DNA from: Elusimicrobia bacterium GWA2_66_18
Lineage (GTDB): Bacteria > Elusimicrobiota > Elusimicrobia > UBA1565 > UBA9628
DNA length: 64,000 nucleotides
Reading direction: 5' to 3'
Assembly (NCBI GenBank): GCA_001799675.1
Contig: MGTX01000014.1
Location: 1 to 64,000, forward strand
The notes beneath the pieces were generated by a model. It ran no database searches. It saw nothing but the letters and a program-made list of their open reading frames with translations, and was not told where the DNA came from. Positions 1-64,000 of this stretch are shown piece by piece. The stretch's first letter is position 1. Every line of letters begins with the position of its first letter. The position numbers and the translations under genes were made by a program.

Positions 1-1
1 G

Positions 2-685
2 AAGTTCAATCCGCTGATCAAGGCCGGGAAGGCGGCGGAGGCCAAGAAGGTGCTTCGAACCCAGCTCCGTCCGCTCTACGAGGAGCATCGAAAGGGGATC
101 GACAAGGTCGTCCAATTATCGCGGGCGATGGGAATCAAGCTCGAGCGGCAGATCACCTCGGCCGCGTCCGAGCGGGAAATCATGATCGGAGGGCCGCTCT
201 ACCACAAGATCATTCAGATTAAGGACATCATCTCGGACGTTCTTCCCCCGCCCATGTACATCATTGAGACGTACTTGACGGCCATGGAACTGGTGGACGC
301 TGCGGATGCCCGCGCCTCGCGAGAACGGATCGACGAACTCGCGAAATACGGGCTCAAGCTGCGGGACGGCAACGTGCAGACGAAAACTCCAGGCTACAAT
401 GAGCGCCTTCCTCAATGGGAGAGAGCGCTCCCCAACGACGTTCCGGAGGAGCCTGAGCTTGAGCGGTTGATGACGAAGGCGTCGGTTGAACCTGCTCATA
501 AGTTTTTTGATGCCTTGGAGAATCGGCTGATCCCGGCGACCAAGCGGGGCGACATCGCTGAAGCAAAGAACATCCTCCGAAAAAACATGCTTCCTCTGTA
601 TGAGGAGCACCGGAAGAATATCGACCTGCTGGTCGCGGCGGCCGACAAGAAATTCAAGGAAATCGAGAGGAAAATCCTGGAATAG
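2..685 (+). CDS. Chemoreceptor-type sensor-domain protein, 5' end outside window
   Basis: This is the C-terminal part of a gene that begins before the window; the reading frame is open from base 2, so the ORF-track ATG at 50 is internal. The visible residues form the second helical module of the same protein type as the next gene, with the LPPPxYIIExYL motif that I associate with ligand-binding regions of some methyl-accepting chemotaxis proteins. No transmembrane, HAMP or signalling domain follows; the protein simply stops after a helical tail. It aligns without gaps to the downstream gene (offset 1214 bp). The first 216 bases are identical, and later stretches differ by scattered substitutions. 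Likely a secreted or periplasmic binding protein of unknown ligand; the assignment to the chemoreceptor fold rests on motif memory. Confidence 0.75.
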   Translation, partial: KFNPLIKAGKAAEAKKVLRTQLRPLYEEHRKGIDKVVQLSRAMGIKLERQITSAASEREIMIGGPLYHKIIQIKDIISDVLPPPMYIIETYLTAMELVDAADARASRERIDELAKYGLKLRDGNVQTKTPGYNERLPQWERALPNDVPEEPELERLMTKASVEPAHKFFDALENRLIPATKRGDIAEAKNILRKNMLPLYEEHRKNIDLLVAAADKKFKEIERKILE

Positions 686-695
686 TCTTTAGGCC

Positions 696-724
696 TTGAC
701 ATAGCGCTATTGATCTGTTATTTC
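696..724 (+). promoter_or_regulatory. Candidate sigma70-type promoter for the sensor-like gene at 775
   Basis: TTGACA at 696-701 is followed after 17 bases by TATTTC at 719-724. A Shine-Dalgarno-like AAAGGGGG lies just before the ATG at 775, after an A-rich tract. This suggests that the two tandem copies are separately transcribed. Confidence 0.5.
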
Positions 725-774
725 ATCTTGGTCCAGCTCGACTAAGCGGTACAAAAAAAAGAAAGGGGGCTATA

Positions 775-1899
775 ATGATAAGTAAGTTGTTGACCGTCTT
801 CCTGGGGAGTGTGATGGTGTTCGCCGGCGCCCCAGCGGCGTCGCGAGCGCAAGGCAGCAGCGACAGATCGATCGGCGGTCCGGCCTATCGCAAGATTATT
901 CTCATGAAAGACCTGATCGCGGACATTCTCCCTCCCCCGGCCTACATCATCGAATCCTATCTGACGGCGCTGAGAGCGGTCGATGAGGCCGAACGAGAAT
1001 CGCCCGATAAGTCGAAGATCAACGCTTTGCTCGAGTATGGACGCCTCCTTAAGGAAGGCGACAGTTCCAAAAGCGAGATGGCCGGCTACTACGAGCGGAT
1101 CAACGTTTGGAAAAAGGACCTCTCCGAGGAGAACGAGGACTGGAAGGCGATCAAGCACAACCTGGTCAAGGTCTCCTTCGATCCGGCGAAAAAATTCTTC
1201 GAGATCCGGGACACGAAGTTCAATCCGCTGATCAAGGCCGGGAAGGCGGCGGAGGCCAAGAAGGTGCTTCGAACCCAGCTCCGTCCGCTCTACGAGGAGC
1301 ATCGAAAGGGGATCGACAAGGTCGTCCAATTATCGCGGGCGATGGGAATCAAGCTCGAGCGGCAGATCACCTCGGCCGCGTCCGAGCGGGAAATCATGAT
1401 CGGAGGGCCGCTCTACCACAAGATCATTCAGCTCAAAGACGTCGTCTCGGACGTTCTTCCCCCGCCCATGTACATCATTGAGACGTACTTGACGGCCATG
1501 GAACTGCTGGACGCGGCGGATGCCCGCGCCTCGCGAGAACGGATCGACGAACTCGCGAAATACGGGCTCAGGCTGCGGGACGGCAACGTGCAGACGAAAA
1601 CTCCAGGCTACAATGAGCGCCTTCCTCAATGGGAGAAAGCGCTCTCAAGCGACACTCCGGACGACCGCGAGATCAAGCGGTTGATGACGAAGGCCTCGGT
1701 GGAGCCCGCCCAGAAGTTTTTTGACGCCCTGGAGAATCAGTTGATTCCGGCTGTGAAGCAGGGCAACGTCACGGAAGCCAAGAACATCCTCCGGAAAGAT
1801 ATGCTTTCTCTGTATGAGGAGCACCGGAAGAATATCGACCTGCTGGTCGCGGCGGCCGACAAGAAATTCAAGGAAGTCGAGAGAGAAGTCCTGAAGTAG
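775..1899 (+). CDS. Exported protein with two chemoreceptor-type ligand-binding modules
   Basis: 374 aa. A signal peptide (about residues 1-26, ending near SRAQG) is followed by two homologous all-helical modules, about residues 34-190 and 208-370. Each opens with IGGPxYxKII and carries LPPPxYIIExYL, then an FDPAKKFF or VEPAQKFF segment and LYEEHRKxID near its end. In chemoreceptors of the kind I recall, this module sits between two membrane helices ahead of HAMP and signalling domains; here there is no membrane anchor or output domain. The protein may be a free periplasmic ligand-binding protein or a decoy/partner of a receptor encoded elsewhere. It has its own promoter and a good Shine-Dalgarno site, and is a tandem paralogue of the truncated gene upstream. 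Function unproven. Confidence 0.8.
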   Translation: MISKLLTVFLGSVMVFAGAPAASRAQGSSDRSIGGPAYRKIILMKDLIADILPPPAYIIESYLTALRAVDEAERESPDKSKINALLEYGRLLKEGDSSKSEMAGYYERINVWKKDLSEENEDWKAIKHNLVKVSFDPAKKFFEIRDTKFNPLIKAGKAAEAKKVLRTQLRPLYEEHRKGIDKVVQLSRAMGIKLERQITSAASEREIMIGGPLYHKIIQLKDVVSDVLPPPMYIIETYLTAMELLDAADARASRERIDELAKYGLRLRDGNVQTKTPGYNERLPQWEKALSSDTPDDREIKRLMTKASVEPAQKFFDALENQLIPAVKQGNVTEAKNILRKDMLSLYEEHRKNIDLLVAAADKKFKEVEREVLK

Positions 1900-1922
1900 T
1901 TTTAGACGGCGTACCGAGTCAA

Positions 1923-1950
1923 AGGGGCCCGTCATTGCTGACGGGCCCCT
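1923..1950. terminator. Bidirectional hairpin terminator
   Basis: A perfect 12-bp inverted repeat, AGGGGCCCGTCA / TGACGGGCCCCT, with a TTGC loop lies between two convergent genes (stop at 1899 on plus, stop at 1987 on minus). The downstream tract CTTCGTCT on plus is only moderately T-rich, so efficiency is uncertain, but the position suits a shared terminator. Confidence 0.75.
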
Positions 1951-1986
1951 CTTCGTCTCAAAGCACCCTATCCCATTCGCGCAAGG

Positions 1987-3156
1987 CTAGAACTGGTAGA
2001 TCCACTCCGCCGCGACGGTGTTTTGAAGCCGGCTCATGCGGTCGCCCTTTGCAAAGATCGCCTTGCTGGAGCTGTCCTGCCGGTACTCAAGCCGGGTGAT
2101 GAGGTCGCTCCAAGGCTTGTATTCTCCGGTCGCCGTCCACTCGGTGATCTTTTGCATCGTCCCGACCGTGATTCGGGCTCCGTCCAAGTCGGAGATGCGC
2201 TCGGCCCGTCCGGAAACGGCCCATCGGCTGTTGACCTCCCACCGCGCATAGCCCGCGACTCCGCTCCAGACCGCGTTCTGTCCGGCCGCGATGCCGCTGG
2301 CCCTTTGCTCGGACCCGTAGTCCCAGTTCGCCATCAAGGTGAATTTCTCGAGGAATTTCCAGCAGCCGACCAGGTCCATCAAATACCGCTGGTTCCGGTT
2401 ATTGCCCGCCTGTTCGGGTCCATAGAGCCCGGTCAGCGCGACGTTGATTTCCTTGGTAGGCGTCACGCTCAGGCTGCCCTCGAAGGTCTTGCCTTTGTTG
2501 CCGTTGACGGCGTTGCTGTCTCTATTGTTGTCCCAACCATTGACCAGACCGACCGTCATCGACCCCTTGTCGTTGGGAGCATAGGTCGCCCGCGCTCCGA
2601 GATGTGAAAACGGGATGGCATAGCCGAAAAGCAGGCCGCGCGAATGCTGCCAGTTGTCCTTGGATTCGATGACCTCCGCCCCGGTCATCGTCACGAATTT
2701 TCCCGCCTTGAGGCTGAGCCCCTGGAGCGCCCCGGGCTTCGCTTCGACGTAAGCCTGCGTGACGTCCAATTCTCCGCCCGTTTTTCCAGCCGGCGAAAAG
2801 AGGTTGGCGTCCGCTCCCCAAAACATGCGGGCTTTAAAACCCACGCCGCCGGTCTCCGGCGCGGCTTTCTCCATGCTTAACTCCAGCGCGTGCAGGTTGA
2901 AGTTGTTCGATTCCGTGTCGAACACGCGGGCCGTGTTCAGCCGGCTCGGCGGATTGTTGAAATTATTGGTGTAGGCGGCGTCCAGGTAGCCGCTGACGGA
3001 CACCCCCGCAAACGGCGATGCTCCGCCTTTCTTTTCCAACATCTCGACGCGTTTTTCCAAATGGGCCATCTCGTCGCTCCAGCCGATCCGCGCCGCGCAG
3101 ACCAGCGTTGCGATGCAGACAACCGCGATCCTCGCGGCGTAACGGGATATTTTCAT
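1987..3156 (-). CDS. Outer-membrane beta-barrel porin (BBP2-like)
   Basis: 389 aa. A signal peptide (residues 1-27) is followed by a short coiled-coil-like segment (AHLEKRVEMLEKK) and then a beta-barrel made of alternating amphipathic strands, ending in the C-terminal aromatic WIYQF typical of outer-membrane proteins. The block GYLDAAYTNNFNNPPS and the HALELSMEK segment match what I remember of the putative beta-barrel porin-2 family. The short N-terminal coil could be an SLH-less periplasmic tether. A strong AGGAGG site precedes the ATG. It likely lets small solutes through the outer membrane; the substrate is unknown. It is transcribed divergently from the aldolase gene. Confidence 0.8.
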   Translation of the reverse strand: MKISRYAARIAVVCIATLVCAARIGWSDEMAHLEKRVEMLEKKGGASPFAGVSVSGYLDAAYTNNFNNPPSRLNTARVFDTESNNFNLHALELSMEKAAPETGGVGFKARMFWGADANLFSPAGKTGGELDVTQAYVEAKPGALQGLSLKAGKFVTMTGAEVIESKDNWQHSRGLLFGYAIPFSHLGARATYAPNDKGSMTVGLVNGWDNNRDSNAVNGNKGKTFEGSLSVTPTKEINVALTGLYGPEQAGNNRNQRYLMDLVGCWKFLEKFTLMANWDYGSEQRASGIAAGQNAVWSGVAGYARWEVNSRWAVSGRAERISDLDGARITVGTMQKITEWTATGEYKPWSDLITRLEYRQDSSSKAIFAKGDRMSRLQNTVAAEWIYQF

Positions 3157-3171
3157 GAAGTCCTCCTGTCT

Positions 3172-3229
3172 TTGACATTGACGTATCCGGGATTATACAT
3201 ATGATGATCGGCAAATCAATTCGTATAAT
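3172..3229. promoter_or_regulatory. Overlapping divergent promoters, porin and aldolase
   Basis: On the minus strand TTGATT (3219-3214) and TATAAT (3197-3192) are 16 bases apart and point at the porin. On the plus strand TATAAT at 3224-3229 and TTGACA (3172-3177)/TATACA (3194-3199) point at the aldolase, whose leader carries AGGAG. The two promoters interleave, so transcription of the genes may interfere. Confidence 0.5.
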
Positions 3230-3264
3230 AACGGCGATCTATCATCCAAAGGAGACACACCGCC

Positions 3265-4320
<1,056 letters not shown>

Positions 4321-4337
4321 CCCCGGATGAGGCGCTC

Positions 4338-4709
4338 ATGAAGGCCGCGGCGGTCCTGCTCTCGCTGACGATCTCGGCGCACGCGGCCCCCGCCGTCGCG
4401 CCTTCCACGATGGCCGCCGCGGGCGTCGAGCCGATCACCGTGACGGCCCCGCGTCCCGTCCTCGACCCCGCGGAAATTCCCACGCTGCAGACCGCTCGGA
4501 CCGCGGGCGCGGTCGCGGGCGGCATGGGGGTGGGGCTCATGAGCTATGTCGTCTTTTTTAGCGCCGGAGGCCCCTTCGGCTGGGCCGCCGCCCTGATCTT
4601 CGTCGGCGGGATGACCGCCTACCTCTCCCATCGGCGGCTCCAGGAGCATCAGGACTTCCCGCCGACGCCGCCCCCCGCCCCGGCGCCCTCCAAGAGCGGC
4701 GCTATTTAA
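4338..4709 (+). CDS. Small exported/membrane protein of unknown function
   Basis: 123 aa, read in the frame of a longer shadow ORF; the ATG at 4338 lies 17 bases after the aldolase stop. A signal peptide (residues 1-16, ending AHA) is followed by a Pro/Ala-rich stretch containing ITVTAPRP, then a glycine-rich hydrophobic region from about residue 58 to 95 that can form one or two membrane helices, and a proline-rich tail (PPTPPPAPAP). The stop overlaps the stop of the convergent OPT gene by 8 bases. No family recognised; cotranscription with the aldolase is likely but a functional link is not evident. Confidence 0.6.
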   Translation: MKAAAVLLSLTISAHAAPAVAPSTMAAAGVEPITVTAPRPVLDPAEIPTLQTARTAGAVAGGMGVGLMSYVVFFSAGGPFGWAAALIFVGGMTAYLSHRRLQEHQDFPPTPPPAPAPSKSGAI

Positions 4710-6579
4710 GGACGGCGGTCTCCAGCAGGATCAGGATCAGGCCGATGATCGAGCCGCCGGCGATGGCGCCGGCGCAGACCGTCTCCTGATTGTCCACCAG
4801 GGCTCGGAATCCCAGGGACTTCCGGTCCGTGAAATACTTCCCGGCCAGCCAGAAGAGGAACGCGCCCAGGGCCATCGAGAGCGAGTCGCTGAACTTCAGC
4901 ACGAACGCCAGGCCCAGGCCGACGCCCGAGACGGGGAAGCGGCCCTGGGTGCGTTGGTTGGCGACCTCGATGACGAGGCCGATCACGGCGCCGACCGCGA
5001 TGGCCAGCTGGGCCGTGGGATGGAGGAAGCTCAGGCCTTTGGTCAGGACCACGGCCACCGCCTTCCAGATTTGCGCGCCCGGCATGGGCAGCCGGTCCGA
5101 CATCAGGATGGAGATGTCGCCGTGGAAGATGGCGTAGAACACGGGCACCGCCACGAAGGCGCCGGCGAAGATGCCGAGGGCGTGCCCCAAGGCCTGGTGG
5201 CGAGGCTTGCCGCCCAGCATGTAGCCGGGCTTGATGTCCATGAGGAGGTTGGCCGCGCTCGAAGCCACCTCGCCCGTGATGCCCGCGGTCATGATGTTCG
5301 TCTTGATGTTGCCCGGGGCCAGCACGCTGTAGGTGAGCTGGGTCAGCTTGCCCAAGGCGCCCGTCGGCGTGATGGAGGTCAGGCCCGTGGCGTTGACCGC
5401 GATGAGGGTGAAGACGAAGACCAGCGGCACGGCGATGACGCCCAGCCACCAATGCACGCCGAAGAAGGCGTGTCCCGCCCAGACCGTGGCCAAGCCCATG
5501 ACGGGGATGCCCGCCGCGAAGAGCCACATGGGAAGCTCGATGTCCTTGAGCACGTCCTCCCCCCGGGAGCCCTTCTTGGCGAACATGCCGCGGAAGGATT
5601 CCAGGATGACCTTGGGCTTGGACAGGAAGGAGTAGAGAGAGGAGGTCGTCATCAGCGCCACTCCGCCCCAGAGAGCCCACATCGTGATGTTCTTGAAGCC
5701 GGGGCCCGCGATGACGCCTTTCTGGATGAGGATGGGGGCCAGGACCATGTAGTTGACGACGGCCCCGATCATGAGGGACGCCGCGGTCTTCGTGCCCATC
5801 AGGCCGCCGGCCGCGACCATGACGATGGATGTGTCGAAGGCGACGGTGAGGTCCTTGAGCGGCGTGCCCAGGATCCTCGGCGTGAACCACTTGTAGACGA
5901 GGTCGTCCCATTGCGCCGGCAGCGAAAGCCGGGACAGACGCATGGCCCCCATCACCTTCTCGTTGCATAGGGTCTCGATGAGCGCCGAGACGCCCGCGCC
6001 CGCGCCCAGGAGCTTGGCCTTGAAGACTCCCTGCGCGCCCGCGCCGGCGTGGAGGTTGTCCATCACGATGCCGGCCGCGTAGCCCTCGGGAAACGGGAGC
6101 TGCTCGTCGTTGATGAAGCGCTTCTTGAGCGGGAAGGCGAAGAGCACGCCCAGCAGGCCCAGCAGGATGATCCAGACCATGGCGTGCTGCCATGGGATGA
6201 CCTGCCCGGTCACCGCCATGTAGGCCGGCATGGAGGAGATGAGAGGAGAAGTCATGTAGCCCGCGCTCGTCGCGATGGACTGCATGGCGTTGTTCTCGAG
6301 GACCGTCATCTCGTCGCCGATCTTGAGCTTGGAGAAGACCTTGAAGATGGCGAAGGAGAGGATGACCGAGGTGATGCCCACGCCCAGCGTCCAGCCCGTG
6401 CGGATGCCGACATAGAGATTGGTGAGGCTGAGGACCCCTCCCAGGATCATCCCCGTCAGCGCGGAGCGCAAGTTGAGCTGGGGCATGTCGCCCTGGTACA
6501 CGTTCTTGAGCCACCAGCGGTCCTTCTCCGCCAGGCTCATTGCGTGGATCTGCTCGTGGGTCAACTCGAGGATTGCCAT
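4702..6579 (-). CDS. OPT-family oligopeptide transporter
   Basis: 625 aa from the ATG at 6579; the longer ORF-track start reads through the oxidoreductase gene and is rejected. The protein has many hydrophobic helices (about 14-16), with the early block SLTNLYVGIRTGWTLGVG and the MTSPLISSMPAYMAVTG segment typical of the bacterial OPT (oligopeptide transporter) family. It probably imports short peptides or metal chelates with protons. The start has no clear Shine-Dalgarno; a TATTAT box lies about 18 bases upstream on the minus strand, which would give a leader of only about a dozen bases. It is divergent from the porG gene. Confidence 0.88.
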   Translation of the reverse strand: MAILELTHEQIHAMSLAEKDRWWLKNVYQGDMPQLNLRSALTGMILGGVLSLTNLYVGIRTGWTLGVGITSVILSFAIFKVFSKLKIGDEMTVLENNAMQSIATSAGYMTSPLISSMPAYMAVTGQVIPWQHAMVWIILLGLLGVLFAFPLKKRFINDEQLPFPEGYAAGIVMDNLHAGAGAQGVFKAKLLGAGAGVSALIETLCNEKVMGAMRLSRLSLPAQWDDLVYKWFTPRILGTPLKDLTVAFDTSIVMVAAGGLMGTKTAASLMIGAVVNYMVLAPILIQKGVIAGPGFKNITMWALWGGVALMTTSSLYSFLSKPKVILESFRGMFAKKGSRGEDVLKDIELPMWLFAAGIPVMGLATVWAGHAFFGVHWWLGVIAVPLVFVFTLIAVNATGLTSITPTGALGKLTQLTYSVLAPGNIKTNIMTAGITGEVASSAANLLMDIKPGYMLGGKPRHQALGHALGIFAGAFVAVPVFYAIFHGDISILMSDRLPMPGAQIWKAVAVVLTKGLSFLHPTAQLAIAVGAVIGLVIEVANQRTQGRFPVSGVGLGLAFVLKFSDSLSMALGAFLFWLAGKYFTDRKSLGFRALVDNQETVCAGAIAGGSIIGLILILLETAVLK

Positions 6580-6642
6580 AGGTGTCGGGAAGTGTACATA
6601 ATACCCGGGTTCCCGGGAGCCGTTCCCCCGGAGGGAGGCGCG

Positions 6643-7221
6643 ATGTTCGAGATCCGATTCCACGGCCGCGGCGGGCAAGGCACCGTCCTGCTGGCCAAGA
6701 TGATCGCCGACGTGGTCCTGCGCTCGGGCCGCGGCGAATGCATGGCCATCCCCGAGTTCGGCGTCGAGAGGCGCGGCGCGCCCGTCCTGGCCTACGCGCG
6801 CGTCTCCGATAAGCCTATCCACGTGCGCACCCGCATCTACGCGCCCGACGCGGTGGCCGTCCTCGACACCGCTTTCGCCAACAATCCCGCGCTGACCGCC
6901 GGCCTCAAGAAGGGCGGCGTTATCGTGCTCAACACCGAGGAGCCGCCGGCCGCGCTGGCCGCGCGCTTCCCCGGATTTGCGACGCGGGCCGTCCCCGCCA
7001 AGCGCATCGCGCTCGCCCACCAGCTGGGCTCGGCGACGAGCCCCGTCGTCAACACCGCGATGTGCGGCGCCATCTGCGCCATTTTCGACCTGGCCGACCA
7101 GGCCGCGCTCGAAGCCGCGATCCGGGAGGCCGTGCCCGTCAAGCACGACGAGAACGCCGCCGCCGCGCGCGAGGCGTTCCTTCTCTGCTCCCGCAAGGAG
7201 AAGGCTCATGCCGCGGCTTAA
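6643..7221 (+). CDS. porG: 2-oxoacid:ferredoxin oxidoreductase, gamma subunit
   Basis: 192 aa. The start at 6643 follows GGAGGG and gives the canonical opening MFEIRFHGRGGQGTVLLAKM, the gamma-domain signature of pyruvate/2-ketoacid:ferredoxin oxidoreductases. The ORF-track start at 6049 is a read-through of the OPT antisense. It is the first of four overlapping genes (gamma, delta, alpha, beta), the standard order for the four-subunit enzyme that converts pyruvate (or another 2-oxoacid), CoA and oxidised ferredoxin to acyl-CoA, CO2 and reduced ferredoxin. The motif PEFGVERRGAPV is also typical. Confidence 0.93.
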   Translation: MFEIRFHGRGGQGTVLLAKMIADVVLRSGRGECMAIPEFGVERRGAPVLAYARVSDKPIHVRTRIYAPDAVAVLDTAFANNPALTAGLKKGGVIVLNTEEPPAALAARFPGFATRAVPAKRIALAHQLGSATSPVVNTAMCGAICAIFDLADQAALEAAIREAVPVKHDENAAAAREAFLLCSRKEKAHAAA

Positions 7222-7489
7222 GGACGAACCCCTCTCCACGCCCGTCGTCACGCCCTCGGCGCGTCCCATGTCCGAGAATCCGACCGGCGACTGGCGCAGC
7301 GTGGCCCCGCGCATCGACGCCGAGAAATGCACCGGCTGCCTCCTCTGCTGGAAGTTCTGCCCCGAGGCCTGCGTGGACGTCGCCGGCGAGGTCCCGAGGA
7401 TCGACCTGCACTACTGCAAGGGCTGCGGCGTCTGCGCGACGGAATGCCCGGCGCACTGCGTCCACATGTCCGAGGAGGCCGCGTCATGA
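7208..7489 (+). CDS. porD: 2-oxoacid:ferredoxin oxidoreductase, delta (ferredoxin) subunit
   Basis: 93 aa. It carries two complete [4Fe-4S] ligand sets, CTGCLLCWKFCPEAC and CKGCGVCATECPAHC, and passes electrons from the catalytic alpha/beta subunits to ferredoxin. The ATG at 7208 lies inside the end of porG (14-base overlap), and its own stop overlaps the porA start by 4 bases (ATGA), so translation of the subunits is probably coupled. Confidence 0.93.
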   Translation: MPRLKDEPLSTPVVTPSARPMSENPTGDWRSVAPRIDAEKCTGCLLCWKFCPEACVDVAGEVPRIDLHYCKGCGVCATECPAHCVHMSEEAAS

Positions 7490-8640
7490 AGAAGGTCCTG
7501 ATGGGCAATCACGCCGCCACGCTGGGCGCGGCCCTGGCGCGCGTCCAGGTGGTGGCGGCCTACCCGATCACGCCGGCGACCCAGATCGTCGAGCTCATCG
7601 CGGAAATGTCGGCCAAGGGGACCTTCCCCGGAAAGTTCCTGCGCGTGGAATCCGAGCACTCCGCCATGGCCGCGCTCCTCGGCGCCGCCACGGCCGGAGC
7701 GCGCACGTTCACCGCGACCTCTTCCCAGGGCCTGGCCTACATGCACGAGCTCCTGCATTGGGTCTCCGGCGCCAGGCTTCCCGTCGTGATGGTGGACGTT
7801 AACCGCGCCCTGGCCGCGCCCTGGAACCTCTGGACGGACCAGACCGACTCCCTCTCCCAGCGCGACACCGGCTGGCTGCAGTTCTACTGCGCGACCAACC
7901 AGGAAGTCCTCGACACCGTGCTCATGGCCTACAAGGTGTCCGAAAATCTCCTCCTGCCCTCCATGGTCATGCTCGACGGCTTCACCCTCTCCCACGTCTA
8001 CGAGCCCGTCGACGTCCCGGACCAGAAGGCCGTGGACGCCTTCCTGCCCCCTTTCAAGCCCGCGGCTTTCCTCGACGTGAAGAACCCCGGGGCCTTCGGC
8101 TCGCTGGAGACCCCGAAGCCCTACTTCCGCCTGCGCCGGCGCATCGCCGTCGACATGGACCGCGCCGAGGCGCTCGTCGAGCAGGTCGGCGCGGACTTCG
8201 AGCGCTCCTTCGGCCGCGGCTACGGGGCCGTCGAGAGCTACCGCAGCCAGGACGCCGACGTCAGCCTGGTCTGCTCCGGCGCCGTGGGCTCCACGGCCAA
8301 GCAAGCCGTGGATGAGCTGCGCGCCGAGGGCCACGCGGCGGGTCTTCTCCGCTTCCGGCTCTTTAGGCCCTTCCCGGCCGCGGCGCTCAAGCGCCTGACG
8401 CGGCCCGACATGAAGCTGGCCGTCGTGGACCGCAACTACTCACCCGGCCACCAGGGGATATTCTGCGAAGAGATCAAAGCCTCGCTTTACGCAACCGAAC
8501 GCAGACCGGAAGTGTACGGCTTCGTGGCGGGTCTGGGCGGCGGCGACATCACCGTCGAGCTTCTCAAGGAGATCTGGCATGAAGTCAAGGCGGGCACGGC
8601 CGACCCGGTCTCCCCGCTTTGGATGGAGGAGGCCCGATGA
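7486..8640 (+). CDS. porA: 2-oxoacid:ferredoxin oxidoreductase, alpha subunit
   Basis: 384 aa from the overlapping ATG at 7486. The N-terminus MKKVLMGNHAATLGAALARV leads to YPITPAT, the pyrimidine-binding motif of the alpha chain, and the C-terminal half shows the transketolase-C-like fold (SLVCSGAVGST, VDRNYSPGHQG). Together with the beta chain it forms the thiamine-diphosphate active site. Length and motifs fit pyruvate ferredoxin oxidoreductase PorA; other 2-oxoacids (2-oxoisovalerate) cannot be excluded by sequence reading alone. Confidence 0.93.
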   Translation: MKKVLMGNHAATLGAALARVQVVAAYPITPATQIVELIAEMSAKGTFPGKFLRVESEHSAMAALLGAATAGARTFTATSSQGLAYMHELLHWVSGARLPVVMVDVNRALAAPWNLWTDQTDSLSQRDTGWLQFYCATNQEVLDTVLMAYKVSENLLLPSMVMLDGFTLSHVYEPVDVPDQKAVDAFLPPFKPAAFLDVKNPGAFGSLETPKPYFRLRRRIAVDMDRAEALVEQVGADFERSFGRGYGAVESYRSQDADVSLVCSGAVGSTAKQAVDELRAEGHAAGLLRFRLFRPFPAAALKRLTRPDMKLAVVDRNYSPGHQGIFCEEIKASLYATERRPEVYGFVAGLGGGDITVELLKEIWHEVKAGTADPVSPLWMEEAR

Positions 8641-9518
8641 AGCCCTCGATCTCCGTCGACGAGTTGATGACCTCGGGCCACCAGGCCTGCCAGGGCTGCG
8701 GCGCCACGCTGACCATGCGCTACGCCCTCAAGGGCCTGGGCCCCGAGACCGTCGTGGTCCTGCCCGCTTGCTGCTGGACGATCATCGCCGGGGCCGCCCC
8801 GCGCTGCTCCATCGGCGTGCCCCTGCTCCACGCCCCCTTCGCCGCGGCCGCCGCCGCGGCCTCGGGAGTCAAGGCGGGCCTCTCGGCCCGCGGCGACGGC
8901 CGGACCACCGTCATGGCCTGGGCCGGCGACGGCGGCACCTACGACATCGGCATCCAGGCCCTCTCGGGCGCGGCCGACCGCGACGAGGACATCATCTACT
9001 GCTGCTACGACAACGAAGCCTACATGAACACCGGCATCCAGCGCTCCGGCGGCACCCCGAGCGGCGCCTGGACCATGACGACCCCCGGCAAGGAAGGCAG
9101 CGAGCGCCCGAAGAAGGACCTCGACGCCATCATGGAGGCGCACCGCATCCCCTACATCGCCACGGCCACCCCGGCCTATCCCGAGGACATGGTCCGCAAG
9201 TTCGCCAAGGCCAAGACCATCAAGGGCTTCCGCTTCATCCACGTCCTCTCGCCCTGCCCTCCCGGCTGGAAGTACGACACCGCCGACACGGTCAAGCTCT
9301 CGCGCTTGGCGGTGCAGACCGGGATGTTCGCCCTCTACGAGATCGCAGAAGGCCGCTTCAAGCTGAACCTGAACCCGGCCAAGCGCAAGCCCGTCGGCGA
9401 GTACCTCAAGCCCCAGGGGCGCTTCCGCGGCCTCAAGCCCGACGCGGAGGCGGCCATCCAGGCCGAGGTGGACGCGCGTTGGGCCCTGTTGTCGCAACGA
9501 CACGCCCGCGGGACCTGA
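8637..9518 (+). CDS. porB: 2-oxoacid:ferredoxin oxidoreductase, beta subunit
   Basis: 293 aa; the ATG at 8637 overlaps the porA stop (ATGA). The N-terminal ACQGCGATL supplies cluster cysteines, and GDGGTYDIG followed by YDNEAYMNTGIQ is the thiamine-diphosphate/Mg-binding motif of PorB. A further cysteine pair (CCWT, CPPGW) fits the extra cluster ligands of this subunit. It completes the porGDAB operon. After the stop there is a small GC-rich hairpin (CCGGC...GCCGG) without a clear T-run. Confidence 0.93.
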   Translation: MKPSISVDELMTSGHQACQGCGATLTMRYALKGLGPETVVVLPACCWTIIAGAAPRCSIGVPLLHAPFAAAAAAASGVKAGLSARGDGRTTVMAWAGDGGTYDIGIQALSGAADRDEDIIYCCYDNEAYMNTGIQRSGGTPSGAWTMTTPGKEGSERPKKDLDAIMEAHRIPYIATATPAYPEDMVRKFAKAKTIKGFRFIHVLSPCPPGWKYDTADTVKLSRLAVQTGMFALYEIAEGRFKLNLNPAKRKPVGEYLKPQGRFRGLKPDAEAAIQAEVDARWALLSQRHARGT

Positions 9519-9616
9519 ACCGGCGCCGCGCCGGCGATGGCTTTAGCGTTGCTATGTTGACGAGTTGTTGAGTTCGCGGGTGGCGGTCATCCCCGCTATA
9601 TCCAGGAGGATCATCG

Positions 9617-10102
9617 ATGCGACAGTCCCTGTTGGTTTTCAGCATTCTCGCCGGCGCCTGCCTGTTCGCCGTCGCGGCCAAAGCCGAGGATAAGAAGGAA
9701 ACCCCGAAGGCCGAAACGTCCGCTCAGCCCGTCGCGGCCGCTCCCGTGACAGATACCACGACCGCTACCGCTCCCGTAACCGATACCACGCCCGCGGCCG
9801 CGGCTGCGGCCGCGGGCGACAAGAAGGAAGCCCCTGAATTTCTCGCCTTCGACAAGGCCAAGCTCGGCGCGGTGAAGTTCCCGCACAAGGCGCATGCCGA
9901 CAAGGTCGGCTGCGCCGCCTGCCACGAAGGCAAGGAGCCTCTCTTCGTCCAGAAGCTGACGGGGGGATTCAAGATGGCGGACATGTACGCGGGCAAGACC
10001 TGCGGCTCTTGTCACAACGGCAAGGAAACGACCGTCGGCAAGGACAAGAAGATCGTGTTCGCGGCGAAAGGCGCGTGCATCAAGTGCCATAAGAAGGGCT
10101 AG
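9617..10102 (+). CDS. Exported triheme c-type cytochrome (c7/c3-like)
   Basis: 161 aa. A signal peptide (residues 1-23) is followed by a low-complexity linker containing a TTTATAPVTDTT-type repeat and an alanine run (to about residue 70), then a compact domain with three CXXCH haem sites (CAACH, CGSCH, CIKCH) and spaced histidines (FPHKAH) that can give bis-His ligation. The size and pattern resemble triheme c7-type cytochromes that carry electrons across the periplasm. AGGAGG precedes the ATG. The flexible linker could let the haem domain reach a membrane partner. CcdA and TlpA-like maturation proteins are encoded 9 kb downstream. Confidence 0.88.
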   Translation: MRQSLLVFSILAGACLFAVAAKAEDKKETPKAETSAQPVAAAPVTDTTTATAPVTDTTPAAAAAAAGDKKEAPEFLAFDKAKLGAVKFPHKAHADKVGCAACHEGKEPLFVQKLTGGFKMADMYAGKTCGSCHNGKETTVGKDKKIVFAAKGACIKCHKKG

Positions 10103-10104
10103 AA

Positions 10105-11112
10105 CTATTGCAGCGGCTCGGCGAGAGTGGCCTCTTCCTTCGTCATGGGCTCGTGAGCCTGGTGGGGCTCGACGCGGATGGGGCAGGCGTCGTCGGTGCA
10201 GCGAGCGCAGTACTTGCGCCGGCAGGGGTCGATGTGGGTGTGGACCTCGCCCTCCAGGCCGGCCGCCGCGATGAGAGCCGTCTCGAAGCGCTCCGCGGCG
10301 TCGTGCGCCTTGACGACCTCCTCGTACTCCGGCACGACCAGGTGGATGTCCACGTGCGTGTAGCGCCCCGAGCGGATGGCGCGCAGGCCGTGCACGGTGA
10401 TGATCCCGTTCTTCGCCACGCCCTTGTGCAGGAGCCCGTCGAGGCTGGCCACGATGATCTCGATCATGCCCGTATCCTCCTCATCGAGGAGCGCGGAGGC
10501 GGCCTCGCGCACCAGGCCGAAGCCGGTCTTGGCGAGGATGAGGGCGACGAGGATGGCCACGAGCGGATCGAGCCATCTCAGACCGGTCGCCATGACCATC
10601 AGGAGTCCGATCAATATCCCGACCGAGGTATAAAAGTCGGAGAGGACGTGGCGCCCGTCGGCCACGAGCGTCTTTGACTTAAGACGCTGCCCCGCATGGA
10701 TGAGATAGCGGCCCAGCAGTCCGTTGAGAGCCCCCGCCAGGACATTCAGGGCCAGGCCCACACCCAGGCTCTTGAGCTCGACGCCCCTGAAGAGGACCAT
10801 CACCGACTCGTACAGGATGATGACGGCCGCCAGCGAGATGAGGCCGCCTTCGAAGGCGGCGGCGAAGTACTCCATCTTGCCGTGGCCGTAGGGATGATCG
10901 CGGTCGGCGGGCTGGCCGGCGAAGAGGACCGCGCCCAGGCTGAAGGCGGCGGCCACGACGTTGACGATGCTCTCCAGCGCATCCGATTGGAGGGCCATCG
11001 AACCGGTCAGGAAGTAGGCCGCCGCCTTGAGCGCCAGGATCGCTATACCCGCGACGAGCGAGATGAGGATGGCGCGCACGCGCCCGCGTTGGGCCTGCTC
11101 GGCGTGAGTCAT
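10105..11112 (-). CDS. Cation diffusion facilitator (CDF) metal exporter
   Basis: 335 aa from ATG 11112, which lies 4 bases after the stop of the large dockerin protein; a GTG at 11133 is an alternative start. About six membrane helices (residues about 15-200) hold the CDF signature HPYGHGKMEYF and SDFYTSVG, whose His/Asp residues bind the transported metal (Zn, Fe, Mn or Co). A cytoplasmic domain follows, ending in an unusual Cys-rich tail (CRRKYCARCTDDAC) that may be a metal sensor or extra binding site. It is the last gene of the minus-strand run starting at 18275, though the functional link to the exported proteins is unclear. Confidence 0.9.
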   Translation of the reverse strand: MTHAEQAQRGRVRAILISLVAGIAILALKAAAYFLTGSMALQSDALESIVNVVAAAFSLGAVLFAGQPADRDHPYGHGKMEYFAAAFEGGLISLAAVIILYESVMVLFRGVELKSLGVGLALNVLAGALNGLLGRYLIHAGQRLKSKTLVADGRHVLSDFYTSVGILIGLLMVMATGLRWLDPLVAILVALILAKTGFGLVREAASALLDEEDTGMIEIIVASLDGLLHKGVAKNGIITVHGLRAIRSGRYTHVDIHLVVPEYEEVVKAHDAAERFETALIAAAGLEGEVHTHIDPCRRKYCARCTDDACPIRVEPHQAHEPMTKEEATLAEPLQ

Positions 11113-11116
11113 ATGT

Positions 11117-11543
11117 TTACGGTCCGACGACACACTGCCCTCCCAAGCCGGTATTGACGCCTCTTTGGACGTCGATGACGCTGCACGAGCCGTCGCCGTT
11201 TAAATCCGACGTGCAAGCCGCCGCGCCCAGGGCCGCATTGACCTGCAATTGCACGTCCGCCACGTCGGTCGAACCGTCCCGATTGACGTCGCAGGCGGAA
11301 TAAACGCTCAAGGTGAGCGTGCCGGCGCCCGTGCCGCCCGCGTTGGCGGCGCTTATGGCCACGCTGGAAGTCCCGATCGTCGCGGGCGTTCCGGAGATGA
11401 GGCCCATGACGGTGTTGACCGACAAGCCCGCCGGCAGGCCGGCGGCGTTGAAGCTCGTGGGGCTGTTGGCGGCCGTGATCTGATAGCTCAACGCGGTTCC
11501 TACCGTGCCGGTCGAGGTCAGCGCGCTGGTGATGACCGGCGCG
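11117..11543 (-). repeat. Ig-like plus dockerin cassette, copy 1
   Basis: This ~425-bp GC-rich C-terminal coding segment is nearly identical in DNA to 15645-16071. The central stretch around 11337-11445 (GCGCTTATGGCCACGCTGGA onwards) is almost unbroken identity. It marks a duplicated or gene-converted 3' module shared by two otherwise unrelated proteins. Confidence 0.85.
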
Positions 11544-14500
11544 AGGCTGCCGGTCGCGCCTAGAGTGAAAATATAACCATTGCCCATTATCTGACCATTG
11601 CTTGCATCAACCGCGACGGTAAAATTGCTCTTCAACTTAATCGTATTGCCGACGACGTTAACATCCGCGCTCCCATCTCCAGACTCTATGAAGTAGCCAT
11701 CCACGCGTTGCGTGGAGAGCACCGCTTCACCAGCTTTAAGCGTTACGACCCCATTCGTTGAATTGAACACCACGAAGAGTTTTCCTTTATTAACTAGGTT
11801 GGCGGTTCCGGGATGGCGGGAATACATCACATCTCCATCTATGCGGCTTTGTTGATAGCCGTTGGCGTCGTAGCTGTCGTAGACGGGGTTGGTAAGGCTA
11901 GTGTTATTGTTCAAAACACGATGAGCAGGGTCAACCGCTATCCCATTGAGATTATCCCAATTTGGAATAACGCGGATAAGCTTGAGACGGGGGTAGACCT
12001 GGGTGATACTTTGAAAATCCGGCATAGTCCCTACCCCTCCAAATCTTCCAAACCAATTAAACCAAGCCCCATTTTTGCCTGCCTTTGCTGCAATTCGACG
12101 ATTAACGAGTTCTTCTACTTTACTCGATTGCGCCGAACCCACCATATCTTTGGTGATTTTCATGCCGGCATAAGCCGGCATACGGTTCGGATCATTAAAA
12201 TCATCAATAAATTCAGTTGTTGCGCCTTCAGAGAGCAGTATATCCGGAGCTAGTGAATCCCTATCTGCCAACCTTTGACTTACTGTGTATATCCATTCCT
12301 CTATAGCCTGCGGATTATATAACCAAGATGGCTCCAATCCCCATTTGGCATTACTATAGGTTTTCTTGGTTTCTGCGCTAAGCTGCTTATGATACTGCGC
12401 CATACCGTTACTATATGTTGTGAACTGCTTAATGGTTGTTCCATCCAATCCTACATGAGAAACCCCGGAATCTGTACCTGTCCATAAAGCCAAAGTGGCT
12501 GAACCGCCAGGAGGGTTTGCGGTATCTCTATAAAACACTCCGGTAATCGCGGCCACATCTGAAATATAACCAGCAAAACTCATCCCGGTATTAGTTTTGT
12601 AAGCATTTACAGATGCGATTATACCATTAACAACTTCATCAATAACTGCTTGCTGCTGGAAATCCCAGGTTGGTTGGAACTTGGTCGAGACATACGGTGG
12701 GGGATTGCCTCCACAAGCAAACATATCAGGCCATGTCGATTTAGCATCCTTCCATGTCATTCTCTTACTGTACCAATCTTTTTGCGCCTGTGTATAAACA
12801 AAACCAGACCCAGGAGTAACATCTATGACTCTCGGATTAAGGATCGTTTTCCCATATGCATCTGTTTTAGGAAGAGTAGCGAACAAATTGTAATCATAAT
12901 ATGGGTCAGTCAGATAAAAACTTAGTCCGACTCCTTGCGTATTATAAACATTAACCCCAGATCTCATGATGGCAATATGGTCATAGCCCATCTGTTTGGC
13001 ATATTTTATTGAATTGAATGCGTTATCTCTCCAGGCAATGGCATAAATATTTTTCCAGCTCTCGTCCTTAGCCAGAACGATAGAAGCGCTGTAAGCTGAG
13101 GATAAATTGCCCAGGATATCCCTATACCAGACATAGACAGTTTTGCTTCCGTCTTGGGGAGAAAGATAATAGGGCATAAATCCGGAATAATTCGCGGATG
13201 GAGCGACGCTCTTCCAGTTAGGGCTGGAAGCAGGGGGGGCAGTGTTTGATTCTGAAGCGTAATAAGCGTTGACCTGATCGGGATCGTCAGCGGCCAGGTT
13301 AAGATAAACCCGCTCGCTATTCGTGGGAATAAGGGTTCCGTAGTTTATCTGGAGTGAGCCGGTAGGCCCGGAGTTTTGAGCCGCAGTTGTGGCGCCGGCT
13401 GGACTGCTTTGAGCGCTGGCATTGCCTGCGGCGTCATAAGCCGAAATAGTATAATAATAATTAGTATTCGCTGAAAGGCCGATATTTGAATAGGTTGTTC
13501 CGGAAGTTATCGAAGCTATCAGGTTTGTCCCTCTATACACACGATATCCGGCAACTCCCACATTATCATTAGAAGCGCTCCAGGAAAGGTCTATCCGGGA
13601 AGAAGAAATAGCGGTAGCGGTAAGATTCTGCGGGACACTGGGCGCAGTGCTATCTAAAGTAGTAAAAGACATCTCGCTCCCATTAGTAGTGCCTGCGCTG
13701 TTAGTAGCCGCCACCCTATAATAATAGGTGGTATTTGGGGATAAGCCGGTTAAATTGGCTCCTACTGATGTAGTGCCGCTTGAAGCGGATATGCTATTGG
13801 GATTAGCATTAATCTTCCCATAATAAGAGCCTGAGGTTGTACCATAGTCAAAGTGAACATTGGTAGACGAACCGTTGGGGTTAACGTTGCCGTTTAAAGT
13901 GGCTGAAGTTGCGGTTCGGTTAGTTTCGGAGTTAGTAGTTGCCGTAGGGGCTGCCGAAGTTGATTGGGATAGAGTAAAGATATAGCCTGCGCCCTGCGCT
14001 TGTTCTGTAGCAGTCAAAGCTCTGGTTAAGGTTATTTGATTTCCTGAAATGCTAAAGTCACCGCTTTTAACATCACTGCCTGCCTCAATAAAATATCCGT
14101 CAACACCATAAGCTGAAAGCGCTGTCTCCCCAGGCTTAAGATTAATCACTCCATTAGTGGTATTAAACACCGCGAAGAGCTTGCCGGTCTTCCAGTGGCG
14201 GGAATACATCACATCGCTGCTAATATAACTATTTGTGCTTTGATATACAGAGCCGTTCCAAGAACGCGACCCAAGCGGAACATTCGTAAGATTATCCCAG
14301 TTGGGAATACACTTAATTAATTTTAATCTTGGATAAACCTGTTTAATGCTTGTCCAAGACATAACAGTTCCAGAAGTGCCAAATGTCAGGCTCCAATTAA
14401 ACCAGGCTCCATTAATTCCTGCTTTTCCAGCGATAGTTCGATTTTCTACTTCTCCTGCAATATTCGGGCCGGAAGACATTTGGCTTCCAACCATATTTTT

Positions 14501-15604
14501 TGTGATAGCCATGCTGGCAAGATCCTGGGCTCGTAGCGTATTATTAAAATTATCGACAAATTCGGTTGTTGGCCCCTCCTCGGATAGCATATCGGGAGTT
14601 AATAAATCCTTATCTGACCTATTGCTTACTTGGTTAACGTATTCATCTACTGTCCATGGTTGTGTAGTATCATTCCAATTCCATAATCTAGCCGGCTCTA
14701 TCAACCATTTAGCATTCGACCATTGCCCCTTCATTCTGGCATTTAAATCCTTATAAAACGCAGCCATTCCGTCACTATAGATTGTATATTGTTTAGTCGA
14801 AGTTCCATCTATTCCAATGTGGGGAACCCCATAATTTCCTCCTGTCCAATATTTTAAGGTGGTAATACCGGGTGTTGCAGGGATTCCCGTACCGTCAGAA
14901 TAAAATACACCCGTCAGCGTAGGCACATCAAAATAAACTCCCGCAAAAGGCATAGATGTTTTTGCTACAAAATTTGCCGCCGCCGCAAGAATATTATCAA
15001 CAACCTCTTTTATTACTGCTTGCTGTTGGAAATCCCAAAAAGGAGCAAATCTAGTATAATTTGTCAACCATCCCCAACCTCCATTAGCAAGATTATTAGG
15101 CCATTGTGCTGTTGTATTTTTCCATACCATGCGCTGGTTGTACCAATTCTTTTGCGCTTGCGTATAACAATAGACCGTTCTTGGTGTACCGTCAGAATTG
15201 GTTCCTCGTGTACCGTCAGGATTATAGACAGGAGTAACATCTATCATTCTTATATTAAGTACAGTTCTTCCATTTAGGTCTGGTTGTGGAAACGCGGCAT
15301 AAACCTGCGGGTCATAGTAAGGATCTATCATAAAGAAACTGAGTTTCTGGTTTGGATTATTTATACTGTCAGTCTTATAAACATTATTATTCTGCCAAGC
15401 AAAAGAGGGTTTAATACCGATATGATCATAACCCATCTGTCTTGCGTAAATTACAGCATTGGCAGGAACATCGTTTGCAATAATTGTATACCGATTTTTC
15501 CAGCTCTCATTTGACTGCTGCTGTGATTGCGCGGAGGTGTTTAGTGCAGAAACCTGAGTTAATACTAAAGCCGTCAACCCCAAAAGCTTAATCATCTTTT
15601 TCAT
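11117..15604 (-). CDS. Giant exported modular protein: duplicated hydrolase-like modules, FN3, Ig-like, dockerin
   Basis: 1495 aa from ATG 15604, which opens a clean signal peptide (MKKMIKLLGLTALVLTQ). Two homologous ~480-residue modules (about 30-560 and 865-1340) each start ESWKNxYxI...YAxQMGYDHI and contain FAGxxxDVxxxTGVFY and a C-terminal MYSRH...GKLFxVFNxTNGV...GYFIE block; the layout resembles a TIM-barrel glycoside hydrolase plus beta domain, but I do not recognise the family. Between them lie two fibronectin-III-like domains (TYYYRVAATNSAG; DLSWSASNDNVGVAGYRVYRG) and a linker. The end holds a putative Ig domain (LPAGLSVNTVMGLISGTPA) and two dockerin-like calcium repeats (DVNRDGSTDVAD, DLNGDGSCSVID). 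The N-terminal 85% is visibly AT-richer than its neighbours. Confidence 0.85.
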   Translation of the reverse strand: MKKMIKLLGLTALVLTQVSALNTSAQSQQQSNESWKNRYTIIANDVPANAVIYARQMGYDHIGIKPSFAWQNNNVYKTDSINNPNQKLSFFMIDPYYDPQVYAAFPQPDLNGRTVLNIRMIDVTPVYNPDGTRGTNSDGTPRTVYCYTQAQKNWYNQRMVWKNTTAQWPNNLANGGWGWLTNYTRFAPFWDFQQQAVIKEVVDNILAAAANFVAKTSMPFAGVYFDVPTLTGVFYSDGTGIPATPGITTLKYWTGGNYGVPHIGIDGTSTKQYTIYSDGMAAFYKDLNARMKGQWSNAKWLIEPARLWNWNDTTQPWTVDEYVNQVSNRSDKDLLTPDMLSEEGPTTEFVDNFNNTLRAQDLASMAITKNMVGSQMSSGPNIAGEVENRTIAGKAGINGAWFNWSLTFGTSGTVMSWTSIKQVYPRLKLIKCIPNWDNLTNVPLGSRSWNGSVYQSTNSYISSDVMYSRHWKTGKLFAVFNTTNGVINLKPGETALSAYGVDGYFIEAGSDVKSGDFSISGNQITLTRALTATEQAQGAGYIFTLSQSTSAAPTATTNSETNRTATSATLNGNVNPNGSSTNVHFDYGTTSGSYYGKINANPNSISASSGTTSVGANLTGLSPNTTYYYRVAATNSAGTTNGSEMSFTTLDSTAPSVPQNLTATAISSSRIDLSWSASNDNVGVAGYRVYRGTNLIASITSGTTYSNIGLSANTNYYYTISAYDAAGNASAQSSPAGATTAAQNSGPTGSLQINYGTLIPTNSERVYLNLAADDPDQVNAYYASESNTAPPASSPNWKSVAPSANYSGFMPYYLSPQDGSKTVYVWYRDILGNLSSAYSASIVLAKDESWKNIYAIAWRDNAFNSIKYAKQMGYDHIAIMRSGVNVYNTQGVGLSFYLTDPYYDYNLFATLPKTDAYGKTILNPRVIDVTPGSGFVYTQAQKDWYSKRMTWKDAKSTWPDMFACGGNPPPYVSTKFQPTWDFQQQAVIDEVVNGIIASVNAYKTNTGMSFAGYISDVAAITGVFYRDTANPPGGSATLALWTGTDSGVSHVGLDGTTIKQFTTYSNGMAQYHKQLSAETKKTYSNAKWGLEPSWLYNPQAIEEWIYTVSQRLADRDSLAPDILLSEGATTEFIDDFNDPNRMPAYAGMKITKDMVGSAQSSKVEELVNRRIAAKAGKNGAWFNWFGRFGGVGTMPDFQSITQVYPRLKLIRVIPNWDNLNGIAVDPAHRVLNNNTSLTNPVYDSYDANGYQQSRIDGDVMYSRHPGTANLVNKGKLFVVFNSTNGVVTLKAGEAVLSTQRVDGYFIESGDGSADVNVVGNTIKLKSNFTVAVDASNGQIMGNGYIFTLGATGSLAPVITSALTSTGTVGTALSYQITAANSPTSFNAAGLPAGLSVNTVMGLISGTPATIGTSSVAISAANAGGTGAGTLTLSVYSACDVNRDGSTDVADVQLQVNAALGAAACTSDLNGDGSCSVIDVQRGVNTGLGGQCVVGP

Positions 15605-15644
15605 AGGCCCCCTCTCTCCATTCGTCTGGGCGCAAGTCATATAT

Positions 15645-16071
15645 TTATGGACCGACGACACACGGTCCTCCCAAGCCGGCATTGACGCCCCTTTGAACGT
15701 CGATCACGTTGCATAAGCCGTCGCGGTTTAAATCCGACGTGCAAGCCGTCGCGCCCAAAGCCTGATTGACCTGCAATTGCACGTCCACCACGTTGGTCGA
15801 CCCATCCTGGTTTAGATCGCAGGCCGAATAGACGCTCAACGCCAGGCTAGCAGAGCCCGTGCCGCTTGAGTTGGCGGCGCTTATGGCCACGCTGGAAGTC
15901 CCGATCGTCGCGGGCGTTCCGGAGATGAGGCCCGTGACGGTGTTGACCGACAAGCCCGCCGGCAGGCCCGCGGCGCTGAAGCTCACGGGGCTGTTGACGG
16001 CCGTGATCTGGTAGCTCAACGCGGTTCCTATCGTGCCGGTCGAGGTCAGCGCGCTGGTGATGACCGGCGCG
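15645..16071 (-). repeat. Ig-like plus dockerin cassette, copy 2
   Basis: Partner of the cassette at 11117-11543; the same length, order and reading frame, with only scattered substitutions. It is GC-rich like the rest of the chromosome, unlike the coding sequence just upstream of it. Confidence 0.85.
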
Positions 16072-18275
16072 GAGATGCCGGGGTTGTTGACCACCACGGT
16101 GACGGCCGCCAAGGCGGCGTTGCCCGAGATGTCGACGGCCCTGGCGGTGATGATATGACTGCTATTGGTCAGAGCGGCGGTGTTGAAGCTGAAAGTCCAG
16201 GAAGCTGTGCCCGAGGCCAGGCCGTAGGCCGCCCCGTCGATGAAAACGGCAACGCTCGAGACGACGACGTTGTCGGTGGCGACGCCGGTGATGACCGTGA
16301 TTCCGGACACATTGCTTCCGGTGGTGGGGCTGGTGATGGCAATAGACGGGAGTTGAGTATCCGAGCCTGATGGCGCATTATTCCTTATCATCGCTCCGGG
16401 AAGGTTGGCGATATCCGCAGCATAAGCCAGCTTGTTGCGCAGGGTAAAAACCTGAGTAAACCAATCAATTTCGTCAATAAATCTGGTTTCATTTTTAACC
16501 GTTTTAACAGTTTTATTGATATCCAAAATATAGGAATTCCATAATTCAAAACTTCTTGAACCGATATTGAAAGCGTTGTAAAAGCCTTGGCGTATTTTTA
16601 GGAACTGGCTGTCGTCCAAAGAACTGCTGTCAAAGAAACTGTTAGATGCCTGCGTCCAATTCATTCCTCCGTCTTGACCGGCTGCTCGCAGGTTCCACCA
16701 ATTGCGGACAGGGGGGATAGGAATGGTCTCATCATATTGATTTCCGGTTAAAGCGTATTCGATCCCTTTAGTGTCGCTCGTGCTGCCGTCAAGGCTGTAA
16801 TTGGCAAAAATAAGACCGGGGTCTCTGGGAAAGGGCTTATTATCCAGCATCACGGCGTTATAAAAATAATCGTACCAATCGCTTTTACCGTCATATTGGT
16901 CGCCCCAACTTGTTTTAAACCAATTATGGTTTAAAAAAGAGTTTGAATTAATAACGTAACCGGAGTTGTTTTTTATGCCGGCGACGACGCCGGCGCCATA
17001 TTGAGGAAAAGCGCTCAAGGCCCAGCTCATCCATTGAGCTCGAGTCATGTTGTGAGAAGACAGATATGTCTTGAACTCGGTCGGATCCAACCCATACCAG
17101 CCATATTGGCCGGGATCGGGACCGGGAGCGGCGACCGGCCGGGAGATAAAGCCGATGACGGAATTAAGAGGATCGGTTTTATCACCGTAAACACCCATCA
17201 CCACATCGTAAAGAGCATTGTTAGCGCTATTGTGCACGATAAGCTCGCTTAAGTCGTTGATAGTCGTGTCGTCGTAGACTTCCAACCAGCAAGAATCCGG
17301 CTTGGGCAGGCTATTCCTGTCTATAATCATTCTGAATGAATGACCCTTAGCCTCCCAATCATCATAGGCCCAAACTGGACCGAAATTAGTTTGACTGCCG
17401 TCCAGGTTGTTTTTATCATCACATGTCGTTGCCCCGCTTGAAAGCGCAATTGAATTAGTGCCTCTGATATATAAATTAACTTTTTTATCTGCGGCGCCGG
17501 CTTGAGCGAGAATCCTGGCCACATATTGACCCATTGAGCTGGTTTTATACTGTTGGGGAGTGATCGGGCCGTTGGGCTGAATCCTGGACCAGGACAAACT
17601 CAAGGATAGACCATCAATCCAATTTTGATTCAGCGCCCATATTGGAGAACCAGGCTGAGTATCGAGAGTGGATGTAGAAATGTTTCCAAACCAGTAGATG
17701 CCTCCCCAATGAGTTTGACGTGGGCTTACGGCCAGCGCGCCGGCTTGCATGCCTATTCTTTCCGGCTGAGCGAGAAGCCAACGGATGGACATCGGCCCGG
17801 AGTTGGCGCTGAAGGCATTCCTTTTGATAACCAGCTTAATATTACGGTCTGTCTGAGTGTAAGCGGCTTGACTCGGCAAAGGATCATTCCAATCATTATC
17901 ATTGATCAGAAGCATGAAAAATCCGTCCTTGCCGTTGTTTTTCCAAGGACCGCCGAAATTATTATAATCTTCCATTGCTTGAATACTGCCGACGGATTTC
18001 GAAATACCCGTATTATCCACTAAATCAAAAGAAATCACGTCGCCGGTTTTTACATTCTTCGCTTGAAATAATAAGCGGATATTGCCGGGCATTTGAGGCA
18101 GACCAAGGGCTTCGATTGTATCCGCTGCAATTCCCCGATCACCGGCGTCGGGATAGCCGAAAGAGACCGTCTGCGCCGATGCAATATTGCCAGACGATAA
18201 AAACAGAGTCGCCGCAATTGCGGTTCCCATGCCGCGATCCCTAATTCTACTGTGCCGCACTTGGTATAAATCCAT
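15645..18275 (-). CDS. Large exported protein with Ig-like domains and C-terminal dockerin
   Basis: 876 aa from ATG 18275; ATG 18230 is an alternative and a better signal-peptide start (MGTAIAATLFLSSGNIASAQ). The first ~640 residues do not match a family I recognise. They begin with a beta-rich region (SFGYPDAGDRG...LLFQAKNVKTGDVISFDLVD) and go on to a Trp/Tyr-rich region that could be carbohydrate-binding or catalytic. Then come a bacterial Ig-like domain (SPTTGSNVSGITVITGVATD), the putative Ig domain (LPAGLSVNTVTGLISGTPA) and two dockerin-like repeats (DLNQDGSTNVVD, DLNRDGLCNVID). The N-terminal part is AT-richer than the C-terminal cassette. It is followed after 40 bases by the giant protein, so both are probably made together and displayed or secreted. 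No cohesin is visible in the window. Confidence 0.82.
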   Translation of the reverse strand: MDLYQVRHSRIRDRGMGTAIAATLFLSSGNIASAQTVSFGYPDAGDRGIAADTIEALGLPQMPGNIRLLFQAKNVKTGDVISFDLVDNTGISKSVGSIQAMEDYNNFGGPWKNNGKDGFFMLLINDNDWNDPLPSQAAYTQTDRNIKLVIKRNAFSANSGPMSIRWLLAQPERIGMQAGALAVSPRQTHWGGIYWFGNISTSTLDTQPGSPIWALNQNWIDGLSLSLSWSRIQPNGPITPQQYKTSSMGQYVARILAQAGAADKKVNLYIRGTNSIALSSGATTCDDKNNLDGSQTNFGPVWAYDDWEAKGHSFRMIIDRNSLPKPDSCWLEVYDDTTINDLSELIVHNSANNALYDVVMGVYGDKTDPLNSVIGFISRPVAAPGPDPGQYGWYGLDPTEFKTYLSSHNMTRAQWMSWALSAFPQYGAGVVAGIKNNSGYVINSNSFLNHNWFKTSWGDQYDGKSDWYDYFYNAVMLDNKPFPRDPGLIFANYSLDGSTSDTKGIEYALTGNQYDETIPIPPVRNWWNLRAAGQDGGMNWTQASNSFFDSSSLDDSQFLKIRQGFYNAFNIGSRSFELWNSYILDINKTVKTVKNETRFIDEIDWFTQVFTLRNKLAYAADIANLPGAMIRNNAPSGSDTQLPSIAITSPTTGSNVSGITVITGVATDNVVVSSVAVFIDGAAYGLASGTASWTFSFNTAALTNSSHIITARAVDISGNAALAAVTVVVNNPGISAPVITSALTSTGTIGTALSYQITAVNSPVSFSAAGLPAGLSVNTVTGLISGTPATIGTSSVAISAANSSGTGSASLALSVYSACDLNQDGSTNVVDVQLQVNQALGATACTSDLNRDGLCNVIDVQRGVNAGLGGPCVVGP

Positions 18276-18291
18276 CAACCTGAATTGGCCT

Positions 18292-18391
18292 CGGAGATCT
18301 CCCTCCGCTGCTGGGGTCTGCTGCCGGGCGCTCCGATGCCTTCCCGGGCGGGACTCGCACCCGCTGGTAATGCGCGACCTTACGGCGCGAC
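18292..18391 (-). ncRNA. Hairpin-rich structured leader upstream of the dockerin operon
   Basis: Read on the minus strand, this 100-base stretch just before the 18275 start holds at least four adjacent stems: GCGCC/GGUCGC-type (18391-18372), GCGGG-N7-CCCGC (18364-18348), CCGGG/CCCGG (18347-18324) and CGGAG/CUCCG (18307-18292). A nearby inverted repeat TTCA...TGAA lies at 18395-18414. The segment GCGGGTGCGAGTCCCGC with the preceding GTCGCGCC hairpin reminds me of the 5' part of bacterial group II introns, but there is no reverse transcriptase or domain V in sight, and no riboswitch class fits. It may be an intron remnant or a new cis-regulatory RNA. Confidence 0.4.
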
Positions 18392-18504
18392 ATATTCACA
18401 GTGTAACACATGAATGTTAAGCCTGCGTCTCTATAACCTTAAGATTGTGTAAAGGCCCTGCTCGTGTCGGTCGAGTTCGAGAGGCCGGCCTGTCCGGCGC
18501 CCGA

Positions 18505-19536
18505 TCAGTCGCCGAGCACCGACTCGGGACGCAGGAAGTGGCAGGTATAGCCCTTCGGGTGCTTCTCCAGATAGTCCTGGTGGTCCTCTTCGGCCTTCCA
18601 GAACGGTCCCGCCTTGGAGATCTCCGTCGCGATGGGCGCTCCCCACTTGCCCTTCTTGTTGAGGCGTTCCTTCATGGCCTCGGCGGTCTTGCGCTGATCT
18701 TCGGTATGGAAGAAGATGGCCGAGCGGTAGGAAGCGCCGGTATCGTTGCCCTGTCGGTTCAACGTCGTCGGGTCGTGCATGCGGAAATACCAGCGAAGAA
18801 GACGCTCAAAAGGCAGTTTTTCGGGGTCATAGATCACCTGGACCGCCTCGGCGTGGCCTTCGTGGTTCTTATAGGTCGCGCCGGCGACCTTGCCGCCGGC
18901 GTAGCCGACCTCGGTGCGCAGGACGCCGGGGATTCCCCTTAAGATGCGCTGCATGCCCCAGAAGCAGCCGCCGGCCAACTCCACGGTCTGCGTGCGGACC
19001 GTCTTTAAAAGCGGCAGGAACCGGCCGTAGCCCTCGGCCTCCAGCTTGTCGAGGGGCACAAAGCGCAGGGCGGCGGAGTTCATGCAGTAGCGCAGGCCCC
19101 CGGCCTCCTTGGGTCCATCGGCAAAGACATGCCCGAGATGCGCCTGACCGTGCTTGGATCGCACCTCGGTACGCCCAGCGAAGAGCTTGCGGTCGGTCTT
19201 CTCCGTGATGTTCTCCGGGACCAGGGGCCGAGTGAAACTGGGCCAGCCCGTGCCGGAGTCGAACTTGTCGAGCGAGGAGAAGAGCGGCTCGCCGCTGATG
19301 ACATCCACGTAGATGCCGGGCGCGTGGTTGTCCCAATACGCGTTCTCGAAAGGAGGCTCGGTTTCCTCGTTGCAGGCGACCGCGTACTGCCGGGGCGTCA
19401 GCTTCTTGCGGAGATCCTCGTCGGAGGGCCTCTGGTAGTCGCTCATCGTATTCTCCTTCGGGGCGTCGGCGGCGCGAGACGGCGCGGCTAACGCCATGGA
19501 AAACGCCGCGGCGAATAGTCTCATCCTGGTCATCAT
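18505..19536 (-). CDS. msrBA: Exported MsrB-MsrA fusion, methionine sulfoxide reductase
   Basis: 343 aa from ATG 19536, which follows GAGGAG and opens a signal peptide (ending SRAADA); the longer ORF start is upstream of the ribosome site. MsrB comes first (about residues 40-165, catalytic [11 protein letters not shown]) and MsrA second (about 185-330, catalytic GCFWG). The fusion reduces both R- and S-sulfoxides of oxidised methionine. The usual MsrB zinc CXXC pairs are missing ([20 protein letters not shown]), so this is the zinc-free MsrB form. The export signal suggests repair of periplasmic proteins, fitting the divergent neighbours CcdA and TlpA, which can supply reducing power across the membrane. 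Confidence 0.93.
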
Positions 19537-19567
19537 AACACTCCTCGGCGGCGCTCCGCGACCTTTG

Positions 19568-19597
19568 ATGACAGGGCCGCGGGCGAAATTATAGACT
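19568..19597 (+). promoter_or_regulatory. Promoter of ccdA, leaderless
   Basis: ATGACA (19568-19573) and TAGACT (19592-19597) are 18 bases apart. Counting seven bases from the last T puts +1 at 19604, exactly the A of the ccdA start codon; no Shine-Dalgarno is present. Confidence 0.6.
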
Positions 19598-19603
19598 CGA
19601 CCC

Positions 19604-20341
19604 ATGATCCAGTCCGACACGGTCGGCTACGGCACGGCTTTCCTCGCGGGGATCGTCTCCTTCCTCTCTCCGTGCGTCCTGCCGCTGGCTCCCGGCTACA
19701 TCTCCTTCATGTCCGGGCTCTCCCTGAAGGAATTGGGCCACGGCGCCAAGCCGGGCGAGACCTTCCGGCACGCGGGCTGGGAGTCCCTCTTCTTCGTGCT
19801 GGGCTTCTCGACGGTCTTCACGGCCCTGGGGGCCAGCGCCTCGGCCGCGGGCTCCTTGCTCGCGGCCAACATGCCCGTCGTGACCAAGATCGCGGGCGCT
19901 CTCATCGTGCTCTTCGGCCTGCACATGACAGGCATCATCCAGATCCCCATCCTTTATTACCATAAGCGCGCCGACGCGGGGGCCTTCAAGGCCGGCTATC
20001 TCGGCTCCTTCCTGATGGGCCTGGCCTTCGCCTGCGGCTGGACGCCCTGCATAGGCCCCATCCTCTCCGGCATCCTCGCCCTGGCCGCCACGCGCGAGAC
20101 CGTCCTCCAGGGCATGCGCCTGCTCTTCGTCTACTCCATGGGCCTGGGCATCCCCTTCATCATCACGGGCTTCGCGGTCGGCGGCTTCCTGCGCTTCTTC
20201 GCCCGCTACAAGAAATACATCCGCGCCGGAGAGGTCTTCGCGGGTGCGCTCCTCGTCGCCGTCGGCATCCTCATCTTCACCGACCGCCTGACGACGTTCA
20301 TCCGCATCATGCCCAAGAGCCTGGTCGGATCAACCCTCTGA
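19604..20341 (+). CDS. ccdA: CcdA-type cytochrome c biogenesis / thiol transport membrane protein
   Basis: 245 aa with six hydrophobic helices. It belongs to the CcdA/DsbD transmembrane family, seen from [19 protein letters not shown] near the start and the second half [16 protein letters not shown], whose two cysteines shuttle electrons from cytoplasmic thioredoxin to periplasmic acceptors. Its stop overlaps the next gene's ATG by one base (TGATG). The partner is the TlpA-like thioredoxin downstream, and the likely clients are apocytochromes c (several are encoded in this window) and the divergent MsrBA. Confidence 0.93.
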
Positions 20342-20856
20342 TGATATCGAAGAAGATCGGCGCCGCCCTCGTCCTCCTCGTCGTCGCCGTCCTCGTCTAC
20401 CTGCTCGCCGCCGGACCTGCGTCCCGGGATCCGGCAGGTTCCGCGAAGGCCCCTCCCCTCTCGGGACCGCTCGCGGGCGGCGGCGCCGCCGCCCTTTCCG
20501 ACTACGCGGGCAAAGTCGTGCTGGTGGACTTCTGGGCCACCTGGTGCGACCCGTGCCGCGAGGAGATCCCGGGGCTGGGCGAACTCCACAAGAGGCTCTC
20601 GCCCAAGGGCTTCGCCGTCCTCGGCGTCTCGATGGACGAGGAAGGAGAGCGGGCGGTCAAGCGTTTTCTGACCAAGCAGGCCATCCCCTATCCGGTGATC
20701 TTGAACGGCGGCGAGCGGCCGCCCGCCGGCTGGTCGGCCCCCGGGCTGCCGACGGCCTACCTCATCGGCAGGAACGGGGCCGTGCTCCGCCGCTGGTTCG
20801 GCGGCAAGGACCTGCGCGAAGTCGAGCGCGACATCGAGACCGCGCTGACGAAGTAG
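20341..20856 (+). CDS. Membrane-anchored TlpA/ResA-like thiol-disulfide oxidoreductase
   Basis: 171 aa. An N-terminal signal anchor (residues 6-24) is followed by a thioredoxin fold with the active site FWATWCDPCREE at about residue 70 and the cis-proline region GLPTAYLIGRNG. Translationally coupled to ccdA, it probably receives electrons from CcdA and reduces apocytochrome c CXXCH cysteines or other periplasmic disulfides. Confidence 0.9.
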   Translation: MISKKIGAALVLLVVAVLVYLLAAGPASRDPAGSAKAPPLSGPLAGGGAAALSDYAGKVVLVDFWATWCDPCREEIPGLGELHKRLSPKGFAVLGVSMDEEGERAVKRFLTKQAIPYPVILNGGERPPAGWSAPGLPTAYLIGRNGAVLRRWFGGKDLREVERDIETALTK

Positions 20857-20864
20857 CCTCTTGC

Positions 20865-20870
20865 TATAAT
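20865..20870 (+). promoter_or_regulatory. -10 box of a leaderless mutS promoter
   Basis: A perfect TATAAT ends seven bases before the ATG at 20877, so +1 coincides with the start codon. The -35 is weak (CTGACG, 14 bases upstream). The gene would then be leaderless although it closely follows ccdA-tlpA. Confidence 0.55.
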
Positions 20871-20876
20871 TTGAAT

Positions 20877-23486
20877 ATGTTATCGACGGAGGACTTCCCC
20901 GACACCCCGGTGATGCGGCAGTACCGGGAACTCAAGGGCCGGCACCCGCAGGCGCTGATGTTCTTCCGCCTGGGCGACTTCTACGAGCTCTTCGGCGACG
21001 ACGCCCGCGATGCTTCCCAAATCCTCGGCCTGGTCCTGACCCAGCGCCAGGGCGTGCCGATGTGCGGCGTGCCCTTTCATAACGCGCAGAACTATCTGGC
21101 GCGCCTGCTGCGCGCGGGGCGCAAGATCGCCATCGCCGAGCAGTTGGAAGCCCCCTCCAAGGACAAGAAGCTCGTGGCGCGCGGAGTCATCCGCGTGGTC
21201 ACTCCCGGCACCGTGGTCGAAGACGAGCTCCTCGACCCCAAGACCTCCAACTTCCTCGTCGCCGTCGAGCACGACCTGGCGGGCTGGGGCGCGGCGTGCC
21301 TCGACGTCTCCACCGGCGAGTCGTGGGCGACCCAGACCCTCAACGACCGCCAATCGCGCAAGCTCTTCGATCTGCTGGCGAGAATCAACCCCGCCGAGGT
21401 CGTCGCCACGAGAGAGGCGGCCTCCGCGTTATGGCTGCGGCAGGTCCTTCCGGCGAAAACCTGCCTGACCATACAAGAAACGGCGAAAAACGGGGAGCTC
21501 CCGGCTTGGGCCGATGGGTTGATCTGGAAGAACCATCATTTAGCCCTGAAGGCCGCGCTTTCGGCGCGGCGATATGTCGATGAGGCCCGCTTCCGGCTTC
21601 GCGAACTTCCCGAGCCCGCGTACCAAGAAGCCGAGGCCGTGATGCAGCTCGACGAGACCGCCATCCGCACCCTGGAACTCGTCGAGTCCGCCTCGGGCGA
21701 GAAGCGCCACACCCTCTGGGGCCTGCTCGACGGCTGCCTCACGCCCATGGGCAGCCGCAAGATCAAGAACCGGCTCCTGCATCCCTCTACGGACCTGCGC
21801 GAAATCGAGCGCCGCCAGAACTGCGTCGAGGACCTTCTCGATAAGCCCGACGCGCGCCGGTCATTGGGCCGCCTCCTCCAGCAGATCGCCGACCTGCCGC
21901 GCGTGACGAGCCGCCTGTCCACCCGCCAGGCCGGGCCGCGCGACCTGGGCGCGCTGCGCCGTTCGCTCATCCGTCTTCCGGACTTGGAGCGATGGATCGC
22001 CGAAGTCTCTTTCTCCTCGGGCCTGGCCGACCTCGCCGAGGACCTCCGAGAGACGGCGAAGACGATAGAACCCCTGCGGGAATATCTCCAAAAGGCCCTG
22101 ACGGACGATCCCCCGGCCAAACTCTCGGACGGCGGCCTGATCCGACCGGGCTTCCATGCCGAGTTGGACGAACTCCGACGGCTGAAGAACGACTCGGACC
22201 AAGTCTTGCGCGAGTTGGAAGAGCGCGAAAAGAAGGCCACCGGCATCTCGAGCCTGAAGGCCGGCTACAACTCGGTCTTCGGTTATTATCTCGAGATCAC
22301 CAAAGCCCAATCTTCCAAGGCTCCGGCGACCTATATCCGCAAGCAAACTCTCACCAACGCCGAGCGCTACATTACCCCGGAACTCAAGGAGTTGGAGACT
22401 CGAATCCTCTCCGCTGAAGATCAAATGCTGCGGCTGGAAGCGCATCTCTTCGACGAGGTCCGCGAGAAGGCCCTGGCGCACGACGCGCCGCTCCTGCGCC
22501 TCGCCGAGATCCTCTCCGAGTTGGACGTCTTCCAGGCCCTGGCCGCCGTCGCGGCCATGCAGGACTTCGTCAAGCCCAAAGTGGACCTCTCCCACGACCT
22601 CGAGATCGTGGAGGGCCGCCATCCCGTGCTGGCGGCCCTCCTCCCCCAGGGCGCCTTCGTGCCCAACTCGCTGGTCCTCAACGCGCGCGACCCCCAGATC
22701 CTCATCCTGACCGGCCCCAACATGTCGGGCAAGTCCACCTACCTGCGCCAGAACGCGCTCATCGCCCTCATGGCCCAGGCCGGCTCCTTCGTGCCGGCGC
22801 GCTCGGCGCGCGTGGGCGTGGTGGACAAGATCCTGACCCGCATCGGCGCGCAGGACGCTCTGGCCCAGGGCGACTCCACCTTCATGGTCGAGATGAAGGA
22901 GACCTCGCACATCCTGCGCTCGGCGACCGCCCGCTCCCTCGTCGTCCTCGACGAGGTCGGCCGCGGCACCTCCACCTTCGACGGCATCTCCATCGCCTGG
23001 GCCGTACTCGAGCATCTGCACGGCGCCTACGGCGACGGTGGCGGCGCCGACTCGAAACCTCGCGGCCCGCGCACCCTTTTCGCCACGCACTACTTCGAGT
23101 TGACCGGACTTGCCAAGACCCTGCCCGGCGTGGTCAACGTCAACGTGGAAGTCAAAGAGTGGCGCAATGCCGAGGGCCGCGTCGAGGTCGTCTTCCTGCA
23201 CAAGATCGGCGAGGGCCCGGCCGACCGCTCCTACGGCATCCACGTGGCCGCGCTGGCGGGCCTGCCCGCTGCGCTCATCGCGCGCGCCAACGAGATCCTC
23301 TCGGGCCTGGAGAACGAGTCCGCCTCCGGACGCCTGGCGGGCAGAGCCGCGCGCGACTCTTCGCCCAGGGATCTCCCGCTCTTCGAAACGAACCCGATCC
23401 TTCAGACCCTCATGCTTCTCAACCCCGAGACCATGACGCCCATCGAGGCGCTCTCGGCGCTCAACGCCCTGAAAAAGATGTTCTGA
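20877..23486 (+). CDS. mutS: DNA mismatch recognition ATPase MutS
   Basis: 869 aa from ATG 20877; the longer ORF start runs through tlpA. The mismatch-reading FYELFGDDA motif is near residue 38, the clamp/lever region runs through the middle, and the ATPase domain has the Walker A GPNMSGKSTYLRQ, a DEVGRGTSTFDG Walker B/signature and TLFATHYFEL. The length equals standard MutS1. It binds mismatches and recruits MutL, which is encoded next with a one-base TGATG overlap. Confidence 0.97.
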   Translation: MLSTEDFPDTPVMRQYRELKGRHPQALMFFRLGDFYELFGDDARDASQILGLVLTQRQGVPMCGVPFHNAQNYLARLLRAGRKIAIAEQLEAPSKDKKLVARGVIRVVTPGTVVEDELLDPKTSNFLVAVEHDLAGWGAACLDVSTGESWATQTLNDRQSRKLFDLLARINPAEVVATREAASALWLRQVLPAKTCLTIQETAKNGELPAWADGLIWKNHHLALKAALSARRYVDEARFRLRELPEPAYQEAEAVMQLDETAIRTLELVESASGEKRHTLWGLLDGCLTPMGSRKIKNRLLHPSTDLREIERRQNCVEDLLDKPDARRSLGRLLQQIADLPRVTSRLSTRQAGPRDLGALRRSLIRLPDLERWIAEVSFSSGLADLAEDLRETAKTIEPLREYLQKALTDDPPAKLSDGGLIRPGFHAELDELRRLKNDSDQVLRELEEREKKATGISSLKAGYNSVFGYYLEITKAQSSKAPATYIRKQTLTNAERYITPELKELETRILSAEDQMLRLEAHLFDEVREKALAHDAPLLRLAEILSELDVFQALAAVAAMQDFVKPKVDLSHDLEIVEGRHPVLAALLPQGAFVPNSLVLNARDPQILILTGPNMSGKSTYLRQNALIALMAQAGSFVPARSARVGVVDKILTRIGAQDALAQGDSTFMVEMKETSHILRSATARSLVVLDEVGRGTSTFDGISIAWAVLEHLHGAYGDGGGADSKPRGPRTLFATHYFELTGLAKTLPGVVNVNVEVKEWRNAEGRVEVVFLHKIGEGPADRSYGIHVAALAGLPAALIARANEILSGLENESASGRLAGRAARDSSPRDLPLFETNPILQTLMLLNPETMTPIEALSALNALKKMF

Positions 23487-25318
23487 TGCCGATCATCAAG
23501 CAATTGCCGGAGGCGGTCTACTCCCGCATCGCCGCCGGCGAGGTCGTCGAGCGCCCGGCCTCGATGCTCAAGGAGCTCATCGAGAACTCCGTGGACGCGG
23601 GGGCCGCCCGCATCGACGTGGACGTCGCGGGCGCCGGCCGCGTAAGCCTGCGCGTGGCCGACGACGGCTGCGGCATGGACGAAGCGGACGTGCGGGCATG
23701 CTTGGAGCGCCACGCCACGAGCAAGCTCTCCGCCTTCGAGGACCTCGACGCGCTCGCCACCTTCGGCTTTCGCGGCGAGGCTCTCTACGCCATCGCCGCC
23801 GTCTCCAAGGTCGTCATCACCAGCGCCACGCGCCAAGCCAAAACCGGCTGGCGCGTCTCAGCCGACGCCGGGAAGGTCCAGTCGAGCGGCCCGTCGCCGG
23901 CGGTGCCGGGAACGACGGTCCTGGTCAAGGAACTCTTCTACAACACGCCCGCCCGCCTCGAATTCATGAAGTCGGACGGGTTCGAACGCGCCAAGCTCGC
24001 GTCCGTCGTCGAGGAAGCGGCCATCGCCAACCCGGGCGTGCGCTTCACCTATAAGTCCGAGAATCGCCTCGTCCTCCACTTCGAGCCGGAGCGCACCGGC
24101 CACGCCTTCCAGGATTTCGATCTGCGCGTCTCCCAAGTGCTGGGCGACGATCTCTCCGGGGGCCTCCTGCCCATCGACGTGCAGCGCCCCGGCGTCAGGG
24201 TGAGAATGCTCGTCAGCCCGCTCGACAAGATGCCCTCCTCGCGCAACTTCCAGCACTTCTTCGTCAACAAGCGCCCGGTCGCCTCGCGCATCCTCCAGCA
24301 GGCCCTCTACAAGGCCTACGGCGAGCGGCCCTCGGGCAAGCATCCCGTCTGCGTGGCGATGCTCGAGCTCAACGCCGACGCCTTCGACGTCAACGTCCAT
24401 CCCGGCAAGCGCGAGATCCGATTCAAGAAGGACGGCGAGATATTCGAGATCGTCTCGGGCCTGACCGCGTCGGCCCTGGCCAAGGCCAAGGCCGCGTCCC
24501 CGATCACGATCACGCCCCCCGGGATCACGACCGCGCCCCCCCCCATCACGATCTCGCCCGAGGGCGCCTCCATGACGGCCGACGCCCCGGCCCCGGCTTT
24601 CGCCGCGCCGCAGGAGGCCCCGTCGCATTACCTCGGCGGCCGCTCCTTCTTCCCCGAGGAGTTCAAGCAGCTCAAGCTGGGCGCCGCCATGGCCCTGGTC
24701 GCACCCGAGGGCGCGCCCGCCTGGTACACGCCGCCCTTCCGCTGCCTGGGCCAGATCGAACGCAGCTATCTCCTCTTCGAGGCCTCGGGCGGGCTCTTCG
24801 TGCTGGACCAACACGCCGCGGCCGAGCGCATCCTCTTCGAGCAGCTCATGGCGGAGATCGCGCAAGGCGGGGCCAAGTCCCAGAAGCTGCTGCTCCCCGT
24901 CCCCGTGGACCTGCCGGCCAGCGCCGCGCGCCTGGCGCTGGAGAAGGCCGGGCGTCTGCGCAAGATCGGCTTCGACATCGAGGCCCGCGGCAAGAACGGC
25001 CTCCACGTGACGGCCATCCCCGCCGTTTTCACCGCGGCCGAGGACGTCAAAAGGCTCGTGCACCGCGTGGTGGACTCTCTCTCGGACCCCGTCGATGACG
25101 CCGCCCAACTGCGCCACGACGCCGTCGCCACGGTGGCCTGCAAGGCGGCCGTGAAAGCCCACGATCGTTTGGGAGAGGAAGAAGCCTACAAGCTCCTCGA
25201 CCTCCTCAAGGACTGCAAGGACGGCTCCGCCTGCCCGCACGGCCGGCGCACCATGCTCTCCCTGAACCGGGAAGAACTGGCCCGGCGCTTCCAGCGCCCC
25301 GGCGCCCCGCCGCTGTAA
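23486..25318 (+). CDS. mutL: DNA mismatch repair endonuclease MutL
   Basis: 610 aa. The GHKL ATPase domain has IAAGEVVERPASMLKELIENSVDAG, DDGCGM and GFRGEAL. A Pro/Thr-rich linker (about residues 335-370) joins the C-terminal domain. That domain carries DQHAAAERILFE, ACKAAVKAHD and CPHGRRT, the metal-binding set of endonuclease-active MutL, so this organism most likely uses methyl-independent mismatch repair without MutH. Coupled to mutS. Confidence 0.96.
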   Translation: MPIIKQLPEAVYSRIAAGEVVERPASMLKELIENSVDAGAARIDVDVAGAGRVSLRVADDGCGMDEADVRACLERHATSKLSAFEDLDALATFGFRGEALYAIAAVSKVVITSATRQAKTGWRVSADAGKVQSSGPSPAVPGTTVLVKELFYNTPARLEFMKSDGFERAKLASVVEEAAIANPGVRFTYKSENRLVLHFEPERTGHAFQDFDLRVSQVLGDDLSGGLLPIDVQRPGVRVRMLVSPLDKMPSSRNFQHFFVNKRPVASRILQQALYKAYGERPSGKHPVCVAMLELNADAFDVNVHPGKREIRFKKDGEIFEIVSGLTASALAKAKAASPITITPPGITTAPPPITISPEGASMTADAPAPAFAAPQEAPSHYLGGRSFFPEEFKQLKLGAAMALVAPEGAPAWYTPPFRCLGQIERSYLLFEASGGLFVLDQHAAAERILFEQLMAEIAQGGAKSQKLLLPVPVDLPASAARLALEKAGRLRKIGFDIEARGKNGLHVTAIPAVFTAAEDVKRLVHRVVDSLSDPVDDAAQLRHDAVATVACKAAVKAHDRLGEEEAYKLLDLLKDCKDGSACPHGRRTMLSLNREELARRFQRPGAPPL

Positions 25319-25368
25319 GCATCGCCCGCGACCGGTCCGCAGCTACGCAAACGCCGCGCTCTCCGTCG

Positions 25369-25396
25369 TCAAGGCCCACAATTTTTTGGGCCTTGA
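25369..25396. terminator. Hairpin after mutL, T-rich loop
   Basis: A perfect 10-bp repeat TCAAGGCCCA / TGGGCCTTGA surrounds a CAATTTTT loop 50 bases after mutL. The T-run is in the loop rather than after the stem, so its strength as a terminator is doubtful. Its 3' arm overlaps the -35 box of the next promoter. Confidence 0.45.
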
Positions 25397-25420
25397 CTGA
25401 AAAAAAATCGGAGCTATACT
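25393..25420 (+). promoter_or_regulatory. Strong sigma70-type promoter in the mutL-queE gap
   Basis: TTGACT (25393-25398), 16-base spacer, TATACT (25415-25420). It is among the best promoters in the window, yet no credible protein gene starts downstream on this strand before the terminator-like hairpin at 25607. Predicted +1 is about 25427. Confidence 0.65.
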
Positions 25421-25426
25421 CAATAT

Positions 25427-25651
25427 CGTCACCCGTCCCGAACCCGGTGTCGGAGGCGCTCAAGAAGGACCCCGGGTTGAGGCTGAGGCCGGAACCGGAG
25501 GTCGGAGTCGAAGGCCGTCGTCGTGAGGCGCCCGTCGCGGGTTTGCCGAGACGCGTCGGGCCGCCTGGAGTGGCGGGCGTTACGGATTCGGGGCGGGTGA
25601 CTTACGAGGCGCTGAGACGGTCCGATTAAAAGGACGCCTGTCTCGGCGCCT
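25427..25651 (+). ncRNA. Candidate 6S-like non-coding RNA
   Basis: From the predicted +1 the transcript starts G-UCACCCGUCCCGAA (25428-25442), which pairs with UUCGGGGCGGGUGAC (25587-25601) over 15 positions with one G-U pair, closing a ~174-nt rod. Inside are further helices such as CCGCC/GGCGG and CCCGUCGCG/CGCGUCGGG. A 12-bp hairpin follows (25607-25651). A strong promoter, terminal stem, ~175-nt size and terminator fit 6S RNA architecture, though conserved 6S bases were not proven. The ORF in this stretch (78 aa, starting inside the promoter) is low-complexity and unlikely to be real. Other classes such as SRP, RNase P or tmRNA do not fit: their signature sequences are absent. Confidence 0.5.
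25607..25651. terminator. Hairpin terminator between ncRNA and queE
   Basis: AGGCGCTGAGAC (25607-25618) pairs with GTCTCGGCGCCT (25640-25651) over 12 positions with one wobble; an inner GTCC/GGAC stem closes a GATTAAAA loop. It sits nine bases after the queE stop on the minus strand and at the end of the ncRNA on the plus strand, so it probably serves both. There is no strong T-run. Confidence 0.55.
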
Positions 25652-25659
25652 CCTGTCCG

Positions 25660-26376
25660 TCAGGGAAGGCGCCAGTAGTGGTGCCACTGAGGCACCACCC
25701 TCACGTCCCGCACGACCCGCCTGGCCAAGTCCTCGAAGCGCAGGCAGCGCGCGGGCGCAATCGCCTGCGCGCCGTGCAACGGGGTCGCCGGCTGGAGCAC
25801 CAGAGGCAGGCGCCGGGGCGCGCCGCGCAGGAGCGACAGCACCCGGCGCCACTCCCCCTCGGTCGAGAGCGAAGTCAAAACAACCTTCACGAAAGTCCCG
25901 CGCGGGGCCTCTTTTAGGAAGGACTCGTGGAGGTCCCAACTCTCGCGCCCCGTGGAGGACGGGAGTTTAATGTCCATGGCCACCGTGTCGCAGAGCGGGG
26001 CCAGGGCGCGCATGGCGGCCGGCAGCGTCCCGTTGGTCTCCAGATAATTCTCCAGCCCCCGAACACGCACCCATCCCATCAGGGGCCTCAAGAACGCGGC
26101 GTGAAGGAGGGGCTCTCCCCCCGTCCAGGAGACGCTGCGATGCCGACGCCCGCGGTCTAAACGCGCGATGGCGGACTTCACGAACCCGGCGCTCACGACC
26201 TTGCCGGAGGGGATCGGAATCGCGTCCGGCTCGTCGCAATAGTCGCAGCGGAGGTTGCATCCGCCCAGGCGCACGAAGATCTGCCTCTCGCCCACGCGCA
26301 GGCCTTCGCCCTGAAGCGAGGAGAAGACCGACACCATGCGGGCGCGGGACTCGTCGGAGAGCTTCAGCGCCCTCAA
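25660..26376 (-). CDS. queE: 7-carboxy-7-deazaguanine synthase (radical SAM)
   Basis: 238 aa if it starts at TTG 26376, which overlaps the queC stop as TTGA; ATG 26337 (225 aa) is the alternative. QueE converts 6-carboxytetrahydropterin to 7-carboxy-7-deazaguanine, a precursor of queuosine and related 7-deazaguanines. The family is clear from the early [29 protein letters not shown] block with the CX3CX2C cluster motif, WTGGEPLLH and LETNGTLP. It is the last gene of the long minus-strand operon and follows queC. Confidence 0.93.
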
Positions 26377-27047
26377 AGCGCGGGATCCTCGACGCCTGCT
26401 TCCCGGAAGCCCTTCTCGCGGAGCCGGCACGAATCGCAACGGCCGCACGGCCGCGAGCCCCCGGCGTAGCACGACCAAGTTAAAGACAACGGCGCTCCGA
26501 CCTTTTCCGCCAGGCGCACGATCCCCTTCTTGTCTAGACGCAGCAACGGCGCCAAGACCCTCAGCGGTTTCTTCTCAGTCCCGCGCTTCGTGCCCAGCTT
26601 GGCCGCTTTGGAGAAGGCGTCCAGAAACGAAGGGCGGCAGTCGGGATAGCCGGAGTAATCGAGGGCATTGGCGCCGATGACGATCGCTCTCGCCCCGACC
26701 GAATCCGCAAGCGACGTCGCGAGGGCGAGGAAGATGGTGTTGCGTCCCGGGACATAGCTGGAGGGGATTGCGCCGCGGCCGATCCTCGATAGAGGCATTT
26801 CCGGCAGCTTCAGGCGGCGATTCATGAGAGACGAGCCGGACAACCACGGCAAAGACAACGACACCTCGCGCAAAGGCGCCCGCGCTTTCTTCGCCACGGC
26901 CCGGGCCGCAAGGAGTTCGCGATCATGCCGTTGACCGTACCTGATGGAGAGCGCCACGAGCCGGTAGCCCTTCTTGCGCGCCCAGAAGAGACACGTCGTC
27001 GAATCCAGACCGCCTGACAGGAGGATGACCGCCGTCTCCTTCTTCAT
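26373..27047 (-). CDS. queC: 7-cyano-7-deazaguanine synthase QueC
   Basis: 224 aa from ATG 27047, overlapping the exonuclease stop (ATGA). An ATP-pyrophosphatase SGGLDST loop (residues 11-17) starts the protein, and a C-terminal zinc site [18 protein letters not shown] is typical of QueC, which turns the QueE product into preQ0. The motif [13 protein letters not shown] is also family-like. QueD, QueF and Tgt are not in the window. Confidence 0.95.
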
Positions 27048-27832
27048 GCCGAGGCTTTCTTGGCCGGGAACTTGCCGTCGAGGGCCTCGCGGCATATCCG
27101 GATCACGTCGGCGCTGAAGTTGCCCTTGTCGATCATCCAGTTGATGTAGCCGCGGTCCTGAGCGACCACCTCGCGCAGAGTCTTGCCCTTGTGCTTGTTG
27201 CCGAAGCCGAACGCGGCCTCGCCGCTCTTCCAGACGAACTTCCCCTCCGCGTCCACGCGGCCGGGGTCCACGGCGGAGCAGAACGCGTCTAGGCCCGCCG
27301 CGTCCTTGGGCAGGTCCGCGTAGCGCTCCACCTGCGCGAAGAGCACCTCGGCCGTGGCGCGCGCGTCCGCCTCGGCGCGGTGGCCTCCGGCCAGGTCCTT
27401 GCCGCAGTAGAACTTGTAGGCGGCCGTCAGATCGCGGCGCTCCTTGCGCGCGAAGATCGTGAAGGCGTCCACGACCCGCTTGCCCGCCAGCGGCCAGTCG
27501 AAGCCGGCGCGCTTGAGTTCGTTGGTCAGCAGGGGGATGTCGTACTTGACCGCGTTGAAGCCTGCGAGGTCGGCGCCCTCGAAGAGCTCCAAGAGCTTCG
27601 GGGCCAGGTCCTTGATGGCGGGCGCGCCTCTCACCATGTCGTCGGTGATCTTATGGATGGCCGTGGCCTCCGCCGGGATGGGAACGCCGGGGTCGACCAG
27701 CGAGGAGAAGAGGCTCCGGCTCCCGTCGGCCTCGAAGCGCAAGACGCAGACGTCGACGATGCGGTCGCTCTGCGGGTCGGCGCCCGTGGCCTCCAGGTCG
27801 AAAATGCAGAGGGGTCGGTCGAGCTTCATCAT
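27044..27832 (-). CDS. DnaQ-like 3'-5' exonuclease with C-terminal DUF3820-like region
   Basis: 262 aa from ATG 27832 (ATGA overlap with the lipoprotein gene). The exonuclease domain shows motif I FDLEATGADP, the ExoII region FNAVKYDIPLL and the ExoIII HRAEADARATAEVL, giving the DEDDh set of proofreading-type exonucleases. The C-terminal segment FGFGNKHKGKTLREV...YINWMI looks like the DUF3820 module found after such domains. It may act in DNA repair or RNA/DNA end trimming; it is not the polymerase III epsilon subunit by context. Its place in a glycan/queuosine operon is unexplained. Confidence 0.85.
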   Translation of the reverse strand: MMKLDRPLCIFDLEATGADPQSDRIVDVCVLRFEADGSRSLFSSLVDPGVPIPAEATAIHKITDDMVRGAPAIKDLAPKLLELFEGADLAGFNAVKYDIPLLTNELKRAGFDWPLAGKRVVDAFTIFARKERRDLTAAYKFYCGKDLAGGHRAEADARATAEVLFAQVERYADLPKDAAGLDAFCSAVDPGRVDAEGKFVWKSGEAAFGFGNKHKGKTLREVVAQDRGYINWMIDKGNFSADVIRICREALDGKFPAKKASA

Positions 27833-28311
27833 CGGGAAGGCTCCAGGGAGGGGACAGTCGAGGTGGAAGACAAGACGGGCGGGATCACGAGCAGGGGCAT
27901 CCGAGCCGGCGCGGTCGAAGCCATCACCTCTGGGGAGCCGGCGAGGCGGCACTCGTAGACAAGATGGATGAACGGCTCGATCTTGTAATGCTCGCCGCCA
28001 TGCTGGATGTTGACGGCCAGGTCGTCGCCCACGTAGGGCGCGTCGGCGTCCTGGCGGGCGTACTCGTCGACGACGCGCGGCTCCAGGTCCTTGCCGCAGT
28101 TCTTGCGCATGAGGCGGCGGGCGTGCCGCCGGCGGCCCTTTACGAACCAGGACCAGCCGTCGAGGGAGTAGCGCACGCTGCCTCCGCCGAGATCCACATA
28201 ACCCACTTCTTTGACCGGACCCTTGCGGGGACGGCGGCGCTCCACGCTCTCGGCCACGCAGGCCGAGAGCAGGACGGCGGCGGAGGCGGCGAGGAGGACG
28301 GCGCGTCTCAT
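27829..28311 (-). CDS. Small lipoprotein, unknown
   Basis: 160 aa from ATG 28311, overlapping the preceding stop by ATGA. A lipoprotein signal with lipobox LLSAC puts the mature N-terminal cysteine near residue 18. The mature part is basic (RRRPRKG, KGRRRHARRLMRK) with a single later cysteine pair that could form a disulfide, and ends in a Pro/Ser/Thr-rich tail. No family recognised. A true gene because it is flanked by 4-base overlaps on both sides. Confidence 0.75.
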   Translation of the reverse strand: MRRAVLLAASAAVLLSACVAESVERRRPRKGPVKEVGYVDLGGGSVRYSLDGWSWFVKGRRRHARRLMRKNCGKDLEPRVVDEYARQDADAPYVGDDLAVNIQHGGEHYKIEPFIHLVYECRLAGSPEVMASTAPARMPLLVIPPVLSSTSTVPSLEPSR

Positions 28312-29666
28312 GCGAGGGGTTGAAGCTCCCCGCCCGCCGCGGCCGGGCGCGCGGAGGCGACGCCGGCCAGGCGCTCGGCGCAACGCTTGCCGTCGAGGAG
28401 GGTTTCCTCCATGAAGGAATATTTCCAGCCCCCGTAGCGGCCGATGGATTGCGCTCCGAGCTTGGCTAGGTGGCGCAAGATCGCGTTCACGGCCGGGGTG
28501 CGGGCGAAATCATAGACGACATAACCGACCGGGATGGGCATCCAAGCCATGGTCGAGATCTCGTCGCGCTTCTTCAAGATCCCGGCCTCCCGCAGGCCGT
28601 CGAGGATCGAGACTTCGAGCTTCGCCGTGTCCACGCGCGCGCCGCCCGGCCGCGCGACCTCGACGTAGAGGGCGCTGTGGCCCGCGGGCGCCGCGGCGGA
28701 AGAGAAATTGCTGGAGAAGCCGACCCGGTAGAACGGGAACTTCTTCTCGGGGAAATAGACCCAGTGCCGGTCGCCTACGACCGGACGGGCGACGCCCAGG
28801 TTGAGGTTCCAGACGGCGTTCCAGCGCAGGCGCCCTCGGGCTTGCCGCACCGCGTCCGGCAGGGGACCCGCGAGGTCCAGGAATGTCGTCAGCGGGAGGG
28901 TGTTCACCAGGCGCTCGTAGCGGACTTCCCCGAGGCCCGCGACCTGCGCGACCTTCCACCGCAGGTCCACCGCCGTGACGCGAGCGCCGGTGCGGACCAC
29001 GCCGGGCTCCAGGCGGCGGGCCAAGGCGTCGGGCAGGGCTTGGATGCCGCCGCGGACCGGGTAGCGGAAGGAGGCGTTGTAACCGAAGCGCTTGTTCTGG
29101 TCGGCCAGCGCGCCGTAGAGGACCTCGGTGGCGGAGGGCTTGGGCACGAAGCGGCCCTGCCATTCGGTCGTCATCCGCGCCAGACTCGTCTGCCAGAGTT
29201 TCTCATTGTACGGCCGCATGAAATGACGAGTGATGCCGTCGCCGAAGGCGGCGCGGCACCAGGAGAGAAAATCACCTCGCTTCGACGGACCGCTCGGCCG
29301 GTGCACCGTCTCGAGGAAGCCGGCCACGCAGTCCACCACCACGCCGAGGGGAAGGCCCTTCGTATTGGCCTGGAACGGGTAGCGCGTCATGACCCCTTTG
29401 GAAAAAATCGCCGCCCGGCGCTCGTGGACGGCGAGATTCCCCTTAAGCAGGTCCAGGACGTATCCCTTGCCGTAGGGGTCGTGGAGATGGAGGAGGTGGC
29501 CCGTGTAGTCGAAGGTGAAGCCGTTCTTCGTCACGGAGCCGGCGACGCCGCCCACCGTCGGCTTCGCCTCCACGACCAGGCGCGAGCGCACTCCGAGCCC
29601 GAGCAGGTGGTGGGCCGTCGAGAGGCCGGCCAGGCCCGCGCCCAGGATGAGGACGTCGGTCTTCAT
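28308..29666 (-). CDS. FAD-dependent oxidoreductase, UDP-galactopyranose-mutase/amine-oxidase-like
   Basis: 452 aa from ATG 29666 (ATGA overlap). The Rossmann start VLILGAGLAGLSTAHHLLGLG binds FAD, followed by EAKPTVGGVAGS, FDYTGHLLHL and the PYNEKLWQ segment that I associate with NAD(P)-binding amine-oxidase-like proteins of sugar-nucleotide loci, including UDP-galactopyranose mutase relatives. It is in an operon with a WecA-like transferase and two glycosyltransferases, so a role in modifying a nucleotide sugar or lipid-linked sugar is likely. A protoporphyrinogen-oxidase-type function is the main alternative. Confidence 0.8.
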   Translation of the reverse strand: MKTDVLILGAGLAGLSTAHHLLGLGVRSRLVVEAKPTVGGVAGSVTKNGFTFDYTGHLLHLHDPYGKGYVLDLLKGNLAVHERRAAIFSKGVMTRYPFQANTKGLPLGVVVDCVAGFLETVHRPSGPSKRGDFLSWCRAAFGDGITRHFMRPYNEKLWQTSLARMTTEWQGRFVPKPSATEVLYGALADQNKRFGYNASFRYPVRGGIQALPDALARRLEPGVVRTGARVTAVDLRWKVAQVAGLGEVRYERLVNTLPLTTFLDLAGPLPDAVRQARGRLRWNAVWNLNLGVARPVVGDRHWVYFPEKKFPFYRVGFSSNFSSAAAPAGHSALYVEVARPGGARVDTAKLEVSILDGLREAGILKKRDEISTMAWMPIPVGYVVYDFARTPAVNAILRHLAKLGAQSIGRYGGWKYSFMEETLLDGKRCAERLAGVASARPAAAGGELQPLA

Positions 29667-30697
29667 CGCATGTCGATGAGCGCCATGCGGCGGCCCAGCC
29701 AGAAGACCACCGCGGCGACCAACGCGTACAGGGCGAGCGCGCCCTTGAGAGGATAGACCGTCGCGAGGAAAGCGCAGAACGAGAAAAAGGTGGCCGCCAG
29801 CGCGGCCATGAGCACGACATGGTCGCGCAGGAAGCCCAGGCGCTCCAGGCGCAGGGCGAAGTGATCGCGCGAGCCGAGGAAGGGCGAGCGCCCCTGGTTG
29901 AGGCGCAGGATGCTCACGAAGAAGGTGTCGAAGACGGGAACAAAGAGGATGAGCAGCGGGGCGAAGACGCCCACGTTGTTGACGTCGGAATAGCGCGCGC
30001 CCAGGGAGATGCCCGCCAGGAGGAAGCCGATGACGAGACTGCCCGAGTCGCCCATGAAGACCTTGTGGCGCCGGGAGAGATTCCAGGGCAAAAAGCCCAG
30101 GGCCGCGCCCGCCACGGCGGCCGAGGCGAAGTTCACATACAACTCCTCGGAAGGAAGGGACACGAGCAGGAACCCGCAGGCCGCAACCAGGGCCTGGCTG
30201 GCGGCCAGACCATCCATGATGTCTATGATGTTGAAGGCGTTGGTCACGCCCACGACCCAGACGATGGTGACGAAGCCGGCGACCCAAGGCGGGTGAATGA
30301 AGCGGATGCGCAAGCCGAAGCGCACCAGGAGCGCCGTCGCCAGGAACTGCACCAGGAACTTCGGCTTATACCCGAGACCCGAGGGACGATTGAGGTCGTC
30401 GGCGAGCCCGAGGAGGAAGGCCAGCGTGGCCCCCAGGACCAGGGCACGGAGATTGTAGAGAGTGCCCGAAGGGAAGTTCGTGGTCAAGCGCAGGAGCAGG
30501 ACCGCGCCCACGAAGCCGGCGTAGATGGCCACGCCGCCGAAGATGGGAGTGGGCGATTTGTGCGTCTTGACCTCGGAGCTCACCGTGTCGAGAAAGCCGA
30601 AGCGGATCGAGACCAGGCGCACGAGCGGCGTCAGGAAGAAGGTGATCGTGGCCGCCGCCGCGAAGCAGGCGGCGTAGAGACCGAAATCGGCCTTCAT
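29663..30697 (-). CDS. WecA-like polyprenyl-phosphate sugar-1-phosphate transferase
   Basis: 344 aa, about 10-11 membrane helices, from ATG 30697 (ATGA overlap). Family marks are the cytoplasmic motifs SPTPIFGGVAIY, LLGLADDLNRP (catalytic Asp pair), NAFNIIDIMDGLA and FMGDSGSLVIGF of the MraY/WecA/TagO family. It should transfer HexNAc-1-phosphate from UDP-HexNAc to undecaprenyl phosphate, starting a surface glycan. MraY is less likely because no peptidoglycan genes surround it. Confidence 0.92.
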   Translation of the reverse strand: MKADFGLYAACFAAAATITFFLTPLVRLVSIRFGFLDTVSSEVKTHKSPTPIFGGVAIYAGFVGAVLLLRLTTNFPSGTLYNLRALVLGATLAFLLGLADDLNRPSGLGYKPKFLVQFLATALLVRFGLRIRFIHPPWVAGFVTIVWVVGVTNAFNIIDIMDGLAASQALVAACGFLLVSLPSEELYVNFASAAVAGAALGFLPWNLSRRHKVFMGDSGSLVIGFLLAGISLGARYSDVNNVGVFAPLLILFVPVFDTFFVSILRLNQGRSPFLGSRDHFALRLERLGFLRDHVVLMAALAATFFSFCAFLATVYPLKGALALYALVAAVVFWLGRRMALIDMR

Positions 30698-32616
30698 CGC
30701 GCGGACTCCAGGGAGGCGACCAGACAGGCCGGGCCGCGGAACTCCGTCTTCAGGAGCGACTCCAGGCCCAGCCAATTGGCCCGGCCGCGCTCGGTGAGTG
30801 CGCCGAGGCCTGATCCCAGGCGGCGGGCTTCGCGCGGCACGAAGAGCAGGCGCGTGTAGCCGTCGCGGCGCAGGGCGCGGGCCAGATCCTCGGCGGAAGA
30901 GGCCTCGTCGGCGCGTCGCAGGTACGGGTTCGGGGCGTGCACGGTGCTGGTCCGGTGCGGCAGGGGCAGGTAATAGCCGCGCTGCTCCCCCACGACGAGG
31001 ACTTTATCATTTTGCCCGAGACGCTCCCGGGCGTACGTCGCGCACGGATAGTAGTCGAGGCGCTTGGCAAGGAAGGCCTCCCGGTCCTCCAAGGCCAGAA
31101 GGACGGACCCGGAGCCGAAGACCCCGTGCACGAACAGGGCGAGGAAGAGATGCGAGACGATCAGGACCCCCGCCGCGGCCGCGGCCAGGCCGCGGAAGAG
31201 CGGCGAGGTCCTCGAGCGCTGGTCCGCGACTCCCGCCGCGCCAAGCAGCGCCATGGCGGGCGCCAGCGCCGTCAGGAAGCGCAGGACCACGCCCGTAGCG
31301 AACCAGCCCGTGAAGTAAAGGAGCGTGAAGAGAGCCAGGCCCCGCGGGCCCCTCTTCTTCCACGCTGCCCACAGGCCGAGGGGCCACAACCAGAGGGTCA
31401 GGTCCCAGCCGATGTCGCCCAGCACGTCCATTCCCCCTCCAAAGCGCAGGGGATTGCGAAAAAGCAGGACGGGCAGCGACGCCAGGTCCCGGAGCAAGCC
31501 GTGGGCGTGGCCGTATTCGGTCAGGACCGAGAAATAACCGGAGGCCAAGTCCGCGGTCCAACCGACGGCCGTGGCCGGGAAAAATTGATAAAGAAACGGG
31601 AAGACGGGATTGCCCACCAGCATCCAATTCTTAACCAACCACGGAGCGAACAGTCCGACGGCGACGGAAGAGAAGAGAAGCGATTCACGCAGGCGACGGC
31701 GGTACAGCAGTCTCAAGACGATGATCAGAGCGGTCAGGCCGGCATAATATTTCGTGCCCAAAGCCAAGCCCGTGAATAATGCCGACAGGGCGAGAAGTCC
31801 CTTCTTCTCGCCGACATCGGAGATCTCGAAGGCGAGGATCGCGGCGGTGCTCCACAGCATCACCAGCGGCTCGACGTAAGTGGTCGATGACATGACCAGC
31901 ACGGCGGAATGCGTCCCCACCAAGACCGCCGCCCAAGGGGCGGCGGGGGTCAGACGGCGGCCGAAGCTCAGCAGCCAGACGACGGTCAGCGCCGCGGCCA
32001 GCCAGACGTACATCTGCGCCAGGAGGTCCGAGCCGAGGGCCAAGGCCAGGGTGAAGAGCATCTCGCCGTTCTGCGGGAAGTGGGAATAGACCAGGCCTTC
32101 CGGAGCGTGCAGGCGGCCGACGCGGAGATACTCTTGGGGGAGCTTGAGATGATAGACGAGAGAGTCATACTGATGAGGCGGCACGAGGCAGGCCCAGAGC
32201 GCGGCCAACAGGGGCAAGCCGATCAAGAGGCACAACCACGGCCTCTCGACGGCGCGGCGAAGACCCGAGGACATCGAGTCCAGCATCGGACGGACTTCAG
32301 GCCAAGCGACGAGCCAGAAAAGACCCAGCAGGGCCGAGCACGCCCAAGGTTTGAAGAGACCGAAACAACCGAGGCAAAAGACGGAGAGGGCGATTAATCC
32401 GAGGCCGAGCGTGACGCCAGCGACGGTCTTCTCCTCTTCAGCGAGAGCGTCGGTCAGGAGAGCGACCAGGCGCCGGCCCGCGCCGGCCGCGGCCGCGGCC
32501 GAGAGGATGAGCAGGAGCAGGGGGAGGATTCCGGGCCGCAAGGCGGGGAGCAATCCATCCGCGGCGACCGCCGCGGCGAGCGCGACCGTCAGCGCGGCGA
32601 GGATGGGTCCGCTCAT
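30694..32616 (-). CDS. Polytopic membrane glycosyltransferase (GT39/PMT-like)
   Basis: 640 aa from ATG 32616, sharing one base with the preceding stop (TGATG). About a dozen hydrophobic helices are preceded by a large loop holding PPHQYDSLVYHLKLPQEYL, a feature of GT-C type glycosyltransferases whose acidic loop residue acts in catalysis. A soluble C-terminal region (from about residue 520) contains DYYPCATYARERLG. It probably uses a polyprenyl-phosphate sugar made by the GT2 enzyme upstream. Acceptor unknown. Confidence 0.8.
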   Translation of the reverse strand: MSGPILAALTVALAAAVAADGLLPALRPGILPLLLLILSAAAAAGAGRRLVALLTDALAEEEKTVAGVTLGLGLIALSVFCLGCFGLFKPWACSALLGLFWLVAWPEVRPMLDSMSSGLRRAVERPWLCLLIGLPLLAALWACLVPPHQYDSLVYHLKLPQEYLRVGRLHAPEGLVYSHFPQNGEMLFTLALALGSDLLAQMYVWLAAALTVVWLLSFGRRLTPAAPWAAVLVGTHSAVLVMSSTTYVEPLVMLWSTAAILAFEISDVGEKKGLLALSALFTGLALGTKYYAGLTALIIVLRLLYRRRLRESLLFSSVAVGLFAPWLVKNWMLVGNPVFPFLYQFFPATAVGWTADLASGYFSVLTEYGHAHGLLRDLASLPVLLFRNPLRFGGGMDVLGDIGWDLTLWLWPLGLWAAWKKRGPRGLALFTLLYFTGWFATGVVLRFLTALAPAMALLGAAGVADQRSRTSPLFRGLAAAAAGVLIVSHLFLALFVHGVFGSGSVLLALEDREAFLAKRLDYYPCATYARERLGQNDKVLVVGEQRGYYLPLPHRTSTVHAPNPYLRRADEASSAEDLARALRRDGYTRLLFVPREARRLGSGLGALTERGRANWLGLESLLKTEFRGPACLVASLESAR

Positions 32617-33365
32617 CACGGCTGTTTGGGCTCGAAGAGCTCGAAGCGCGCCAGCCCCAGGCGCTGGAGCACGGAGAGGGCCAGGCAGTAGAGGGCCGAC
32701 AGCCCGTACACGCAGGAACGGCGGAAGTTGATGGAGGAAGCCTCGGCGAAGTAGCGCGCGGCCACGGGGACGTCGCCCAGGCGCTGCTTGAGCAGGGCGG
32801 CCTGGATGAGGAACTGCTGGTCGAAGACGAAGTCGTCGGAGTTCTTCTCCCAGGGGACGGTCTCCAGGCACTTGCGCGAGTAGGCGCGCAGGCCGGAGTG
32901 CCACTCGCCCAGGTTCTGGCCGGTGACCGCGTTCTCGAACATGGTCAGCAGGCGGTTGAAGAGGTACTTGTAGACCGGCATCCCGCCGCCCAGCGCCTCC
33001 CAGCGGGTGCGGATGCGGTTGCCGCAGACCATGTCGCAGATGTCGTGGGTGATGAGGTCCGCCATGATGGGCACCAGGCGCGCGTCGTACTGATAGTCCG
33101 GGTGGACCATCACGACCACGTCTGCCCCGCGCTTCAAGGCTTCCCGATAGCAGGTCTTCTGGTTGCCGCCGTAGCCCTGGTTCGTCTGGTGCTCGATGAC
33201 GGTCAGGCCCAGCTTCCGGGCCAGCGCCACGGTCGCGTCGCGCGAACGGTCGTCGACGAGGATCACCTCGTCGACGGACCCCGGCGGGATGTCCTTGATG
33301 GTGCGCTCGAGGGTCTTCTCCGCGTTGTAGGCCGGCATGACGACGATGACTTTGGGCTTGGGCAT
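32616..33365 (-). CDS. GT2 glycosyltransferase, polyprenyl-phosphate sugar synthase-like
   Basis: 249 aa from ATG 33365; the longer ORF start lies in the preceding gene. The GT-A fold begins [17 protein letters not shown], followed by [13 protein letters not shown] and [31 protein letters not shown], as in DPM1-like enzymes that load a sugar onto a polyprenyl phosphate. First gene of the eight-gene operon to queE. A TATAAT ends ten bases before the ATG, so the mRNA would have only about 3 leader bases. Confidence 0.88.
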
Positions 33366-33374
33366 GAGAGAAGG

Positions 33375-33380
33375 ATTATA
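33375..33380 (-). promoter_or_regulatory. -10 box of the glycan-queuosine operon
   Basis: TATAAT on the minus strand (33380 to 33375) puts +1 at about 33368, three bases before the ATG at 33365. No Shine-Dalgarno is present, consistent with a near-leaderless transcript. Confidence 0.5.
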
Positions 33381-33399
33381 GGATATCCCTCCCCCAGCG

Positions 33400-34101
33400 T
33401 TATCGGAGACGGCAGTCGAATTCGATGCTCCTGACGCCATCCACCAACGAGTCAAGAGTCACCTTGAAGTCCACTCCCTTAACGGCATTGACGCGTATCT
33501 GTGTAGACCGCACATAAATACCGTCGTATGGAGAGCTTCCTATCCGTTCGCCGGCAGGGACATCCTCCTTGGATTTTTTGACCTGGCTGATGGTAAGGGT
33601 GAATCCTTCAAAATTCCCGGCCTGAATTTCGCGTCGGTAATAGGGATTCACGTAAACATCAACCACTGGTAGAATCTTAGCATCATCGGCGTTGCCTGTT
33701 AAGCTGACGCCTCGCCCACTGCTCCCGGTCTTATTCTGCTCGACCCGGTCAAACTGAGCCAAGTCCACCGAAAAGTTCGGGAAAAAACCGCCGTCGAAGG
33801 AAACGCCGGCATCCAGATCCTTGCTCGTCGGAGCCATCCAGTAAAATATGCCGGCCGAGTTTCTCTCCTTTCTATAGTCAACACTGTACAAGGGATAACA
33901 TTGCAATGATGCGGCTTTTTCAGCGGCTGCCTTGTCGGCTGCGGCGTGCTCGACCTGGGACGCTGCGATTTTTGCCTTGGCATCATTAACTTCCGTTGTT
34001 ATTTCTTCACCCACCTGTCGCGCTTGATCTTCAAAGGCGCCTGCATAGGCTCGCCCGCCAGCCAAGCACAAAAGCCCCACGATCACACTGATCTTTTTCA
34101 T
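33400..34101 (-). CDS. Exported protein of unknown function
   Basis: 233 aa from ATG 34101, preceded by AAGGAG; the ORF-track start is seven residues earlier and lacks a ribosome site. A signal peptide (about 1-20, ending AYA) is followed by a short Ala/Lys-rich helix (residues 30-60, likely coiled coil) and then a beta-rich domain with two cysteines far apart (QCYPLY, FDCRLR) that could be bonded. Base composition looks less GC-rich than neighbours. No family recognised. A TTAAAAT box near 34160 may be its promoter. Confidence 0.7.
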
Positions 34102-34289
34102 GCCTTCATCTCCTTGCGTCATTCGATAGACATATCACGCCGACGCCATTCATTTTAAGCGAATTCAGATTTTTTCACATAGGCCGACTGGGTGCGATAT
34201 GAAGGATCAGAAGACCCGGAATGTCTGGGCCCCCGAGCAGAGGGCGAGGGCGGCGGCAGCGTATCGTCGGAGCCTTTGATTGCAGTCCG

Positions 34290-36116
34290 TCAGCCGGGGG
34301 TCCTATCGGCATCATCCAGGCCCCACGGGGGCGTTTTCCCGACGACCTCGCGGATGTGCGCCATGGCGGGAAACGATGAAGGCTCATGGCCCGTCGCCAG
34401 CCGAATTTCCTTGAAGCCGCGGCGGGCGATCTCCCGGGCCGCGTCCTCGCCCTTGACCCCGTCGGCGAGGCTTGAGTCGATGTAGACGGGCGTATCCGCG
34501 GGGATGGAGCCCGCGTCCAGATCCGCCAGGAAGGCCGCCGCGTCCGCGTACGTCTGGAGGGTTTTCCCCGCCCGCTTGGCCGCCATGTTCCAGGTCATCC
34601 TTGCCAGCGCGTCGTCGTCGATGAGCGCCGCGTCGAGCCGCGCGCTGCGCCCGTCCGGCCCAGGCTCGCCCGCGCCGGCCGCCGGCCGGACCCGAATGGG
34701 AACGAAGCCCGCCAGGCCCTTGGGAATCATGCGGGCTTGGAGCCGCAGGCATTCCGCGAGGATCGCATCCTCCTCAAAACGGCTCGTGACCAGGATCGCC
34801 CGCTCGCCGAGGCCCAGCTCCGCGATCAGCGACAGGCCGGTGTCCTGGTGGCCCAACAGCTCATAGTCCATCAAGTAAACGGTGCCCCGCGCCCGCGCCG
34901 CGTCGGCCTTCACCCAGCCGCGCAGCTCGGCGGGCGTCGAGAAGTGCAGGACCTCAAGAGCCTGTCCCGTCGGTCGCAAGGAGTCGAAGCGCCCCTGCCA
35001 GACCTGGTGGATGCTCGTGTCGTCGTCGAGCACGACCACGGGCCGCCGAGGGTCAAGTTCCAGAACGCAGACGAACCACTCCGGCGGGCGGGCCTGGGGA
35101 AGGTTCAGGATCGCGGTCGTTCCCCGGCCCGTTTCGGACTGAAGCTCCAGTGATCCGCCCCAGGACTCGGCGGACGCGCGGGCGTGGTAGAGGCCGAGGC
35201 CCAAGCCGCCGGCCTTGCCGTGGGTCTCGCCCCGCGCCCCGAGCTTGGCCAGAATCTCGGGCGGGATGCCTTTCCCGGTGTCCTGGACCTCAAGCCGGAG
35301 CCGATCCGCCTGCGCGACCAGGCGCACCGTGACCGTGCCCTCATCGCCCAGGGCTTCCACGGCGTTGTTGACCAGGTTCGATATGAGCCGCTTGAACTCG
35401 ACGGCCTGGACCATGGCGAACAGGCCGTAGGAAGCGGCGTCGACGCGGTTCTCGATCTCGACGCCTATCCTGGAGCGGAACTGTAGGCGCTTTTCGGTGA
35501 CGACGGAGTCGAGCAGGCTCGACAGCAGGAATACCTCGGGCGGCGCGCCGGGCCGCTCCGAGGCCGCGCCTTTAGACAGCACCTTGCCGATGAAGTCCAC
35601 GCGCAAACCGACCTCGATGAGTCGGGTCCGAGCCCGATTCGGCAGCGTCAGGAACTTGAATGGCTTCGGCTCAGGGTTCGGGGGAATGATGGGCGTCGTC
35701 ATCGATCTGGCCCTTCCTGTCACGAGATCGGCATACTTGGGACAGAATGAGTAGAGGTTCGGGATTAAATTCGGATCCTCGTTCGTCGAGCGGATGAAAC
35801 GCCCCTTGGCGTCGATGATGAATAGGTGTGTAACTCCGAGTTCATCGCGCAGCCCTTTTAAGCGACCTGTCGGCAGTGGACCGTGCTGGTCGTCATCAAG
35901 GACAACCGCCCGGCCTACTCCGTAGAGCAACGTCTCAGCGTTAGACTCCAATTGATTCAGAGTGTGGCCGAGGGAATCTGCGAACAGCGAGCATTTTGCG
36001 ACGTAGGTCAACCGCGCTTGAGTCTTCATGTAGGCGCGGGCGGCCAGCGTGACACCGAGACCTAGTGATGCGGCGATGAGAAAGGCGAAAAGGAAGAGCT
36101 TATCGGCGAATCGCAA
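34290..36116 (-). CDS. Hybrid sensor kinase lacking an H-box, with two receiver domains
   Basis: 608 aa, TTG start 5 bases after the upstream stop. Order: one membrane helix (8-30), periplasmic-type sensor (about 40-180, ending RTRLIEVGLRVDFIGKVLSKG), then directly a kinase fragment (FLLSSLLDSVVTEKR, about 197) and the HATPase domain with N-box LISNLVNNAVEAL (~245), DTGKGIP (~279) and GLGLGLY (~304). Two receiver domains follow (VVVLDDDTSIH with Asp near 417; ALIDDDALARM). The second membrane helix, HAMP and phospho-accepting histidine region expected between sensor and HATPase are missing. This looks like an in-frame deletion, so the enzyme is probably not a normal kinase, and the topology of its output domains is unclear. 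Confidence 0.78.
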   Translation of the reverse strand: MRFADKLFLFAFLIAASLGLGVTLAARAYMKTQARLTYVAKCSLFADSLGHTLNQLESNAETLLYGVGRAVVLDDDQHGPLPTGRLKGLRDELGVTHLFIIDAKGRFIRSTNEDPNLIPNLYSFCPKYADLVTGRARSMTTPIIPPNPEPKPFKFLTLPNRARTRLIEVGLRVDFIGKVLSKGAASERPGAPPEVFLLSSLLDSVVTEKRLQFRSRIGVEIENRVDAASYGLFAMVQAVEFKRLISNLVNNAVEALGDEGTVTVRLVAQADRLRLEVQDTGKGIPPEILAKLGARGETHGKAGGLGLGLYHARASAESWGGSLELQSETGRGTTAILNLPQARPPEWFVCVLELDPRRPVVVLDDDTSIHQVWQGRFDSLRPTGQALEVLHFSTPAELRGWVKADAARARGTVYLMDYELLGHQDTGLSLIAELGLGERAILVTSRFEEDAILAECLRLQARMIPKGLAGFVPIRVRPAAGAGEPGPDGRSARLDAALIDDDALARMTWNMAAKRAGKTLQTYADAAAFLADLDAGSIPADTPVYIDSSLADGVKGEDAAREIARRGFKEIRLATGHEPSSFPAMAHIREVVGKTPPWGLDDADRTPG

Positions 36117-36121
36117 GAGAA

Positions 36122-37159
36122 CTACTCACTGCGCGTGAAGCGTTCGATGTCGGCCGTAAGCTTCGGGTAACGCGCCGTCAGAGCTTTTCGAGCGCCAAGT
36201 TCAAAGTCGCTGAATTCAAAGCCCGGCGCCATGGTGGTCCCCAGCAACGCCCAAGAGCCCCGGCCTTGCAGCCGTGTGCCTTGCCAAACGCCCGCCTGGA
36301 CGAGCACCTGAGGCTCGTGGCCGCTCAAGACATCAGGACCAAGAAGGACTTTCTTCACCGTTCCATCCTCGGAAATCTGAAGCATCTCGACCGGATCTCC
36401 GGCATAGAAGTGAAATAGCTCATCGGTTTTCAGCCGATGCAAGGCCGAGAACTCATCAGGGCCCACGAGGTAAAATATCGCGGTACCCACGCTGCGGCGA
36501 CCTTCGGCATCGATGCCGACCGACTTAGCATCGACGGTCGCACCGCTACGGTAAGTCTCCCGGTAGTAGCCGCCCTCCCCTGGCAGGGGGAGAAGCCCCA
36601 GCTTCTTGATGATGTCTTCCTTGGTGTCCATTCGGCCTCTCTTGCCTGGAATCTTTCGCCAGAGCATCTTTGGATTCAGAATCGTCGTCATAACCCGCCT
36701 GATGATGGACGGAGATCGGGAATCGACGGGCCATGAATCGACTGCGGACGAACGCGATGTGGTACCGTCAAATCGCTGATCCTCGGACATCTTGTCCGTC
36801 TTGCCATCTCTGTCGACGCCGTCGAGAATGGATGATCGAGACGCGGTCGGGACAGGAATCGCGGATGGATCCTGCGGCTCTGGATACGTCGAGGCTATAG
36901 CGAACTTAGCCTGGATCTCAGATGCAGGCAATGAGGCAAGCTGAGCGGTCAGGCCTGGAACGGGAGCCGCGAGAATGGTTCCAACGGCTGAGGGAAGAGC
37001 CAACGATAACTCGGAGAGCATGGGCGCAACGCCGATAGTTGCGGTTTCGGGGAAATAGGTGATGCTCGGGATGACCGAGACTCGCGCAGACCCGGACGCC
37101 CCTGCCTGCGCCGCAGCTGTTACGAGCAGGGACGCAAGACTCAACTCGTGGAAGCGCAT
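36122..37159 (-). CDS. DUF985 cupin with exported N-terminal extension
   Basis: 345 aa from ATG 37159. Residues about 185-340 are a DUF985/cupin-5 domain: IIKKLGLLPLPGEGGYYRET, then FYLVGPDEFSALHRLKTDELFHFYAGDPVEML and WALLGTTMAPGFEF. The family is usually ~150-170 aa, cytoplasmic and uncharacterised. Here it carries a signal peptide and about 160 extra residues rich in Pro/Ala/Ser (SITYFPETATIGVAP). A TAAGCT box on the minus strand ends such that +1 falls on the start codon. It is cotranscribed with the sensor protein downstream (5-base gap). Confidence 0.82.
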   Translation of the reverse strand: MRFHELSLASLLVTAAAQAGASGSARVSVIPSITYFPETATIGVAPMLSELSLALPSAVGTILAAPVPGLTAQLASLPASEIQAKFAIASTYPEPQDPSAIPVPTASRSSILDGVDRDGKTDKMSEDQRFDGTTSRSSAVDSWPVDSRSPSIIRRVMTTILNPKMLWRKIPGKRGRMDTKEDIIKKLGLLPLPGEGGYYRETYRSGATVDAKSVGIDAEGRRSVGTAIFYLVGPDEFSALHRLKTDELFHFYAGDPVEMLQISEDGTVKKVLLGPDVLSGHEPQVLVQAGVWQGTRLQGRGSWALLGTTMAPGFEFSDFELGARKALTARYPKLTADIERFTRSE

Positions 37160-37180
37160 GAGAAAGCTTAATCGAAACAA

Positions 37181-37495
37181 TGGATTCCGACAACGGCATT
37201 AAGACCCAGGTCCCAGGACCCAAACGGCCCATCGTGGTCGATTCGAGCATCGAACGAGCGTCGGAGTCGGACCGGTCCAAGCGTCGTCATCTTGTTTGCT
37301 CTCGAGTCATGCGGTCATGATTATCCCCTGCCACGAGCAGATAGAACCGAGTTGCGAGAGGCCATCGATTGTCGGTGTTCATGTGTTAAGGCAGTGAGAA
37401 CACTGTATGAAAATTGTCATTCACCGACTTGATACGGGAAAGGGCCCCTAGACCCACCGCTTCCCAGGCCCCAAGGCCCGCATCTTCGGACATTC
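37181..37495. other. Intergenic region, no convincing gene
   Basis: About 315 bases between the DUF985 gene and the M50 protease. On the minus strand two tiny overlapping ORFs (MNTDNRWPLATRF..., then an ATGA-coupled MTTLGPVRLRR...) can be read but have no ribosome site or recognisable family. A short CAGTG/CACTG hairpin at about 37392-37404 could weakly terminate the protease transcript. Confidence 0.4.
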
Positions 37496-38509
37496 TCAAC
37501 GCTTCAACACTTCCCCCATCCTGGCCCGGACGCCCTGCGCGAGCATGACGCCCAGATAGCCGCAGAACAGGAGGCGGACGCCCTCCCCGGCGCACAGGCG
37601 CCCGTCCGCCAGGAACCGGCGCAGCGCCGCCGACAGGAAGAGACCGCCCCTCCAGACCAGATAGACCGTGTAGCCCGAGAAGGCCGCCAGATAGGCGGTG
37701 TGGAGGGCCCTCACCCATCGGCGCTCCTGGAAGCGCTCGTAGATGTCGTGATAGCACCAGTAGCCGTCCGTGTGCAGGAGCGGGTTGAGGTTGAATATCA
37801 GAAGGCCGGACAGCGCCTGGAGGGCCAGCAGTAAGGCGTCCTGGCCGGTCGCCAGGAAGGCCGCCTCTAGGCCGAGCATATAGAGGGTCTGGGCGGAGAA
37901 GCCCCCCAAGCTGACGGCGATCTGGCCGCGCAGGTCGAGGGAGCGGATGCCGGAAACGTTGGTGTAGAAGACGGGGCAGTACAAGTAGAGCGAGAGGCCG
38001 ATGGGCCGCGCCCCCAGGCCCAGCGCCCAAGTCGAGGCCGAATGTCCCAACTCGTGTACGATCATCCCGGCCAAGGCGAGAAGAACGGTCGCCGCGCCCG
38101 TACCGCCATGCAGGGCCGCCGGGCGCGGCGCAAGGAGCCAGACGGCGGCGGAAAGGGCCGCGCCGGAGGCGGCGAGCAGGCCGTTGAGCGCGAAGGCTTT
38201 AGATCCGCAGCGCTCCGGGTCCAGGCCGAGGCGCCGGAACGCCCTCTCTTGGACGAGCGGCTTGAGCAAGGTCAACCGGGGCTGCAGGAGCGCCGAGAAT
38301 ATCCTCCGGTGGAGCGGCCGGGTATTCTCCGGCGTCAGGGTCCCGTTGGCGACCAGCGTCGCGAAGGCGCCCGGAGAGTCCAACTCCGCGAGCGCCCTCT
38401 GGAAGTCGGCCGGCGCGCCGCGGCGGGGCAGTCCCGTGACGAGGCGCAGAAGTTCCTCGCCGGCCTTGAAGCAGCCGTCGCCGGTGACGAGGAGATACGA
38501 GTCTGCCAT
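37496..38509 (-). CDS. Membrane M50/site-2-protease-like metalloprotease
   Basis: 337 aa. After an N-terminal soluble region (1-115) come several helices with the zinc motif MIVHELGHSAS (about residue 150) and the distal NLNPLLHTDGYW (about 245), which supply the His, Glu and Asp ligands of S2P-type intramembrane proteases. The N-terminal region, with LTPENTRPLHRRIFSALLQPR, resembles accessory parts of peptide-maturation proteases but is not diagnostic. No peptide precursor or transporter is adjacent. No clear ribosome site precedes the ATG. Confidence 0.8.
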   Translation of the reverse strand: MADSYLLVTGDGCFKAGEELLRLVTGLPRRGAPADFQRALAELDSPGAFATLVANGTLTPENTRPLHRRIFSALLQPRLTLLKPLVQERAFRRLGLDPERCGSKAFALNGLLAASGAALSAAVWLLAPRPAALHGGTGAATVLLALAGMIVHELGHSASTWALGLGARPIGLSLYLYCPVFYTNVSGIRSLDLRGQIAVSLGGFSAQTLYMLGLEAAFLATGQDALLLALQALSGLLIFNLNPLLHTDGYWCYHDIYERFQERRWVRALHTAYLAAFSGYTVYLVWRGGLFLSAALRRFLADGRLCAGEGVRLLFCGYLGVMLAQGVRARMGEVLKR

Positions 38510-38856
38510 GCAGGGGCTTTTCGTTTCTCACCCCCAAGTGCAGGCCATTGAAAGTAGGTGCGTGCTCAGAGGGCTTGGCCTGCTCCTTGAGCGCGGCGGG
38601 TGATGGCGGGGGTTGGATCGCCCCGGGTGCGCGAACGGCACCGATAGGCGACGGCGCGCAGAGGGGCGATGGGGCCCCCGCCGACAGGACCCGCCGCGCT
38701 ATATCAAGCAAGCAGGCCATGCCCGGTCAGGCGCGCCACTTTCAGTGGATGCACCCGAGCCGGCGCTCAACCTCGCCTCGGAGAAATATTATGATACCCT
38801 GGATCAAAGGCGCGCCGAGCGCGCCGGAGCCGATCAAGCGGGAGAGGAGCGAAGAC
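38510..38856. other. Divergent intergenic region before citrate synthase
   Basis: Holds the plus-strand citrate synthase leader, with TATGAT at 38790-38795 and GAGGAG before the 38857 ATG. ORFs read through it (38548 plus, 38720 minus) are in-frame extensions of neighbours with Pro/Ala/Arg-rich, non-conserved-looking sequence, so I do not call them genes. Confidence 0.5.
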
Positions 38857-40149
38857 ATGGGCAAGACCGTGATTCTGAAGTTGGACGGCAAGGAGATCGA
38901 ATTGCCGATCATCGAGGGCAGCGAGGGCGAGCGGGCCATCGACATCTGCGCGCTCCGCGCGCAGACCGGCTATATCACGCTCGACAACGGCTACATGAAC
39001 ACGGGCTCCTGCCTGAGCTCCGTCACCTTCCTCGACGGCGAGCGCGGCATCCTGCGCTATCGCGGCATTCCCATCGAGCAGTTGGCCGAGCAGTCCACCT
39101 TCGTCGAGACGAGCTATCTCCTCATCTACGGTCGCCTGCCCAATAAGAAGGAGCTCGAGGCCTTCACGGTCAACATCACCCGCCACACGATGCTCCACGA
39201 GGACATGAAACACTTCTACGAGGGCTTCCCCCGCGACGCGCATCCCATGGCGACGCTGGCCTCGGCGGTCAGCACTCTGTCCACCTTCTACCAGAACGCT
39301 CCGGGCAAGGCGACCAGCCGCAAGGATCTGGATCTCTCCATCTATCGCCTGCTGGGCAAGCTTCCCACCATCGCCACCTACTCGCACAAGAAATCGATCG
39401 GTCACCCCTTCGTCTACCCGGACAACAAGCTCGACTACGCCGCGAATTTCCTTAAAATGATGTTCGCGGTCCCGGCCGAGGATTACCAGGCGGATCCGGA
39501 AGTGGCCAAGGCCCTGGACCTGCTCCTTATCCTCCACGCCGACCACGAGCAGAACTGCAGCGCCTCCACGGTGCGCATGGTCGGCTCCAGCCGCGCGAGC
39601 CTCTTCGCGTCGGTCTCGGCCGGCATCTCCGCCCTCTGGGGCCCGCTCCACGGCGGCGCCAACCAGGAAGTCATCGAGATGCTCCAGCAGATCTGGGAGA
39701 GCGGCATCTCCCCGAAGGACTACCTCGCCAAGGTCAAGGTCAAGGACAGCGGCGCGCGCCTCATGGGCTTCGGCCACCGCGTCTACAAGAACTTCGATCC
39801 TCGCGCGAAGATCATCAAGAAGGCCTGCGACTCGGTGCTCAATAAGCTCGGCATCAACGACCCCCTGCTCGACATCGCCAAGCAGATCGAGGAAGCCGCG
39901 CTCAAGGACGAGTACTTCATTTCCCGCAAGCTCTACCCGAACGTGGACTTCTACAGCGGCATCATCTACCGCGCCGTCGGCATCCCGACGAACATGTTCA
40001 CCGTCATGTTCGCCATCGGCCGCCTGCCCGGCTGGATCGCCCAGTGGAAGGAGATGAACGAGGCCCCGAACTTCAAGATCTGCCGTCCGCGGCAGATCTA
40101 CACGGGTCCGAAGGAGACCGCCTACACGACCGTCGGGCGCCGCAAGTAG
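38857..40149 (+). CDS. gltA: Citrate synthase, type II
   Basis: 430 aa from ATG 38857 with a GAGGAG site; the track start at 38548 is upstream read-through. It condenses acetyl-CoA and oxaloacetate to citrate. Length and motifs fit the hexameric bacterial type: GSCLSSVTFLDGERGILRYRG, the LHGGANQEVIEM histidine, GFGHRVYKNFDPRAKI and the aspartate in DFYSGIIYRAVG. It links to the acetyl-CoA made by PorGDAB. Its stop lies 2 bases from the convergent stop of the membrane glycosyltransferase, with no terminator visible. Confidence 0.95.
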   Translation: MGKTVILKLDGKEIELPIIEGSEGERAIDICALRAQTGYITLDNGYMNTGSCLSSVTFLDGERGILRYRGIPIEQLAEQSTFVETSYLLIYGRLPNKKELEAFTVNITRHTMLHEDMKHFYEGFPRDAHPMATLASAVSTLSTFYQNAPGKATSRKDLDLSIYRLLGKLPTIATYSHKKSIGHPFVYPDNKLDYAANFLKMMFAVPAEDYQADPEVAKALDLLLILHADHEQNCSASTVRMVGSSRASLFASVSAGISALWGPLHGGANQEVIEMLQQIWESGISPKDYLAKVKVKDSGARLMGFGHRVYKNFDPRAKIIKKACDSVLNKLGINDPLLDIAKQIEEAALKDEYFISRKLYPNVDFYSGIIYRAVGIPTNMFTVMFAIGRLPGWIAQWKEMNEAPNFKICRPRQIYTGPKETAYTTVGRRK

Positions 40150-40151
40150 CT

Positions 40152-41807
40152 TTACCGCCGCAGCCGGTAGGCCCGCAGCCAGGGCCCGGCGGCCGCGCCG
40201 GGGCCGGAAGGGAACTCGCGCACGAGGTCGGCCTGCTCGGCCAACTCCGAGAAGAAGGTGGCCAACTCGCGAGAGCGGCGAGGATCGGCGCCGTAGCTGG
40301 TGGTGACGACCCAGTCCACGCGCGCCGCGCGGACCAAGTCGAGGCCCGGGCGCACGTCCAGGAACTCGCCGTCGGCCTGCGAGGCGGCGACGTGCCGGGG
40401 CGAAGACCAGAGGTCGCGCGCGGCGCGCTGGATGCGGTAGATGCGCCAGCCTCCGCCCGGATGCCGGGCGGCCATGGCGCGCAAGAGACGGGCGCGCGGC
40501 GAACCCGCCCGTTCGGCGCGCTCGGCCAGTTCCTCGCACTGCTCCTTCAAGGGATAGGCCAGCGGACCCGCATGCGGCTGGTCTAGGAGGAGGCTCGCGC
40601 CCGCGGGCACGGTCTCCCGCAGCCAGGCGGCGGCCTGCGCGCGCGTGTCCGGGCGCAGAAGGTCCGCATCCTGCTGCCACGTGAGGAAGAGACCCGGAGC
40701 CAGCGCCAGCGCCGCGACGACGCCTCGCCGCCAGGCGCCGGTCCCTCCCAACAGCGACAACCCCTCTCCGGCCAAGAGGGCCAGCGCCGGATAGGCGCCC
40801 AGAAGATACCGCGGCACTCCCCCATCGAAACTGGCCGAGAGCAGGGCCGCGTAGACTCCGACCGGCATCAGGAGAAGAAGGGCGCGCTTGGCCTCCTTGC
40901 GGGCGACGGCGGCGAGTCCCAGGAGCGCGGCCGCCCCGGCCGGCGAGCCCTCGCCCCCGAAGCACCAGAGGTTCTTCATCACCAGACGAGCGGTCTCGAC
41001 CGCGTCGTGGGGCTTGAGCCTCCCCAGATCGCCGTAGTCGCGCCAGTCGGCCAGGAAACGCTCATGGTCGATGAGCGCGTAAGGCGTGCCCGCAGAGAAG
41101 CCGAGGGCCGACAGGAGCCCCGCTTGGAGCAGCCAGGAGAACGGAGCGGGGCCGCCCGCGCGCAGGAGCCAGGCCAGGGGCACGACCAGCCCCGCGGGCG
41201 CGGCCGTGTACTGCGCCGAGCAGGCCAAACCCGCGAGGACGGCCGAGCCCATCAGCCAGCCCTTTTCGCCGCCGCGCTGGAAGCGCAGGGCCGCGGCGGT
41301 GGCGCCGGCGACGAGAAGGAACATGAAGGAGTCCGGCTTGGCGGCGTGGGCGAGCTCGACGAGGGCGGGCGAAGCCGCCAGGACCGCCGCGCCGTAAGGC
41401 CAGCGCAGCGCGTCCTTGCCGCGCTCACAGCGCGCGAGCACGATCAAGGCCCCCAGTTGGCAGAGCCCCGACAGCACGCGCGCGATCAGGTAGAAGCCCG
41501 TCGGCTCGAAGGCGTACTTGGCCGCGAAGTCGAGCGCGCCGCGCAGGAAGCCGAAGCCGGACCAGAACGCGTACCAGGCCCCATAGCCAGCGGCGAGCAT
41601 TTCGGGCCACAACGTGGGATACTTGAAGGAGTGCGGGCGCAGGCCGCCGGCCAGCGAGACCGCCATGTTGATCACATGAGGCTCGTCGGCATTGTAGACG
41701 TGCGGCAGGCCCCAGGTGATGCCTACGAGGCGGGGCAGGGCGGCCAAGACGAGCAGGACGGCGGCGGCGGGGACGAAGGAGCGCCCGCGCTGAACGGCGC
41801 GCCTCAT
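40152..41807 (-). CDS. Polytopic membrane glycosyltransferase-like protein
   Basis: 551 aa from ATG 41807, overlapping the preceding stop by ATGA. Roughly ten hydrophobic helices follow an early loop GLPHVYNADEPHVINMAVSLAGG, the acidic first-loop arrangement of GT-C enzymes, and a soluble C-terminal region from about residue 400 (DQPHAGPLAYPL). It is the last gene of the heptose/glycosyltransferase operon and likely transfers a lipid-linked sugar on the outer face of the inner membrane. Specific donor unknown. Confidence 0.75.
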   Translation of the reverse strand: MRRAVQRGRSFVPAAAVLLVLAALPRLVGITWGLPHVYNADEPHVINMAVSLAGGLRPHSFKYPTLWPEMLAAGYGAWYAFWSGFGFLRGALDFAAKYAFEPTGFYLIARVLSGLCQLGALIVLARCERGKDALRWPYGAAVLAASPALVELAHAAKPDSFMFLLVAGATAAALRFQRGGEKGWLMGSAVLAGLACSAQYTAAPAGLVVPLAWLLRAGGPAPFSWLLQAGLLSALGFSAGTPYALIDHERFLADWRDYGDLGRLKPHDAVETARLVMKNLWCFGGEGSPAGAAALLGLAAVARKEAKRALLLLMPVGVYAALLSASFDGGVPRYLLGAYPALALLAGEGLSLLGGTGAWRRGVVAALALAPGLFLTWQQDADLLRPDTRAQAAAWLRETVPAGASLLLDQPHAGPLAYPLKEQCEELAERAERAGSPRARLLRAMAARHPGGGWRIYRIQRAARDLWSSPRHVAASQADGEFLDVRPGLDLVRAARVDWVVTTSYGADPRRSRELATFFSELAEQADLVREFPSGPGAAAGPWLRAYRLRR

Positions 41808-42997
41808 GTCCCCGGGGGCGCGCGGCGGCGCAGAAGAGCGGCCAGACCGGCGCCGGCCAGCACGGCCAGGACCGGCTCGAGGGGCAGACGGTAGCGGAGG
41901 TTGCTGGCGAAGACGGCGTGGAGCAGGTTCAGATGCGCCGCCCAGGCGAAGAGGAACCAGACCCCGGGCGCGGCCGCCGCCGCGGGCAGGCCGGCGAGGG
42001 CCGCGGCGAAGAGCGCGAGCGTGAAGACTCCGGCGCCCAGGCGCACGAGACGGGAGTGCGGAGGCTCGGGGGCGAGGCGCCAGAAGCGGGCGGCCTTCAC
42101 GGCGCACAGCCGCAGGAACGCCCCGGGGTTCGCCCTGATCCACGACCGAGCCTTGGCGCCGAAATGCTCGTCGCGCGCGAACGGGTCGGAAAGTCCCAAC
42201 GCGCGCGCCTCCTCGCCCATGGCCCGCGCGCGCGTGTGGCGGATCTCCTCGGGGTCGACGGTCAATCCCTCGTAGAAGTTCCAGCCTCCTTGCACGGTCA
42301 CCGGCGCGAAACGATGGTGCTCCGCCCAGTTGCGCGCGGTCCAAGGAACCAGCGCCGCCGCCCAGACCAGACCGCAGACGGCGACGAGCGCGGCCCAGCG
42401 CGGCTGCTCGCGCCGCCGCCACAGAGCGACCAGGGCCAGCGCGCCCCCGAAGGGAAGCATCACGGGACGCGTGAGCGAGGCCAGGCCGCCCAGCAGCCCC
42501 GCCCAGGCGGCGTCCCGCGGCGAGCCCGTCCTCCACGCGCCGACCCACGCCAGGAAGAAACCGACGACCAGGGCCGTGAAGAGGGATTCGCTCATCATGC
42601 GCGCGCTGAAAAAGACGAGCATCGGGTGGAACGCGACGAAGAGCCCGGCCGTCAGCGCGGCGGTCCGGCCGAGACTCAGCGCGGACGCCAGCCGACGGGC
42701 CAGAACGGCCGTGTACGCCGAGAGGAGCATCTGGGCCCAGAGGGCCGGCGAGACGCCCGCCTCTCCAAGGGCCAGGAAGGGCGCCAGGGCCATGGAGTAG
42801 CCGGGAGCGTGCGTGAGCGCGACCGGACCCCGCCCGAGCAGGCCTCGCGCCATGTCGAGGAAGACGCCGTCGTCATAGGCCCCGTCGTCGCGGTAGCCCC
42901 AGAACCTGCCCGCCCAGACGGCCCAGGCGACGCGCGCGGCGAGGGCCGCGAGAAAGATCCACAGGCCGTCCCGGCGTTTCCCGATCTCGCGGTCCAA
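41804..42997 (-). CDS. Membrane glycosyltransferase, GT39/ArnT-like
   Basis: 397 aa from TTG 42997, 4 bases after the GT2 stop. Hydrophobic helices and the GT-C loop GYRDDGAYDDGVFLDMARGL, with AHAPGY-like THAPGYSMALAP, resemble the dolichyl-phosphate-mannose/ArnT family. Together with the GT2 enzyme just upstream it forms a polyprenyl-phosphate-sugar synthase plus transferase pair. Confidence 0.8.
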   Translation of the reverse strand: MDREIGKRRDGLWIFLAALAARVAWAVWAGRFWGYRDDGAYDDGVFLDMARGLLGRGPVALTHAPGYSMALAPFLALGEAGVSPALWAQMLLSAYTAVLARRLASALSLGRTAALTAGLFVAFHPMLVFFSARMMSESLFTALVVGFFLAWVGAWRTGSPRDAAWAGLLGGLASLTRPVMLPFGGALALVALWRRREQPRWAALVAVCGLVWAAALVPWTARNWAEHHRFAPVTVQGGWNFYEGLTVDPEEIRHTRARAMGEEARALGLSDPFARDEHFGAKARSWIRANPGAFLRLCAVKAARFWRLAPEPPHSRLVRLGAGVFTLALFAAALAGLPAAAAAPGVWFLFAWAAHLNLLHAVFASNLRYRLPLEPVLAVLAGAGLAALLRRRAPPGT

Positions 42998-43001
42998 GGT
43001 C

Positions 43002-43733
43002 TCAGTCCGTGAAGCGGTAGCGGATGATCGCGAGGAGGACCCGCGTGCCGTCGCGCCAGAAGCGGATCTTCTTGCCTTCGGCGCGGCTGCGGGCCGTGTA
43101 TGAAACCGGCAGCTCCGCGAAGCGGACCCCCTTCTTGGCGAGCTTGGCCGAGATCTCCCAGTCGTAGTCGAACACGTCGCTCTTCAGCACGAGGCCTTCG
43201 AGGTCCTTCGCGCGGAAGATCTTGAACATCGTCGCGCCGTCGGTGAGCCTCGTGCCGTAGAGGGCGTTGAACAGGGACGTGAAGAGCACGCCCCCGAGGT
43301 TGACGAGGAGACCGTAGAGGCGCTCGAGGCCCGAAAAGCGGCGGAACTGCCAGGCCTGAGGCGAGCGCATCACGCGCGAGCCGAACATCACGTCGCATCG
43401 CCCCGCGATGAGCGGCTCGAGCAGGCGCGGATAGTCGGCCACGTCGTACTCGAGGTCGCCGTCCTGGATGAGCACGAGGTCGCCCGTGACCTGGGCCAGA
43501 CCCCGGCGCACCGCCGCGCCCTTGCCGCGGGGCGCGTCCTCCCAGACGATCTTGACGCCGGGCCGGCCCTCATGGCGCCGGACTTCCTCGCTCGTGCCGT
43601 CGGTCGAACGGCCCTCGACGATGACGATCTCCTTCTCCATCCCGCGCGGCAACTGGACGCCCAGGACCCGCTCGATGAGGACCGGGAAGGTCTTCTGCTC
43701 GTTGTAGACCGGGAGGATGATGGAGAGCTTCAT
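43002..43733 (-). CDS. GT2 glycosyltransferase, DPM1-like
   Basis: 243 aa. The GT-A start LSIILPVYNEQKTFPVLIERVL, the acceptor-loop WEDAPRGKGAAVRRGLAQVTGD and LVLIQDGDLEYDVADYP match polyprenyl-phosphate mannose/glucose synthases of the short, membrane-anchor-less type. It starts 6 bases after hddA and precedes two GT-C transferases that would use its lipid-linked product. Confidence 0.87.
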   Translation of the reverse strand: MKLSIILPVYNEQKTFPVLIERVLGVQLPRGMEKEIVIVEGRSTDGTSEEVRRHEGRPGVKIVWEDAPRGKGAAVRRGLAQVTGDLVLIQDGDLEYDVADYPRLLEPLIAGRCDVMFGSRVMRSPQAWQFRRFSGLERLYGLLVNLGGVLFTSLFNALYGTRLTDGATMFKIFRAKDLEGLVLKSDVFDYDWEISAKLAKKGVRFAELPVSYTARSRAEGKKIRFWRDGTRVLLAIIRYRFTD

Positions 43734-43739
43734 GGCGCT

Positions 43740-44711
43740 TCAGCGGCTGACGTAGACGATCTTCGATCCCTCGGGCTCCAGGGCGAAGGGGATCTCCCGC
43801 CAGGACGACAGCGCGCGGCGCACGGCGCGGCGCTTGGCCGGCGGCGCGAAGAGCAGGAGGAAGCCGCCGCCGCCCGCGCCCAGGATCTTGCCGCCGGTCG
43901 CGCCCGCCTTGCGCGCGGCCTCGTAGGCGCGGTCGATGCCCGGGTTGGAGACGCCGCCGGAGACGCCCTTCTTGAGATCCCAACCCTCGTGGAGCATCGG
44001 ACCGAGGGCGTCGACGTCGCCGTCGCGCAGGGCCTCGCGCGCCTCGTAGGCCAGGTCGCGCAAGCGCGTCATCTGCCGGTCCTTGGCCTCGAATTTCGCG
44101 CGGAAGCGGCGCAGGACGGAGCCGGCCTTGCGCGTGACGCCGGTGTAGAGCAGCAGTGTGCGTTCGGCGAACGCCGCACGGGTCTTCTCACTTAGAACGA
44201 TCGGGTCGACGCGGACGGTCTCGTCGGGCAGGAACTCGATGGACTGGAAGCCGCCGTAGGCGGCGATGTATTGGTCCTGCTTGCCGATCGGCTCCCGCAG
44301 GAACTCAATCTCGATGAGACAGGCTTCTCGCGCCAACTCCTCGGCGGTCCGATACTCGCCCTTGAAGGCGTGCAGGGCATGCAGGACGCCCACGGTGAAG
44401 CTCGACGAGGAGCCCAGGCCCGTGCCGCCGACGACGTCGGCCATCGAGGTGATCTCGACGCCGCGCTCGATGCCAACGAGCCTCAGGCACTCGCGCAGGA
44501 TGGGATGGCGGATGTCGGACACGCGCTTGACCAGCTCGGTGCGGCGGTATTTCAAGATGATCGAATCGTCGAAGTATCGGTTGACCGTCACGTACATGTA
44601 CTTGTCGATCGCGGTCGACACGACCGCGCCGGGACGGCGGCGGTAGAAGGCCGCCAGGTCCGTGCCCCCGCCCACGAAGCTGATGCGGAACGGCGTGCGC
44701 GAGATGATCAT
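43740..44711 (-). CDS. hddA: GHMP kinase, D-glycero-D-manno-heptose-7-phosphate kinase-like
   Basis: 323 aa from ATG 44711 (ATGA overlap with hddC). A GHMP kinase begins IISRTPFRISFVGGGTDLAAFY, the ATP motif is GGTGLGSSSSFTVG and the C-terminal motif KILGAGGGGFLLLFAPP. These fit HddA, which makes heptose 1,7-bisphosphate in the GDP-heptose route. Context (gmhA and hddC) supports the assignment; a sugar kinase such as L-fucose kinase is a less likely reading. Confidence 0.87.
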   Translation of the reverse strand: MIISRTPFRISFVGGGTDLAAFYRRRPGAVVSTAIDKYMYVTVNRYFDDSIILKYRRTELVKRVSDIRHPILRECLRLVGIERGVEITSMADVVGGTGLGSSSSFTVGVLHALHAFKGEYRTAEELAREACLIEIEFLREPIGKQDQYIAAYGGFQSIEFLPDETVRVDPIVLSEKTRAAFAERTLLLYTGVTRKAGSVLRRFRAKFEAKDRQMTRLRDLAYEAREALRDGDVDALGPMLHEGWDLKKGVSGGVSNPGIDRAYEAARKAGATGGKILGAGGGGFLLLFAPPAKRRAVRRALSSWREIPFALEPEGSKIVYVSR

Positions 44712-45412
44712 CGGCGCGGGAGCCCGGCCTCGGCGCGCGCCAGGCGCTCGGGCGTGCCGAGGTCGGCCAGCGTCTCGCCGGTCTTGTAGCCGCGCAGCTC
44801 CAGGCCGCGGCGCAGGGCTTCGGGAAACACGTCGCGGCCGAAGTCGCTGGGACGGTCGCGCGGCGCGAGGTCGAGCAGGGGGCCGCGGACCGCCCACACC
44901 GCCGCCAAGGCGAGCGGCTCGCACGGCGTGCCTGGCCGGGCGCGGTAGAAGCCGGTCAGGCGCTCGCCCTCCAGGCGCGCCAGGTCCGAGTCGAAGGGGT
45001 GATCGGTCTCGATGAGGACGAGGGAGGAGGCGGCCGAGGGACGCGCGGCGTGGAAGTCGACGAAGCGCCGGAAGTCCATGTCGGCGTAGAGGTCTCCGTA
45101 GACGACGAGCAGGTCGTCGCCGACCTCGGCGCGAAGATCAGCCACGGCGCCGGCCGTGCCGCGGGGACTCTTCTCGACATGATAACGGAGCTTCACGCCC
45201 CAGCGCGAGCCGTCGCCGAAGTGGGAGGTGACGGTCTCCGGACGGTAGCCAAGGCTGAGATGAATCTCCCTCCAGCCCGCCGCGGCCAGGCGTTCTACGA
45301 GATATTCCAGGATCGGTTTGCCTCCGAAGGGGAGCATCGGCTTGGGCAGGCCCTCGGTCGCCGCGCCCATGCGCTCGCCCCGGCCGCCGGCCACGATCAC
45401 CGCGGCAATCAC
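44708..45412 (-). CDS. hddC: Sugar nucleotidyltransferase, HddC-like
   Basis: 234 aa from GTG 45412 (GTGA overlap with gmhA). The nucleotide-binding motif AVIVAGGRGERMG...LPKPMLPFGGKPILEYLVERL and VVYGDLYADMDF are typical of sugar-phosphate nucleotidyltransferases. Between GmhA and HddA homologues it most likely forms GDP-D-glycero-alpha-D-manno-heptose. No GmhB phosphatase is seen nearby. Confidence 0.85.
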   Translation of the reverse strand: MIAAVIVAGGRGERMGAATEGLPKPMLPFGGKPILEYLVERLAAAGWREIHLSLGYRPETVTSHFGDGSRWGVKLRYHVEKSPRGTAGAVADLRAEVGDDLLVVYGDLYADMDFRRFVDFHAARPSAASSLVLIETDHPFDSDLARLEGERLTGFYRARPGTPCEPLALAAVWAVRGPLLDLAPRDRPSDFGRDVFPEALRRGLELRGYKTGETLADLGTPERLARAEAGLPRR

Positions 45413-46041
45413 GTCTTCTTCTGCTTGAGGTAGAACGTCAGGATGTGAGCGACGGACATATGCATGTCCTCGATGACGCCGTACTGATCGGAGGGGATCA
45501 GAAGAGACTCGTCGCACATCGCCTTCAGCCTGCCGCCGTCGAAGCCGAGCAGGCCGATGACCTTGGCCCCGCGCCCGCGCGACAGCTTCGCGGCCTTGAG
45601 GAGGTTCGGGGAGTTGCCGCTGCCCGTAATGAGGACGACGACGTCGCCGGCCGCGACCACGTTCTCCAGTTGGCGGGAGAAGGTCTCCTCGAAGGAGAGG
45701 TCGTTGCCGACGGCGGTCATGAAGGCGGTATTGTCCGACAGGGAGACGGCCTTGAGGGGCTTGGCTCCGGCCTTGGCCGCGGTCTTGCCGAAGTCGCAGC
45801 CGACGTGGGCGGAGGTCGCCGCCGAGCCGCCGTTGCCGCAGACCCAGACGAAGCGGCCCGTCCTCTGGGCCTCCTCGATGGCGGCCGCGACGCGGGCCAG
45901 GGCCGTCAGGTCCAGCGCCCGCCACTGCTCGAGGGCGCGCTTGCGGTACCAGCGCGCGAAACCCTGAACGTCGAGCCCCCCGGGACCGGTGACGTGCGCG
46001 GCTCCAGGCTTGGCGCCTTTGATCTTCTTTTTTTCCGTCAT
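45409..46041 (-). CDS. gmhA: Phosphoheptose isomerase (SIS domain)
   Basis: 210 aa from ATG 46041; the track start at 46203 lies in the preceding gene. The SIS fold shows WVCGNGGSAATSAHVGCDFGK and VLITGSGNSPNLLKAAKLSRGRGAKVIGLLG, and the C-terminal EDMHMSVAHIL matches GmhA, which isomerises sedoheptulose-7-phosphate to heptose-7-phosphate. First gene of a six-gene operon. The start codon sits one base after the +1 predicted from TATACT. Confidence 0.9.
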   Translation of the reverse strand: MTEKKKIKGAKPGAAHVTGPGGLDVQGFARWYRKRALEQWRALDLTALARVAAAIEEAQRTGRFVWVCGNGGSAATSAHVGCDFGKTAAKAGAKPLKAVSLSDNTAFMTAVGNDLSFEETFSRQLENVVAAGDVVVLITGSGNSPNLLKAAKLSRGRGAKVIGLLGFDGGRLKAMCDESLLIPSDQYGVIEDMHMSVAHILTFYLKQKKT

Positions 46042-46048
46042 CGCCCGC

Positions 46049-46054
46049 AGTATA
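46049..46054 (-). promoter_or_regulatory. -10 box of the heptose operon
   Basis: TATACT on the minus strand (46054 to 46049) predicts +1 at 46042, one base before the ATG at 46041. The short gap after the synthase gene contains no Shine-Dalgarno. Confidence 0.55.
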
Positions 46055-46073
46055 TCAATTGTCGCCCGGCGCT

Positions 46074-48008
46074 TCACTTGCGGGCGTCGGCGACTCCGGC
46101 GGGAAGCGTATAGGCGAGTTGGATGAGGCGGGTGCGCTGCTCGGCGTTCAGCGCGGGGAAGCGCGCCTTGATCAGGAGATGACCGTCCTGGTTGTGGTGA
46201 CAATGGACCTTATGAACATCCACGCGGCAAGAAATGCCGTCCGAGCGGATATCCACGGTGAAATGATCCGGGACATGCCCTCCTTGCGGCAGGCGCAGCA
46301 GACAGCCTTCCTCCGACAGATCCACCGTCTCGGCCTCGCGGCCCACGCCGTCTGCGATGATGGTCGCCGGAAGATTGATCCGCACGCGCGGGGCGCGCCT
46401 GCGGTAGGGCTGGTCCTGCGTGCAGCCGATCGCCAAGCCGCAAAAGATGACGTTATAAGCCGCCCACAAGCCGTTGATCAAAATCAGCTCCCAGGCGTCC
46501 GGAAACCGGAGGTATTTCCAGATGCCCGCGGACAGTCCCGCCAAGAGGGCGAGGAACAGGACCAGGATCGGAGCCGCAGTCCGCCAATTATTCCGCCGCG
46601 CATGGGACGTATCGCCTTTCGGCGTCACGAGGAACTCGGCCTCGCGCAGCCATGGGCAGAGGAATGTCTTCGCCATCCGCGCCAGGACGGGAACCATCTG
46701 GATGATTTCGTAAATGGAGCACAGGGCGAAATGGGAGACGTGTCCGCAAACCGCGTCGAACATGACGAGGTTGACGAGAAATGCCGGCAGGAAGTAGGAG
46801 CCCAAGCTCCCGATGTCGGTCTGCAGGCACCGCCAGCCCATGGCCAAATACCACAGCGGAGCCGTCATGTAGATGAGCCGCTGCAAAGGGAAGAAATAAT
46901 ACGCGAGCAGGTTCACGAAGAACACCCTCTGATACCAGCGCAACCCCGGCTTCCAAATCGGATTGTCTTTCAGGAAAATCTGGAAATTCCCGGTCGCCCA
47001 ACGCAGCCTCTGAACGAGGAAACCGTAGAGCGTCTCCGGCACCAGGCCATGGATGAGGTCCTTGTTGAGGTATTCGATCCGGTAGCCGCGGGCCAGCAGG
47101 TTGATGCTGGTATGGGTGTCCTCGGTGACGGTCTCCATGCGAAAACCGCCGATCTCCTTGAGCGCGGAACGGCGGATGACGCCGGCGGAGCCGGCGAAGA
47201 AAGCGGAATCCCAAAGCCCCAGGCCGTGCATGATGACTTGATAAAAGAGCTCCTGCTCGTTGGAAATCTCGCGGCCGGCGCGGAAGTTGCGGCGGAAAGG
47301 ATCGTCATTGACGAAATGATGCGCCGTCTGAACGGCCGCGATCCGGGGATCCTTGAAAAACGGCGCGGTCTCCTCCAGGAACGTGCGCACGGGTATATGA
47401 TCCACGTCGAAGACGGCGATCAACTCCCCCTGGGTGCGCTCTAAAGCGTAGTTCAGGTTTCCGGCCTTGGCCCCCCGGCGGGTGCCGCGCCGGAAATAGC
47501 CGCAGCCAAGCTCCCGCGCCAGGGCCTCGACCTCGTCGCGGCCGCCGTCATCGAGGATGTGCACCGCGCGCGGCAGGTAAGCTTGAGACAGACAGCCGAT
47601 CACCGTCCGGGTGAGGATAGCGAGGGGCTCGTGAGTAACGGTGACGAAGATGTCGACGCTCGGGCGCCCCTCCCAAGACGGCGCCTGGGGAAGGGGCCGG
47701 TCGATGTTCCAGAGATGGACGTAAAAAAGGGACATGTTCACGGCGCCCCAGACGTCGGCGGCCAAAAGCAATCCGCTGCAGATTGCGTTGGCCGTCGTGT
47801 CGAGCGCGAGCGTCGATGTCCAGCGCCAGGCCAGGAAGCGCAGGGTCAGGAATACGCTGAGCAGAAGGCCGGTCTTATGCAATCTCCGGTTTCTTGGCCG
47901 CAAGAACAGCAAGGCGAGGAAAAGCGCCGTCCCCGTCCAGACGGCGTGCTCGGGCCGCAAGAGCTCCCGCCCGAGCTCGAACCAGTTGATTTCCCTGGTG
48001 AAGTCCAT
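46074..48008 (-). CDS. Cellulose-synthase-like GT2 with C-terminal PilZ domain
   Basis: 644 aa. Membrane helices flank a GT2 domain with VFDVDHIP (DxD), TEDTHTS (TED) and QRLRWATG (QxxRW), the processive beta-glycan synthase set of BcsA. A PilZ domain near residue 550 has YRRRAPRVRINLP and DLSEEG, the c-di-GMP-binding motif, so polymer synthesis is probably switched on by c-di-GMP. It follows the TPR/barrel protein by 4 bases, an arrangement like BcsC/PgaA export partners. The polymer could be cellulose or another beta-glycan; no BcsB homologue is seen. Confidence 0.9.
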   Translation of the reverse strand: MDFTREINWFELGRELLRPEHAVWTGTALFLALLFLRPRNRRLHKTGLLLSVFLTLRFLAWRWTSTLALDTTANAICSGLLLAADVWGAVNMSLFYVHLWNIDRPLPQAPSWEGRPSVDIFVTVTHEPLAILTRTVIGCLSQAYLPRAVHILDDGGRDEVEALARELGCGYFRRGTRRGAKAGNLNYALERTQGELIAVFDVDHIPVRTFLEETAPFFKDPRIAAVQTAHHFVNDDPFRRNFRAGREISNEQELFYQVIMHGLGLWDSAFFAGSAGVIRRSALKEIGGFRMETVTEDTHTSINLLARGYRIEYLNKDLIHGLVPETLYGFLVQRLRWATGNFQIFLKDNPIWKPGLRWYQRVFFVNLLAYYFFPLQRLIYMTAPLWYLAMGWRCLQTDIGSLGSYFLPAFLVNLVMFDAVCGHVSHFALCSIYEIIQMVPVLARMAKTFLCPWLREAEFLVTPKGDTSHARRNNWRTAAPILVLFLALLAGLSAGIWKYLRFPDAWELILINGLWAAYNVIFCGLAIGCTQDQPYRRRAPRVRINLPATIIADGVGREAETVDLSEEGCLLRLPQGGHVPDHFTVDIRSDGISCRVDVHKVHCHHNQDGHLLIKARFPALNAEQRTRLIQLAYTLPAGVADARK

Positions 48009-48012
48009 GGGC

Positions 48013-49554
48013 TCAGAAACGCGCTTGGATGGCCGCGACGACGTGACGCGACACGAACTTCGGTCCGCCGTCGAGCCGGGAGACGAGATAATAGCCGTCG
48101 ACGGCGGCGCGCAAGCGGCCCCAATCCATCTTCAGTCCGGCCTCGACGCTGTCGCCGGTTTGGCGTCCCTGCGGCTGATAGAAGAGCAAGTTCGAAACCT
48201 CGACCCGCAGCCGGCCCAGCCGCCCCTTGGCGCGGGCGGCCCAGCCGTGGGAAAGATAGCCGTCGGGGCTGAAATAGAGCGGGCTCGGATGCTGGACGTC
48301 CAAGTAATAGAGTTGATAGCCCGTCTCGACTCCCTGTTCCGGCCCACCCGCCAAGCGGTAAAAGACTTGATCGACGCTGGAGAACTTGCGGTTGCCGCCG
48401 GCATGGCGATAGACGCCGTAATGGGCGTCGGCATGGAGACGCCAACGGCCGGGCTCGGCGGAAAACGCGGCCGCGAAGTCGTCGAGCTGGACGCGCCGCT
48501 GGACCGAGGCCAGGGAGGCCTCATCGAACGAGCCGATGACTTCGCTTGGGGCGCCCGCATAAAGATCGGCTCGCTGATAAGAGGCCATGACGTGGACGCC
48601 GTCCGCCGCAAGCCCGCCGGCGCGCGCGCGCCCGCTGAAGGTGGCGGGCCCGCTCTGGAACCACGTCCCGCGGGCCTCTCCATCGAAGCGCCAACGAAGC
48701 CCGACTTGCCCATCGAGGCGAAGGTCGGCGGAGTCCGCCTCGATTGCGCTCTTTCCGAACTGCAGGTAGCGCCAATGGGTATGACTGGGCGCCAGCCGCC
48801 AGTTATCGAAAGGCCGCAGGCCGATTTCCGTCGTCAACGCCGAGCGCTGGAATCCGTTCGAGTTGGAGAAGAAGGCCGGAGTCAAAGAAGCCTCCGGCCG
48901 TCTGGAGTCTTTGAGACGATTCCAGCCGTCCTGCGCCTGCTTATCCTCGGCGGAAAGCGCCAGCGCCCGTCCGAATTCTGCGCGCGAGGAAGCCCAATCC
49001 CCCACCCAGGAATGAAGCTCGCCCAGAGCCGCGTGAGCCTTCGCGCTGCCGGCGTCTTGCGCCAGCGCCGAACGCAATTCGCGCTCGGAAGCGATCAGCC
49101 TCCCGCTCCAGCCGAGAAGCTGGGCGCGCTCCAGCGTGAGATCCCGGCGGGAAGGGCCGCTGGCGAGCAGGACGTCGTAGAGTTCCAGGGCCTGCCGATG
49201 CCTGCCCGACCAAGCCAAGGCGCGCGCGCGCGCGATCCGCGCCGGAGCAAACGCCGGATCGATCTTAAGAGCCGCTTCGGCCTCGGCGATGGCCCGGTCG
49301 TATTGATGGTCCCAGGCGAGCACTTCGGCGAGTTCCGCCATCGCCGGAAGAGCCTCGGGTCCGGGCGCCTGAGCCGAGAGCGATCGGCGGTAGAGCTCGA
49401 TCGATTCGCGATAGCGCCCCGCCCACGACAGCCGCCGCGCCGCATCGATCGACTGCGGGCCCGCGACGGCGGCCGCGGCGACGTGCCCCGCCGTCAAGAG
49501 CGACGCGACGCAGAGACCGGCGCGGCATGACGCTCGAATGATTCCGCTTCTCAT
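48013..49554 (-). CDS. TPR plus outer-membrane beta-barrel protein, exopolysaccharide export partner
   Basis: 513 aa from ATG 49554; a TTG at 49611 is an alternative. A signal peptide is followed by about five tetratricopeptide-like repeats (ARRLSWAGRYRESIELYRRSL, RARALAWSGRHRQALELYDVLL; to about residue 210) and a beta-barrel of ~290 residues ending VVAAIQARF. The YaiO/PgaA-like design suggests a periplasmic scaffold and outer-membrane channel for the polymer made by the synthase encoded next. Confidence 0.8.
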   Translation of the reverse strand: MRSGIIRASCRAGLCVASLLTAGHVAAAAVAGPQSIDAARRLSWAGRYRESIELYRRSLSAQAPGPEALPAMAELAEVLAWDHQYDRAIAEAEAALKIDPAFAPARIARARALAWSGRHRQALELYDVLLASGPSRRDLTLERAQLLGWSGRLIASERELRSALAQDAGSAKAHAALGELHSWVGDWASSRAEFGRALALSAEDKQAQDGWNRLKDSRRPEASLTPAFFSNSNGFQRSALTTEIGLRPFDNWRLAPSHTHWRYLQFGKSAIEADSADLRLDGQVGLRWRFDGEARGTWFQSGPATFSGRARAGGLAADGVHVMASYQRADLYAGAPSEVIGSFDEASLASVQRRVQLDDFAAAFSAEPGRWRLHADAHYGVYRHAGGNRKFSSVDQVFYRLAGGPEQGVETGYQLYYLDVQHPSPLYFSPDGYLSHGWAARAKGRLGRLRVEVSNLLFYQPQGRQTGDSVEAGLKMDWGRLRAAVDGYYLVSRLDGGPKFVSRHVVAAIQARF

Positions 49555-49620
49555 GACCCAATTTCCATCACAGTCGGAGCCGGAACGGTTGACGAGGTCG
49601 TGGCGCTGCAAAAATAGACG

Positions 49621-51156
49621 CTACTGGTTGTATCGGTCCTGGGCGTACTTGCGCAGGGCTTCGGCCTCTTTGGCGCTGAGGCCCTTCTGCCAGACATGCT
49701 CGTCCTTGGCCAGGACGGCCGCGACGCGAGCCTGCCACTTCTTCTCCATCTCCGGGCTCTTGAGCTTGGCCGCTTCGATCACCGCCGGCAGGAACTTCGT
49801 GTAGAAGTGCTTGGAGACCTCGTACATGCCGTGCCAGTGAGTGTAGTCCGGACCCATCATGCTGGCGCCGTGGCGCGCGCGCCGGCCTTCATGATGCCAG
49901 AGTTCCCAGTACACCCACTGGACCTCGTGCTCGAAGGGCGCCTTCTGCTGGAGCACCCCGTCCTTGATCAGGTCGTCCATGATCTCTTTGGCCGGCCTGG
50001 CGAACTTGTCGTTGTAGAGGGTCACCAGGCTGTCGTACTGCTTGTAGAAGTTGTCGACGAAGCTGTCTCCGTGGCAGTTGACGCAGGCCGCCTTCATCTT
50101 GCCGCGCCGCTCCTGCCAGGTGAGGATCTTCGCCACCTTGCGCGCGACCTTCCTGGTCACGAGCGCGTCGCCCTCCCGGACCTTCTCGGCCGTCTCGACC
50201 GTCTCGCCCGGCTTGGGCAGGGCGCGAGGCTCCGGGTAGTCCTCCTTGAAGCCGTCCTCGAAAACGACCAGGTTGAGCTTGGCGCTGATGACGGGACGCA
50301 GGGTCCAACTGATGCGCTCGCCCACGTCATGGCTGTTGCCGGCGACCTTGCCGTCCTTGGTCATGTGTCCCGAGATGTGGCAGGTCGCGCAAGTCGGGGC
50401 CGCCGAGTAGTCCTTGCCCAGGATCCACTCGTCTTTGTCGAGCGCCATCTTGTCGCGGTTGGCGTTGAAGGCGATGCCGTGCTTGGACTCGTTGTAGATC
50501 TCGATTTGCGGATGGTCGGGGCCCATGTGGCACTTGCCGCAGTTCTCCGGCGAGCGCGCGGTCTTGGCCTCGAAGGCGTGGCGCGAGTGGCAGGCGTTGC
50601 AGGAGCCGCGCGAGCCGTCGGGGTTGATGCGCCCGATGCCGCTGTTGGGCCAGGTCTCGGGGTCGAGGACCGGCTTGCCTTCCGGCCCCTCGCGCAGGAG
50701 CTCGCCCTTGGCGTCCTTTTTGAACTTGACGACCCCGCCGTGGCACTGCAGGCAGCCGTTGACCGCATCGGCGTTGTTGCCGGGCATGCCCGCGGCCTTC
50801 TCGGCCAGGACGTTGTCGAGGCTGGCGAGAATCTCCCCGGCCAGGGCGTGATGGCTGCGGGAGAACTCCTCATTCTCCTTGGCATGGCATTGGGCGCAAT
50901 CCTTGGGGGTCACGATCATCGAGATGCGCTCGCCGTGGTGCACCCAGGAGCCGGCCTTATTCTGATCGGCCTTGTGGCAGGCCAGGCAGTCCACGCCGTT
51001 CTTGGCGTGCTTGGAGCGTTCCCACTCCATGACGAGCGCGGCGGACTGCTTGCGGTGGCAATCGGAGCAGCCCTCGGCCGCCCGAGCCGCGCCCGGAAGG
51101 GCCGCCGTCAGAAGCAGGAGCGCCCAAGCGCGGATGATGCTGAAATTCGATTTCAT
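49621..51156 (-). CDS. Octaheme c-type cytochrome, HAO-like
   Basis: 511 aa from ATG 51156. A signal peptide is followed by eight CXXCH sites (CSDCH, CLACH, CAQCH, CLQCH, CNACH, CGKCH, CATCH, CVNCH). Segments such as SKHGIAFNANRDKM, GKDYSAAPTCATCH and NSHDVGERISWTLRP fit the hydroxylamine-oxidoreductase/octaheme nitrite-reductase family (multihaem cytochrome PF13447, from memory). HAO-like proteins in anaerobes usually reduce nitrite or hydroxylamine. It is the first gene upstream of the TPR/barrel and synthase genes, an unexpected neighbour for a respiratory enzyme. TATAAT at 51202-51197 gives a ~35-base leader. Confidence 0.9.
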   Translation of the reverse strand: MKSNFSIIRAWALLLLTAALPGAARAAEGCSDCHRKQSAALVMEWERSKHAKNGVDCLACHKADQNKAGSWVHHGERISMIVTPKDCAQCHAKENEEFSRSHHALAGEILASLDNVLAEKAAGMPGNNADAVNGCLQCHGGVVKFKKDAKGELLREGPEGKPVLDPETWPNSGIGRINPDGSRGSCNACHSRHAFEAKTARSPENCGKCHMGPDHPQIEIYNESKHGIAFNANRDKMALDKDEWILGKDYSAAPTCATCHISGHMTKDGKVAGNSHDVGERISWTLRPVISAKLNLVVFEDGFKEDYPEPRALPKPGETVETAEKVREGDALVTRKVARKVAKILTWQERRGKMKAACVNCHGDSFVDNFYKQYDSLVTLYNDKFARPAKEIMDDLIKDGVLQQKAPFEHEVQWVYWELWHHEGRRARHGASMMGPDYTHWHGMYEVSKHFYTKFLPAVIEAAKLKSPEMEKKWQARVAAVLAKDEHVWQKGLSAKEAEALRKYAQDRYNQ

Positions 51157-51196
51157 GATTCTCTCTTGAAGTTGGGAATGCCGTAGACGATTCGCG

Positions 51197-51202
51197 ATTA
51201 TA
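51197..51202 (-). promoter_or_regulatory. -10 box upstream of the octaheme cytochrome
   Basis: TATAAT on the minus strand, with TTGACG 19 bases upstream; +1 about 51190, giving a leader with an AAGAGAG element before the ATG at 51156. Confidence 0.45.
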
Positions 51203-51233
51203 CTCAATAAACATGCCGCGGCGTCAAACGGCG

Positions 51234-51566
51234 TCAGGCGCGGATCATCACCAGCATCATCTTGAAGCGTTCCACCGCGTTCAAGGCGTGCGGTTTGCCC
51301 GCCGGCATGACGATTAACTGCCCCGCCGCGACGCGGTGGGGCGTGCCGTCCACGACCACCTCCGCGGCTCCATCGAGAATATGCGCAAGGGCGTCAAAAG
51401 GCGCGGTATGCTCGCTGAGGCCTTCGCCCTTGTCGAAAGAGAAGAGCGTCACGGTCCCTACGGGCTTCTTGACGATCGCGCGGCTGACGACCGCCCCGGC
51501 GTCATAGGCCACGAGGTCGGCCGCGACGAGCGGCCGGCCGCGCAGTTCCTCGGGGGAATCGCTCAT
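51234..51566 (-). CDS. Small single-domain cupin
   Basis: 110 aa. A cupin fold is read from GLSEHTAPFDALAHILDGAAEVVVDGTPHRVAAGQLIVMPAGKPHAL, with His/Glu metal-ligand positions. Such stand-alone cupins bind a metal and small ligand or act as enzymes of unknown specificity. GGGTGAT just before the ATG is a poor ribosome site. It lies between the cytochrome promoter and the divergent kinase gene. Confidence 0.82.
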   Translation of the reverse strand: MSDSPEELRGRPLVAADLVAYDAGAVVSRAIVKKPVGTVTLFSFDKGEGLSEHTAPFDALAHILDGAAEVVVDGTPHRVAAGQLIVMPAGKPHALNAVERFKMMLVMIRA

Positions 51567-51658
51567 ATCACCCGAGTCATGAGTTCTTGAATAGCGGCTT
51601 CCATCGTTCTCCTCTATCAGCGTTACTTGAAGGATGCTAGCAATTATGAATCACGCCA

Positions 51659-51688
51659 TTGTCCCCTCGGTCCGCGAAGGGGTAAGAT
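51659..51688 (+). promoter_or_regulatory. Promoter of the amino-sugar kinase operon, leaderless
   Basis: TTGTCC (51659-51664), 18-base spacer, TAAGAT (51683-51688). Predicted +1 is 51695, exactly the G of the GTG start codon. Confidence 0.6.
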
Positions 51689-51694
51689 GTCGCC

Positions 51695-53119
51695 GTGTCC
51701 GATCCCTTGAAAAACCTTTTCCGAGCCCGCTTCGGCGCCGAGCCGGGCAACCCCGTCCCCGTGCGCGCCGACGGCTCCAACCGCAAGATCTACCGCCTCT
51801 CGGGCGCGGGCGCGACCGCCATCGGGGTGCTCAACGAGGACGCCAAGGAGAACCGCGCCTTCATCGAATTTTCAAAACATTTCCGAAAGGAAATGCTTCC
51901 GGTCCCGGAAATCTACGGCGAGTCGCCTTCCGGCACGGCCTACCTCGAAGAGGACCTGGGCGACACCACCCTGTTCCAATTCCTCGGCAAGCGCCGGGGC
52001 CCCGCGGGATTTCCTGAAGACGTGGTCGCCGCCTACCGGGAAGTCGTGCGCTGGCTGCCGAAGATCCAGATCGCGGCGGGCAGGACCCTCGACTATCGCT
52101 GGTCCTACCCGCGCCAGGGCTTCGACAAGCAGTCCATGCTCTGGGACCTCAACTATTTCAAGTACTACTTCCTGACGCTGGGCGGCATCCCCTTCCACGA
52201 GGAGCGTCTGGAGGAGGACTTCGCGGTCTTCACCGACCACCTGCTCGGCGCCGAGCGGGACTTCTTCCTCTACCGCGACTTCCAGTCGCGCAACGTCATG
52301 CTCAAGGACGGCAAGCCCTACTTCATCGACTACCAGGGCGGACGGCGCGGCGCGCTCCAGTACGACGTCGCTTCCCTCCTTTATGACGCGAAGGCGGACG
52401 TGCCCTTCGACCTGCGCGACGAGCTCTTGGCCCTCTACATCCGCGAGGCCGGCAAGCACGCGACGGTGGATCGCGCCGAGTTCCTGAAGTTCTTCCCCGG
52501 CTTCGCGCTCATCCGCATCATGCAGGCCATGGGCGCCTACGGCCTGCGCGGCTTCCACGAGAAGAAGCCCCTCTTCCTCCAAAGCATCCCCTACGCCATC
52601 CGGAACATCGAGCATATCCTCCTGACCTCGAATCTGCCCGTCGAGGCGCCGGAGCTGATGGGGGTCTTCAAGCGCCTGGTGGGTTCCTCGGCCTTGCGGC
52701 AGTTCGGGGCGGCCAAGCTGCGGCTCACCGTCCGGATCCAGAGCTTCTCCTACAAGCACGGCATGCCCCGCGACGACCGCGGCCATGGCGGCGGCTATGT
52801 CCTCGACTGCCGCTGCCTCCCCAACCCGGGCCGCCTCATCGAGTTCAAGTCTTCCAGCGGCCTCGACGCGGACGTCGTCGCCTTCCTGTCCAAGGAGGAG
52901 ATGGTGGACCGTTGGGCGCGCTCGGCTTTCTCCCTCGTGGATCAGGCCGTGGAGGACTACGGAAGCCGAAACTTCACCGACCTCTTCGTTGCCTTCGGCT
53001 GCACCGCGGGCCAGCACCGCTCGGTGTACCTGGCCGAGCGCCTGGCCAATCACCTGCGCGACCAGGGGGTCCACGTCGTCGTGACGCATCGTGAAAAGAA
53101 GAATTGGCCCGCGCAATGA
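51695..53119 (+). CDS. AmgK-like sugar kinase fused to a RapZ C-terminal domain
   Basis: 474 aa, GTG start. Residues about 1-320 are an aminoglycoside-phosphotransferase-fold kinase: catalytic FLYRDFQSRNVML (~191), metal-binding FIDYQGGRRGALQYDVASLL (~210), closest to the anomeric MurNAc/GlcNAc kinase AmgK. Residues about 340-470 match the RapZ C-terminal domain: FSYKHGMP, VLDCRCLPNPG and VAFGCTAGQHRSVYLAERLA. RapZ's C-terminal domain is known to sense glucosamine-6-phosphate in enterobacteria. With the MurU-like gene directly downstream (ATGA overlap) this is probably a cell-wall-recycling kinase carrying its own amino-sugar sensor or RNA/nucleotide-binding module. Confidence 0.88.
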   Translation: MSDPLKNLFRARFGAEPGNPVPVRADGSNRKIYRLSGAGATAIGVLNEDAKENRAFIEFSKHFRKEMLPVPEIYGESPSGTAYLEEDLGDTTLFQFLGKRRGPAGFPEDVVAAYREVVRWLPKIQIAAGRTLDYRWSYPRQGFDKQSMLWDLNYFKYYFLTLGGIPFHEERLEEDFAVFTDHLLGAERDFFLYRDFQSRNVMLKDGKPYFIDYQGGRRGALQYDVASLLYDAKADVPFDLRDELLALYIREAGKHATVDRAEFLKFFPGFALIRIMQAMGAYGLRGFHEKKPLFLQSIPYAIRNIEHILLTSNLPVEAPELMGVFKRLVGSSALRQFGAAKLRLTVRIQSFSYKHGMPRDDRGHGGGYVLDCRCLPNPGRLIEFKSSSGLDADVVAFLSKEEMVDRWARSAFSLVDQAVEDYGSRNFTDLFVAFGCTAGQHRSVYLAERLANHLRDQGVHVVVTHREKKNWPAQ

Positions 53120-53850
53120 AGGCCCTGATCCTGGCGGCGGGCGCGGGTTCTCGTCTGGCGCCCCTCACGGACGAGACCGCGAAGGCCCTGATCCCCGTGG
53201 ACGGCGTGCCCCTGCTGGAGCGCATCCTCCTGCGCCTGAAAGCGGCGGGCGCGGACTCCTTCGTGGTCAACGCCCATCACCATGCCCTGAAGGTCGCCGA
53301 GTTCTGCGCGGACCTCTCGCGGCGGCAGGGCGTCCCCGTCTCGGTCTCGCGGGAGGACGACCTCCTCCTCGACACCGGCGGCGCGCTGAAGAAGGCCTCC
53401 GCGCTCCTGCGCGGGCGCGAGCCCTTCTTCATCCACAACGCGGATATCCTCGCCGACATCGATCTTAAGGCTCTCTACGCCGCGCACGTGGAGAACGGCT
53501 CCCTCGTCACCCTGTCGGTGCGCGCGCGGGAGAGCGGCCGAGCCTATCTCTTCGACGCCAAGGGACGGTTCGTGGGGCACGACGACCGGAAGGCCGGCCG
53601 GACCGCCTGGGCCAAGGGCGCCGTCACGGGAGCTCAAAGGCTGCCCTTCGACGGGATCCACGTCGTCTCGCCGTCCCTCCTCGACCGGATCACCGAGGGA
53701 GGCGTTTTTTCCATCACGAAGATCTACCTGCGCCTGGCCGCGGCCGACGCGGACATACGCGCCTTCCGCGCGGACCGCTGGGCCTGGCATGACGTCGGCA
53801 CGCCCGAGAAGCTCGCCGCGGCCGAACTCTGGGCTCGGCGAACCGTATGA
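53116..53850 (+). CDS. murU: MurU-like sugar-1-phosphate nucleotidyltransferase
   Basis: 244 aa from ATG 53116 overlapping the kinase stop by ATGA. The motif KALILAAGAGSRLAPLTDETAKALIPVDGVPLLERIL, then DTGGALKKA and HNADILADIDL, is that of nucleotidyltransferases such as MurU, which makes UDP-MurNAc from MurNAc-1-phosphate. Pairing with an AmgK-type kinase recreates the recycling pathway that bypasses de novo UDP-MurNAc synthesis. A UDP/GDP-hexose pyrophosphorylase is the alternative. Confidence 0.85.
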   Translation: MKALILAAGAGSRLAPLTDETAKALIPVDGVPLLERILLRLKAAGADSFVVNAHHHALKVAEFCADLSRRQGVPVSVSREDDLLLDTGGALKKASALLRGREPFFIHNADILADIDLKALYAAHVENGSLVTLSVRARESGRAYLFDAKGRFVGHDDRKAGRTAWAKGAVTGAQRLPFDGIHVVSPSLLDRITEGGVFSITKIYLRLAAADADIRAFRADRWAWHDVGTPEKLAAAELWARRTV

Positions 53851-53897
53851 TGAGTGAAGCCGCCCGGCGCCGAAACGCCCGGGGGCCGGGAGAAACC

Positions 53898-54287
53898 ATG
53901 AAGACCACGCTCGCCGCCGCATTCCTCGTAGTCGCCGGATGGGCCGCCGCCGAGAGCCCCCAGCCCGCGGCGCCCGAGGCGAAGGCCGTCGCCGCCGACA
54001 GGCAGGCCATCCGAAAGGACTGGGAGGCGCAGAAGGCGCAGGTCCAGGACCTGCGGACCCAGGAGAAAGCCGCCATCGACGCGGTCAAGGCCGATGCGAC
54101 GAAGTCCGCAGCCGACAAGAAGACCGCCATCACGGCGATCAGGGCCGACTTCAAGACGAAGAAAGAGGCCGTCCGAGCCGAGATGAAGTCCGACCGCGAG
54201 GCCAAGCGCGCCGACATCAAGGGCAAGCGCGAGAACATCCGTAAAGAGCGTCACGAACGCCGCGAGATCAGGCGCCAGGGCAATTGA
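53898..54287 (+). CDS. Exported Lys/Arg-rich coiled-coil protein
   Basis: 129 aa from ATG 53898, preceded by CGGGAG; the track start at 53847 overlaps murU but lacks a signal sequence. A signal peptide (MKTTLAAAFLVVAGWAAA) leads to a single long charged helix rich in Ala, Lys, Asp and Glu (KADATKSAADKKTAITAIRADFKTKK) ending in a basic tail (RERHERREIRRQGN-like). It could be a periplasmic coiled-coil chaperone or filament, or bind polyphosphate or DNA. No family recognised. Confidence 0.7.
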   Translation: MKTTLAAAFLVVAGWAAAESPQPAAPEAKAVAADRQAIRKDWEAQKAQVQDLRTQEKAAIDAVKADATKSAADKKTAITAIRADFKTKKEAVRAEMKSDREAKRADIKGKRENIRKERHERREIRRQGN

Positions 54288-55537
54288 TCCGAGAGAAAAA
54301 CGCGACGGCGCCGGACGACGACGAGTCCGACGCCGTCGCGCGGCCGCGCCCCGTGCTCAAGGGACGGCCCAAGACCCACGAGCTCCCCATCCCCTGGGTG
54401 CGGCTGCGCTCGGCCGCCTCGGGCCACCAACTCTACAAGCGCATGCTCGGTTCGGTGGACCCCAGGGCCCGCCCCGGCGACCTGGTCGCGGTCTACGACC
54501 GCGCCGACGCGCCGTACGGCGTGGCCCTCTACAATCCGCGCAGCCTCATCGCCCTGAGGCTCCTCACCCGCGGCATCGGCGCTTTCGACGCCGACGCCTT
54601 CTTCATGGACCGCATCGGCACGGCGGCGCAGTTTCGGCGCCAGGTCCTGGGCCTCGACGCCGTAAGCGACGCCTACCGCCTCGTCCACGACAACGGCGAC
54701 GGCCTGCCGGGCCTGGTCATCGACCGCTACGGCGACTGCGTGGCCCTGGAATTCTACTCGCTGGGCATGTACAAGCAGGCCGCGCGCATCGAGCGGGCCG
54801 TCAAGGCGCTCTACCCCAACGCCCGCTTCTTCCATCGCGCGTCCCCCCATACCCAGAGCATGGAAGGCTTCGACCTCAAGCCCAACATGGGCACGGGCAC
54901 GCGGGTCAAAGAGAACGGGGTGACTTTTCTCGTCGACCCTTCCAGCGGCTACAAGACCGGCTTCTTCACCGACCAGCGCGACAATCGCATGGCCATCGTC
55001 CCCTTCGCCAAGGGCAGGAAGGTCCTGGACGTGTGCTCCTACACCGGCGGCTTCGGCCTTTACGCCAAGAAGCTGGGCGGCGCCGAGGAAGTCACGGCCG
55101 TCGAGCTCGATCCCGAGGCGGCGGAACTCCTCAAGAAGAACGCCAACGCCAACCAGGTCCGCATCGACGCGGTCTGCGCCGACGCCTTCCCCTATCTGCG
55201 CCAGGCGGGGCAGAACCAGCGCCGCTACGGCCTCGTCATCCTCGATCCCTACAAGCTCATCGCCAACCGGGAGGGCTACGCTTTGGGCCGGCAGAAGTAC
55301 ATCGACCTCAACCGCCTCGGCATGACGGTGCTCGAGCCCGGAGGGATACTCGTCACCTGCTCCTGTTCCGGCATGCTCGGCTGGGACGAGTTCCTCCAGT
55401 TCGTGCGCACCGCCGCAGGCTCCGCCGGCCGCCGCGTGCAGATCTTCCGCAAGAGCGGCGCCGGCGCCGACCACCCCTTCGCCGCCGACCACCCCGAGGG
55501 CGAGTACCTCAAAATCCTCTGGTGCCGCGTCCTCTGA
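54284..55537 (+). CDS. RlmI-like class I SAM-dependent rRNA methyltransferase
   Basis: 417 aa from TTG 54284 overlapping the previous stop (TTGA). An N-terminal PUA-like region, a central DNGDGLPGLVIDRYGD segment, then DPSSGYKTGFFTDQRDNR and the SAM site VLDVCSYTGGFGLYAKKLGG match the RlmI/YccW family that methylates 23S rRNA cytosine C5. Downstream CSCSG carries the catalytic-type cysteine. The usual DPP following the SAM site reads LDPYKL here, a departure that deserves a check. Confidence 0.87.
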   Translation: MIREKNATAPDDDESDAVARPRPVLKGRPKTHELPIPWVRLRSAASGHQLYKRMLGSVDPRARPGDLVAVYDRADAPYGVALYNPRSLIALRLLTRGIGAFDADAFFMDRIGTAAQFRRQVLGLDAVSDAYRLVHDNGDGLPGLVIDRYGDCVALEFYSLGMYKQAARIERAVKALYPNARFFHRASPHTQSMEGFDLKPNMGTGTRVKENGVTFLVDPSSGYKTGFFTDQRDNRMAIVPFAKGRKVLDVCSYTGGFGLYAKKLGGAEEVTAVELDPEAAELLKKNANANQVRIDAVCADAFPYLRQAGQNQRRYGLVILDPYKLIANREGYALGRQKYIDLNRLGMTVLEPGGILVTCSCSGMLGWDEFLQFVRTAAGSAGRRVQIFRKSGAGADHPFAADHPEGEYLKILWCRVL

Positions 55538-55541
55538 GACG

Positions 55542-56390
55542 ATGATCCTCGTCGCCGGCGCGACCGGCAAGGTCGGCCGAGAACTGGTCATGGAGCTCAA
55601 GATCCGCCGGGCCGCGTTCAAGGTCCTGGTCCGAGACCCCGCCAAAGCGAACGCGCTCCTCGGCCCGGTGGACTGCGCCCACGGCGACTTCAACGCGCCG
55701 CATGCTCTGGATAAGCTATTGGCCGGCGTGGAGGCCGCCTTCCTTCTCACGCCCGCGGATCCGCGCATGGGCGCATGGCAGACCGCCTTCGCGCGCGCGG
55801 CCAAGAAGGCGGGCGTCAAGCGCCTCGTCAAGGTTTCCGTCCTGGGCGCCGCCCCGGAATCGGCCATGGCTCTGGGCCGCTGGCACGGCGAGATCGAAGA
55901 GGAGATCAAGAGACTCGACATCCCCTTCGTCATGCTCCAGCCGGCCTATTTCTACCAGAACCTGCTCGGACTGGCTCCCCTCATCCTGCGCGGCGTGCTC
56001 CCCGGGCCGATGGGGACCGCGCGCTTCGCCATGGTGGACGCGCGCGACGTCGCGGCCGCGGCCGCCGAGGTCCTCACCAAGCCCGATCATGACGGCAAGA
56101 CCTATGTCCTCACCGGCCCGGCCGCGCTCTCCTATGCCGAAGCCGCCGCGACCTTGTCGAAGGCGCTGGGCAGACCGGTGGCTTACTCGGACACGCCCCC
56201 CGCGGCCGCGCGCGAGCACATGATCACGGGCGGTTATCCTGAGTGGCGGGCGGATGCGCTCCTCGAGTTGGCCGCGGCCTTGCGCTCCGGCAAGGCCGAT
56301 CTCGATACCGACGCGGTGAAGACCCTGACTGGACGCGCGCCCATCGCCTTCGAGTCCTTCGTGCGATCCTACAAATCCTCGTTCGGCTAA
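55542..56390 (+). CDS. NmrA-like NAD(P)-binding protein
   Basis: 282 aa, starting 4 bases after the methyltransferase stop. An extended SDR of the NmrA/HSCARG type: nucleotide motif ILVAGATGKVGRELV, VKRLVKVSVLGAAP and a conserved TSRP-like QPAYFYQNLL. These proteins sense redox state or act as quinone/nitroreductase-type reductases. No catalytic YxxxK triad is obvious. Confidence 0.85.
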   Translation: MILVAGATGKVGRELVMELKIRRAAFKVLVRDPAKANALLGPVDCAHGDFNAPHALDKLLAGVEAAFLLTPADPRMGAWQTAFARAAKKAGVKRLVKVSVLGAAPESAMALGRWHGEIEEEIKRLDIPFVMLQPAYFYQNLLGLAPLILRGVLPGPMGTARFAMVDARDVAAAAAEVLTKPDHDGKTYVLTGPAALSYAEAAATLSKALGRPVAYSDTPPAAAREHMITGGYPEWRADALLELAAALRSGKADLDTDAVKTLTGRAPIAFESFVRSYKSSFG

Positions 56391-56405
56391 GGTATGCTTA
56401 TTGTG

Positions 56406-57062
56406 ATGATGAAAGCCATGAAGGACTTCCGAGCCGCCGCGCTCGTCGTGCTCTTGGTACTGACCGCCTGCGCCACTTGGCGCTGGTCAGGCTCCCCTCC
56501 CCGAGACGAGCGGACCGCGAATGCTCCATTGGCCGCTCGAAGCGCCGGTGGAGAGCTCCACCCGCGCCCCGTGGAGGCGCCGCCGGAGATCGAACTGCGC
56601 CTGTCCACCGCGCCCGCCGCGGTCAAGCCGCAGGTGGTCGTTGCCCCCACGCCCCCCGAGAAGCTCAAGACCGCCGTTTATCCCGCCGACCTCGGTCCCG
56701 AGACCGTGGACGTCTCGGGTTATCCTCCTCGAATACGCGCCGACTACCAGGTCTATGCGCGCGTCTGCGCCAAATGCCACACTTTGGCCCGCGCGAACTA
56801 CTCGCAGCACGTCGAACGCGCCTGGTGGAGGCTCTACATCACGAGGATGCGCGCGCGAGCCGCTTGGAAGGGCTCTCGCCTGTCCCGCGACGAAGTTCGC
56901 GCCATCCTCAACTTCCTCAGTCACGACTCGCGCGCGCGCAAACGGGAGCGCCGAAAGGAGTTCGAGAAGACCACCGCGGAACTGGAGCGCCGCTTCGACG
57001 CGGAGATGGCCCTGCGCCTGCAGCGCCTGCAGAAAGGACGCCCCGTCCTCGACGGACGCTGA
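56406..57062 (+). CDS. Monohaem cytochrome-like lipoprotein
   Basis: 218 aa from ATG 56406. A lipoprotein signal ends LTACA (lipobox). A Pro-rich tether (residues 30-110) leads to a single haem site VCAKCHTLARANYS (about 123) and a helical, very basic tail (RARKRERRKEFEKT). The single CXXCH with later methionines suggests a low-potential or sensory cytochrome c anchored in a membrane. TATGCT upstream puts +1 one base before the ATG, so the mRNA is probably leaderless. Confidence 0.8.
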   Translation: MMKAMKDFRAAALVVLLVLTACATWRWSGSPPRDERTANAPLAARSAGGELHPRPVEAPPEIELRLSTAPAAVKPQVVVAPTPPEKLKTAVYPADLGPETVDVSGYPPRIRADYQVYARVCAKCHTLARANYSQHVERAWWRLYITRMRARAAWKGSRLSRDEVRAILNFLSHDSRARKRERRKEFEKTTAELERRFDAEMALRLQRLQKGRPVLDGR

Positions 57063-57069
57063 GGCCCTG

Positions 57070-57834
57070 ATGGAGGCGGTCGCGCATTTCCTTCGCGCCC
57101 GACTCGAGCAAGCCTGGCGCCTCCTATCCGGGCCCGGCGCCCCGGACGACAAGGCCGTCCACCTCGCGCGCAAGCGCCTGAAGGACGCCCGCGCGGCCCT
57201 GCGCCTCCTGCGCCCGGTCCTGGGCGAGGCATGCTCGGCGCGCGAGGAAGCGGCCCTGCGCCGCGCCGCCCGGAGACTCTCGGCGTTGCGCGACGCGCGC
57301 GTCGTCGCGGACCTCCTCGCTCGCATGCGCGTCCCGGGACGCCCCGCGCTCCGGCCTCCGCCTTCGCCTCTCCAAAATCCGCGGCGCTCCGGCGCCGAAA
57401 TCGCGGCCTGCCGCCGCCGGCTGGCCTGCGCCCTCCATCGCGAACTCGCTCCCAAAGAGGCCCGGGAAGGGCTGAAGCACAGCTACCGCCAGGCGCGCCG
57501 GCGCCTGCGCGCGGCACGGCGCTCGGCAACGGGCGCGGACCGTCACGCCCTGCGCAAGAGCGTCAGGCGCCTGCGCGCCCAATTACGCCTGCTCCAGCCT
57601 GACTCGAAGCTGACCCGGGGGCTGGGCCACCTGGCGCGCCTGCTGGGCGGCGAGAGAGACTTGTCACTCCTTCTGCGCTCCCTATCCCGACGGCAAACGC
57701 AGCCGTTATGGGTGAGCGACGCGGCGGCGCGCGCGCAGCTCCGCCGGGCCCTGCTTGCGCGGCGCGCCCTCGCGCAGGCCCGCCTCCTGCTGGCGGCTTC
57801 CACGCGCGACTTCGTCCGGGACCTGGGCCTCTGA
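57070..57834 (+). CDS. CHAD-domain protein
   Basis: 254 aa from ATG 57070, 7 bases after the cytochrome stop. An all-helical Arg-rich protein with repeated basic-His helices, VHLARKRLKDARAALRLLRPVLG and ADRHALRKSVRRLRAQLRLL. This is the CHAD (conserved histidine alpha-helical) fold, whose basic pore binds inorganic polyphosphate. No adjacent CYTH polyphosphatase is present. It could help store or localise polyphosphate. Confidence 0.85.
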   Translation: MEAVAHFLRARLEQAWRLLSGPGAPDDKAVHLARKRLKDARAALRLLRPVLGEACSAREEAALRRAARRLSALRDARVVADLLARMRVPGRPALRPPPSPLQNPRRSGAEIAACRRRLACALHRELAPKEAREGLKHSYRQARRRLRAARRSATGADRHALRKSVRRLRAQLRLLQPDSKLTRGLGHLARLLGGERDLSLLLRSLSRRQTQPLWVSDAAARAQLRRALLARRALAQARLLLAASTRDFVRDLGL

Positions 57835-57862
57835 AGGTCGGCGCCGCGATGCTATGATACGA

Positions 57863-59545
57863 ATGGCCATGACCACGCAAGCCAAGAAACGGATCCTGAT
57901 CGTGGGCGGGGTCGCGGGCGGAGCCTCCGCCGCGGCCCGCGCGCGACGGCTCTCTGAAGACGCGGACATCGTGCTTTTCGAACGCGGCCGCCATGTCTCG
58001 TTTGCCAACTGCGGCATGCCCTATTATATCGGCGGCGCCATTCTGGACCGCGACCGCCTCCTCGTGCAGACCGCCGACGGCCTCAAGGCCCGCTACGGCA
58101 TCGAGGTCCGAGTGCAGACCGAGGTCCTGCGCGTGGACCGCGCGCGCAAGCTCCTCGTTGTCCGCGGCCCCGACGGCGCTGAAAAGAGCGAAACCTACGA
58201 CGCTCTCATCCTCTCCCCTGGAGCTCAGGCCATCAGACCGCCCCTGCCGGGAGGCGCGCATCCGCGCGTGTTCACCCTGCGCTCCCTGGCGGACATGGAC
58301 GCCATCAAGACGGCGGTGGACGGGCTGAAGGGCTGCCGCGCGCTCATCATGGGAGGCGGCTACATCGGGCTCGAGATGGCCGAGGCCTTCCGCGCCCGCG
58401 GCCTGGAGGTGACCCTCGTCGAGTTGAGCGGCCAGGTCTTCGCCCCCGCCGACCCGGAGATGGTTGCGCCCGTCCACCGGCGCCTGCGCGACAACGGCGT
58501 GGACCTGCGCCTGGGCGTCTCCGTGACCTCGCTGTCGCAAGCCGACAACGGCCTGAAAGCGGCGCTCTCAACGGGAGACGAGCTGGACTGCGCCCTGGCG
58601 CTGCAGGCCATCGGCCTGCGTCCCGAAACGGCCCTGGCCCGCGAAGCGGGCTTGGCCCTCGGCCCGAGCGGCGGCATCGCGGTGGACGCGCATATGCGCA
58701 CCAGCGACCCGTCCATCTACGCGGTGGGCGACGCGGTCGAAGTCTCCGAATTCGTCACGGGCAACAAAGCCCTCATCCCCCTGGCCGGCCCGGCCAGCCG
58801 CCAGGGCCGCATCGCCGCGGACAACGCGCTGGGCCGGGACTCCTCCTACAGGGGCACGCAGGGCACGGCCATCTGCAAGGTCTTCGACCTGGCCGTGGGC
58901 GTCACCGGCCTCAACGAGAAGACGCTCAAGCGCCTGGGCCGGGCCTACGAGAAGGTCCACATCCACCCCACGCATCATGCCGGCTACTACCCGGGAGCCG
59001 CGCAGATGAGCCTCAAGATCCTCTTCGACCCGAAGGACGGACTCCTCCTCGGCGCGCAGGCCGTGGGGCTGGAAGGCGTGGACAAGAGGCTCGACGTGCT
59101 GGCCGTGGCCCTGCGCGCCAAGATGACCGTGCGCGACCTGAGGGACCTGGAACTCTGCTACGCGCCGCCCTACGGCTCGGCCAAGGATCCGGTCAACTGC
59201 GCGGGCTTCGCGGCGACCAACGCTTTGGAGGGCGACGTGCGGCTCTGGCACGCGGAGACTCTCCCCCCGCGGCCCGACCAGGTCCTCCTGGACGCGCGCA
59301 CGGCGGGCGAGTTCGCGGCAGGGAGCATCCCCGGCGCTCTCAACGTCCCCGTAGACGACCTGCGCGCCCGGCTGGGGGATCTGCCCAAAGACCGGGAACT
59401 GCTGGTGTTCTGCCAGGTCGGCCTGCGCGGCTATCTCGCCTGCCTCATCCTGTCGCAGAACGGCTTCGTCTGCCGCAACCTCTCCGGCGGCTACCAGACC
59501 TACCAAGCCACGGTGTCCTCCCCGGCCGCCTCCGAACGGCGGTAG
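57863..59545 (+). CDS. CoA-disulfide / polysulfide reductase with rhodanese domain
   Basis: 560 aa from ATG 57863 (alternatives at 57854 and 57869). The FAD/NAD(P)H domains show ILIVGGVAGGASAAARARR, the redox-Cys SFANCGMPYYIGG and GGGYIGLEMAEAF. A C-terminal rhodanese domain (about 465-550) has the active-site LLVFCQVGLRGYLA. This is the CoADR-RHD/Npsr layout, which reduces CoA persulfide or polysulfide with NAD(P)H and fits sulfur metabolism in an anaerobe. TATGAT predicts +1 within two bases of the ATG. Confidence 0.92.
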   Translation: MAMTTQAKKRILIVGGVAGGASAAARARRLSEDADIVLFERGRHVSFANCGMPYYIGGAILDRDRLLVQTADGLKARYGIEVRVQTEVLRVDRARKLLVVRGPDGAEKSETYDALILSPGAQAIRPPLPGGAHPRVFTLRSLADMDAIKTAVDGLKGCRALIMGGGYIGLEMAEAFRARGLEVTLVELSGQVFAPADPEMVAPVHRRLRDNGVDLRLGVSVTSLSQADNGLKAALSTGDELDCALALQAIGLRPETALAREAGLALGPSGGIAVDAHMRTSDPSIYAVGDAVEVSEFVTGNKALIPLAGPASRQGRIAADNALGRDSSYRGTQGTAICKVFDLAVGVTGLNEKTLKRLGRAYEKVHIHPTHHAGYYPGAAQMSLKILFDPKDGLLLGAQAVGLEGVDKRLDVLAVALRAKMTVRDLRDLELCYAPPYGSAKDPVNCAGFAATNALEGDVRLWHAETLPPRPDQVLLDARTAGEFAAGSIPGALNVPVDDLRARLGDLPKDRELLVFCQVGLRGYLACLILSQNGFVCRNLSGGYQTYQATVSSPAASERR

Positions 59546-59562
59546 ACCCCGGGACCGCGCCG

Positions 59563-59889
59563 TCAGGCGAAGATCGAACCGTCCCTCTCGGGACCTTCGG
59601 CGGTGACGATGGTCTCTCGCTCCTCGGACGATTTCCAGCGGCCCTGGCCGGCCCGCGCGCGCGCGACGATGCGCGCGCGGCCGGGCGAAGGCGCCCAATC
59701 GAACCAGAAGTGCCCGACCGAATCTCGGCAGTCGCTCCACGGACCGCCGTCGAAGCGGACCTGCGCCGAAGAGGCCCCCGCGGCCGAGATGCGCAGGCAG
59801 TAATGGCCCGGCTTGACGATCTCGCCGCGCCGGGGATAGTCGATGCCGACTTCAAGCCCTCTCTTGCTAACGGCCTTTTTCTTTACCAT
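59563..59889 (-). CDS. Small Ig/CBM-like protein of unknown function
   Basis: 108 aa. Beta-rich sequence (EIVKPGHYCLRISAAGASSAQVRFDGGPWSDCRDSVGHFWFDW) resembles a single immunoglobulin- or carbohydrate-binding-like fold, similar to stand-alone modules that I recall near glycogen or starch enzymes, though no such enzyme is here. No signal peptide. TAAAAT upstream puts +1 on the ATG. Function not assigned. Confidence 0.65.
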   Translation of the reverse strand: MVKKKAVSKRGLEVGIDYPRRGEIVKPGHYCLRISAAGASSAQVRFDGGPWSDCRDSVGHFWFDWAPSPGRARIVARARAGQGRWKSSEERETIVTAEGPERDGSIFA

Positions 59890-59904
59890 CGCTCATTTTA
59901 GCAT

Positions 59905-60306
59905 TCAGGGCCGCACTCGCCAGGGGCGTCCGCTCGCGTCGCCTTCGGGCAGGCCCATGAGACGACCGACCTCGGCGCAGAGGACCTCCCGCTCGAACGG
60001 CTTCGTGAAGTAGGCGCTCGCGCCTTCCTCAAGCGCGCGCTTGGCGATCGCAAGGTCGGAGGAGCCGGTCAGCATCAGGACGACGAGTCCTTTGTCGAGG
60101 CGGCGCGCGGCGCGCAGGACCTCCAAGCCGCCCATCTCCGGCATCACCACGTCGAGCAGCATCAGGCTCGGCTTCTCGGCCTCCAGCAGGCGCAAGGCGT
60201 CGACGCCGTTGGTCGCCGTCAAGACCTCGCCGACCGAGCCCAGGATGCGGCGCAGCATCTGGCACAGGGCGGGATCGTCGTCGACGACCAAGAGCTTTCG
60301 CGTCAT
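59905..60306 (-). CDS. Single-domain response regulator
   Basis: 133 aa, a CheY-like receiver alone: acidic pair VVDDDPALCQML, phospho-acceptor LMLLDVVMPEMGG (Asp ~54), Thr in VLMLTGSSD and Lys in YFTKPFE. No output domain. It could take phosphate from an orphan kinase such as the altered one at 34290, but there is no direct link. Ribosome site weak. Confidence 0.9.
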   Translation of the reverse strand: MTRKLLVVDDDPALCQMLRRILGSVGEVLTATNGVDALRLLEAEKPSLMLLDVVMPEMGGLEVLRAARRLDKGLVVLMLTGSSDLAIAKRALEEGASAYFTKPFEREVLCAEVGRLMGLPEGDASGRPWRVRP

Positions 60307-60383
60307 AGGATCGGCGGGCGGCCGCTTCTCTTACAAAGTCTACACCCGCAACCGGGTCCTTCGCAAGACCCGGGTCGGCGGCG

Positions 60384-60593
60384 TCATTTCCGGCCCATAG
60401 GGGCGCCGCAGTTCGGGCATTTGAGGGCGGAGAAACGGAAGCCCGGCTTGGGCGGGACCTCCGTCCGGCAGGAGGGGCAATGACCGACGACTTTGGTCGA
60501 TCGGACCTGCGCGCTCGCGGCGTTGCGCGGAGCGCCGCCTTTCGGCCCGAAATTCTTCGCCGACTTGACCGGATTCTGTCCATTCCTCTGCAT
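60384..60593 (-). CDS. Small zinc-ribbon protein
   Basis: 69 aa from ATG 60593, preceded by AAGGAGG; the GTG at 60602 is less likely. Basic N-terminus (NPVKSAKNFGPKGGAPRN) and two zinc knuckles HCPSCRTEVPPK...LKCPNCGAP. It may bind RNA or DNA or another protein. No specific family recognised. Confidence 0.75.
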   Translation of the reverse strand: MQRNGQNPVKSAKNFGPKGGAPRNAASAQVRSTKVVGHCPSCRTEVPPKPGFRFSALKCPNCGAPMGRK

Positions 60594-60612
60594 ACGGTTC
60601 ACCCTCCTTGCT

Positions 60613-61383
60613 TCATCTGCGCTTGAACGCGAACGGACCGAAGGCTTGCATGACCGGCATCATCTGCAGGCGGTTGATGTTGAGATGGCGCGGCAGCGTG
60701 CAGGACCAGAAGATGGCCTCCGCGACGTCCTCGGCCGAGAGGGGCGTCAGCCCCTGGTACGGCCGGCCGGCCTTCTCGGCGTCGCCCTTGAAGCGCACCA
60801 GGGAGAACTCGGTCTCGGCTAGGCCCGGCTCGATGTTGGTGACGCGCACATTGGCGCCGAGCAGGTCCGCGCGCAGGTTGAGCGCGAACTGCTTGACGAA
60901 AGCTTTCGTCGCGCCATAAACGTTGCCGCCCGGGTAGGGATAGTCCGCGGCGACCGAACCGATCAAGACCACATGTCCCTCGTCGCGCGCCACCATGCCC
61001 GGCAGGACCGCGCGCACGGTGTAGAGAAGGCCGTTGATGTTGGTCGCAACCATCTCCTCCCAGTCCTCCATCCGGGCCTGGTGCGCGGGCTCCAGACCCA
61101 GCGCCAAGCCGGCGCCGGCGACGACGACGTTGACGCGGGTAAACGCCTTGGGAAGGGCGTCCAGGCACGCCTGCGCCGCCTTGCGGTCGCGCGCGTCGAA
61201 CGCAGCGACATGGCAGAGGCTTCCGAGCTCATCCTTGAGCGCCGCCAGACGCTCGGAGCGCCTTCCGGCCGCGATCACCCGGGCCCCCGCTCCGGCGAAA
61301 CGACGGCACGCCGCCGCCCCGAAACCCGAGGTGGCTCCGGTGACGAGGACGGTCAGGGACTTCGCTTCGACCATGGCGATCAT
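60613..61383 (-). CDS. Short-chain dehydrogenase, YdfG-like
   Basis: 256 aa from ATG 61383 overlapping the preceding stop (ATGA). Classical SDR: TGATSGFGAAACRRFAGAG, AGAGLALGLEP (NAG-like), catalytic SVAADYPYPGGNVYGATKAF (Ser, YxxxK) and PGLAETEFS. The sequence resembles NADP-dependent 3-hydroxy-acid/serine dehydrogenase YdfG, including the fixed-position PGL(A/V)ETEFS. Substrate not certain. Confidence 0.88.
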   Translation of the reverse strand: MIAMVEAKSLTVLVTGATSGFGAAACRRFAGAGARVIAAGRRSERLAALKDELGSLCHVAAFDARDRKAAQACLDALPKAFTRVNVVVAGAGLALGLEPAHQARMEDWEEMVATNINGLLYTVRAVLPGMVARDEGHVVLIGSVAADYPYPGGNVYGATKAFVKQFALNLRADLLGANVRVTNIEPGLAETEFSLVRFKGDAEKAGRPYQGLTPLSAEDVAEAIFWSCTLPRHLNINRLQMMPVMQAFGPFAFKRR

Positions 61384-61742
61384 GCGGTCGCGCCCCCCTT
61401 CGGCGCGGCGGCGGCCGTCACGAGGGCGTGGCTGCGAACGATCAGCGCGCGAACCTCCGTCCAGTCCGTGTCCCGGTCGAGCTGGAGGCACAGCCACCCA
61501 TGATGGTCCGTGTAGGGTGAGAGAGCGAAGCGCCGATCCGCGAGAAGATCGTCCTGCCCCGCGACGCCCGTGAAGAAGGAGAGCGTTTTCCTCCCTTTGA
61601 ACTCATCGAAGGCGGCGAAGAGCTTCTTACCCACGCGCCAGTTCGCATGGCCCCACGAGGAGGTCTCGGTCATGTCCGGGATTTTGAGGCAGATCTCCCT
61701 CACGCGCTTCAGCGTCTTATCTTCGCCGCTCATCGCCGCCAT
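61380..61742 (-). CDS. MmcQ/YjbR-like protein
   Basis: 120 aa. Matches the YjbR/MmcQ family by SSWGHANWRVGKKLFAAFDEF and the C-terminal pattern HHGWLCLQL. These small proteins have a double-wing CyaY-like fold and unproven DNA-binding function. TAGAAT upstream predicts +1 two bases before the ATG. First gene of a two-gene operon with the SDR. Confidence 0.85.
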   Translation of the reverse strand: MAAMSGEDKTLKRVREICLKIPDMTETSSWGHANWRVGKKLFAAFDEFKGRKTLSFFTGVAGQDDLLADRRFALSPYTDHHGWLCLQLDRDTDWTEVRALIVRSHALVTAAAAPKGGATA

Positions 61743-61839
61743 CAGGGATTATTCTAGCCTATCGCGTTGACAAGACGAAAGGATGGACGGAGGTCGAGCA
61801 CGGGCCCTCCTCCCGACGAATTGATATGATGGCGGCTTG

Positions 61840-61872
61840 ATGATGCAACCTCTGTCGCGGGAGGCGCTTTGA
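61840..61872 (+). CDS. Putative leader peptide overlapping the lptD start
   Basis: A ten-codon frame MMQPLSREAL stops with a TGA that overlaps the lptD TTG start (TTTGA). TATGAT at 61825-61830 predicts +1 at 61837, so this mini-ORF would be read on an almost leaderless mRNA and could couple translation into lptD. It could equally be a chance frame. Confidence 0.35.
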   Translation: MMQPLSREAL

Positions 61873-63962
61873 AAGGGGCCTTACTGGCCTTGCTGCTGGC
61901 CGGAACCGCATCGGCCGCGGACTACGCCCTGCCCTCCCCGCCGCCCGGCCCTCACGTGGACTATTGGGCCGACCAGATCGAGTTCGACGAGACGAAGTCG
62001 ACTCTGCACCTCTGCGGCGGCGTCACGATAAAAGATTCGACGATGACGATCAAAGGCCAGGATTTCTGGATCGACATCTCGAGTCGCACCGGCCGCTCCG
62101 CCCAGCCGTTCATCCTCAATGACGGCCTCTCGGCGGTCTACGGCGAATCGGGCGAGTTCGACTTCGCCAAGCGCACCGGACGCCTCTCGCGGGCGTCGAT
62201 GGGCATCGCGAGCTGGCGCATCCACGCGCGGCAGGCGCAGTTGTATCCCGACCGCCGCATCGAGTATCGCGCCGCGAATTTCACGTCATGCGACCGGGTC
62301 CCTCCCGATTACCGCTTCCGCGCCTCATCGGTGCGCATCGTACCGGGCAAGCATCTGCTCGCCAAGAATACGTTGTTCTATTTAGGCAAGGCGCCTGTCT
62401 TATATCTTCCGATCTTTTATCACTCCCTGGATCCTAATCGGAGGCTCCAATGGCGATTCCAGCCCGGCGTCGACCGCCGCAGCGGCTATTATCTCAAAGG
62501 AACCCTCACGACCCGACTCTCCGAAACGACCTACAGCAAGATCTTCGACGACTATTACACGAATCTAGGCTTCGGCTTGGGCGGGGAGGTGGATCATCGC
62601 GCGGGGCCAGATTCCCGAGGCTCGTTGTTCGGCTACCGGATCCACGAGGATGGCACCGTCAACAACCGCTGGGGATTGTTCGGCGGCGGCTACAAGGATC
62701 TCGGTTCGTCTTTTTCCCTGCAGGGCCGCATCCAGTTCCAATCCGACCCGAGCTTCACCAATCACTATGTTCGCTCCGACATCTTCCGCCTGACGCCGAA
62801 TCTAGTCAATAGCGCCGCGTTGACCCGGAACTTCTCCAAAGGCATGGTGCGCCTGATCTATGCCCGCGAAGACGTCTTGAACCCGGTCAATCCGAATCGA
62901 TTCGTCAAAAACATCGAGAGCACCCCGCGCCTGGAGGCCGCGAGCGCGTCGTTGCGCATCTGGAAGCTGCCCTGGCTCAACACGTTCACCGGATTTGCCG
63001 ACAACAACTTCAATAATTCACGCCTCCATCTCGAAAAATCGGTCAACGCCGCATGGACCGGGACTAGGAGCTTCCACATAGCCCGAGGCGTCAACTTCAC
63101 GCCGTCGCTCAACTATAGCGAAACCTACTACAACCGTTTCGACCTGACGAATTTCGCGACCTCCGAGACGAGCCAGAATCGAAACTCCTTGCTGGGACGC
63201 TGGACCGCGTCCAATAACCTGCGCTTCAACACGCCGTTGGGCGACATCGACGCGACGCACAGCTACGGCAAGCGCCTCAAGCCCGACGGCTTCACCGAGG
63301 ACACGGAGAATGCCGACAAGGGCGTCGAACAGAACGCGGTCACGCTGGCGGATGTCTTCATGCCCGCTTCGCGGATGTGGGCGCGCCTGTCCACCGGCTA
63401 CGATTACAGGACCTTCCGTGATCACTCGTTGACCTTCGACCAGAGGATACGTCCCATCACCACCGACGTCAGCTGGCAGTCGTCGAAGAGCCTCGCCTTT
63501 GCGTTTCATAACGACTACCAGCTTGGACCGGGAAAGGGCGAGAACCGCACGGTCATCGGCGACGTCCAGTGGGGAGACGAGCAGGGTGTTTCGCTGCGAG
63601 GCGGGGTCGGCTATAACCTCTCGAGCCCGGCAACCTCTTATCAAAGCCTGGATTTCTCGTTTGCGCCTTCCAGCCCCACGTGGCGCCTCGCGGTGGGACT
63701 GCGAACTCTCGTCGTAACCCCGCATGGGCTCTCGAGCGCGCAGCGCATGAGGCTCTTCGAGAAGGAGCTCACCTGGAGCAGACGTTGGCACGATTTCTAC
63801 ACGAAGATCGTCGCGAGGGTCCGTCCCGGCGGCGTCGGAGAACTCACGGCCCGAATCGAATTCAAGTTCGGGACCAGCGACCCTCGCCAGGCTCCCCATC
63901 GCGACTGGGAGTCCGAATGGTTCCCCGGACGGGCCAAGGAAAGCGACGATCTGAGGCCGTAG
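61869..63962 (+). CDS. lptD: LptD-like LPS-assembly outer-membrane protein
   Basis: 697 aa from TTG 61869, preceded by GGGAGG. A signal peptide (to ASA) is followed by an OstA/LptA-like beta-taco domain (DYWADQIEFDETKSTLHLCGGVTI, residues about 27-130) and then the LptD region NTLFYLGKAPVLYLPIFYHSLDPNRRLQWRFQPG and a long beta-barrel. It should insert lipopolysaccharide into the outer leaflet with LptE. The disulfide cysteines of E. coli LptD are not evident; only two cysteines are visible. Together with the heptose operon it implies an LPS-bearing outer membrane. Confidence 0.9.
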   Translation: MKGALLALLLAGTASAADYALPSPPPGPHVDYWADQIEFDETKSTLHLCGGVTIKDSTMTIKGQDFWIDISSRTGRSAQPFILNDGLSAVYGESGEFDFAKRTGRLSRASMGIASWRIHARQAQLYPDRRIEYRAANFTSCDRVPPDYRFRASSVRIVPGKHLLAKNTLFYLGKAPVLYLPIFYHSLDPNRRLQWRFQPGVDRRSGYYLKGTLTTRLSETTYSKIFDDYYTNLGFGLGGEVDHRAGPDSRGSLFGYRIHEDGTVNNRWGLFGGGYKDLGSSFSLQGRIQFQSDPSFTNHYVRSDIFRLTPNLVNSAALTRNFSKGMVRLIYAREDVLNPVNPNRFVKNIESTPRLEAASASLRIWKLPWLNTFTGFADNNFNNSRLHLEKSVNAAWTGTRSFHIARGVNFTPSLNYSETYYNRFDLTNFATSETSQNRNSLLGRWTASNNLRFNTPLGDIDATHSYGKRLKPDGFTEDTENADKGVEQNAVTLADVFMPASRMWARLSTGYDYRTFRDHSLTFDQRIRPITTDVSWQSSKSLAFAFHNDYQLGPGKGENRTVIGDVQWGDEQGVSLRGGVGYNLSSPATSYQSLDFSFAPSSPTWRLAVGLRTLVVTPHGLSSAQRMRLFEKELTWSRRWHDFYTKIVARVRPGGVGELTARIEFKFGTSDPRQAPHRDWESEWFPGRAKESDDLRP

Positions 63963-63989
63963 AGCGGCGAAGTGGTATAATCGACGGCG

Positions 63990-64000
63990 ATGGGACTTCC
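63990..64000 (+). CDS. Start of a gene cut by the window end
   Basis: TATAAT at 63976-63981 is followed by ATGGGACTTCC, with predicted +1 at 63988. This is the same -10/start-codon spacing as other genes in the window, so a gene beginning M-G-L is likely. Nothing more can be said. Confidence 0.4.

Follow-up and report, generated by a model that had tools for sequence, protein, structure and literature searches.

What is the role of an apparently exported protein that consists of nothing but the sensor part of a chemoreceptor? The question is raised by two tandem genes, here called A and B, at the very start of the analysed stretch of DNA (the window), which comprises 64,000 nt of a contig from Elusimicrobia bacterium GWA2_66_18. 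The initial annotation had described them, from the letters alone, as two adjacent exported proteins built only of LPPP-type modules, and both reading frames (2-685 and 775-1899) proved to be right.

Two tandem genes across a contig break

According to sequence analysis and domain searches, proteins A and B are composed of a signal peptide and two LPPP modules of ~165 residues each, and nothing more (Table 1). Their export to the periplasm is predicted from the signal peptide, which in B is probably cleaved after SRA, at residue 25. The claimed absence of a membrane or signalling region also held for both proteins. Sequence and Pfam analyses revealed no membrane anchor past the signal peptide, no TM helices flanking the sensor, no signalling domain and nothing beyond module 2; the MCP signalling domain (PF00015) was not detected by the domain search in either protein. 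Downstream of gene B lies a porin gene in convergent orientation, and the hairpin between them is a possible terminator with a weak T tract; it was not called by the terminator/promoter scan.

Table 1. Positions in the window of genes A and B, their modules and adjoining elements
Feature	Positions	Strand	Basis or comment
Candidate gene-conversion tract	1-217	+	Identical to 1215-1431; within the 249-nt A/B identical run
Gene A, 3' part, codons 148-373	2-685	+	End of module 1 and entire module 2
Gene A, LPPP module 1, C-terminal portion	2-157	+	Profile match, 97-147 of 148
Gene A, LPPP module 2	182-679	+	Motif LPPPMYIIETYL at 242-277
Block GCCTTGACATAGCG..TGATCTGTTATTTCAT ahead of gene B	693-725	+	Alignment; also ahead of gene A on contig C34
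Gene B, complete, predicted secreted two-module protein, 374 aa	775-1899	+	
Gene B, predicted signal peptide	775-849	+	Sequence, hydrophobic N-terminus; low confidence in structure model
Gene B, LPPP module 1	871-1371	+	Profile match; motif LPPPAYIIESYL at 928-963
Gene B, LPPP module 2	1396-1893	+	Profile match; motif LPPPMYIIETYL at 1456-1491
Hairpin GGGGCCCGTCATTGCTGACGGGCCCC in the gene B/porin gene interval	1924-1949	.	Sequence; possible terminator

Position 1 of the window is base 1 of its contig (C14), and the 5' end of gene A was found on the reverse strand of another contig (C34) of the same genome, whose assembly totals 2.79 Mb in 34 contigs, with a completeness of 94.7%. C34 (reverse) ends with the same 49 nt with which the window begins. 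Such an overlap of exactly 49 identical nt is expected if the assembler halts within an exact repeat. Once C34 and C14 are joined, gene A codes for 373 aa with 86% identity to B. The two contigs break off within an exact repeat, and the join takes the simplest path through it. The C34 portion shows up as a third match in the genome, at 1-480 (reverse), with 91% identity to 784-1263. Thus, the upstream extension proposed for counting the copies located the start of gene A and gave a copy number of at least two; additional identical units of 1,214 nt could have been collapsed in the assembly. The correct binning of the window's contig is supported by an aldolase encoded on it, which is 82-89% identical in 15 genus relatives. 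In these relatives the genes upstream of the aldolase vary, and the insertion site could not be reconstructed. Directly upstream of gene A, and in the same direction, C34 encodes a PilS-like histidine kinase with six TM helices (559-1749, reverse), the reading frame of which has a run of 12 N at its 3' end in the assembly.

We then compared the two copies. In total, 1119 coding nt could be aligned, of which 97 differ between A and B, and there is one codon indel close to the N-terminus. The longest identical run (249 nt) extends across the contig break; upon random placement of 97 differences, a run of this length was reached in none of 20,000 trials. Codons 126-200 contain just two differences, both within the first 25 codons, versus 12-20 in several other 25-codon blocks. 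Within the window, the 685-nt stretches 1-685 and 1215-1899 are free of indels and their differences come in patches, as had been annotated. The reported identity of the first 216 bases (1-216 versus 1215-1430) was confirmed as well, except that its true extent is 217 nt (1-217 versus 1215-1431). Recent duplication or ongoing gene conversion had been put forward to account for this pattern. The plot of A/B identity, with one 249-nt identical run and divergent blocks elsewhere, and the tandem arrangement of the pair fit recent gene conversion without proving it. Gene conversion between A and B would be the natural reading, with which the pattern is consistent; a recent partial duplication is possible in its place. 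Overall, dN is 0.07 and dS 0.16, indicating that the copies are under purifying selection. The block at 693-725 is conserved ahead of both genes, which implies that the duplicated unit includes upstream DNA. Containing TTGACA at 696-701, it might be a promoter; a consensus scan gave no full sigma-70 match there.

The LPPP module in transmembrane chemoreceptors

The modules of A and B are homologous to the sensor region of MCPs, with E-values down to 3e-11 for Rhizobiaceae MCPs in the sequence search. Relatives of the module are encoded in 409 stretches of DNA from many phyla, among which we examined 79 loci. Single-module proteins are encoded by 73 of these; nearly all have TM helices flanking the module, and many have the MCP signalling motif. 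That the LPPP module is the periplasmic sensor of transmembrane chemoreceptors is therefore well supported. MCPs with such a sensor (in Rhizobium, Sinorhizobium, Azospirillum, Gallionellaceae, Planctomycetota and others) share the module and its conserved residues with A and B at about 30-40% identity. In these receptors a single module is enclosed by two membrane helices and accompanied by HAMP and signalling domains, whereas A and B have two modules and only a signal peptide.

The predicted structure points in the same direction. In the AlphaFold2 model the module is a four-helix bundle with helix 1 broken by the LPPP kink (mean pLDDT 91.9 for module 2 of gene B). When a single module was compared with the PDB using Foldseek, the top matches were the sensors of Tar, Vc1313, MCP2201 and Tsr, with TM-scores mostly of 0.45-0.63. 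The E-values are weak (about 0.03-0.1); nevertheless, the top matches are almost all chemoreceptor sensors. With the full-length model, the TM-score for MCP2201 reached 0.78 by target length. Both the homology and the predicted fold thus bear out the initial identification of the modules as chemoreceptor sensors, for which a structure comparison with MCP ligand-binding domains had been suggested. A and B would share their fold with the four-helix-bundle domains of Tar, Tsr and MCP2201 (TarH, 4HB_MCP_1), from which they differ in the LPPP-kinked helix 1 and in being soluble and tandem. A sequence search of the PDB found no sensor of the Tar/Tsr/MCP2201 type, the sequences being too distant. The model is all-helical, and the two-lobed alpha/beta fold of solute-binding proteins is absent from it.

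No Pfam or NCBIfam model is specific for the LPPP module. The Pfam family 4HB_MCP_1 (PF12729, cut-off 27 bits) matched B marginally, at 28.4 bits and through short stretches only, and the gene A fragment at 25.9 bits. Two of the two-module relatives described below (L011 and L013) scored 18-19 bits, while two others (L012 and L014) were not listed. Among 54 modules from many phyla, this family weakly matched nine at E<0.01, and no other domain model matched them consistently. Pfam matches to TPR1-like, CysG, keratin and other models were rejected as chance helical matches.

Residues conserved in the receptors and in both modules of B are Y7, R75, W79, F108, Y140, H143, R144 and D148. In the alignment of the 54 modules W79 is invariant (54/54), R75, F108, Y140, H143, R144 and D148 are nearly so, and the conserved histidine is present in 52 of the 54 rows. 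Conservation within the patterns used for retrieval (KDL.ADI and PPP.Y..E.Y) comes partly from hit selection, and all the residues named above lie outside these patterns. Judging by their conservation, they may line a ligand pocket, which would be kept in both modules. A literature search on the LPPP motif returned nothing relevant, and no ligand reported for any LPPP module.

Two-module relatives and their neighbourhoods

The other six of the examined loci code for two-module proteins predicted to be secreted. According to the titles of the MAG records, which are possibly loose, these derive from Bdellovibrio (L011), Omnitrophota (L012), Opitutaceae (L013 and L015), Oligoflexia (L014) and Kuenenia (L016). 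A seventh member (L128, 7426-8523) came from a search of Bdellovibrionota, the phylum of L014. The seven relatives span at least four named phyla; the L015 gene is cut at a contig end and the L016 copy is split in two frames. Overall, the two-module form is rare. It occurs in 1 of 341 genomes of the phylum to which the window belongs, in 1 of 384 and 1 of 388 in the phyla of L012 and L013, respectively, and in 3 of 369 in that of L014.

We used a tree of 95 modules (16 from two-module proteins and 79 from receptors) to relate the two forms. Fifteen of the 16 fell into one clade (support 100/99), apart from the 79 receptor modules, the sole exception being module 2 of L128. This single clade suggests one origin of the two-module proteins followed by transfer between phyla, and horizontal transfer would be the cause of their patchy distribution. 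A viral origin was rejected, as viral contigs contain no relatives, and so was a plasmid origin, because the plasmid matches are ordinary Rhizobiaceae MCPs. In L011 (350-1492), unlike in the other members, modules 1 and 2 are close in the tree, as might result from module 2 overwriting module 1 inside the gene.

It might be argued that A and B are just decaying remnants of chemoreceptors that have lost their membrane and signalling parts. The missing signalling domain and the split L016 copy agree with such decay. However, both copies in the window are intact, with dN well below dS, and the two-module proteins form a clade of their own over several phyla, with a constant layout and a signal peptide. 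We consider this explanation very improbable.

In five of the seven relatives an MCP is encoded within two genes of the two-module gene, and a sixth adjoins an MCP remnant. The L012 gene is part of a che operon (CheY, CheA, MCP, two-module gene, CheB, CheR, CheX-like) and overlaps the stop codon of the MCP (ATGA). In L014 the gene follows an MCP that itself bears the LPPP module. This cluster (3933-8418) continues with a small MCP-like helix fragment and a membrane stub (an LPPP module with membrane helices and no signalling domain), after which come an OmpR-type regulator and a kinase. The MCP lies downstream in L015 and L016, in the former behind a terminator-like hairpin, and in L011 the two-module gene is convergent with MCP-CheW. 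Compared with L015 (595-5252), L013 (7181-8461) has an intact two-module gene, whereas of the MCPs just 565 nt of the start and another piece of 150 nt are left; the sensor was orphaned by a real deletion, or else the locus was mis-assembled. L128 has no MCP nearby. Its divergent two-module gene precedes a protease gene and starts 12 nt behind a gene for an SBP_bac_3-like periplasmic protein (6647-8523 for the pair), with which it likely forms one operon. The sensors of the neighbouring MCPs are of several kinds: LPPP in L014, one helical type common to L015 and L016, and in L011 and L012 regions that Pfam does not recognise and that do not resemble each other. Because of these differences, no single partner surface is evident.

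In the window's own genome, no MCP is encoded next to A and B. A chemotaxis cluster, unlinked from the pair, is found on contig C31 (1-7196) and comprises CheW, CheA, an FtsA/PilM-like protein of 673 aa that includes a ThiS-like portion, and a CheD fusion. The cluster also holds the first part of a membrane receptor, which the contig start truncates beyond a HAMP-like region. The FtsA/PilM-like member is unusual for a che operon. A profile search of the contigs did not detect PF00015 in the assembly. The simplest account is that the MCP is cut by the end of C31; the alternative, a genome lacking chemotaxis, was rejected given CheW, CheA and the truncated receptor. The genes had initially been called orphan, which is correct insofar as they are unlinked from the che cluster here. 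Nevertheless, the genome does have CheW, CheA, CheD and an MCP start, and in most relatives the two-module gene adjoins receptor genes. The sensor of the genome's MCP shows just a faint resemblance to those of the MCPs beside L015 and L016 (hhalign E-value 0.002, probability only 13%), to which we give no weight, and does not match the LPPP profile.

Could A and B serve a histidine kinase instead? The PilS-like kinase just upstream of gene A, the regulator and kinase in L014 and a kinase near L128 all point to such a partner. However, the C34 kinase frame contains the N run, the kinase near L128 is oriented the opposite way, and the duplication of the upstream block together with the gene suggests that the gene has its own transcription. 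We regard a kinase partner as quite improbable.

Possible role of a secreted double sensor

What A and B are composed of, the putative pocket conserved in each module and the repeated placement of two-module genes next to receptors with different types of sensor favour a soluble sensor that acts in trans, and we infer its ligand binding, partner and direction of signalling as follows. The two chemoreceptor sensor modules joined in one secreted, periplasmic chain resemble a covalent form of the dimer made by receptor sensors. Each module has the putative pocket of the receptor family and would probably bind the same kind of small ligand. Ligand-bound A or B would then target the sensor region of a receptor in the membrane. 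The partner would be the MCP where one is encoded beside the two-module gene; in the window's genome it may be the MCP/CheA/CheW cluster, despite the missing linkage, or a different membrane sensor. The gene would have been acquired horizontally and then tandemly duplicated with its upstream block, the copies being under ongoing homogenisation by gene conversion. We give nearly even chances to A and B being such a covalent double of the receptor sensor that shares the ligand of the receptor modules. Counting against it, neither the window genes nor L128 have an MCP beside them, the neighbouring MCPs of the other members differ in their sensors, and in L015 the terminator-like hairpin separates the gene from its MCP.

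A different possibility is a periplasmic binder without receptor contact, which would buffer, scavenge or carry a small molecule, metal or cofactor, the MCP adjacency reflecting a shared ligand. Several observations agree with this explanation: the strictly conserved polar and aromatic residues of both modules, including the histidine; the stand-alone genes of the window's genome and of L128, the latter just behind the SBP_bac_3-like gene; and the two-module gene left intact in L013 despite deleted or mis-assembled neighbour MCPs. On the other hand, an intact MCP lies within two genes at five of the eight known loci, in four different arrangements, the predicted fold is one that signalling sensors have, and mature B contains neither CXXCH nor any cysteine. 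We therefore find a scavenger or carrier rather unlikely.

Alternatively, the double module might be a decoy or inhibitor that senses nothing and blocks or tunes signalling by replacing the receptor's own dimer partner. Two modules per chain do resemble a receptor dimer, and the MCP adjacent to the L014 gene carries the same module. Binding and shifting of a sensor by a periplasmic protein also has a precedent in DbfQ of Vibrio cholerae, which binds the sensor domain of DbfS (PMC12714742). Compared by description only, DbfQ is periplasmic, as predicted for the two-module proteins, and encoded beside a sensor gene; unlike the partner proposed for A and B, that of DbfQ is a histidine kinase. Most neighbouring MCPs are without the LPPP module, however, making like-with-like pairing unavailable there, and both modules retain all the putative pocket residues, for which a decoy would have no use. 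A decoy thus seems unlikely.

For the trans-acting sensor, the closest parallel in logic is provided by periplasmic binding proteins that report to chemoreceptors, namely LsrB-Tsr, PstS-CtpL and AibA/AibB-TlpB (PMC6321045). A and B may play a role akin to these, sensing in the periplasm in soluble form and acting on a receptor in the membrane. The difference is that LsrB, PstS and AibA/AibB are proteins of other kinds, whereas A and B are themselves chemoreceptor-type sensor modules proposed to act in trans. DbfQ, as a periplasmic regulator of a kinase, lends this model a further precedent, again with a protein of another kind.

The sensors of chemoreceptors are viewed as permanent components of the receptors in the membrane, and most known cases of indirect sensing involve ligand-binding proteins of other kinds. 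Here, sensor modules of chemoreceptors are used as a doubled, stand-alone protein with predicted secretion, which in the window is tandemly duplicated. It is conceivable, if somewhat doubtful, that the family represents a detachable sensory subunit, a secreted sensing dimer that serves receptors with unrelated sensors and travels from phylum to phylum as one gene. If true, this would be a new way of assembling a receptor from parts, with a secreted sensor beside receptors of other sensor types. The finding also points to a widespread sensor module, LPPP, which is encoded at hundreds of loci in many phyla and has no domain model of its own. Its soluble two-module form should ease purification and ligand assays for the LPPP module.
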